From: Fibrobacterota bacterium
GTDB lineage: Bacteria; Fibrobacterota; Fibrobacteria; UBA11236
DNA: 32,228 nucleotides
NCBI GenBank assembly: GCA_023249635.1
Contig: JAHFCH010000054.1
Coordinates: 1 to 32,228 of the forward strand
Reading direction: 5' to 3'
Numbering within the stretch: position 1 is the stretch's first letter; the number at the start of each line of letters is the position of its first letter. The notes under the pieces were generated by a model. That model made no database searches, was not told where the DNA came from, and saw only the letters and a program-made list of their open reading frames with translations. Positions 1 to 32,228 of the stretch are shown here, piece after piece. A program made the translations under genes and the position numbers.

Positions 1-174
1 TTCCAGGGATTGGTGCTGCGGGGATTGGAATACGCTGCGGGTTATGCGGAGGTCACGAGGGTGCCGGGTCGCATCGATCCCGCGCAGGCCCGTTCCGCGC
101 GGATGACTGTGGCCGCCCGCGCCGACGGTCGCAAACTTACTCGCGCGTCGCGGATTCGCCCTTATCGGCGTTGA
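1..174 (+). CDS. C-terminal fragment of a possible ThuA-like protein (partial)
   Basis: Frame 1 is open from the window edge to a TGA at 172-174. The peptide begins FQGLVLRGLEYAAG, which resembles the last helix of ThuA-type (class I glutamine amidotransferase-like) domains, where a phrase of the form 'fxxLllrgixwaag' closes the fold. After that it becomes basic and low in information. The tail runs about 38 bp into the convergent lipoprotein gene (137-670), which is unusual but possible. Two full ThuA-like genes occur at 8106 and 9606, so a third is plausible here. The call rests on about 15 residues; a non-coding edge is the alternative. Confidence 0.33.
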   Translation, partial: FQGLVLRGLEYAAGYAEVTRVPGRIDPAQARSARMTVAARADGRKLTRASRIRPYRR

Positions 175-670
175 AGGTCACGTTGATGGCGCGGTCGCTG
201 CCCGGGCCTTTTTCCAGTACGGCGAAATTCTGCGCGTCGTCGCGTTCCCATTTGGTCCACTCGGTGCCTTGCAGGATTTCCTCATGCAGCAACATGAAGC
301 CGCGGGTGGAGGTGCCGCGCAGCATGCACTCAAAGGAAGCGTCGCGTTCGGTAACGGCCCAGGTGGACCCGCATTCTTCGCGGCGCAATTCCTTCTGCAC
401 ATGCAGTTCCAGGGCGTCCTGGGTGCTCTTCCAGGTCCCGCGCTGTTCGGCGACGAAACATCCGGCCTTCAAGGTGGCCAAGGTGAAACGGCCGTTGCCG
501 TTCAATTGCAGGGAAAGTCCGGTCTTGGCGCCATTGGCGTCGGCCAGCTTGGAGCGGTAGGTGCCGCTGCCTACGTATTCGGCGGACGATTTGAGCACGA
601 CCGCTTTGCGCGTGCAGGCGCTCGTCAGCAGTGCGAAGGCGGCAGCGGTAAACAGGACAAGATTTTTCAT
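137..670 (-). CDS. Small lipoprotein, NlpE-like/META-like beta domain
   Basis: A 177-residue protein with a short basic N-terminus, a hydrophobic stretch and a lipobox LTSAC (Cys19), so it should be lipidated and anchored in a membrane. The mature part, roughly residues 33-125, alternates short beta-strand-like segments (YVGSGTYRSKL, LSLQLNGNGRFTLATL, RGTWKSTQDALELHV). This is the pattern of NlpE/META-type small barrels, in which lines such as 'G.y.g' and 'dgtftl...GtW...gd.l.L' recur. Three or four cysteines outside the lipobox may pair. The ATG start is preceded by GAGGAG at a good spacing. No partner gene is adjacent on this strand. The lipoprotein call is firm; the NlpE/META resemblance is by eye only. 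Confidence 0.82.
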   Translation of the reverse strand: MKNLVLFTAAAFALLTSACTRKAVVLKSSAEYVGSGTYRSKLADANGAKTGLSLQLNGNGRFTLATLKAGCFVAEQRGTWKSTQDALELHVQKELRREECGSTWAVTERDASFECMLRGTSTRGFMLLHEEILQGTEWTKWERDDAQNFAVLEKGPGSDRAINVTFNADKGESATRE

Positions 671-953
671 CGCAATAGCTCCTCAATGGCCGCGGGCTTT
701 GCCTGCGGCGGTGGGATTCCATAAGCGCGGGAATGATCCATCGGATGGGCGTTCCACTGGGGAACCTTCCGCATCCGGGTCTTACCGCCCGGAATCGAAG
801 TCTGTACCTAAGTTAAGCTGCGCGTGTCATACCGGGGTGACCGGTTCCGTTAAAGTATCACGGCGGTTACGGTCCGGCTTGGCATTTCTTCCCCCGCTGC
901 ATTCGCTTCATTCCGGTGGCTGTTATGGGTGTCGGTTACGGTTACGTTGGTCT

Positions 954-1154
954 CAGGGGGGCCTGGGTACCGGTTGGGGCTCAGACTTCACTAGCCGATG
1001 TATCAGGTCGATGGGCGTCCGGCGGGAAGGGCGCCCGTGGAGTTTCGCTGGGGCAACGTATGGATCCACGGGCGGCGGACTTGTAGTAGCGATGCCCTCC
1101 CCGCAGGACTGCCTCCGTTCGTAATTCGCCCCAACCAGCACCCAGGCCCCCCTG
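954..1154. repeat. Long imperfect inverted repeat (~200 bp)
   Basis: Bases 954-980 and 1128-1154 are reverse complements at 25 of 27 positions. Nested inside, CGCCCGTGGA at 1032-1041 pairs exactly with TCCACGGGCG at 1065-1074. A further imperfect match links about 1014-1031 with about 1095-1113. The whole could fold into one long, interrupted hairpin with a roughly 20-nt terminal loop. No flanking target-site duplication was seen. Confidence 0.7.
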
Positions 1155-1429
1155 TCTCCGCGCGACCGCAATCCCCCCGCGGATAGATGTGGCGGAAGAT
1201 CCCATGTCGTCCGCAGTGCGTGATGCTGCAACTCCTCTTGGCCGGGGGTAAAATCGTTTGACCCCTGTAACCACAAGAGCCCCAGAACCGCAAACGCATT
1301 CAGAAAGCCCATAGGGGTTCGGCCTTGGGCCCACAGGAGTCAGCAGGGGTTTGCGGTCGGGGGTCACGTGCGCGCTACGGGGGCTTCCGGGCCACGCGCC
1401 GTTTGCTGCGTGTTGCGGGCTTACGGCAG

Positions 1430-1654
1430 GCGGGTGGGGGCTGGGAGGCCGGTTCCGCCGCGTTACGAGCGGGCGGAGCCCTGGAGAAGGGCTTTGTCCC
1501 AGGGCATCGAACGCCCGCGCCCACCAGGCGTCCCCGCCGGGCGTGGCGAACCCAATACTGAATCGCGGGCATCCCCTTCTCCAGGGCGACCTTCGGCAAC
1601 ACGGCAAAGTCTAGCGAAGTCCGCGGCGGAACCGGCCTCCCAGCCCCCACCCGC
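1430..1654. repeat. Perfect 33-bp inverted repeat enclosing ~160 bp
   Basis: Bases 1430-1462 are the exact reverse complement of 1622-1654 (33 of 33). A second nested pair is also exact: CCCTGGAGAAGGG at 1479-1491 with CCCTTCTCCAGGG at 1574-1586. Complementarity stops abruptly outside the 33-bp arms. The size (225 bp), the lack of a gene and the terminal inverted repeats fit a MITE-like or other non-autonomous palindromic element, but I could not identify a target duplication. Confidence 0.75.
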
Positions 1655-1833
1655 AGACCGCCCCGCATTCGCGCCTGCGCAACTTTAGAGTGCGCCGAGG
1701 GCGCCCACCTCTTGCATTTTTTGAGACCCCGCCTCACGTATACCCCAGGTAAACGGTTTTGGGGACGAAGCGGCGAATATCCTAGTGTTCTGGGGGCCGC
1801 CGCATGGTAAGTTGAGAAGGGCAAAGGCGGACC

Positions 1834-2718
1834 GTGGTAAACATCTTTGAGTACATCGACTACCGGCAATACCTGCGCGACGCCTATGCCGAGCGACGCG
1901 AGGAAAGCGCCAAGTTCTCGTACCGGTTCATCGCCTCCAAGGTCGGCTTTTCCTCGCCCGGGTTCTTCGCCAACGTGCTCTCGGGCAAGAAGGATATCTC
2001 GCTCAAGCTGGTGCTGAAGTTCGCCGAGCTGTTCCGGCTGGGTCGCAAGGAGAAGGAATACTTCGAGACCCTGGTCCTTTTCAACAAGGCCACGGGCACC
2101 TCGGAGAAGAAGGAATACCTGGATCGCCTGATTGCGATGCGGGGTACGCGCCTCAAGAAGGTCGAGGCGCATCAGTGGGAATATTTCGAGAAATGGCACC
2201 ATACCGCGGTGCGCGAACTGATCGCGCTGCAGCCGTTCCGCGGGGATTTCCGGGCCCTGGCGGCCATGACCAATCCCCCCATTACGGTGCAGGAGGCGCG
2301 CAAGTCCATCGAGTTGCTGGAGCGGTTGGGCTTGATCCGGAAGGGGATGGACGGCGTTTACGAGCGGACCGACGCCGCCATCTCCGCCGGTGACGCCCTT
2401 TCGCAGGCCCTGATCAGCGCCTATCAGGTGCAGGCCATGGAGCTGGCCAAATACGCCATGGACCACCTTCCCAGCGGAACCCGCAATTTCTCCACCTTGA
2501 CGATGAGCGTTTCCGGGCCTACCTATGAGGCCATGCTGGAGGAATTGCGATCGTTCCGGCGGCGCTTGCTGGAGATGGCGCAAGAGTCGGACAATGTGGA
2601 TCGCGTGTACCAGATGAACTTCCATGTATTCCCCCTGACGGCATTGCCGCAGCCGAAGGCCGCGACGCCCGCGCCGCGCCCGCCTTTGCGCACCCTGCCT
2701 CCCGGAGGCAAACGATGA
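1834..2718 (+). CDS. TIGR02147 family protein (putative transcriptional regulator)
   Basis: A 294-residue protein that starts VNIFEYIDYRQYLRDAY and continues with SYRFIASKVGFSSPGFFANV and LSGKKDISLKLVLKFAELF. This is the diagnostic N-terminal half of TIGR02147 proteins, a paralogous family known chiefly from Fibrobacter; it looks like a helix-turn-helix with an extended winged region. The family ending 'vYqmnfhvFPLt' is present near residue 260, followed by a Pro/Ala-rich tail of about 30 residues. The start is a GTG preceded by a purine-rich AAAGGCGG. The stop overlaps the next gene's start (ATGA, 2715-2718), so the two are translationally coupled. Function in this family is largely inferred; regulation of the adjacent lipoprotein gene is a reasonable guess from the coupling. 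Confidence 0.93.
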   Translation: MVNIFEYIDYRQYLRDAYAERREESAKFSYRFIASKVGFSSPGFFANVLSGKKDISLKLVLKFAELFRLGRKEKEYFETLVLFNKATGTSEKKEYLDRLIAMRGTRLKKVEAHQWEYFEKWHHTAVRELIALQPFRGDFRALAAMTNPPITVQEARKSIELLERLGLIRKGMDGVYERTDAAISAGDALSQALISAYQVQAMELAKYAMDHLPSGTRNFSTLTMSVSGPTYEAMLEELRSFRRRLLEMAQESDNVDRVYQMNFHVFPLTALPQPKAATPAPRPPLRTLPPGGKR

Positions 2719-4670
2719 GCCCGGGCCGGCTGTTGCCCGGCAGGTTTCCCGCGCTCACGAGGCTTCCGCTCCGGCGGGCTTCGTTTTACGCGTTGCTTGC
2801 CGCGGTGCTGGTCTTGGGGCTGGCGGCTTGCGATCTGTTCGCGGGCAAGGGCGGCGGTACCGAGACGGAATCGAAGATCGTGGCGGGCCGGGCGGTGAAT
2901 GCGGATGGCAGTCCCGCGATCCTGGCGCGGGTAACCTTGCGGCCGGCGGATTACCTGGCGGATCTGGTTTCTTCGGAGACGGCGGGGCCGGGTAGCCGGG
3001 ATACGGTGACCGATGCCCAGGGACGGTTTACCCTGGCGGAATTGCCGGCGGGGGCCTACCGCATGGAAATCGCGGGCAGCGAGGCGCGCGGGTCGATCCA
3101 TGATTTCACCGTGGCGGTTGCGGGCCAGGGCCTGGCATTAGGCGCCGATACCTTGCGGCCGCGCGGGAGCATCCTCGGTTCCTTCGCGCCGGACAGCGAA
3201 TCGCAGCTTTCCAGTTTCGTACAGGTGTACGGCATGGAGCGGCTGGTGAAGGCTGATCCTTCCGGGAACTTCATCCTCTATAACCTTCCCCAGGGCGCTT
3301 ACGATGTGCGCTGCAGCAGCTTGCAGCCGTTCCGGCGCGAGGCGGTGCGCTTCGGCATCAAGGTGGTATCGGGCAAGCAGACCGTGATCGAGCCGGTGGT
3401 TCTGGCCAAGGTGGCCAAGCTGGCCTTCCGCATCGATTCGGCGGGAATGCAAATCATCGGTTTGGATTCGACCAACCCGGTCATCTTCGACAATGAGCGG
3501 TGGGATAACGGGCCGGACAATGAGTACGTGTGGGCCAAGGCTTCGGCGGGCGCTTTGGATTTGCGCGGGAACATCGTCACCAATGATCATCATGTCGGGC
3601 CGAATACCATTCCGGAGCAATTGACCAGGGGCCAGGACGAGCTGCGTCAGGCCCGGCAGGCGGGCTTTACGGGGATACCGGATCTGGTCGCGGGCGGATT
3701 GGCGCGGCTGGCGTGGACGGCAACCGGTAGGGTAGAGGACATTCCGGCGACGCGGAGCGCGGGCAGCGATCTGATCGTGGCGGAAGCGCGCAAGGCGACC
3801 CCGGAAAAACCGCTGGTGGTGATCGTGGGCGGACCCTTGACGACGGTGGCCAACGCCTACCTGACCGATCCTTCCATCGCTCCGCGCATGGTGGTGGCGG
3901 GCATCTTCAGCTATAGCCTGCAGGCGGCCGATAGCGCGGCCAATTACCTGGTGGCGCGTAAATGCCGTTTCGTGCAATGGGGACGGAATTATTCCTGGAC
4001 GGGGACGCCGGATACGAATCTGGTGAAGACCATACCCCTGAGCCGGATGGGGGAGCGTACGCGCGGCTTCCTGCTGGGTTCGCCGACGCGGCTCAGCTTC
4101 GGGGACGTCGCTCCGTTGGCATTCCTGTACCACCGGGACCTGTGGAAGGGCGCCGACATGATCATGGTTTCGCGGGCCATGGAAGTGCGGCCGGCCTCGG
4201 ACATCAATTTCGATTTCCTGGACATTCCCGCGGCCGCGAATACCTGGCAGGCGTACCAGGATGAATATTACCGGACCCTGACGGATGCGCGCGCCTACCA
4301 TGCGGCGGCGGTGCCGGGGCGCGTGGATGCGGAGTCGTTCATCGGCATGGATCGGACCGGCCGCATGATCCTGGATTCCGCGACCGGGGCCGAAGCCGTG
4401 GGCTATTCGGATAAGAGCTGGACGGAGTACAAGCTGGCGGTGGAGTCCGCCGCGGACCTCAAGGCTACGGTGCATTACCGGACCGGTGGAGGCGCCACCC
4501 TGGCCTTCTCCGTGGGCGCCGGCGCGCCGGTGGAACTGGTATTGCCGCCTGCTTCGGACTGGGCCGATGCGGTGTTGCCGGCCTTGCCGCTGGCCGCGGG
4601 CGCGCAAGTTCTGCGCGTCACGGTATCCGGCGGATCAGCGAATCTCGACTGGATCGATTTCGCACCTTAG
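2715..4670 (+). CDS. Lipoprotein: CRD repeats + nucleoside-hydrolase-like + CBM6-like domains
   Basis: A 651-residue exported protein. Residues 1-39 form a basic, hydrophobic leader ending in lipobox LAAC (Cys39). About 54-235 holds two carboxypeptidase-regulatory-like beta-sandwich segments (DAQGRFTLAELPAGAYRMEI; DPSGNFILYNLPQGAYDV). About 238-480 resembles the inosine-uridine nucleoside hydrolase/DUF1593 fold: an acidic VIFDNERWDNGPDNE replaces the usual DTDxGxDD motif, and VIVGGPLTTVANAYLTDPS matches the conserved 'GPLTN' loop. The last ~100 residues (SWTEYKLAVES ... LDWIDFAP) read as a CBM6-like carbohydrate-binding module. It overlaps the upstream TIGR02147 gene by ATGA. A surface sugar- or nucleoside-active enzyme is likely; because the acidic loop is altered, activity cannot be assumed. 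Confidence 0.85.
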   Translation: MSPGRLLPGRFPALTRLPLRRASFYALLAAVLVLGLAACDLFAGKGGGTETESKIVAGRAVNADGSPAILARVTLRPADYLADLVSSETAGPGSRDTVTDAQGRFTLAELPAGAYRMEIAGSEARGSIHDFTVAVAGQGLALGADTLRPRGSILGSFAPDSESQLSSFVQVYGMERLVKADPSGNFILYNLPQGAYDVRCSSLQPFRREAVRFGIKVVSGKQTVIEPVVLAKVAKLAFRIDSAGMQIIGLDSTNPVIFDNERWDNGPDNEYVWAKASAGALDLRGNIVTNDHHVGPNTIPEQLTRGQDELRQARQAGFTGIPDLVAGGLARLAWTATGRVEDIPATRSAGSDLIVAEARKATPEKPLVVIVGGPLTTVANAYLTDPSIAPRMVVAGIFSYSLQAADSAANYLVARKCRFVQWGRNYSWTGTPDTNLVKTIPLSRMGERTRGFLLGSPTRLSFGDVAPLAFLYHRDLWKGADMIMVSRAMEVRPASDINFDFLDIPAAANTWQAYQDEYYRTLTDARAYHAAAVPGRVDAESFIGMDRTGRMILDSATGAEAVGYSDKSWTEYKLAVESAADLKATVHYRTGGGATLAFSVGAGAPVELVLPPASDWADAVLPALPLAAGAQVLRVTVSGGSANLDWIDFAP

Positions 4671-5153
4671 ACCGTAAAAACGCTGGAAACACGAGGGGCA
4701 AGCTCTGCCACACTTTGCCCGTTCCCGGTGGCCTTGGCCGATGGCCGGCCTCGCTACATTCTCGCCTGGGTGATCGGACTGCGCGGCTTGCTGCCGCGCG
4801 CGCCGCCCCGCCGGCCGTTGGGATGTGGGAGTCCTTATCGCCGACGTCACTGTACCGTAGGGCCATGCCTGCCTTGCTTAGAAGCATGTCCGGGCCGGTT
4901 CTCGCGGCTCCAGGGACCGTTCGAGGCGGACCCTTTCCCACAAGACATAGGTAGCTTGCGTGTTACTACGGACCGGCATGTTCCGGGGGTCCGGCCGTTT
5001 ACCTGGGGGAAACGGTAAAAAGGCTCCGGAGACGTGCGGGGCGGGTCCGGAAGCCGGCGAGAACGGGCCGGGAGTATCTTAGGTCCATCGCCGGGGAGGC
5101 GAAGACCAGGCGGTCCGGGCGGTCCGCGATTCGGTAAACGGGAAGGGGTTCCT
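4671..5153. other. 483-bp intergenic region upstream of the barrel genes
   Basis: No convincing gene. It contains a hairpin GCGCGGC-TTGCT-GCCGCGC at 4781-4799 with no following T-run, so it is not a standard terminator. A smaller repeat, CCGTTT ... AAACGG, lies at 4995-5015. An open frame runs from a GTG at 5034 into the barrel gene, but residues before 5154 are Arg/Gly/Pro-rich and do not look coding. The region should hold the promoter for 5154-7999. Its composition resembles the 671-1833 region, and it may also be a dispersed repeat. Confidence 0.5.
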
Positions 5154-6410
5154 TTGGCATTCGGCAGGTCGGTTCAACTTCTCGCATTGTGCGCTGCTCT
5201 TACCGCCCTTACGGCGCGCCGGGCCGCGGCGCTTTCACTGACGGCTTCCGACCTCAAGGTAGGCGGCTACGTGGACGGCGGGCGCTTCCAGTTGGGCGAC
5301 ACCGCCACCGATGGCGAGATTATCAACCGCATGGGCGCGCGCTGGTTCATCGACAAGAAGATCGATGAGAACTGGTCCCTGCTCGCCAACCTGCATTGGC
5401 TTTTCTGGCGCAACCAAGCCACCGATCTGGCGCTGTTCCATATCGCCGGCCTCAAGTTCGATTCTGATCTCCAAGGCGTGCTCACTTACGCCACCGAGTC
5501 GCAACGCTTTCGCATGGGCCTGTACGAATTCAAGTACAATCCCGATTCCAAGAATCTGGGCGAGTACCTGCTGCGCTCGGAAGCCTATCCCACCATCGTG
5601 GAGAATTCCCAGGGTAAGGATTTGTTGGCGTGGTCGTTCAGCCGCGTGGCCGGATTCGAGTACGGCATGGATTACCCGATGTTCCGCCAGACGGCGCTGG
5701 CCTACGCGGAGCAGTACAACACGCCCGTGAACGACGTGAGTTTCGCCTACCTGGCCGCCGTGGGACCCAAGCACGCGGAACTGCAGGCCGGCGTCGCGTT
5801 GCACCGTCAGTTCCGCTTCGGCAAGCCGACGGTGACCACCACTTTGGATCCGGCCCTGTCGAAATACGTTTCCGACAACGATCTTACGGCCCAGGCCGTG
5901 AAGCTGGCCCTGCGCGGGCGGCTGGATTTCGGCGCGCTCCGCGGCGGCGAACCGGGTTTTACCGTCTACTCGGAAGTCGCGCTGCTGGGGCTCAAGAGCG
6001 ATACCGTGTACTACAAGAAGGTCATGCAACGCATTCCCATGATGGCCGGCGTGGACGTGCCCACCTTCGGATTTCTCAATACGCTTTCCTTAGAGGCGGA
6101 GTATTTCAAGAACCCGTATTACGGGCGCAAGTACGCCATCGCCGACAATACCGGCAGCCGCTTTTCGCCTTTGCCCAACCTGAACCAGCAGGACTACGAT
6201 CCGGCCAAACTCCCGAACTATTCCAAGGACGATGTGAAGTGGAGCCTTTACGTGCATAAGGCCCTGAACCAATGGCTCGATCTCAAGGGCCGCGTGGCCA
6301 GCGATCATTTGCGCCTGCTGGGCTGGGATGGCGACTACGTCAGCGGCCAGCCGGTCACCAAACGCACCGGCGACTGGTATTTCCTGGCGCGCATCGAATT
6401 CCATAATTAA
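5154..6410 (+). CDS. Predicted outer-membrane beta-barrel protein (paralog 1)
   Basis: I place the start at TTG 5154, directly after GGGAAGGGG. This gives a clean signal peptide (AFGRSVQLLALCAALTALTA...); the longer frame from GTG 5034 adds an Arg/Gly/Pro stretch that looks non-coding. The mature protein of about 390 residues alternates short amphipathic strands (ARWFIDKKIDENWSLLANLH, RMGLYEFKYN, LAAVGPKHAELQAGVAL) and ends WYFLARIEFHN, an aromatic-rich last strand typical of barrels inserted by BamA. It shares several blocks with the next gene, such as KNLGEYLLRSEAYPTI and DVPTFGFLNTLSLEAEYFKNP. I do not recognise a named family. A porin or structural outer-membrane role is likely, but the substrate is unknown. 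It lies 11 bp from the next gene and probably shares its transcript. Confidence 0.85.
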   Translation: MAFGRSVQLLALCAALTALTARRAAALSLTASDLKVGGYVDGGRFQLGDTATDGEIINRMGARWFIDKKIDENWSLLANLHWLFWRNQATDLALFHIAGLKFDSDLQGVLTYATESQRFRMGLYEFKYNPDSKNLGEYLLRSEAYPTIVENSQGKDLLAWSFSRVAGFEYGMDYPMFRQTALAYAEQYNTPVNDVSFAYLAAVGPKHAELQAGVALHRQFRFGKPTVTTTLDPALSKYVSDNDLTAQAVKLALRGRLDFGALRGGEPGFTVYSEVALLGLKSDTVYYKKVMQRIPMMAGVDVPTFGFLNTLSLEAEYFKNPYYGRKYAIADNTGSRFSPLPNLNQQDYDPAKLPNYSKDDVKWSLYVHKALNQWLDLKGRVASDHLRLLGWDGDYVSGQPVTKRTGDWYFLARIEFHN

Positions 6411-6421
6411 GGGAACGTGAA

Positions 6422-7999
6422 ATGAAATCCGCTTTCGCCCCGTTCTACATCCTGGCCCTGGCCGCCGCGGCCTCGGCCGCCGATCCCAAGCTTACCCTGT
6501 TCACCGCCCTGGATGCCGGGCGGCTCGAGTCCGGGAACGATCTGAAGATCCACGATTACGATCCTTCGGAATTGGCCCTCAACCGCACCTACGTGGACGT
6601 GGGATATTCGCAACAGCTGGATAGCGCGTACTTCCTGAACATCGGCGTAGGCGGAATCTTCTGGAAGGCCTTCGAACCGGGCACGGGAAGCCCCGAGAGC
6701 AAGGTGATCAAATTCGGCCCCGGCATTTCCAGCGCCTTCATGCGCTGGTCGGCGAGCCCCAAGCTGGACCTGACTTTCGGCTACTTCCCCTACAAGTACA
6801 ATGCCGCCGCCAAGAATCTGGGCGAGTACCTGTTCCGCACCGAGGCCTATCCCACCATCATCTATACCGGCGGTTGGAGCTGGCTCAACGACGCGCAATA
6901 CCGCACGGTGGGCGTGAAGGCCACCTATGCCACGGAAACCTTCAAGCAGGATCTGGGCCTGTTCGGGGAATACTTCAACGCCCCCATCTACGATATCACC
7001 CCGGCCTACATCGCCACCTGGAAGCCGGTCTCCGGCGTGACCGTGGGCGGCGCGGGCTCACTGCACCGCTTCATCAATCCCAGCCCCAAGACGCGTAAGG
7101 TGCTGACGCGCTCGTACCAGTATTACTCGAATTTCTACCTGCCCGAAGTGCAGTCGAAGACGCGCTACAACGTGACCATCCCGGATTACGCCGGCACCGC
7201 CTCGCAAGAGGTCAAGTACGCACCCGGGACGCAACCGAACGCGGCCACCGCCCAGGCCCAGGTATGGGCGACGGATTCCTCCACCCTGCAGACCTTGTAC
7301 AACATCACCTCGCCCTCGGCCATCCCATTGGCGCGCGATACCAGCAAGACGGCCAATGTGGCCGGCCGGTCCGCCAGCCGCGCCGATATGCTGCGGGACG
7401 ATATCCTCCAGTTGGCGGGAAATGAGGGCAGCGATACCTCCAAATATTTCGGGGACCCCAATAATGCCGGGGCCAAGCCCCAGTCGGTGGCTTTCGATAA
7501 CGCGGCGGTGAAGTTGGTAGCCTTCTTCGAACTGGATTTCAACGCCATGCTGGGCCTGAATGCGGCGGGCATGGGCGCATTCAATTTGTACGGCGAGGTG
7601 GCCCAGTTGGGCCTGAAGAACTATCCCATCTTCTATACCGAGAGCGCCCAGCGCCGGCCCATCATGTTGGGGGCCAGCATCCCGACCTTCGGCCTCTTGG
7701 AGCATCTCTCCTTCGAAATGGAATACCTGAAGAACCCGGTGATGGAGAGCATCGCCAGCACGTACGACAAGTTGGACCTGCCGCCGGATCCCGAATTCCG
7801 CTATAAAGCCTATAATCGCGATGATTTCAAATGGTCCGTGCACGCGGCCCGGGGTTTCAACAAGTTCCTGACCCTGTACGTACAGGTCGCCAACGACCAT
7901 ATGCGGCTCAAGGACGGCTTCGCCCGCCCCGAGTATATCCCCGTGACCAACGCGCCCGACCACTGGTATTGGCTGGCGCGCATCCAGTGGATGATATGA
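6422..7999 (+). CDS. Predicted outer-membrane beta-barrel protein (paralog 2)
   Basis: A 525-residue protein with signal peptide FAPFYILALAAAASA and a beta-strand-rich body that ends DHWYWLARIQWMI, again an aromatic terminal strand. It is a paralog of the preceding gene: KNLGEYLFRTEAYPTII, the IPTFGLLEHLSFEMEYLKNP block and the NRDDFKWSVHAARGFNKFLTLYV block correspond one to one. It is longer mainly because of an insertion at roughly residues 225-345, rich in Ser/Thr/Ala/Asn and Asp, which is probably an extracellular loop. Start ATG 6422 follows GGGAACGTGA. Two consecutive barrels may form a hetero-oligomer or be alternates with different loops. Family name and cargo are not recognised. Confidence 0.87.
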   Translation: MKSAFAPFYILALAAAASAADPKLTLFTALDAGRLESGNDLKIHDYDPSELALNRTYVDVGYSQQLDSAYFLNIGVGGIFWKAFEPGTGSPESKVIKFGPGISSAFMRWSASPKLDLTFGYFPYKYNAAAKNLGEYLFRTEAYPTIIYTGGWSWLNDAQYRTVGVKATYATETFKQDLGLFGEYFNAPIYDITPAYIATWKPVSGVTVGGAGSLHRFINPSPKTRKVLTRSYQYYSNFYLPEVQSKTRYNVTIPDYAGTASQEVKYAPGTQPNAATAQAQVWATDSSTLQTLYNITSPSAIPLARDTSKTANVAGRSASRADMLRDDILQLAGNEGSDTSKYFGDPNNAGAKPQSVAFDNAAVKLVAFFELDFNAMLGLNAAGMGAFNLYGEVAQLGLKNYPIFYTESAQRRPIMLGASIPTFGLLEHLSFEMEYLKNPVMESIASTYDKLDLPPDPEFRYKAYNRDDFKWSVHAARGFNKFLTLYVQVANDHMRLKDGFARPEYIPVTNAPDHWYWLARIQWMI

Positions 8000-8105
8000 A
8001 GCGTTTCCCTGCGGTAATCGCTAATTCCGCCCGGCCAATGCGGCGCCGGACAAAAGCCGCTATCCTCATGTCATGGCCTACGCCTAATCTATTCCGGGAG
8101 GGATT

Positions 8106-9425
8106 ATGAATTTCAAGAGCGCTATTTTGGTGCCTTGCGCGTTGTTGGCCGTGAACGCCATCGCGCAGGTGAACATCAACCCCGCCGCGCGCGTGCATGT
8201 GCGCATCGTGAACGGGAACGGGGTGAAGTACACCTCTAAGCTTACCAACCTGGTGGAGCTGAATTTCACCTTCGGCAACGGCCATCTCGAAGGCAAGCAG
8301 GTGATCGACGCTTCGCTTACCCGCATCGCCAAGAACTACGGAGCCGCCGGCAAGGATGCCTTCACCATCAAGCGCTTCGCCAGCTCGAACTCGGGCGCGG
8401 CGGTGGGCGAACAGGTCCAGTTCACCTTGACCGATCTGCTCGCGGGCGAGGTTATCGTGAACAACAACCTCAGCTACCTCCCCCAGCTCAATACCAAGAA
8501 CGCGGCCGAAGCCACGGCTTTCGAAACCGCCGTCAAGACCAATGGTCGCGGCGTGCTGGGGTTCCACGGTTCCGGAGACGGCGGCGGCGAATGGCCGTTC
8601 TACACCAACGAATTGCACCCGGTTTCCTACCATGGCCATGCCACCCGTACGCCGGGTCCCGTGTACAAGGATGTCTCCCGCGAGAAGCACATTGTACTCG
8701 AAGGCATTCTGGAAAAGAACACCACCAAGGCCACGGTTCCGGACGGCGTTGACGCCACCACCGGGGCGGAGAAGCTGGCGACCAACGTGAACACCCGCAA
8801 TATGACCAACGAATGGTACCAGTTCGGCCGCAACCTGCTGACCGATCCCAAGTTCACCACCCTCTTGACCCCGCTGCTGAAATACGATCCGCGCAATCTG
8901 GGCGATGCGCTGCCGGAGACCTACCGTTACAAAGGCGGCAACGTCTACACGTTCTTGCTCAAGGTAGGCACCGGTCGCGTGTCCTACGTGCCCGCCGGGC
9001 ACCAGGACGATGAGCTGACCGCCCCGGGCACCACCTTCGACGGCGGTACCGGCGATTACGATCGCTACGTGGCCCAGACCCTGTTCTACCTGGCCGGCTA
9101 CAAGACCGAAGTCTGCGCGGGCACCGCCTGCGACGGGCTGCCCGTTGTGGGCGCTGATGAGATGCTGACCGGGCAGACCTACAAAGGCACCACCGCTTTG
9201 ATCAACCGCGCCCAGCCCGGATTCACCTCCCTTTTCGATCGCGGCTATGACGCCCGGCTTACCGACGTGCAGGGCCGCATAGTGGAGCGCAAGACCGGCA
9301 AGGGCAAGATTGATTTCGAATTCGATCGCAGCCAACTCAAGTCCGGAGTGTATTTCCTGAGCGTGAAGCTCGGGAAGGCGCCGGCCAAGATCCAGCGCTA
9401 CGTGATCAGCAATCCCGGCCGTTAA
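8106..9425 (+). CDS. Secreted ThuA-like domain protein with C-terminal sorting domain (paralog 1)
   Basis: A 439-residue protein with a signal peptide (AILVPCALLAVNAIAQ) and a good ribosome site (GGGAGGG) before ATG 8106. Residues ~30-350 resemble a ThuA/trehalose-utilisation glutamine-amidotransferase-like fold: GVLGFHGSGDGGGEWPFYT corresponds to the family's 'GfvgiHgatDt...wpwy', VSYVPAGHQDDELT to its 'vfytslGH', and a RYVAQTLFYLAGY helix closes the domain. The last ~65 residues (VQGRIVERKTG ... LKSGVYFLSVK ... KIQRYVI) have the form of type IX secretion C-terminal domains. Two Cys (CAGTAC) precede it. ThuA proteins are often found with sugar metabolism, but their activity is uncertain. It is closely paralogous to 9606-10952. 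Confidence 0.85.
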   Translation: MNFKSAILVPCALLAVNAIAQVNINPAARVHVRIVNGNGVKYTSKLTNLVELNFTFGNGHLEGKQVIDASLTRIAKNYGAAGKDAFTIKRFASSNSGAAVGEQVQFTLTDLLAGEVIVNNNLSYLPQLNTKNAAEATAFETAVKTNGRGVLGFHGSGDGGGEWPFYTNELHPVSYHGHATRTPGPVYKDVSREKHIVLEGILEKNTTKATVPDGVDATTGAEKLATNVNTRNMTNEWYQFGRNLLTDPKFTTLLTPLLKYDPRNLGDALPETYRYKGGNVYTFLLKVGTGRVSYVPAGHQDDELTAPGTTFDGGTGDYDRYVAQTLFYLAGYKTEVCAGTACDGLPVVGADEMLTGQTYKGTTALINRAQPGFTSLFDRGYDARLTDVQGRIVERKTGKGKIDFEFDRSQLKSGVYFLSVKLGKAPAKIQRYVISNPGR

Positions 9426-9447
9426 GCAAGCCGCATTCACTTTCGCG

Positions 9448-9480
9448 AAGGCCCGACGGGAAACCGCCGGGCCTTTTTTT
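9448..9480 (+). terminator. Rho-independent terminator
   Basis: The 8-bp arms AAGGCCCG (9448-9455) and CGGGCCTT (9468-9475) pair perfectly around a 12-nt loop, and the 3' arm runs into a tract of seven T. It lies 22 bp after the stop of the first ThuA-like gene, so that gene and its paralog at 9606 are probably transcribed separately. Confidence 0.9.
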
Positions 9481-9605
9481 ATTTCCGCTCCCGCAGTATG
9501 CGCGTTCACCAACGGGAATCGCTTTCGCCCCGGATATGCTGCGGCCCGCGCGAGCCGCGCCTATCATTCCACAAACACCGCGAGTGATCGCAAATGGGAG
9601 GACGC

Positions 9606-10952
9606 ATGCTACCGAGGAACGCCGCTATCGCAATCCCCATCCTGGCCTTCGCGATCGGGACCGCGCCCTCCGCGTCCTTCGCCGCCGCCCGCGCCGACTC
9701 CCTCCCTGCCGCGCGGGCGCATGTGCGCTACGTCGACGGGGTCTGGTTGAAATACAGCTCCAAGCTGACCACCGTGGTGGAATTGAATTTCACCTTCGGC
9801 AACGGGCATCTCGAGGGCAAGCAGGTGATAGACGCCGCGCTCTCCCGCATCGCGAAGGAATACGGGACGGGAGGGAAGGATGCCTTCGCCATCAAACGCT
9901 TCGCGAGCTCCAATTCGGGAGCGGCCGTCGGCGAGCAAGTGCGGTTCGGGCTGGAGGATTTGCTGGCCGGAGAGGTGATCGTCGCCAACAACCTGAGCTA
10001 CCTTCCCCAGATCCTGGCCAAGAATCCCGCCGAGGCGGCGGCCCTCGAGGATGCCATCAAGGTCGGCGGACGGGCGGTGCTTTCGTTCCACGGGAGCGGC
10101 GATGGCGGGAAGGAATGGCCATTCTACGCCAATGAATTGCATCCGTTGAATTACCACGGGATGAGCTACAGGACGAACGGCCCGGTGTACAAGGATCCGG
10201 CCATGGAAAGGCATATCGTTCTGCAGGGGGTCCTGGAAACGGGGACCACCTTGGCCGAGGTGCCGACCGGGACCGATCCGTTCACGGGGGCCGAGGTCCT
10301 GGCTACCGGGGTGAAGACGCGGCTGATGAAGAATGAGTGGTACCAATATCCCGTCAATATCCTGGCCGATCGCCGCTTCCAGGGCAAGGTGACGTCGCTC
10401 TTGAAATTCGATGCGCGCAATCTGGGGGATGCCTTTCCCGCCCAGTACCGTTACGCCGGCGGGAACGCGTTCAGCTTCCTGTTGCGGGTAGGGGCCGGGA
10501 TCGCCGGATATATCCAATCCGGCCACTCGGATGATGAGCTGACCGCGCGGGGCACCAGCTTCGACGGCGGAACAGGCGACTTCGATCGATATGTGGCGCA
10601 GATGCTTTTTTTCCTGGCGGGATACGCGACCGCGCCGTGCATGGGCGCGGAATGCGACGGGCTGGCCATCGTTTCCGCCGATGGGATGCTCACCGGCCGG
10701 GTGCTGGAAAGGGGCGGATCGCTCGCTGAGCCGGGACGTTTGGGTTTTACCACGACCTCGGACGAATCCTACGAGGCCAAGCTCGCGGATGTCCGGGGGC
10801 GCATCCTCTCCCGTAAATCCGGGGTAGGCAGGATCGAATACGAATTCGATCGAACGGGATTGCGTGCAGGGGTTTACTTCCTGAGCGTGAAGATCGGGAA
10901 GGCGCCTGCCAAGGTGCGCCGTTACCTGGTCGCTGGGGACGGGGCGGGCTAG
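9606..10952 (+). CDS. Secreted ThuA-like domain protein with C-terminal sorting domain (paralog 2)
   Basis: A 448-residue paralog of the preceding gene. I prefer ATG 9606 over the in-frame ATG 9594, because GGGAGG lies just upstream of 9606 and translation then opens with a signal peptide (AAIAIPILAFAIGTAPSASFA). The N-terminal third is nearly identical to its sister (VELNFTFGNGHLEGKQVID, AIKRFASSNSGAAVGEQV), and the ThuA-like marks are kept: VLSFHGSGDGGKEWPFYA, then GYIQSGHSDDELT. It ends in the same type IX-like domain (DVRGRILSRKSG ... LRAGVYFLSVKIGKAPAKVRRYLV). It has its own upstream region after the terminator, so expression may differ. Its stop codon overlaps the convergent gene's stop in the sequence CTAG (10949-10952). 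Confidence 0.85.
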   Translation: MLPRNAAIAIPILAFAIGTAPSASFAAARADSLPAARAHVRYVDGVWLKYSSKLTTVVELNFTFGNGHLEGKQVIDAALSRIAKEYGTGGKDAFAIKRFASSNSGAAVGEQVRFGLEDLLAGEVIVANNLSYLPQILAKNPAEAAALEDAIKVGGRAVLSFHGSGDGGKEWPFYANELHPLNYHGMSYRTNGPVYKDPAMERHIVLQGVLETGTTLAEVPTGTDPFTGAEVLATGVKTRLMKNEWYQYPVNILADRRFQGKVTSLLKFDARNLGDAFPAQYRYAGGNAFSFLLRVGAGIAGYIQSGHSDDELTARGTSFDGGTGDFDRYVAQMLFFLAGYATAPCMGAECDGLAIVSADGMLTGRVLERGGSLAEPGRLGFTTTSDESYEAKLADVRGRILSRKSGVGRIEYEFDRTGLRAGVYFLSVKIGKAPAKVRRYLVAGDGAG

Positions 10953-12751
10953 GGTAGGGTGGCGAGGTTGGCCCGTGCCAGGGAATCGGCGCTGTCCAGC
11001 GCCAGGGCCCCCAGGTAGCAGGCCCGCGCCGAGTCGGCGTGGCCCAGGGCCTGATGGACCATGCCCAGGTAGGTGAGGGCATCGGGCCGGTTCGGGTCCA
11101 GGCGTAGGGTCTTCTCCAGCCAGGGTTTGGCTTCCAGGCCTTTCTTCATCTGCAGCGAAGCGAAGGCGGCGCCGAAGGCGAAGCCGGCATTGGCGGTATC
11201 CCGGGCGGCGAGTTCGAGGTAGAGTCCGCGCGCGCGCGCGTAGTCGCCCGACTTGCCGGACAAGGCGGCCAGGTTTTCCCGCAACAGGTCCGATTCCGGG
11301 TCGCGCTCCAGGGCCAGGGCATATTCAGCCGCGGCCCCACCCACATCCCCCGCTTCCGCCTTCAGATCGGCGATGTAGGCATGCGCGAACCCGTAGGCGC
11401 TGTCACGGGCGATAGCCCGGCCATAATACCAGCTGGCCGAATCCCCGCGGCCCTCGGTTTTGAGATGGGAGGCTTTGATGAAATTCGCATACCCGCTCGC
11501 GGGCACCAGATCCGCCAAGCTGTCCGCTTGCCGCCGCGCCGCTCCCGCGGTCCAACCGAAGTGTTCAGAGGCCGCCAAGAGTCCGCAGCCCGCGAAAAGC
11601 AAGCTCACGAAGACCCAATGCCGCGCTTCGTTGCGGTCCTGATAGCCGCCCGCGGCCGCCGCGCCCTGCGTGCCTGCCACGCCCAAATCGGCTTGCACCT
11701 TGCCGTCGCGCACGCGCCAAATGAAGCCGTCCATGTAAAAATGGATCAGGGTCGAGGCGGCGAACACGTTTCCGATGCGCGAGAACATGGCCTGGTAGCC
11801 ATGGCCGGTGCCGTACGCGTTGAGCACGTCCTGGGTCAACAGCCCCACGCATCCGTAAGCCGCTATACAGCCCGCGTATACCGCCAAGCGTTGCCATCCC
11901 GGCGCGAAGAGGAAGCGTTCCAGGCGGCTGCCGGAAAGGCCCCGCTCGACCCGCCGGCGGTTGTACTTCCACACGAAGGCGTTGTATTGCATGTCATGGA
12001 ACACCTCCCATAACAGTAATCCGATCAGCAGATTGTCGATGCGCAGCAGGCAGAAGGCCCAGAAGCCGATGCTGCCTGCCAGGCAGGCGAGCTTCATGGG
12101 ATTGGGCCGGCGTCCGCCCAGCGCATCCGCGGCCAACGCGATGACGTAGCCTGCCGTCACCAGGGCGGTCAATGCCAGCCAGGCCTTACCGAACCCCAAA
12201 GCCCAGGGCAAGGGCAGAAGTGGGCCGCCCGCTACGTAAAAGGAACTGAGTACGGAAGTTTTCTTGGGGACCGCCCACAGCACCACCTGGACGAACCAGG
12301 CCAGGCACATCCAGAAATCCAAGCGCGCCCATAATGCCGAACGTAGTCCCGATTTGGCATCGTAGATGCGCAGGAAGCCCATGATCTGCATGCCGCCGTG
12401 CCAAACGCTCCAGACGATGAGCAGGAAGAAGACCACGCTGAGGCGGTACCAGGCGGCCATTCCCGCCAGCAGGATGAAGAGCGTCGGCACGACGAGCAGC
12501 CGCACCCGGAACTTTTCGAACACGCTGCGATCGGTGTAGGCCCGGATGAAGCCGGGGAGATGATGCCCGGTGGCGCTCACCGAGAGCACCGCCAGTTTCA
12601 GAAAGGTAAAGGAGAGGAGCGCGGCCAAGGCGCGGTAAGCGGGAAAGGCGGCCAGGGGGATGGCGATGAACAGAAGGGGATCTGCGTAGGGCCCCAGCAG
12701 CCAGGTGATGCTTTGGCCGGAGGTGGCGTTATCGACGCTCTGCGCGCGCAT
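10949..12751 (-). CDS. Polytopic membrane protein with histidine motifs and C-terminal TPR domain
   Basis: The only ATG that avoids running into gluconokinase on the other strand is 12751 (MRAQSVDN), giving 600 residues. About ten hydrophobic segments fill residues 17-400. Several His-bearing motifs lie at or near membrane boundaries: GHH (63-64), WHGGMQ (His118), FHDMQ (His252) and IHFYMDGFIW (His337, Asp341). From about 405 to the end the protein is helical with TPR-like units (ALERDPESDLLRENLAAL, TLRLDPNRPDALTYLGMV, GALALDSADSLARANLATL). The histidine layout recalls integral-membrane metalloenzymes such as desaturase/hydroxylase or Brp/Blh-type proteins, but I do not recognise the family. 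The stop overlaps the stop of the plus-strand ThuA-like gene; the start is divergent from gntK across 52 bp. Confidence 0.82.
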   Translation of the reverse strand: MRAQSVDNATSGQSITWLLGPYADPLLFIAIPLAAFPAYRALAALLSFTFLKLAVLSVSATGHHLPGFIRAYTDRSVFEKFRVRLLVVPTLFILLAGMAAWYRLSVVFFLLIVWSVWHGGMQIMGFLRIYDAKSGLRSALWARLDFWMCLAWFVQVVLWAVPKKTSVLSSFYVAGGPLLPLPWALGFGKAWLALTALVTAGYVIALAADALGGRRPNPMKLACLAGSIGFWAFCLLRIDNLLIGLLLWEVFHDMQYNAFVWKYNRRRVERGLSGSRLERFLFAPGWQRLAVYAGCIAAYGCVGLLTQDVLNAYGTGHGYQAMFSRIGNVFAASTLIHFYMDGFIWRVRDGKVQADLGVAGTQGAAAAGGYQDRNEARHWVFVSLLFAGCGLLAASEHFGWTAGAARRQADSLADLVPASGYANFIKASHLKTEGRGDSASWYYGRAIARDSAYGFAHAYIADLKAEAGDVGGAAAEYALALERDPESDLLRENLAALSGKSGDYARARGLYLELAARDTANAGFAFGAAFASLQMKKGLEAKPWLEKTLRLDPNRPDALTYLGMVHQALGHADSARACYLGALALDSADSLARANLATLP

Positions 12752-12803
12752 GATTCCAATGTACTCGTTCTTTTTTACTTTTGCGGCTACGGGATTTCCG
12801 GCT

Positions 12804-13301
12804 ATGTCGAACTCATCCGTGATCGTCTTGATGGGCGTATCTGGCAGCGGTAAGACCACCGTGGGCAGGTTACTGTCCGCGCGCCTGGGATGGCCCTTCT
12901 ACGACGGCGACGATTTCCAACCCAAGGAAAACCTCGCCAAAATGGCCCAGGGCCTCCCTCTCAACGATCGCGATCGCCGACCCTGGTTGCTGGCCATGCA
13001 CAACTTGCTGGTCGGCCTTTCCGCCGGGCGGGGACGCGCCGTGGTGGCCTGCTCAGCCTTGAAACAGGACTACCGCGACCTGCTCATGAACGGGCTCGAC
13101 GACGTGCGCATGGTTTTCCTGAAAGGGGAATACGCCATCCTGGAGCAACGACTGAAGCACCGCCAGGGCCATTTTTTCACGGTGGGAATGCTCAGCAGCC
13201 AATTCGAGATCCTGGAAGAACCGGAAAGCGCCCTGGTGGTACGGGTGGATAATCCCCCCGAAGCCATCGTTGAGCATATCTGCAAAGGGCTTGAGCTCTA
13301 A
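12804..13301 (+). CDS. gntK: Gluconokinase
   Basis: A 165-residue cytoplasmic kinase of usual GntK size that phosphorylates D-gluconate to 6-phosphogluconate with ATP, feeding the pentose phosphate or Entner-Doudoroff pathway. The Walker A loop GVSGSGKTT is at residues 11-19. Next come the family signatures DGDDFQPKENLAKMAQGLPLND, the ALKQDYRDLL segment that follows strand 3, and the RQGHFFTVGMLSSQFEILEEP lid region. I start at ATG 12804 (MSNSSVIVLMGVSGSG); the longer upstream frame overlaps the divergent gene and lacks similarity. No gluconate transporter or regulator is adjacent, and neighbours on either side have unrelated roles. Confidence 0.96.
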   Translation: MSNSSVIVLMGVSGSGKTTVGRLLSARLGWPFYDGDDFQPKENLAKMAQGLPLNDRDRRPWLLAMHNLLVGLSAGRGRAVVACSALKQDYRDLLMNGLDDVRMVFLKGEYAILEQRLKHRQGHFFTVGMLSSQFEILEEPESALVVRVDNPPEAIVEHICKGLEL

Positions 13302-13343
13302 TCCGGGGCGGCACCGGGATTATTCTAATTTTAGCCCGGATTA
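13299..13343 (+). terminator. Possible weak terminator/inverted repeat after gntK
   Basis: TAATCCGGG (13299-13307, including the gntK stop) is the exact reverse complement of CCCGGATTA at 13335-13343. No T-run follows, so it is not a classical terminator. It could also mark the leader of the peptide transporter operon that starts at 13371. Confidence 0.3.
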
Positions 13344-13370
13344 CGGCCGTTTCCGGAGAGGTGGATCAGC

Positions 13371-15176
13371 ATGATCAGCAAGTCGTCCTCGGTTTCCCTG
13401 GGTCTTGTAGTGGCGGCAGGGGCCCTGCTCATCGCCGGTTGCAACAAGAGCGGCGGTGGCGGCGGCTCCGGGGGCGGGACCCAAGCCAAGGCCAAGACGG
13501 TGGCCGTGGATACCGCCGGTGACATCGATGCCGTCGCCAATCCCAATGCGGTGCCCGGCGGCACCCTCAACCTATGGGGCGGCCCGGCGGCCAAGACCCT
13601 CAATGCCTACCTCGATTACAACTTCTTCACCAAGGAACTGTTCGGCCTCATGTTCGACGGCCTGGCAGGCCTGAGCCCCACCGAGAACAAGGCCGTGGGC
13701 ATCCTGGCCGAATCCTGGTCCACATCGGCGGACGGGATGACCTACACCTTCAAGCTCGACCCTCGCGCCAAATGGAGCGACGGCAAACCCATCACCGCCG
13801 AGGATGTGCAGTACTTCTACGACGTGATCATGAACCCCAAGAACCTGACCTCCCTGTTCCGGGTGGGTTTGGACCGATTCACCCGTCCCGTCGTGGTCGA
13901 TAGCCTTACGGTGAGCATCACCGCCAAGGAAAAGCACTGGATGAACTTTTGGGAGGCCTCGGGCCTTTCGCCCCTGCCCAAGCACGTGCTCGAAGGCAAG
14001 GACTTCAACGAGGTCAATTGGGAATTCCCCGTGGTGAGCGGCCCGTACGCCTTGGACGAGGTCAAGAAGGAACGCTCCGTATCCGTCAAACGCCGCGCCG
14101 ATTACTGGGGCTTCGCCAAGCAATTCAACCAGCACAAATACAACTTCGAGCATATCCGCTGGAAGTTCATGGATGATCCCCTCAAGGTGCTGGAGTCCCT
14201 CAAGAAGGGCGACGTGGATATGTACCCCATCACCCGCGCCAACATCTGGGCCAACAACACCGATTTCGATCAGGTCAAGAAAGGCCTTATCGCCAAGCAG
14301 ATGGTCTACAACAAGTACCCCATGAGCTTCCGCGGCTACGTGTTCAACCTGCGCCGCCCGCTTTTCGCCGACGTCCGCTTGCGCCAGGCCATGGCCTACC
14401 TGGCCAACCGCAAATTGATGAACGATAAACTCCTCTTCAACCTCAATACCCTGCTCAACACCTACTTCGCCGACCTGTACCCGGGCAACCGCAATCCGGA
14501 CAAGGAATTGATCGAATACAATCCCGAAAAGGCCCGTGCCCTGTTGGCCGAAATCGGCTACAAGCCCGGTCCGGACGGCATCCTGGCCAAGGACGGCAAG
14601 AAGCTGGAGATCACCATCTCCCTGCACAGCTTCGTGGATCTGCGTCCCGTGAACGTCTATCTGGAAGACCTGAAGAAAGTGGGCATCAGCGCCAAGATCG
14701 ATCAGATGTCCTGGTCGACCTGGCTGAAGCGCATGGACAATTACGAATTCGACATCGGCTGGGCCGCCTGGGGCGCTTCACGCCTACGCGACCCCGAAAG
14801 CATGTGGCATTCCCGCACCGCCGATCAGCCTTCGTCCAACAACGTAGCGGGCGTCAAGGACAAGACCGTGGACAGCCTCATCAACCTGCAGAAGACCGAG
14901 ATGGACATGGAGAAGCGCAACGCCATCCTCAAGCAAATCGACAACCGCCTCATCGATATCATGCCCTACATATTGATGTGGGATCAGGATTCGCGTTGGG
15001 TCCTGTACTGGAACAAGTTCGGCACGCCTAAAACGGTGTACGACAAGTTCTCGGACGAAGATTGCATCACCACCTACTGGTCGGCCGATCCGGCCAAGGA
15101 AAAGGCCCTCGCGGAGGCCCAGAAATCCGGCGGATCCCTGCCGGTGCCGCCCCTCAAGGTCCTTTACGGTGAATAG
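13371..15176 (+). CDS. yejA: ABC transporter substrate-binding lipoprotein, YejA/OppA type
   Basis: A 601-residue periplasmic peptide-binding protein of the SBP_bac_5 family. The leader ends in lipobox LIAGC, followed by a Gly/Ser linker, so it is tethered as a lipoprotein. Family landmarks in order: LAESWSTSADGMTYTFKLDP, AKWSDGKPITAEDVQYFYD, VSGPYALDEVKKERSVSVKR plus ADYWG, GYVFNLRRPLFADVRLRQAM, and a C-terminal MPYILMWDQDSRW segment. The 'G(y/f)vFNlRRp' block and overall length match YejA more than OppA. It opens a tight run with two permease genes. YejABEF in E. coli imports oligopeptides and microcin C; the ligand here is inferred only as a peptide. Confidence 0.92.
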   Translation: MISKSSSVSLGLVVAAGALLIAGCNKSGGGGGSGGGTQAKAKTVAVDTAGDIDAVANPNAVPGGTLNLWGGPAAKTLNAYLDYNFFTKELFGLMFDGLAGLSPTENKAVGILAESWSTSADGMTYTFKLDPRAKWSDGKPITAEDVQYFYDVIMNPKNLTSLFRVGLDRFTRPVVVDSLTVSITAKEKHWMNFWEASGLSPLPKHVLEGKDFNEVNWEFPVVSGPYALDEVKKERSVSVKRRADYWGFAKQFNQHKYNFEHIRWKFMDDPLKVLESLKKGDVDMYPITRANIWANNTDFDQVKKGLIAKQMVYNKYPMSFRGYVFNLRRPLFADVRLRQAMAYLANRKLMNDKLLFNLNTLLNTYFADLYPGNRNPDKELIEYNPEKARALLAEIGYKPGPDGILAKDGKKLEITISLHSFVDLRPVNVYLEDLKKVGISAKIDQMSWSTWLKRMDNYEFDIGWAAWGASRLRDPESMWHSRTADQPSSNNVAGVKDKTVDSLINLQKTEMDMEKRNAILKQIDNRLIDIMPYILMWDQDSRWVLYWNKFGTPKTVYDKFSDEDCITTYWSADPAKEKALAEAQKSGGSLPVPPLKVLYGE

Positions 15177-15211
15177 CGGCGAATGAGTCCTGAGGCGACG
15201 GGGAGCGCGGC

Positions 15212-16219
15212 ATGAAGGCGTATGTCATCCGCCGCGTGCTGCTGATGCTGCCCACCCTGCTGGGCATCAGCCTTATCGTCTTCGCGCTCATCCAATTCGT
15301 GCCGGGCGGCCCGGTGGAAGAGCTCATCTCCAAGGTGCAGCAGGCCGCCGCCGAGAAGCGTCCCGGCGCGCAAATCTCCCCGCAGGAAGTCGCCAACATC
15401 AAGGCCTATTTCGGCTTCGACAAGCCGGCCCCGGTGCGCTACGCCATCTGGCTGGGCAAGGTAGCCCGCCTGGACCTGGGCAAGTCATACACCTACCAGG
15501 AGCCGGTGTGGAACGTGATCAAATCCAAGTTTCCCATCTCCATCTTTTTCGGCCTTTCGTCCTTCCTGCTCTCCTACCTGGTAAGCATCCCCTTGGGCGT
15601 CGCCAAAGCGTTGCGCAACGGATCCTGGTTCGATTCCTTCACTTCCGGCCTCATCTTCACGGGATACATCATTCCCGGGTATGCGCTGGGCATCATCCTG
15701 ATTATCCTGCTGGGGGGCGGCAGCTTCCTGGATTGGTTCCCCATCACCGGGATCATTTCCGATGAATTCGAATCCTTGACCCCCATGGGGCAGGTGTGGG
15801 ATTTCCTGCACCACATGATACTGCCCCTGTTCTGCTACATGATCGGGGATTTCGCCGTGCTCACCATGATGCTCAAGAACAGCCTGCTGGACGAGATGGG
15901 CAAGGATTATATGCGTACGGCGGTGGTGAAGGGCGCTTCCTTCAAGCGCGCAGTGTGGCGTCACGCGTTCCGTAATGCCCTAATCCCCTTGGCCACCCGC
16001 GCGGGCGAGATCTTCACCCTCATGTTCGCCGGCTCCATCCTTATCGAGCACGTGTTCGACATCGACGGCATGGGGCAGTTGGTGTATACCTCCATGGTCA
16101 ACCGCGATTACAACGTGGTCATGGGCATCATCCTGCTCACCAGTTTGATGGCGATGCTGGGGCGCCTGTTCTCGGATCTGCTTTACGTGGCCGTCGATCC
16201 CCGTATACGGTTCGATTGA
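15212..16219 (+). CDS. yejB: Peptide ABC transporter permease, YejB/OppB type
   Basis: A 335-residue inner-membrane permease. It opens with the classical MKAYVIRRVLLMLPTLLGIS first transmembrane helix, then a periplasmic segment containing the usual FVPGGPVEE, and five further hydrophobic helices. The cytoplasmic ATPase-coupling 'EAA' loop reads YMRTAVVKGASFKRAVWRHA, followed by FRNALIPL. It lies 35 bp after the binding-protein gene and 13 bp before the second permease, so the three genes are one operon. The start ATG follows GGGGAG. Its nucleotide-binding partners are not next door but 4.7 kb downstream, at 21954 and 22991. Confidence 0.94.
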   Translation: MKAYVIRRVLLMLPTLLGISLIVFALIQFVPGGPVEELISKVQQAAAEKRPGAQISPQEVANIKAYFGFDKPAPVRYAIWLGKVARLDLGKSYTYQEPVWNVIKSKFPISIFFGLSSFLLSYLVSIPLGVAKALRNGSWFDSFTSGLIFTGYIIPGYALGIILIILLGGGSFLDWFPITGIISDEFESLTPMGQVWDFLHHMILPLFCYMIGDFAVLTMMLKNSLLDEMGKDYMRTAVVKGASFKRAVWRHAFRNALIPLATRAGEIFTLMFAGSILIEHVFDIDGMGQLVYTSMVNRDYNVVMGIILLTSLMAMLGRLFSDLLYVAVDPRIRFD

Positions 16220-16232
16220 TGGGGACGCGCGC

Positions 16233-17264
16233 ATGCTGACGGATCTGACGCGGGACAGGCTCAAGCGGTTCCGCAAACTGAAGCGAGCTTGGTGGGCCCT
16301 GGTGATATTGGGCACGGCCTTCCTCCTCTCCCTTTTCTCCGAGCTCATCGCCAACGACAAACCTTTGTACCTGCATTGGCAGGGTAAGTCCTACTTTCCC
16401 GTTTTCAAATTCTACCCTTCCACCGAATTCGGCGGGCCCTACGGCACCGAGTCGGATTACCTGAAGCTATGGCAGGACAGCGCCTTCACGGCCGGAGGCG
16501 GGAAGATGATTTTCCCGATTATCGCCGACAGCCCGCTACGGACCCACTTGGAGCTGGAGGGAAATCCCCCCCATGCGCCTTCGCGCAAGCATCTGCTGGG
16601 CACCGACAATTCCGCCCGCGACGTGCTCGCCCGCCTGATTTACGGCTTCCGCATCTGCATGGCCTTCGCCCTGTTGCTCGCGCTGTTCGATGCGCTGCTG
16701 GGCATCACCATCGGCGGCATCCAGGGCTACCTGGGAGGCAAGGTCGACATTACCGTGCAGCGCCTCATCGAGATCTGGAGCGCGCTACCGTTCCTGTACG
16801 TGGTGATTTTGCTGGGTTCCATCTACGGACGCACCTTCGCCGTGCTCCTGTTCATAATGGCCCTCTTCGAATGGGTGAGCCTCTCGTTCTTTATGCGCGG
16901 GGAATTCCTCAAACTTAAGAACCAGGCCTACGTGCGCGCCGCCAAAGCCCTGGGCTTCGGCCCCTTCCGCGTCTTCTTCAAGCAGATCCTCCCCAATGCG
17001 CTTACCCCGGTCATCACCTTGATGCCTTTTACCGTGGTGGCCGGCATTTCCTCGCTTACGGCGCTGGACTTCCTGGGCTTCGGCCTGATGCCGCCCACGC
17101 CTTCGTGGGGCGAACTCCTGACGCAGGGATTGCAGAACATCGAAAAGCCCTGGCTGGCCATCTCGGCAACCGTGGCCCTGTTCGTGACGTTATTACTGGC
17201 GACGTTTATCGGAGAAGGGGTGCGGGAGGCGTTTGATCCGAAGTCGGGGCATAGGATTGAGTAG
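16233..17264 (+). CDS. yejE: Peptide ABC transporter permease, YejE/OppC type
   Basis: A 343-residue second permease. After the first transmembrane helix comes the long periplasmic insert that distinguishes YejE from ordinary OppC: ELIANDKPLYLHWQGKSYFP, FYPSTEFGGPYGTESDYL and then HLLGTDNSARDVLARLIYGF. The coupling loop is YVRAAKALGFGPFRVFFKQI followed by LPNALTPVI. Five or six hydrophobic segments are seen. The gene ends 13 bp before a TTTAAGG hairpin element and a convergent VWA gene, so transcription from this operon probably ends here. In E. coli the ATPase gene yejF would follow directly; here it has been separated. Confidence 0.94.
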   Translation: MLTDLTRDRLKRFRKLKRAWWALVILGTAFLLSLFSELIANDKPLYLHWQGKSYFPVFKFYPSTEFGGPYGTESDYLKLWQDSAFTAGGGKMIFPIIADSPLRTHLELEGNPPHAPSRKHLLGTDNSARDVLARLIYGFRICMAFALLLALFDALLGITIGGIQGYLGGKVDITVQRLIEIWSALPFLYVVILLGSIYGRTFAVLLFIMALFEWVSLSFFMRGEFLKLKNQAYVRAAKALGFGPFRVFFKQILPNALTPVITLMPFTVVAGISSLTALDFLGFGLMPPTPSWGELLTQGLQNIEKPWLAISATVALFVTLLLATFIGEGVREAFDPKSGHRIE

Positions 17265-17277
17265 CGGGGAGAGAAGA

Positions 17278-17373
17278 AAGGTTTAAGGTCTAAGGTTTAA
17301 GGTGGGATGGGATCCCTATGAAAGTGAATGGTTCACCTTAGATTTTAACCCTTAGACCTTAAACCTTAAACCG
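17278..17373. repeat. TTTAAGG hairpin element, copy A
   Basis: The left arm (17278-17302) is made of TTTAAGG-type 7-bp units with one TCTAAGG variant. The right arm (about 17335-17373) is the imperfect reverse complement (CCTTAGACCTTAAACC and neighbours). About 30 nt separate the arms. The left arm is identical over 25 bases to the left arm of copy B at 23998. It lies between convergent genes and could work as a bidirectional terminator. It belongs to no repeat family that I can name. Confidence 0.85.
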
Positions 17374-17383
17374 ATCCGATTCT

Positions 17384-19450
17384 TCAGAGCTGGCGCAGCA
17401 CTCCGACCCGGCGATAGTCCACTTTCACCGCCCGGTCCTCCGCGATTCCCGGGATCTTCAGCAGGCTTACCGTGGTCTTTACCACGTACGCGCCCGTCGC
17501 CACCGGGTTGCCGTAGTGGCTGCGGCTGTCCCACAGGACCTTCATGGTGCGCGTGTTGCTCTTGGGGGATTTCTCCAGCTTCAGGAACTCATCGGCCCCG
17601 ACCATGAACTGCAGCTTGTTCACGAATTCGCCCATGTTCGAATAGATGTAGATGTCCACGGCGAAGGCGCGGGAAGCCTCCACGGTCAGGCCGACGTAAC
17701 GCAGGGAATCCACGGGTGCCATGGGACCGGGGGCGAGGGTCCATTGATCCGTCGCCTCGGTAGGGGCCGCCCTGAGGCCGGCGGGCGCCACCAGCAGGAA
17801 TTGCGGCTCGTAGGGATTCATGGGCAGGTGGCGGGCGCGGGCATAATCGTTCTGGCCCGCCAGGTTGACCACGGTCAAGATGTCGCGATAGGGGAAGGCC
17901 TTGCGCACCATGTCCAAAGGATTCTCGGGGCTGATGTAGACCACGACGATGCTGTCCCCGGGCAGATGCTGTAGGCGGCCGTCACCGAGGGCGGGCACCA
18001 GGCTTACTTCGCGCTGGAACGTTCCCGAGAGGTAGCCCGATCCCACCGTAAGGGTCAGGGCTTCGCGGTCTTTGCTTTTCAGCGACGAGGGGAGCACTTG
18101 CAGGCTACAGCCCTTGCAGGCCGAGCCGTCCGGCATGGTAAGGCGGGCTTCCAGCTGGGCATCGTCCGCGGTGACGGTGGAGACGGCGGTCCCATCCTTG
18201 AACAGGGCGATGCCGGCCTGGTCGCGGCAGCTGCCCTGCCCCGTACCCGCGGGCAGGGCGGCGGCCGGCGTGCGTAGGATGGTCAGGGCGTAGGGTATCA
18301 CCTTCTCCTTGGATACCGAGAGTCCGCCGGTGGTGTCGATATAGGTGTAGGTGTAGGCCATCTCGAAGCGCGTGGTATCGGCCTGCAGCACCAGATGCTT
18401 GGAGAAGGCGAAACCCTTTTCGTCCATGACAATGGTGCGGTAAGTGGTGTCGCCGGTGGCCAAGGCCGCGCTTTTGGGCTGGGCCGGCACCGATTGCACG
18501 TTCCCGATCACCTGGTTCTGCAGCAGGGTCTCCAATTGCGCGCCGGGCACGTTGATGGCCCAATAGGCGCTCTTGCTGTTGATGCCCGAGTAGCTGTTGA
18601 CCTTGATGTTACCCGTCATTTGCACGATGGTGCTGGGCGCCACCGGGGTGCTGTTCTGGGTATCGAAGAATACGGTGAAGGTGGTGGGCACGCTGGCGCC
18701 GGTGATGAAATCGTTGATGAGGCCTTCGCGGCCATTGTCGGGAGTGGAGGGCGTGCCGTCCGAGAGGAATACGAAGAACTGGTTCGCCTTGTCCGACTTG
18801 GAATCCTTCATGGCCACCTTGCCGGCCTGGAAGCCGAGCGAGATATCGGTGCCATCGCGGGTATTGGAACGGCCCATGCCCGAGTTGTTGCGCGAGGCGG
18901 GCATCTTGGTCACGTATGTCAGGTTGCCGCGCTCGTCATGCTTGAGCAGGGCCTTGAGGGTATCGATGCCCAGCACGCCGTTGGGGAAGACTTTGTTGAG
19001 GGCGGTGAGCGGGACGAAGGAATCGTGTTGCGAGGTATCGCCCGGGAAGGCGCTCTTGAAGAAGGCGTTCTCGCGGTGATCGAAGGAAAGGCGACGGGTG
19101 AAGATTACGAGCCCGACTTCGGCCGAAGGCGCGAACTCCTTGACGTTGTCGAGAAGGGAGGCGACTACATCGAAGCGCGCGACGGCCGGATCGTTTTCGT
19201 CCATGCTGCCGGAATTGTCGATGATGAAGACGATGGACGGGGGCTTGGCGTTGGGATTGGTGATGTGGACGTATTCGGCGCAAAACGGGATTTTCGCGTC
19301 AAGCCAAATCATCTCCTGAGGCACCTGGATGACCCGCTTGTCGTATCGACCAGGACATTCGGAGAAGGCGAAATCACACACTCGTCCCGCAGCGACGGAA
19401 ACCGTCGTGGCGGCTATGACGGCGGCGATTGCCCACGCTTGCCGTTTCAC
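17384..19450 (-). CDS. Secreted VWA-domain protein with C-terminal FlgD-like domain (paralog 1)
   Basis: A 688-residue exported protein starting at GTG 19450, with AGGGGA upstream. It has a signal peptide, then an N-terminal Cys-containing strip (VCDFAFSECPG). A von Willebrand factor A domain follows with a complete MIDAS: DNSGS (Asp78, Ser80, Ser82), Thr201 (GTDISLGF) and Asp231 (FLSDGTPS). The middle is beta-rich with a CKGC pair. The last ~90 residues (DIYIYSNMGEFVNKL ... VLWDSRSHYGNPVATGAYVV) resemble FlgD/Ig-like 'G.yvW dG.d..G..v.tG.Y' modules found at the ends of surface proteins. A metal-dependent adhesion or scaffold role is likely. It is convergent to yejE and paralogous to the next minus-strand gene. 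Confidence 0.86.
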   Translation of the reverse strand: MKRQAWAIAAVIAATTVSVAAGRVCDFAFSECPGRYDKRVIQVPQEMIWLDAKIPFCAEYVHITNPNAKPPSIVFIIDNSGSMDENDPAVARFDVVASLLDNVKEFAPSAEVGLVIFTRRLSFDHRENAFFKSAFPGDTSQHDSFVPLTALNKVFPNGVLGIDTLKALLKHDERGNLTYVTKMPASRNNSGMGRSNTRDGTDISLGFQAGKVAMKDSKSDKANQFFVFLSDGTPSTPDNGREGLINDFITGASVPTTFTVFFDTQNSTPVAPSTIVQMTGNIKVNSYSGINSKSAYWAINVPGAQLETLLQNQVIGNVQSVPAQPKSAALATGDTTYRTIVMDEKGFAFSKHLVLQADTTRFEMAYTYTYIDTTGGLSVSKEKVIPYALTILRTPAAALPAGTGQGSCRDQAGIALFKDGTAVSTVTADDAQLEARLTMPDGSACKGCSLQVLPSSLKSKDREALTLTVGSGYLSGTFQREVSLVPALGDGRLQHLPGDSIVVVYISPENPLDMVRKAFPYRDILTVVNLAGQNDYARARHLPMNPYEPQFLLVAPAGLRAAPTEATDQWTLAPGPMAPVDSLRYVGLTVEASRAFAVDIYIYSNMGEFVNKLQFMVGADEFLKLEKSPKSNTRTMKVLWDSRSHYGNPVATGAYVVKTTVSLLKIPGIAEDRAVKVDYRRVGVLRQL

Positions 19451-19660
19451 CTTAACTTCCCCTCACGCAACGTTTTGAATATACCGGACGGCGACAAAAA
19501 TCGCAGGGGAATTTAGTATTTCGGTCTTCCCAATCCTCCGGTTAGTCTCATTATTCGCAAATAGGCCCGAATAGCCGCACAAAGTCGCGGACGGAGGGCC
19601 TGAGGGCCGGCGCCCTGTTTACTGGCACGTTTACCCGGGGAGGGAGCAGCCGATGCGCGG

Positions 19661-21721
19661 TTATTGGTCCCGCAGCACGCCCACGATACGGAAATCCGTG
19701 CTCACCGCCTCGTCCTCGGCGATGCCGGGGATCTTCAGCAAGGTGACCGTGGTCTTGAGGATATACGCGCCCGTGCCCGCGGGATTGCCGTCATGGGTGC
19801 GGTTGTCCCACAGCACCTTCAGCCGGCGGGTGTTGTTCTTGACGCCCTTGGCGAGCTTGGCGAACTCGGTCTGATTGACCGTGAAGTCGATCTTGTTCAC
19901 GAACTGGCCCAGGTTGGAGTAGATGGAGATCTGCACCTTGAAGGCACGCGACGCCTCGATGACGTTGCCCACGTAACGCAGCGAGTCGGCCGCGGTGTTG
20001 AGAGAGGGGATGATGGCCCAGTTCTTGGTCTCGCCCGCGATAGGGTTCAGGGTGGTCGGTCCCACCAGCACGAATTGGGTGCCGGACACGGGGTTGGAAA
20101 CCTCGCCGCCGCGCGACCAATCGTTATGCTTGATCACCTGCAGGGCCGTGCTCACGTCGGAATAGGGGAAAGCCTTGCGGATGACGTCCAGGGGGTTGTC
20201 CGGATTCGTATAGGTGATGATGATGCTGTCGGTGGGCAAGTGCTGGAGCTTATGGTCGCCCAGGGCGACGGCCGTGCTGGTCTCACGGCCGAAGTTTCCG
20301 GTCTGGAAGCCGGCGGACGGGGCCAGGATGATGCTCTCCTTGTCCGTGCTCTTGTTCGGTTTCACTTCGACCGAACAACCGTTGCAAACCTCGCCCGTGG
20401 CCAGGGTCAGATGCACATCAAGATCGGTATGATCCGCGGTCACCAGGTTCACCTGGGTGCCCTTGTTGAACAGGGTGATGGCGCCCTGGTCCTGGCAGGC
20501 CGAGGAAAGCCCGGTGGCCAGGGTCGCGCCCGCCACCCGCTTCACGGTCAGCGTATAAGGCACTTCCTTGGTCTTGGTCTTGCCCGAATCGGTATACTGG
20601 TACGTGTACATCAGGTTCACCGTGGTCTGATCGGCGCTAAGCGGTACGCGCTTGGCGAAGGTGAAATTCTTGGCATCCACGCCGGTGCTGTTGTAGGGGG
20701 TTCCCGACACCGTCATGATGGCGCTGACGGGCTTACCCGGGGTATTCGCGAAGATGGGATTGATCACGCTGGTTTGCAGCAGCGTGAGCAATTCCTTGGC
20801 GGGCAGGTCGATGGCCCATTGCTTCGAACGGGCCTGGCCGGTGGAATACCCGTTGGCCTGGATATTCTTGTTCATCTGGCCTAGGGAGTCGATGGACTTG
20901 GGTTCGTTGCCGAAGAAAACGGTGAAGGTGGTGGGGTCGCCGGCGCCGCGGACCCAGTTCCACATGATGGCGTCGCGGCCGTCATCGACCGTCGAGGGCG
21001 TTCCGTCGGAAAGGAAGATAAAGTACTGGTTGTCCTTGGCGTTGTTGTCCGTAGACATGGCCAGCTTGGCGGCGTCGAAGCCGAGGGTGATGTCGGTGCC
21101 CTTGCGGGTATCTGTGAGGGCGTGCTGGGTTGCACTGTCTGAACTGTGGCGCTGTGCCGGCTGCTTGGTTTGGTATTTCAGCGCACCCTTGCTCTCACCC
21201 TGGTCAATAAACGAGAGCAGTTCTTTGAGCGTATCCAGGCCGGTGCGTCCGTTGGTAAACACCTGATCGAGCGCGGTAATGGGAATGAAGGAATCGTGCT
21301 GGGTGGGGTCAGCAGGGAAGGCCGTTTGGAAAAAGGGGTTATCGCGGTGATCGAAGACCAGGCGGCGGCAGAACACTACGATGCCGACCTTGGTTTTCGG
21401 CTGCACCTTGAAGATGGAATCCAGCAGGGTGAGCGTGACCTTGAAGCGCGCTATGTCGGGATCGGTATTGTCCATGCTGCCCGAATTGTCGAGGATGAAC
21501 ACAATGGTAGGAGGCGGGGAATTGGAACCGGTGACGACCTGGACGTTTTCGGAACAGATTGGGACTTGAGGATCAAGCCAGATGACATCGGAAGGCACGG
21601 TGATGGTGCCCGTCGTGAAATTGCCGGGGCATTTGTCGAAGACCAAATTGCAGATTTGCGCCCCGCGGGATATTCCCGCAAATGCGAAAACGGCCATCAG
21701 CCCTGCTTTGAAGCCAGTCAT
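19661..21721 (-). CDS. Secreted VWA-domain protein with C-terminal FlgD-like domain (paralog 2)
   Basis: A 686-residue paralog with the same architecture as 17384-19450. I start at ATG 21721 (MTGFKAGLMAVFAFAG), preceded by GGGGGT; the longer frame back to 21847 lacks a signal peptide at its front. The cysteine strip is ICNLVFDKCPGNF, and the MIDAS is DNSGS (Asp78-Ser82) with GTDITLGF and FLSDGTPS. A CNGC pair occurs mid-protein, and the C-terminal FlgD/Ig-like module reads VLWDNRTHDGNPAGTGAYIL. The two proteins align throughout, for instance FDHR(E/D)N.FF..AFP.D..QHDSF. A 210-bp gap separates them, so they may be co-transcribed or have separate promoters. The pair lies inside what should be a continuous importer operon. 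Confidence 0.86.
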   Translation of the reverse strand: MTGFKAGLMAVFAFAGISRGAQICNLVFDKCPGNFTTGTITVPSDVIWLDPQVPICSENVQVVTGSNSPPPTIVFILDNSGSMDNTDPDIARFKVTLTLLDSIFKVQPKTKVGIVVFCRRLVFDHRDNPFFQTAFPADPTQHDSFIPITALDQVFTNGRTGLDTLKELLSFIDQGESKGALKYQTKQPAQRHSSDSATQHALTDTRKGTDITLGFDAAKLAMSTDNNAKDNQYFIFLSDGTPSTVDDGRDAIMWNWVRGAGDPTTFTVFFGNEPKSIDSLGQMNKNIQANGYSTGQARSKQWAIDLPAKELLTLLQTSVINPIFANTPGKPVSAIMTVSGTPYNSTGVDAKNFTFAKRVPLSADQTTVNLMYTYQYTDSGKTKTKEVPYTLTVKRVAGATLATGLSSACQDQGAITLFNKGTQVNLVTADHTDLDVHLTLATGEVCNGCSVEVKPNKSTDKESIILAPSAGFQTGNFGRETSTAVALGDHKLQHLPTDSIIITYTNPDNPLDVIRKAFPYSDVSTALQVIKHNDWSRGGEVSNPVSGTQFVLVGPTTLNPIAGETKNWAIIPSLNTAADSLRYVGNVIEASRAFKVQISIYSNLGQFVNKIDFTVNQTEFAKLAKGVKNNTRRLKVLWDNRTHDGNPAGTGAYILKTTVTLLKIPGIAEDEAVSTDFRIVGVLRDQ

Positions 21722-21953
21722 GCTACCCCCAGTAATGCGGCAGGTGTCCCCCTTCCCGGCTCGCGTCCAGAATATACCGTCAAAGAGGAATTTAGGCGCG
21801 ACCTCAAAACACGTGAAGGGGACAAACCGCTGCCTAAGTCCTATCAAGTCACGACTATTATAAGGGGTAGGCGGCCTGGATCCGAAGAAATACCCACCCC
21901 AATTCTACCGGAAATTAAGGAAATATAGGCTCATAGATTAGTAAATTTGCGAA
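21722..21953. promoter_or_regulatory. Divergent intergenic region (VWA gene / importer ATPases)
   Basis: This 232-bp, relatively AT-rich spacer separates the minus-strand VWA gene from the plus-strand ATPase gene and should hold both promoters. On the minus strand, TATAAT occurs at 21862-21857; the overlapping TATTAT (21856-21861) faces the ATPases. I found no good -35 partner at 16-18 bp, so these are candidates only. The ATPase start at 21954 has no strong Shine-Dalgarno sequence next to it. Confidence 0.35.
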
Positions 21954-22982
21954 ATGGACCCATCCGGCCAGCCGCTCCTGGAGGTTGAAGACCTGTCCAT
22001 AGGGTTCGCCGGGGACGGCGCCCCCACGGCCATCACCGACAAAGTCAGTTTCAAGATCCATCCGGGCGAAGCCTATGGGCTGGTGGGGGAATCGGGCTGC
22101 GGAAAATCGGTGACCTGCCTTTCCCTGCTGAAACTCCTGCCCGTGCCAGGCGGAAAAGTCCTCTCCGGGCGCGTACTGTTCCAGGGCAGGGATATTCTGA
22201 CCATGCCGCCAGAGGAGCTTCGCAAGTTGCGGGGCGGTTCCATCGGGATGATTTTCCAGGAGCCCGGGGCCGCCCTCAATCCCCTGTGGCCCATCCACAG
22301 GCAATTGTTGGAGCCCTTCCAATACCATCCTTTCGAGGGCGATCCGGTCAAGCATATCCGCTCCCTGCTCGACCGTGTGGGCATCGCGGATCCAGACCGC
22401 GTGCTCGCGGCCTATCCCCACCAGCTTTCCGGAGGCATGCTGCAGCGCGTGATGATTGCCATGGCGCTCTCCCTCAACCCCGCCCTGCTTATCGCCGATG
22501 AGCCCACCACGGCGCTGGACGTGACCGTGCAGGCGCAGATCATGGAATTGATCGAAGACCTGCGCAAGGAGTTCTCCACCGCGGTGCTCATGATCACCCA
22601 CAACCTGAACCTCATCGCCCAGTACGCGGATCGCGTGGCGGTGATGTACGCCGGGCGCATCGTGGAAGAAGCCCCGGTCGCCGATTTCCTGGAACGCACC
22701 CTGCACCCTTACTCCGCAGGCCTGTTGGGCGCCTTGCCGCGCCTGGATGCGGTCGGTTCCGGCGCGGCCCTGCTGCGCCCCATCCCCGGGCAAGTCCCCC
22801 GTCCGGCCGATTACCTGGCGGGCTGCCGCTTCCGCGATCGCTGCCCGCATGCCTTCGAGCCTTGCGGCGCCAAGCCGGACCGGTTCCCGGCCGGGCCCGG
22901 GCATACCGTGGCCTGCTTCCTGTATCAACCCGGGAAAGGCCCCCGCCATGCGGATGCCGTTCCCGCGGAGGTCGCCTCCTGA
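21954..22982 (+). CDS. Peptide ABC transporter ATP-binding protein, OppD/DppD type
   Basis: A 342-residue ATPase. Walker A GESGCGKS is at residues 45-52, the Q-loop is MIFQEPGAALNP near 99, the signature LSGGMLQ is at 158-164, Walker B LLIADE is at 178-183 with DEPTTALDVT, and the switch His is in LMITHNLNL. The C-terminal oligopeptide-transporter extension carries its usual cysteines (CRFRDRCPHAFEPCG). The next ATPase gene begins 9 bp after its stop, so both are co-expressed. In E. coli these two halves are one protein, YejF; here they are separate. They would energise the YejB/YejE permeases encoded at 15212-17264. No strong ribosome site precedes the start. Confidence 0.93.
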   Translation: MDPSGQPLLEVEDLSIGFAGDGAPTAITDKVSFKIHPGEAYGLVGESGCGKSVTCLSLLKLLPVPGGKVLSGRVLFQGRDILTMPPEELRKLRGGSIGMIFQEPGAALNPLWPIHRQLLEPFQYHPFEGDPVKHIRSLLDRVGIADPDRVLAAYPHQLSGGMLQRVMIAMALSLNPALLIADEPTTALDVTVQAQIMELIEDLRKEFSTAVLMITHNLNLIAQYADRVAVMYAGRIVEEAPVADFLERTLHPYSAGLLGALPRLDAVGSGAALLRPIPGQVPRPADYLAGCRFRDRCPHAFEPCGAKPDRFPAGPGHTVACFLYQPGKGPRHADAVPAEVAS

Positions 22983-22990
22983 GTAACGCC

Positions 22991-23995
22991 ATGGTTACCC
23001 CGGCCGCGCCCGCTGCGTCCGGGGCCGCTCTGCTTGAGGTCCGCAACCTCAAGACCTGGTTCCCGGTGACCGGTGGCGTATTCCGCAAAACCGTCGGCCA
23101 CGTAAAGGCCGTCAACGACGTGAGCTTTTCCATCGACCCCGGCGAAGTGGTGGCCGTGGTAGGCGAATCGGGATGCGGCAAGAGCACCCTGGGTTATTCG
23201 GTGCTGGGCCTGGTGCCGCCCACGGAAGGGGAAATCCGCCTGCGCGGCCGCGGTGTGGACGTGCGCTCGCCTTCGGCTTGGGACGCCTACCGCAAGGATT
23301 TCCAGATCATCTTCCAGGATCCCTACACTTCCCTGAATCCCCGCCACACCGTCTTCGAACTCTTGGCCGAACCCATGCGCGTGCACAAGGTGTGCCCGCC
23401 GCGCGAACTGCGCGATCGCGTGGCCATGTTGCTCGGCAAGGTCGGGCTGCCGGCCGACTACATGCAGCGTTTCCCGCATGCCTTCTCGGGCGGTCAGCGG
23501 CAACGTATCGGTATTGCCCGCGCCTTGTCCCTGGATCCCAAGCTCATCGTCTGCGACGAAGTGGTGGCGGCCCTGGACGTTTCCGTGCAGGCCCAGATCA
23601 TCCGCTTGTTGATGGACCTGAAGGACGAATTCGGCCTTTCGCTGCTCTTCATCTCCCATGACCTGTCCCTGGTGAAGGCCATCAGCGATCGCGTACTGGT
23701 CATGTACCTGGGGAAAATCGTGGAGTCGGCCCCGGCCGCCGATCTGTTCGCGGCCCCGCGCCATCCTTACACGGCGGCCTTGCTGGAATCCATCCCCACT
23801 CTCGATCGCGCCCGCCGTCCCAAACTGCTGGGCGGGGAAATCCCTTCCCCGGTGAACCTTCCGCCCGGCTGCGCCTTCGCGGGCCGTTGCGCGCGGGCCC
23901 AGGATCGATGCCGTAAGGAAACGCCGGTGCTGTTACCGGCCGCGGCGTCAGAGGCGGCGTGTTTCTTTCCTATCGGCTTAACACCGGTGGTCTAA
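22991..23995 (+). CDS. Peptide ABC transporter ATP-binding protein, OppF/DppF type
   Basis: A 334-residue second ATPase. I start at ATG 22991 (MVTPAAPAASGAALLEVRNL); the frame further upstream overlaps the previous gene and does not align with the family. Walker A GESGCGKST is at residues 58-66, the Q-loop is IIFQDPYTSLNPR, the signature FSGGQRQ is at 165-171, and Walker B LIVCDE is at 185-190. The D-loop reads EVVAALDVS rather than the common 'PVSALDVS'. The switch His is in LFISHDLSL. A C-terminal Cys cluster (CAFAGRCARAQDRC) marks the oligopeptide subfamily. It completes the importer with its upstream partner. A TTTAAGG hairpin element begins 3 bp after the stop. Confidence 0.93.
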   Translation: MVTPAAPAASGAALLEVRNLKTWFPVTGGVFRKTVGHVKAVNDVSFSIDPGEVVAVVGESGCGKSTLGYSVLGLVPPTEGEIRLRGRGVDVRSPSAWDAYRKDFQIIFQDPYTSLNPRHTVFELLAEPMRVHKVCPPRELRDRVAMLLGKVGLPADYMQRFPHAFSGGQRQRIGIARALSLDPKLIVCDEVVAALDVSVQAQIIRLLMDLKDEFGLSLLFISHDLSLVKAISDRVLVMYLGKIVESAPAADLFAAPRHPYTAALLESIPTLDRARRPKLLGGEIPSPVNLPPGCAFAGRCARAQDRCRKETPVLLPAAASEAACFFPIGLTPVV

Positions 23996-23997
23996 GG

Positions 23998-24120
23998 AAG
24001 GTTTAAGGTCTAAGGTTTAAGGGAAGATTTCAATGGGCCAGCCATAGCGCTGACCTCTTCCCCCTTAAACCTTAAACCTTAAACCTTAAACCTTAAACCT
24101 TAAACCTTAAACCTTAAACC
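23998..24120. repeat. TTTAAGG hairpin element, copy B, with 8 tandem CCTTAAA units
   Basis: The left arm 23998-24022 is the same 25 bases as in copy A. After a GC-rich loop of about 35 nt comes TCTTCCC and then eight perfect copies of CCTTAAA (24063-24118) plus CC. The first units pair with the left arm, including the GAAGA/TCTTC extension; the rest are surplus tandem copies. The element follows the last importer gene immediately and could act in termination or mRNA stabilisation. The uninterrupted 7-bp tandem array is expected to vary in copy number. Confidence 0.88.
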
Positions 24121-24362
24121 TGGCTTCGTACTTCTCCCTCCGTAACCTCCATATTCTCCCGAAGGTAACATTCCTGCTACCTAGGGAAACCGCCCTTCGC
24201 GTGCACTGCCGATGCACGATTTTGGGACCTTGTTTTGGGAAGGATCCCCGCGGGCCCGATGGCGATCGATTATCTTCCCCGCAGCCGCGGCGCGCCGGAC
24301 CGTTCGCCGCGGACCTGACACCACGCAAGTACCGCCTCCGGTATCACAGGAAGGATCTTTCC

Positions 24363-25118
24363 ATGTATCCCCGTATTCCCCGTTTCCGTTTTTCCAATGC
24401 GCTGGGCCTGGCTCTGCTGGCCTCCGCCGCCGCGCATTCGCAAACCGAACCCCTGCGGCTCAACCTGCAGGTGAGCAACATCGACAGGAGCAACTCCTGC
24501 GGCACCCCTTACTTCAGGCCCCAATTCAAGATCACCAATTGGGGCGCGACTCCGGCCCGGCTCAACCAGGCCACGGTACGCTTATTCTTCAACGCCCTGC
24601 CGCAGGCTCCCGTCGAGTTCGTGAACGCCGACTATGCCGTGGTCTCCAACGCCAATGGGTCGATCACGGGAGGCTACGCCACCGCTTATCATTTCGACGC
24701 GCCGCCCTATACGCCGGCCTGCCGCGAATCGCTGTACACGGGTTCGCTGCACGTGGCGCGGCAGCAGCATTTCATCGCCTTCCAGGGCGATGTCACCATC
24801 CCGGCCAACGGAGGCTATGCCACCGTGATCGTGCAGTTCCGCCGCGCAGGCGGTCTCAATCCCTTTGATGTCGATTGCGATGATTGGACGCGCCTGAACG
24901 GCTACAATCCCTGGACCCCGTTCGAAGACGGGCCGTATTACAGCCTGGTGCGCGCCACCGGCGGCAGCCCGGGCGCGGGCTACCCTACCCATCTGATGTG
25001 CGAATACACTTGGACCGCGCCAACCAACGGTGGTCGCGATCTATCCGACCCGTGGGGCGGGGTGGACCCCTGCACGCTTACGCAATCGCAGGATTGCCCC
25101 GTGGGACCTCGGCGCTAG
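24363..25118 (+). CDS. Secreted CBM3-like (cellulose-binding-domain-like) protein
   Basis: A 251-residue protein. Start ATG 24363 has AGGAAGG upstream, and a signal peptide (FSNALGLALLASAAAHS) is followed by RLNLQVSNIDRSNSCGTPYF. FRPQFKITNWGATPARLNQA and TVRLFF fit the CBM3 pattern 'i.P.fkikNtgs.pvdLsdvkvRyyf'. The middle and C-terminus are rich in aromatic and Gly/Asn residues, with several Cys (ACRES, DCDDW, CEYTW, DPCT, DCPVG) that may form disulfides. No catalytic domain is seen. It may be a free-standing binding or adhesion protein. It ends one base from the stop of the OmpA-family gene on the other strand. The 240 bp upstream hold no gene and presumably its promoter. Confidence 0.8.
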   Translation: MYPRIPRFRFSNALGLALLASAAAHSQTEPLRLNLQVSNIDRSNSCGTPYFRPQFKITNWGATPARLNQATVRLFFNALPQAPVEFVNADYAVVSNANGSITGGYATAYHFDAPPYTPACRESLYTGSLHVARQQHFIAFQGDVTIPANGGYATVIVQFRRAGGLNPFDVDCDDWTRLNGYNPWTPFEDGPYYSLVRATGGSPGAGYPTHLMCEYTWTAPTNGGRDLSDPWGGVDPCTLTQSQDCPVGPRR

Positions 25119-25119
25119 C

Positions 25120-26670
25120 CTACTCGTATTCCTTCAGCGCTTCCTTGTTCAATACCGCGATTTCCACGCGGCGGTTGATCTGGCGGCCTTCGGCGGTGGT
25201 GTTGCTGGTCTTGGGCTGGTTGCTGCCGTAGCCGTGGGCCGACAGGCGTCCGCTCAATTCGGAGTAAGCCGCCGACAGGTATAGGCGCACCGCGTCGGCG
25301 CGATCCTGGCTCAGCTTTTGGTTCTTGGCGGGTCCGCCCACGTTGTCGGTATGCCCGGCGATTTCCATTTGCAGCTTCGGGTACTTGGAGAGCATCTTGC
25401 CGACCAGGTTCAGGTACGGTTTGGAATTGATGGAGATCTCGGCGCGGCCGGTTTCGAAGTACAGGGCCTCGAGGTTGAGCACGCCGGTCTTGAGGAATTC
25501 CTTTTCCCAATCGGTGCGGTGGCTGCGCTCTTCTTCCAGGCGGCGCTGGGCATCGGCAAGGGCGATGGAATCGAGGCGCGCCTTGGCGGCCAGGGAGTCG
25601 GCGTGGCGCCGGGCCGCGTCGCTCATGCCGGCCATGGCGAGGGAATCTTCGTGGGCCTTGCGCATCAGGCTGTCGGACATGGCTTGGGCGCGACGGGCCT
25701 GTTCTTCGAGGCGGGCGCGGGATAGGGAGTCGGCCAGGGCCTTGGCCGCGTCGCGGTTGCGCCCGGGATTGGGATTGTAGGACCAGGTCAGCGATCCGAA
25801 CAGGCGCCAGGGCTCCAGCGCGCGGTCCACGGCGTTCTTGCGCTCCTGGGTCATCGCGATTTCGGCGCCCACCTGGACGTTGAGATGGTTGGGGGCGCTG
25901 CGGAATTCCGCGGAAGGCGAGAACCACATGGGATCGCTATCGCGGTTGTCCTTGAGCACGGTGCGCGAATGGAATTCCGTACCCAGGATGAAGGAGGGAT
26001 AGGGCGCGAACTCGACGCCGGCGCCTTGCTGGAGCAACGCGTCCTTGTTCGTTTCCAGGGAAGTGATCACGCCTTCGTTGAAATGGAGGCGGAAGGAGAG
26101 CAGGCTTTTCCAAACTACCGACTGGGTGAGCTTGAACGAGAAGTCGGTGCCGGTGCGGGTTTCCAGGTAATTGTAGCCGTCGGCGTGGTTCTTGTTGATC
26201 TGGGTCTTGGCCGCGCCGGCTAGCACTGCCACCTGGCAACCGATACGGCCGGGAATGTTTTCCGAAAAAGGAATGCTGCCCTGAAGCCCGCCCAGCACGG
26301 TTCCCAGTCCCGCGCCGTTGGTATCCGAAGCGCTGACGTTGTAGGCATTGGCCGCGAGGAAGGCGTCGATGTAGGGATTGATGCCGAAGCCCACGCCCAA
26401 GGTACCGGTGGTGATCTGCGCGTTCTTCTTGGGGGCGCCGGGGAAATCCTTGGCCTGCATGTACAGGTTGCCGCGCGCGTTGACGGTCCAGCGCCCTTGG
26501 CCCATGGCTTCGGCGGAAACGATCTGACCCAGCCCCAAGGTGCCGTTCACGTTCGCGGACGGTTCCATGTCGTCGATGGACGCGGCCGCGGCGGGCACGA
26601 CCGGAAGCGCGACGATTGCGCACATGACGAACAGGAAACCGCCGAGGCGATTCATTCTTGCGTAGAACAT
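25120..26670 (-). CDS. OmpA-family outer-membrane protein with coiled-coil linker
   Basis: A 516-residue protein from ATG 26670, chosen because AGAAGAGGGA sits just upstream; the frame beyond it lacks a leader. A signal peptide (FLFVMCAIVALPVVPAAAA) leads into about 270 residues of beta-strands that suggest an N-terminal barrel. Next comes an Ala/Arg/Asp/Ser-rich coiled-coil stretch, about 305-395 (LADSLSRARLEEQARRAQAM and similar). A peptidoglycan-binding OmpA domain follows, about 400-510, with GHTDN, LSQDRADAVRLYL, GYGSNQP and NRRVEI. It should anchor the outer membrane to the cell wall. The long coiled coil between barrel and OmpA domain would span more periplasm than a standard OmpA. It is divergent from the FAH-family gene. 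Confidence 0.9.
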   Translation of the reverse strand: MFYARMNRLGGFLFVMCAIVALPVVPAAAASIDDMEPSANVNGTLGLGQIVSAEAMGQGRWTVNARGNLYMQAKDFPGAPKKNAQITTGTLGVGFGINPYIDAFLAANAYNVSASDTNGAGLGTVLGGLQGSIPFSENIPGRIGCQVAVLAGAAKTQINKNHADGYNYLETRTGTDFSFKLTQSVVWKSLLSFRLHFNEGVITSLETNKDALLQQGAGVEFAPYPSFILGTEFHSRTVLKDNRDSDPMWFSPSAEFRSAPNHLNVQVGAEIAMTQERKNAVDRALEPWRLFGSLTWSYNPNPGRNRDAAKALADSLSRARLEEQARRAQAMSDSLMRKAHEDSLAMAGMSDAARRHADSLAAKARLDSIALADAQRRLEEERSHRTDWEKEFLKTGVLNLEALYFETGRAEISINSKPYLNLVGKMLSKYPKLQMEIAGHTDNVGGPAKNQKLSQDRADAVRLYLSAAYSELSGRLSAHGYGSNQPKTSNTTAEGRQINRRVEIAVLNKEALKEYE

Positions 26671-26816
26671 CGAGTCCCTCTTCTCCCCGGATGGGTACCG
26701 CACCCCTTGCGGCATAGCAGGCGAATCCAAGGTAATAAAGGGGACAAGAAACCGTAAGGTGAAGCGGGAGGGGTTTGCGGGGCCAATTATGCTGGTTTTG
26801 CTACTAATTTAGAGTC

Positions 26817-27632
26817 ATGAAATTGATCCGCTTCCGCTCCGGCGGCAGGACGGTACGGGGTCGTTTGAACCCGGACGGTACCGGTTCGCCTCTGCTCAAC
26901 TCCCATCCCGACGATGCGCATTTCCCTCCCGAGCTCGCCTTCGGGCCCGAGCGTTTGCCCGTGGAAAGCTTGCTGGCACCCATCCTTCCCGTCGATATTC
27001 TGGGTATCGGCCTCAATTACAAGGAACACGCGAAGGAAGGGAAGTCGGAAACACCGCCGGTACCCCTGCTTTTCATCAAGGCCGGCAACAGCCTGACGGG
27101 ACCGGGCGAAGCCATCCCCGTGCCCAAGGTTTCCAGCCAGGTGGATTTCGAAGGCGAGCTGGCCGTGATCATCGGCCGTACCGCCAAGGACGTACCCCGT
27201 GAACATGCGTTGGAGTACGTATTCGGATACTCCGTCGCCAACGACGTGACCGCCCGCGACTGGCAGCGGGACAAGAACCTGGGCGGAGGCCAATTCGCGC
27301 GCGGCAAAAGCTTCGACGGTTTCTGTCCCCTGGGCCCCTGGATCGTCACCGCCGACGAAGTCCCCAACCCCAACGCCCTTTGGATCAAGACCTGGGTGAA
27401 CGGTACTTTGATGCAGGACCAGGGCACCGTGGACATGATTTACGACGTGCCGACCCTGATCGAATCCCTGAGCTCTACCATGACCTTGCGTCCGGGCGCG
27501 GTCATCCTTACCGGCACGCCGGCCGGAGTTGGCTTCGCGCGCACGCCCCCGGTCTGGCTCAAGGCCGGCGATACGGTGTGCATCGATATCTCCGGCATCG
27601 GGTCGCTGGAAAACCCGGTAGGGCAGGCCTGA
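26817..27632 (+). CDS. Fumarylacetoacetate hydrolase (FAH) family protein
   Basis: A 271-residue cytoplasmic hydrolase/isomerase of usual size. Metal-binding and active-site blocks of the FAH C-terminal domain are seen in order: DILGIGLNYKEHAKE, VDFEGELAVIIGR, FGYSVANDVTARDWQ, GKSFDGFCPLGPWIV and LTGTPAGVGFA. Members include fumarylpyruvate hydrolase, 5-carboxymethyl-2-hydroxymuconate isomerase-type enzymes and acylpyruvases; the sequence alone does not tell which. ATG 26817 is the start. A small zinc-ribbon gene begins 3 bp after the stop, so they are probably co-transcribed. No aromatic-degradation genes are nearby, so I would not assume a catabolic role. Confidence 0.93.
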   Translation: MKLIRFRSGGRTVRGRLNPDGTGSPLLNSHPDDAHFPPELAFGPERLPVESLLAPILPVDILGIGLNYKEHAKEGKSETPPVPLLFIKAGNSLTGPGEAIPVPKVSSQVDFEGELAVIIGRTAKDVPREHALEYVFGYSVANDVTARDWQRDKNLGGGQFARGKSFDGFCPLGPWIVTADEVPNPNALWIKTWVNGTLMQDQGTVDMIYDVPTLIESLSSTMTLRPGAVILTGTPAGVGFARTPPVWLKAGDTVCIDISGIGSLENPVGQA

Positions 27633-27635
27633 TCC

Positions 27636-28040
27636 ATGTTCATCCTGCATGAATCCCCGCGTTGGCTGTGGGCTACCGGTCTGGTCGGCCTCTTTTGCGG
27701 CTGGGCCAAAGGCCGTCCCGGTTGGGGACTGCTGCTGGGGCTGATTTTCGGCCCATTCGGATGCCTGGCCATCATGTTGTTGCCCTCGGTGCCTCGGAAA
27801 CCGCTATTCGGGGGTCGGGTCCACGTTTTCCGCCAACCGGGAGCGGCGGGGTCGGCCCAATCGGCCGGTTCCGCCAGTACGAATGCTGGGCCCGAAACCA
27901 GGGAATCCACCGGTAAAGGAGGCCCTGGATGCCCCCGTTGCGGGCGGGCCGTGGCCCCCCGGGACAAGGCCTGCGGACATTGCGGTAACGTTTTGATGCC
28001 CATCCGCTACGCCGTAGAGGGAAATTCCGCCACCCGTTAA
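27636..28040 (+). CDS. Small membrane protein with C-terminal zinc ribbon
   Basis: A 134-residue protein. Residues ~8-50 make two close hydrophobic segments (WLWATGLVGLFCGWA and GLLLGLIFGPFGCLAIMLLP), so it is an integral membrane protein with a hairpin topology. A Ser/Ala/Gly linker leads to a zinc-ribbon-like CPRCGRAVAPRDKACGHCG, with two CxxC knuckles 12 residues apart. It begins 3 bp after the FAH gene, which suggests a shared transcript. Proteins of this shape are common and mostly uncharacterised. I cannot assign a function. Confidence 0.78.
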   Translation: MFILHESPRWLWATGLVGLFCGWAKGRPGWGLLLGLIFGPFGCLAIMLLPSVPRKPLFGGRVHVFRQPGAAGSAQSAGSASTNAGPETRESTGKGGPGCPRCGRAVAPRDKACGHCGNVLMPIRYAVEGNSATR

Positions 28041-28063
28041 TCCAAATCGCCATTCCCCTCCGC

Positions 28064-28079
28064 AGGAATATTTATTCCT
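28064..28079. promoter_or_regulatory. 16-bp palindrome before the hemerythrin gene
   Basis: AGGAATA-TT-TATTCCT has perfect 7-bp arms and is AT-rich against a GC-rich background. It stands just before the ribosome site CAGGAGG and 16 bp from ATG 28095. It could be an operator or a small mRNA hairpin near the start. A palindrome of this size is expected by chance once or twice in a window this long, so position is its main support. Confidence 0.35.
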
Positions 28080-28094
28080 CACAGGAGGACCCCC

Positions 28095-28547
28095 ATGGAC
28101 GTTTACAAGCTGCTTCACGAGGATCATCGCAAGGTGAAGTCCCTGTTAAAGGAATTGGAAGACACCACCGAACGGGCCGGCAAGACCCGCGAACATCTCA
28201 TCCGCCAGGTGGAGATGGAACTGGAGATCCATTCCGAGGCCGAGGAGAAATTCTTCTACCCGTACCTGCAAACGGCGAAGGAGACCAAGGACCTCGCCTA
28301 CGAAGCGCTGGAAGAACATAAGGTGGTCAAGTCGCTGTTACAGGAACTGATCGCCGAAGCCAAGGGAACCGCGGAGTGGACGGCAAAATGTTCGGTGCTC
28401 ATCGAGAATGTCGAACACCATATCGAGGAAGAAGAGGGCGAGCTTTTCCCCAAAGCGCGCAAGGTGCTCTCCAAGGAAGAAGCCGAGTCCATCGGCGAGG
28501 AGATCGAGGACTATAAGGAACAGCACACCGGCGTCGGCGCGGGCTGA
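28095..28547 (+). CDS. Hemerythrin HHE-domain protein
   Basis: A 150-residue soluble four-helix protein with a strong ribosome site (CAGGAGG). Candidate di-iron ligands appear in the hemerythrin order: His8/His11 (LLHEDHRKV), His46 and Glu50 (EIHSEAEEKFFYP), His75 (LEEHKVVKSLL), and His108/His109 with Glu residues (VEHHIEEEEGELFP). The 'E.H...Ee..fyP' and 'veHHi..EE.elFP' phrases are typical of bacterial HHE proteins that bind O2 or NO or take part in iron-centre repair and oxidative stress. Length matches single-domain members. It is separated from the FAH/zinc-ribbon pair by 54 bp containing a palindrome, so it may have its own control. Confidence 0.94.
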   Translation: MDVYKLLHEDHRKVKSLLKELEDTTERAGKTREHLIRQVEMELEIHSEAEEKFFYPYLQTAKETKDLAYEALEEHKVVKSLLQELIAEAKGTAEWTAKCSVLIENVEHHIEEEEGELFPKARKVLSKEEAESIGEEIEDYKEQHTGVGAG

Positions 28548-28569
28548 ACCGGGGTAAACCGGACTTGGA

Positions 28570-29712
28570 TCAGGGGAGCGGGATGGGATGCCATCCCGCC
28601 GTCCACACCATCACCATGAATCCCAGCAAGAAGGCCGGCGCCATCCACCAGGCCTCGCGGATCCATTTCCCTACCGAACGCATTTCCGGGAAGGACGCGG
28701 CAAGGGCCACTCCCGCCGAAGATCCGAACCACAACAGCGATCCGCCGAAGCCCACCGCGTATGCGAGCAAACCCCAATCATAGCCGCCCTGCCGCAAAGC
28801 CAGGCGGGTAAGCGGGATATTGTCGAACACGGCGGAGACGAATCCCAATCCCAAAGTCGTATGCCATGAGGCGGCCGGGAGGCTCTCGACGGGCATGAGC
28901 GAAGCCATCAGCACCAAGGCGCATAGGAAGACCGCGCCGCGGGCCGCTTCCGGCAGGGCTTTCGCCGGCAAGCGCACGAAAGGCATCCACAGGAGAACCG
29001 CGATCCAGACTCCGGCGCCGGGCAGGTCCCAGGCCAGATTCGCGAGCAAGGCACCGGCCAGCATGGAGGCAACGACAGCGGCGCGCTTGGGATCGAGTCG
29101 GGCGCCGGGCGCGGGGTCGGCGGCAATCGGCTGGTGACGATGCTGGGCGAGCGCGGCCGGAATCCCGCATCCGATCAAAGCGATTCCGGATCCTATGAAG
29201 GCCGTGAGCGGCTTGGCGGCGGGGACGCCCGCGATCCAAAGCATGGTGGTGGTGGTATCGCCCAGCACGCTTCCCGCCCCACCCGCATTGCTGGCTGCCA
29301 CCAAGGCGGCAAGGTAGCCTACGCGCACCCGTCCCCGGAATACCGAGGCCGCCACGGTACCGCCCACCAGGGCCGCGGCGATATTGTCCAGGCAGGTGGA
29401 AATCGCGAATACGAAAACCAGCAGGCAGAAAGGCCCCTTCCAATCGTCAGGCAAGAAGCGCGGCATCAGGCCCGGAATCCCGGAGTCGGAGAAGTGCCGG
29501 GCCAATACGGCAAACCCCAGCAGCAAGGCCGCGAGGTTGGCGAGCAGGCGGGCTTCCTCGCGCAGGTGCGGGACCAGGGGGAATCCCGCGAAGCCTTTCC
29601 AGGTAAGCAGAAAAGCCAGACCGGTCAGCGCGATGGCCAGGGTATGCCGGTGGAAAACCGCGATGCCGGCGAGCGTCAGGCCGAAGAGGATGAATTCGAG
29701 AGGGATGCCCAT
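28570..29712 (-). CDS. Ion-transporter-superfamily permease (NhaD/ArsB/citrate type)
   Basis: A 380-residue protein with about ten or eleven hydrophobic segments. Two inverted-repeat hallmarks of the ion-transporter superfamily are seen: a re-entrant region with TCLDNIAAALVGGTVAASVF then ASNAGGAGSVLGDTTTTMLW, and a second half with SAVFDNIPLTRLAL and GFGGSLLWFGSSAGVAL. The paired 'DN(I)' motifs are typical of Na+/H+ antiporter NhaD and of citrate/arsenite-type carriers. At 380 residues it is somewhat shorter than most. The substrate cannot be read from sequence. It lies 53 bp downstream of the transferase-deacetylase gene on the same strand and may be co-transcribed with it. Confidence 0.85.
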   Translation of the reverse strand: MGIPLEFILFGLTLAGIAVFHRHTLAIALTGLAFLLTWKGFAGFPLVPHLREEARLLANLAALLLGFAVLARHFSDSGIPGLMPRFLPDDWKGPFCLLVFVFAISTCLDNIAAALVGGTVAASVFRGRVRVGYLAALVAASNAGGAGSVLGDTTTTMLWIAGVPAAKPLTAFIGSGIALIGCGIPAALAQHRHQPIAADPAPGARLDPKRAAVVASMLAGALLANLAWDLPGAGVWIAVLLWMPFVRLPAKALPEAARGAVFLCALVLMASLMPVESLPAASWHTTLGLGFVSAVFDNIPLTRLALRQGGYDWGLLAYAVGFGGSLLWFGSSAGVALAASFPEMRSVGKWIREAWWMAPAFLLGFMVMVWTAGWHPIPLP

Positions 29713-29765
29713 GGTGCGCGGCCGGAGCCGCGCGCCAAAAGATAGTCAGTCCTGGGAGCCAGGGC

Positions 29766-31565
29766 TCAGGCGGCGAGCAATCCCTCGGGAGAGGTGAGGA
29801 TGGGCAGGGAGGGACGGGAGATTTCGGCGCCGGAGACGGTGGGCACCGGGCGGGCAAAGCGCGCGTTGACGGGATTGACCGCCAGCATGGCCTTGACGCT
29901 TTCGCTTTCCAGGTTCTCCTTCACCGAAGTGAAGCGATGATCGCCGAGCAGCCGATCCAGCTTCCAGGCGGTGGTATCCAGGTTTACGTAGTGCTGGAAC
30001 GATTCCAGTACCCCGGCGGACACGCGCTGTTGATCGGTATCGAGTTCCCAGGGATGGAAATACAGCATGGCGGAGCGACCCTGACGGTTCTGGCTCTTGA
30101 TGTACAGGTCCGTCGCCGCATGGGGGTAAAGGCGCAGGTAGCCGCCGCCCGCGATGGGCAGGGCCTTGCCGCCCACTTCGGCGATGGACATGGGAATCTC
30201 GCGGATGGATTTGCCGCCGCCGAGTTCGATCACGTGGGGCATGCGGTTGGGGTAATCGGGAATGCCGTAGCGCTTGCGCTTGACCGGGAAGATGCTGGAA
30301 TCGTACTGGATGCCGTAGCGGGCCATGATCTCGAGGGCCCACAGGGTCGATTCCACGATGCTGAAGTTGGAGGCGCGATGGCCCACCACCTTCTGGCTGG
30401 TGAAACGGGCCAGCGAGTTCAGCGACTTGTCCAGGTCCTTCTCGAACTGGTACGGGCTCATGGCGGTGACCAGCTCATGGCTATGGCCATGGGTGCCGAT
30501 CTCGTGCCCGGCGATGTCTATCATACGCACCACTTCCGGGAAGCGGTCGGCCACGTACCCGAGTACGAAGAAGGTCGCCTTCGCGTTATGGGCGGCGAGC
30601 AACTCGAGGATGCGATGGACGTTCTCGACCACGCGGGTCTTGGAACCGTCCCAGGCCGAGCGGGGGATGCCGAGGTTGTGGGCATGGAACCAGCATTCGA
30701 CGTCGATGGTGAAAAAGTTCGCGACGGCGGAAGCCTTGGGGGCGGGGACCGGTGCCGGCGTAGAGGAAATCGGGCGGCTCTGGGCCAACACCATGGTGGG
30801 ATGCAGGCGGCCGCGATGGCGCACCATGGCCATGCGGGGCTTGGCCAAGGTCTCGGGAGTCAGTTCGGCAAGCGCGTTCGCCACCTTGGCTTCGGTGAGC
30901 GGGCCGCGTTGTACCAGATAGCGAAGGGTGTTGAAGCAGATCCACATTTCCATGCGCAGCCAGGCGGAGAGGCTGATCATGGAGGAGCGGTACGCCAAGT
31001 CGAAATGGGTTTTGCGGGCCACGCTGTCCAGGGAGTCGTCGTAGCCGAGGACGATTTGCGAGAGGCCGGTGATGCCGGGCTTCACGTGGCGGGTGCGCTC
31101 ACGGTAGAGCGGGATTTCCCGGAAGTACTTGACGGTGAAGTGCGGGCGCTCGGGGCGCGGTCCGATGAAGCTCATATCGCCCTTGAGCACGCTCCAGAAT
31201 TGGGGCAGCTCGTCGAGATGGCTCGAGCGCAGGAACGCGCCGATACGGGTCACGCGCGGGTCGCCACCCTTGTTGAACAGCTGCGGGCCGTTCTTTTCGG
31301 CGTCGCTGCGCATGGTGCGGAACTTCGCGATGGTGAACGGACGGCCGCCCACGTCGGTCACGCGGCGCGAATCGCCCAAGCGGCCGAGGGTATTGCGGGT
31401 GTCGAGGCCCACGCGGGTTTGGCGATACAAGGCCGGGCCCTTCGACTCGAGCTTGATGAGCAGAGCGAGGATGGGGTAGGCGACTACGTACAGGGTGGTG
31501 CCGACCAGGCCCACCGCGATGTCCAGGGTCCTCTTGAAGGCCTGTACTTGCTTGTTCGTTCTCAT
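29766..31565 (-). CDS. Fusion: polyprenyl-phosphate sugar-1-phosphate transferase + polysaccharide deacetylase
   Basis: A single continuous frame of 599 residues from ATG 31565, picked because AGGGAG lies 7 nt upstream; ATG 31571 and a longer frame back to 31757 are alternatives. Residues ~8-215 are a bacterial sugar transferase (WcaJ/EpsL-type catalytic half): KRTLDIAVGL, a membrane helix, FTIAKFRTMRSDAE, SHLDELPQFWSVLKGDMSFI, GPRPERP and VKPGITGLSQ. A Pro/Ala linker spans about 265-280. Residues ~284-545 are a NodB-like deacetylase with FTIDVECWFH (Asp288), GHEIGTHGHSHE (His359/His363) and the REIPMS, GGGYLRLYP and YFHPWELD blocks of the PEP-CTERM/XrtA-associated subfamily. It should start and modify an exopolysaccharide at the inner membrane. 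No other glycosyltransferase is in view. Confidence 0.93.
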   Translation of the reverse strand: MRTNKQVQAFKRTLDIAVGLVGTTLYVVAYPILALLIKLESKGPALYRQTRVGLDTRNTLGRLGDSRRVTDVGGRPFTIAKFRTMRSDAEKNGPQLFNKGGDPRVTRIGAFLRSSHLDELPQFWSVLKGDMSFIGPRPERPHFTVKYFREIPLYRERTRHVKPGITGLSQIVLGYDDSLDSVARKTHFDLAYRSSMISLSAWLRMEMWICFNTLRYLVQRGPLTEAKVANALAELTPETLAKPRMAMVRHRGRLHPTMVLAQSRPISSTPAPVPAPKASAVANFFTIDVECWFHAHNLGIPRSAWDGSKTRVVENVHRILELLAAHNAKATFFVLGYVADRFPEVVRMIDIAGHEIGTHGHSHELVTAMSPYQFEKDLDKSLNSLARFTSQKVVGHRASNFSIVESTLWALEIMARYGIQYDSSIFPVKRKRYGIPDYPNRMPHVIELGGGKSIREIPMSIAEVGGKALPIAGGGYLRLYPHAATDLYIKSQNRQGRSAMLYFHPWELDTDQQRVSAGVLESFQHYVNLDTTAWKLDRLLGDHRFTSVKENLESESVKAMLAVNPVNARFARPVPTVSGAEISRPSLPILTSPEGLLAA

Positions 31566-31668
31566 GGTCATGCTCCCTACGTCAGCTTGAGAGTCCCGCT
31601 CTCCGTGCGATGTGTCCGACATCGCCGCTGACGTGAGATCAAATTCACATTTTTGCATCCGCGTGTCC

Positions 31669-31682
31669 GTGATGGCGCTCAC
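31669..31682. promoter_or_regulatory. GTGA-N6-TCAC palindrome (CRP/FNR-like)
   Basis: GTGATGGCGCTCAC, with flanking C and G that extend the symmetry, matches the core of the CRP/FNR-family site (GTGA-N6-TCAC). It is about 104 bp upstream of the chosen start of the transferase-deacetylase gene. On its own such a match is expected about once in every couple of windows this size. Confidence 0.4.
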
Positions 31683-31900
31683 GCGCGGCAGCAGCAGCCG
31701 GCGCGTGTTCTTCTTGAAGGATGGATAGCCGAGGTTTCCGAACCGTACCAGTTCCATGTCGTTCCGCCTTTTTTGTCCGTGCGCTTCCGGTAAATACCCC
31801 GGAAATGTTTGGCTGATGCGCTTGGTTGGGCTTTAGACGAAGCATCGAAGGAGGGGGGTAACCGCCGTCACACCCTTCGGGGGATCTCCGCGCTCCAATG

Positions 31901-31916
31901 TGTGAGCGGGCTCACA
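31901..31916. promoter_or_regulatory. Perfect CRP-consensus palindrome TGTGA-N6-TCACA
   Basis: TGTGAGCGGGCTCACA fits the full CRP consensus at all ten specified positions and is symmetric through the spacer. It lies about 335 bp upstream of the transferase-deacetylase start and about 170 bp beyond the stop of the partial gene at 32085. A chance match of this quality is expected far less than once in the window. The protein that would bind is not in the window. Confidence 0.5.
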
Positions 31917-31985
31917 GGCGGGAAGGAGGAACGGGATCTGACAGGGAAACGGCTGGTAGAGAGGGGGTGCGGATCCGGTGGATAT

Positions 31986-32059
31986 CGTCGGGCGTTAAGA
32001 AAATGCGCGCATTCTTCTTTACGCCCGACGCCAAGGCGCGTAGCGCCGTACGCCCGACG
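31986..32059. repeat. Near-perfect 45-bp palindrome plus extra repeat arm
   Basis: Bases 31986-32030 form a palindrome whose arms (22 and 23 nt) differ by one mismatch and one extra base, centred on GCGCGC. The end arm TACGCCCGACG (32020-32030) is repeated exactly at 32049-32059. Between these copies is a small hairpin GGCGC-GTA-GCGCC (32035-32047). No T-run follows on either strand. It lies just past the stop of the partial minus-strand gene. Confidence 0.8.
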
Positions 32060-32084
32060 AATAGCGGAAAGACTTACAACGGTC

Positions 32085-32228
32085 TTAACAGAAAGGCCAG
32101 AGCGGGCAGATCTCCTTGGCCTTGACGAAGGCGGCTTCGCGAATGAGAACGAGACCGGGGAGGCTCGCGCGGGCGTTGGGGATGAGCTTGTTCTCTTCCA
32201 CCATCTTGTTTACCAAGCGGGACAGGTT
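32085..32228 (-). CDS. C-terminal end of an unidentified gene (partial)
   Basis: The minus strand is open from the window edge to a TAA at 32085-32087, giving the last 47 residues of a protein. The fragment contains LSRLVNKMVEENKLIP, a helical segment with ordinary coding-like composition, then ASLPGLVLIREAAFVKAKEI, and ends in CPLWPFC with two Cys. I do not recognise a family. Its composition is more protein-like than the surrounding non-coding DNA. It is upstream of, and in the same direction as, the exopolysaccharide fusion gene. Confidence 0.5.
   Translation of the reverse strand, partial: NLSRLVNKMVEENKLIPNARASLPGLVLIREAAFVKAKEICPLWPFC

Follow-up and report, generated by a model that had tools for sequence, protein, structure and literature searches.

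The window analyzed here (the whole stretch of 32,228 nucleotides) carries, on the minus strand at 29766..31565, a gene encoding a 599-aa protein in which a monotopic phosphoglycosyl transferase (PGT) core is fused to an XrtA-type CE4 polysaccharide deacetylase, as delimited by its open frame and its Pfam and NCBIfam domains. By its domain architecture the protein belongs to a known kind of enzyme, the bifunctional monotopic PGT, with a new partner, the deacetylase; it is restricted to one lineage and duplicated into several copies, most of which bear an additional STAS-like domain, and a relic form exists in a sister genus. We propose, with a probability of roughly 0.6, that it acts as a bifunctional PGT of the cytoplasmic face, which would prime the lipid carrier with an N-acetylamino sugar and then N-deacetylate that sugar, feeding the glycan of an exosortase/PEP-CTERM system.

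We know of no established site of action for an XrtA-associated deacetylase. Fusion to a priming transferase would place such an enzyme at the cytoplasmic face, probably working at the first sugar or at a very early stage, and suggests that a surface glycan has its first sugar trimmed intracellularly, right after attachment. If this is true, a single enzyme would turn a UDP-N-acetylamino sugar and undecaprenyl phosphate into a lipid-linked free amino sugar.

Domain architecture and membrane side

An earlier sequence-only reading had described complete signatures of both halves within one uninterrupted frame, and Bac_transf, Polysacc_deac_1 and DUF3473 indeed all score far above their Pfam cut-offs. 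Judged by its sequence, the PGT half is a small monotopic core with one hydrophobic helix. Its Bac_transf domain (PF02397; residues 11–217, 30915..31535, minus strand; 166 bits) aligns with the PglC structures 8e37 and 8g1n (profile E-value 1.5e-23), including the catalytic LDELPQ motif. A hydropathy scan and the PglC alignment locate the re-entrant membrane helix at residues 14–39 (31449..31526, minus strand), and the catalytic Asp-Glu pair, D118 and E119 within HLDELPQ (31209..31214, minus strand), aligns with that of PglC and is invariant in 20 of 20 fusions. The Pfam gathering score, the single re-entrant helix and the Asp-Glu pair place this half among the monotopic PGTs; it does not reach the cut-offs of the models for full-length EPS PGTs, TIGR03025 (210.7 bits, cut-off 295.55) and TIGR03013 (177.6 bits, cut-off 393.35).

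The deacetylase half passes the NCBIfam model TIGR03006, 'XrtA system polysaccharide deacetylase', which includes DUF3473 (29916..30716, minus strand; 283.9 bits against a cut-off of 276.2). Polysacc_deac_1 covers residues 313–410 of the 599-aa numbering (64 bits, Pfam), and the DUF3473 domain residues 423–551 (29913..30299, minus strand; 139 bits, Pfam), with His504 in the motif YFHPWELD. CE4 motif 1, D288-V-E290 (30696..30704, minus strand), presumably holds the catalytic base and a metal ligand position, and motif 2, H359-x3-H363 (30477..30491, minus strand), contributes what we take, from knowledge of the CE4 family, to be metal ligands. Both motifs, and with them the whole set of metal and catalytic residues (D288, E290, H359, H363, R397 and H504), are invariant in all 20 fusions.

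Structure prediction, which had been suggested as a way to judge domain packing and membrane side, gave a reliable model for one half of the protein. AlphaFold models the deacetylase confidently (pLDDT mostly >90), and CE4 deacetylases, ArnD (8t0j) among them, head the Foldseek matches to it; the PGT half stays below a pLDDT of 50 over most of residues 41–196 because the alignment is shallow.

Residues 14–39 are the sole hydrophobic segment of the entire protein, and the hydropathy scan finds a single such region in each of the 20 fusions. This agrees with the earlier suggestion that both active sites, being on one polypeptide, work on one side of the membrane: as a single re-entrant helix is the only membrane segment of the protein, both catalytic domains should face the cytoplasm. 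A periplasmic deacetylase with an overlooked membrane segment is rejected as far as the hydropathy scan reaches. The DUF3473/TIGR03006 deacetylase family as a whole looks cytosolic, as an N-terminal hydrophobic segment is missing from all 58 stand-alone relatives in a simple hydropathy scan, which an unusual export signal would escape, and some begin right at the catalytic motif, e.g., MRNALTVDVEDYFQV.

The order of steps, priming followed by deacetylation on the same side, had been called unusual. This does not hold, given the lack of signal peptides among the 58 relatives, the fusion of the same deacetylase family to GT2 glycosyltransferases elsewhere, and the known or proposed precedents for cytosolic deacylation of lipid-linked sugars in HfsH, ArnD and GpgD. 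HfsE of the Caulobacter holdfast is itself a PGT. It is paired with the CE4 deacetylase HfsH, which is reported to be cytosolic and has a similar role before export, but there the two are separate proteins and no exosortase link is claimed (PMC5362036). ArnD acts on an undecaprenyl-phosphate-linked sugar prior to translocation, removing a formyl group (PMC12748117), and in the GpgS/GpgD pair an N-acylated sugar is placed on a lipid and the acyl group is removed next (PMC12713373). ArnC/ArnD and GpgS/GpgD thus follow the same two-step logic, but with different, unfused transferases; ArnD shares the CE4 fold, whereas GpgD comes from another deacetylase family.

Paralogues, distribution and a sister-genus relic

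Four fusions on four contigs are present in the source genome, the three besides the window copy being 701–743 aa long, and 20 intact fusions occur in six genomes of the same genus, plus contig-end pieces resembling two more. The nearest named records to this lineage are the metagenome assemblies 'Fibrobacteres bacterium RYN_348' and 'Fibrobacteria bacterium Chersky_265'. The fusions fall into four paralogous clades (A–D), each with its own conserved neighborhood; the window copy belongs to clade A. No key active-site residue of either half varies among the 20 intact proteins. Pairwise dN/dS is about 0.10–0.26 in both domains (four comparisons each) and 0.4–0.6 in the linker, rough values with dS near 1, and by this measure both domains are under purifying selection and the linker is far less constrained.

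In the window copy the linker (residues 223–282; 30720..30899, minus strand) has no STAS-like domain. In clades B, C and D, about 85 extra residues resembling STAS stand between the PGT and the deacetylase in 15 of 15 members (L103, L104, L105 and 12 further loci; for example, L105:10239-10550). All 15 match Pfam STAS and STAS_2, with the best score under the gathering cut-off, and weak PDB matches of the domain profile include several anti-sigma factor antagonists. Glu or Asp would here replace the phosphorylated serine of SpoIIAA-type proteins (FDLEDLG). Neither the window copy nor any of its four full-length orthologues has the domain, and clade A retains only a short stretch similar to its first strand.

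Bifunctional PGTs (Bi-PGTs) are described as carrying a functional domain at one terminus of a monotopic PGT core (PMC10942596, citing O'Toole et al. 2021). The present protein likewise combines a functional domain and such a core in one polypeptide; it differs in that the partner is an XrtA-type CE4/DUF3473 deacetylase, mostly with the STAS-like domain in between, a PGT pairing for which no report was found in literature that we covered incompletely. Stand-alone TIGR03006 proteins share the domain, the motifs and the lack of a signal peptide, but are separate proteins, normally of about 275–330 aa and encoded by their own gene, as the sequence-only reading had noted.

That reading also did not recognize the fusion as a standard architecture, and its impression is borne out by a survey of about 1,140 other genomes, which gave only separate deacetylases or deacetylase–GT2 fusions. 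The survey covered Fibrobacterota, Pseudomonadota, Planctomycetota and Spirochaetota, together with 40 genomes reached via loci; a record named Bacteroidales (L041, JAIXLE010000082.1) yielded the Planctomycetota sample again and is probably mislabelled. Across the 168 Fibrobacterota genomes, a TIGR03006 scan detected PGT fusions in this genus only, other strong matches being mostly 280–330 aa long. The deacetylase is present in 76 of 398 Pseudomonadota genomes, where nothing points to a PGT fusion, in 107 of 343 Planctomycetota and in 4 of 198 Spirochaetota; the forty additional genomes gave the same picture, again with no PGT fusion. Candidates were offered by long Planctomycetota frames of up to 940 aa, but a PGT in the same frame was seen in 0 of 32 cases inspected in all, these being either fused to a GT2 or extended upstream through high GC content; the idea that the PGT fusion is common in other phyla was dropped. 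A 674-aa frame in a Pseudomonadota genome (G501) is likewise a spurious extension.

The deacetylase–GT2 fusions, of about 600 aa, occur in Planctomycetota, a Spirochaetaceae MAG and the genome G003 (L111:8817-10586, L174, L175, L176, L177, L178, L179, L180, L181, L087, L204 and L205). They also join the DUF3473 deacetylase family to a glycan-synthesis enzyme, but have the deacetylase at the N-terminus, a GT2 instead of a PGT as the partner, and a separate deacetylase clade, and seemingly form a family of their own. Separate PGT and deacetylase genes adjoin in one Planctomycetota locus (L209) and lie about 1 kb apart in another (L183) and about 2 kb apart in Singulisphaera (L054/L062), a proximity that supports a functional pair.

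A sister genus with smaller genomes (G008) encodes a 441-aa deacetylase (L116:9568-10893, contig C6) that starts with a remnant of the PGT membrane helix, the catalytic PGT core being gone. Its N-terminal helix scores on average 71 against the fusion helices, whereas 275 unrelated hydrophobic segments drawn from these loci reach 31 at most; the only score above 31 in this control was that of L126, itself a fusion. None of 1000 class-preserving shuffles reached the helix score. At the N-terminus of the G007 deacetylase, likeness to the fusion helix is not significant. In the deacetylase tree, the G008 and G007 proteins nest within the fusion clade, beside clade D. Since sister-genus deacetylases lie inside the fusion clade, the fusion and its duplications appear to predate the split of the two genera, and the PGT core appears to have been deleted later in the sister genus, with the membrane anchor and the deacetylase retained. 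The nested position of the G008 protein also indicates that tethering at the membrane side was kept. Support at the base of the PGT tree is weak (0.56), and the tree is compatible with either an ancestral or a derived position of the free-standing PGT found in a genome of the same order (G010).

Proposed reaction, pathway and alternative roles

We hypothesize that the Bi-PGT would be seated in the inner leaflet via its re-entrant helix, with both catalytic domains toward the cytoplasm. The PGT half would use a UDP-sugar to load undecaprenyl phosphate with an N-acetylamino-sugar 1-phosphate, and the CE4 half would then remove the N-acetyl group from the lipid-linked sugar (or a short lipid-linked glycan) before flipping, so that the first sugar ends up with a free amine. 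Most likely, this product would be used for the surface glycan belonging to the XrtA/PEP-CTERM exosortase system. Priming and deacetylation are plausibly coupled, as had been proposed earlier; action of both domains on the same molecule does not follow from the fusion alone, and the genomic context gives no pathway. We infer the reaction order, the substrate and its acetylated sugar along with this coupling and the exosortase link, the last from co-occurrence and family membership.

Each of the six genus genomes has one exosortase, away from the fusions, together with PEP-CTERM proteins (2–15 matches) and FemAB-family proteins; in the source genome, the exosortase matches PF09721 with an E-value of 2.7e-51 and PEP-CTERM matches number 9. 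The neighbors of the exosortase are relatives of PrsT, a tyrosine autokinase, PrsK and PrsR, assigned by family matches, some of them below the cut-offs. Strong TIGR03006 matches in five of the six genomes are solely the fusions or their pieces at contig edges; a single additional strong match, in G003, is fused to GT2 and located beside a FemAB gene. In the source genome a FemAB-family protein is encoded in a conserved cluster (L186:5894-14708, contig C282) with relatives of decaprenyl-phosphate phosphoribosyltransferase and DprE1/DprE2 and an L-2-hydroxyglutarate oxidase; a WecB-type epimerase gene is nearby.

It is also conceivable, though on balance rather unlikely, that the deacetylase half works outside the exosortase system, on a general surface glycan or lipid, and that the two co-occur by lineage only. 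This concerns the pathway and is compatible with the chemistry proposed above. The fusion genes are distant from the exosortase and the FemAB cluster, and none of the inspected fusion loci lies in a glycan gene cluster or in the exosortase or FemAB cluster, their conserved neighbors being unrelated and differing by paralogue; the location in an exosortase/EPS cluster that is typical of, although not required for, TIGR03006 is thus not seen here. An exosortase or glycosyltransferase beyond the right edge of the window copy, which the sequence-only reading had advised looking for, did not turn up in the orthologous loci, the exosortase being on another contig, and the sister genus retains the deacetylase with no exosortase match and no PEP-CTERM match. 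However, TIGR03006, whose cut-off the window copy exceeds, carries the XrtA system in its name, exosortase, PEP-CTERM and FemAB proteins accompany the fusion in all six genomes bearing it, and the truncated deacetylase of G008 is encoded about 2 kb from a FemAB gene.

The fusion might alternatively serve to tether the deacetylase to the assembly site, where it would act later, on the growing lipid-linked oligosaccharide. The retention of the membrane helix and the deacetylase in G008 after loss of the PGT core, that is, of tethering alone, fits such a role, as do HfsH, thought to deacetylate subunits of a growing polymer (PMC5362036), and the deacetylase–GT2 fusions, in which enzymes of later steps are seen as partners of the family. 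We nevertheless consider this improbable: strong purifying selection acts on the PGT half, and its key residues are intact in 20 of 20 fusions, which argues that it is more than an anchor.

The proposed priming and deacetylation of the first sugar may be compared with the VimE/VimA linking-sugar pathway of Porphyromonas, where a CE4 deacetylase is proposed to free an amine for aminoacylation by a FemAB-related enzyme (PMC7468200). Proteins would be joined there to the aminoacylated linking sugar, and FemAB, deacetylase and exosortase genes have been noted together; the attachment target of exosortases is described as an unidentified compound (PMC7468200). VimE and VimA differ from the present case in being separate proteins that belong to type IX secretion and involve no PGT fusion. 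We speculate, as a distinctly doubtful extension, that the first sugar could be deacetylated by its own priming enzyme and aminoacylated by a FemAB-like protein, its amine being the exosortase acceptor, with the STAS paralogues as regulated versions for different glycans.

Reading frame, neighboring genes and upstream DNA

The stop codon of the fusion frame is at 29766-29768, with no internal stops on the minus strand. An assembly chimera or a missed frameshift joining two adjacent genes, conceivable in a fragmented assembly (341 contigs) with the gene close to a contig end, is refuted by the presence of the fusion in independent assemblies of six same-genus genomes and in four paralogous clades. 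The fusion is therefore genuine, and no such missed stop or frameshift, which the sequence-only reading had named as grounds for withdrawing it, was found in this comparison.

A gene for an NhaD-like membrane protein (28570..29712, minus strand) lies 53 bp downstream of the fusion and holds the same place in the clade-A loci L038, L106, L108 and L128; it was not seen in L107. Elsewhere in the window, 28095-28547 encodes a protein with a hemerythrin domain, similar to the PA2171 family (128.8 bits against a cut-off of 190), 24201-25118 gives a CBM_3 match below threshold, and two adjacent large proteins with von Willebrand A domains are encoded at 17384-19450 and 19661-21847 (minus strand).

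The longest version of the fusion frame starts at ATG 31757 (663 aa) and the conserved one at ATG 31565 (599 aa), with the Met of which homologues begin to align. The former was dropped as a start, the stretch upstream of 31565 having no protein-level conservation. Upstream of the fusion, a palindrome CGTGA-N6-TCACG (31668-31683) is mostly retained in clade-A orthologues, even in one with a different reading frame there, and is a possible operator site; conservation upstream of 31565 is in part that of this DNA palindrome and so does not support ATG 31757. Farther upstream, GGTTACCCC ... CGTCTAAAG (31831-31863, minus strand) recurs in four of the five clade-A loci and resembles a promoter for an ECF sigma factor, as predicted from its sequence. 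The window closes with the 3′ end (32085-32228) of a gene broken off by the contig end, which in clade-A loci lies upstream of the fusion on the same strand and encodes a strongly conserved 106-aa protein with no family assigned, ending in ...KEICPLWPFC.
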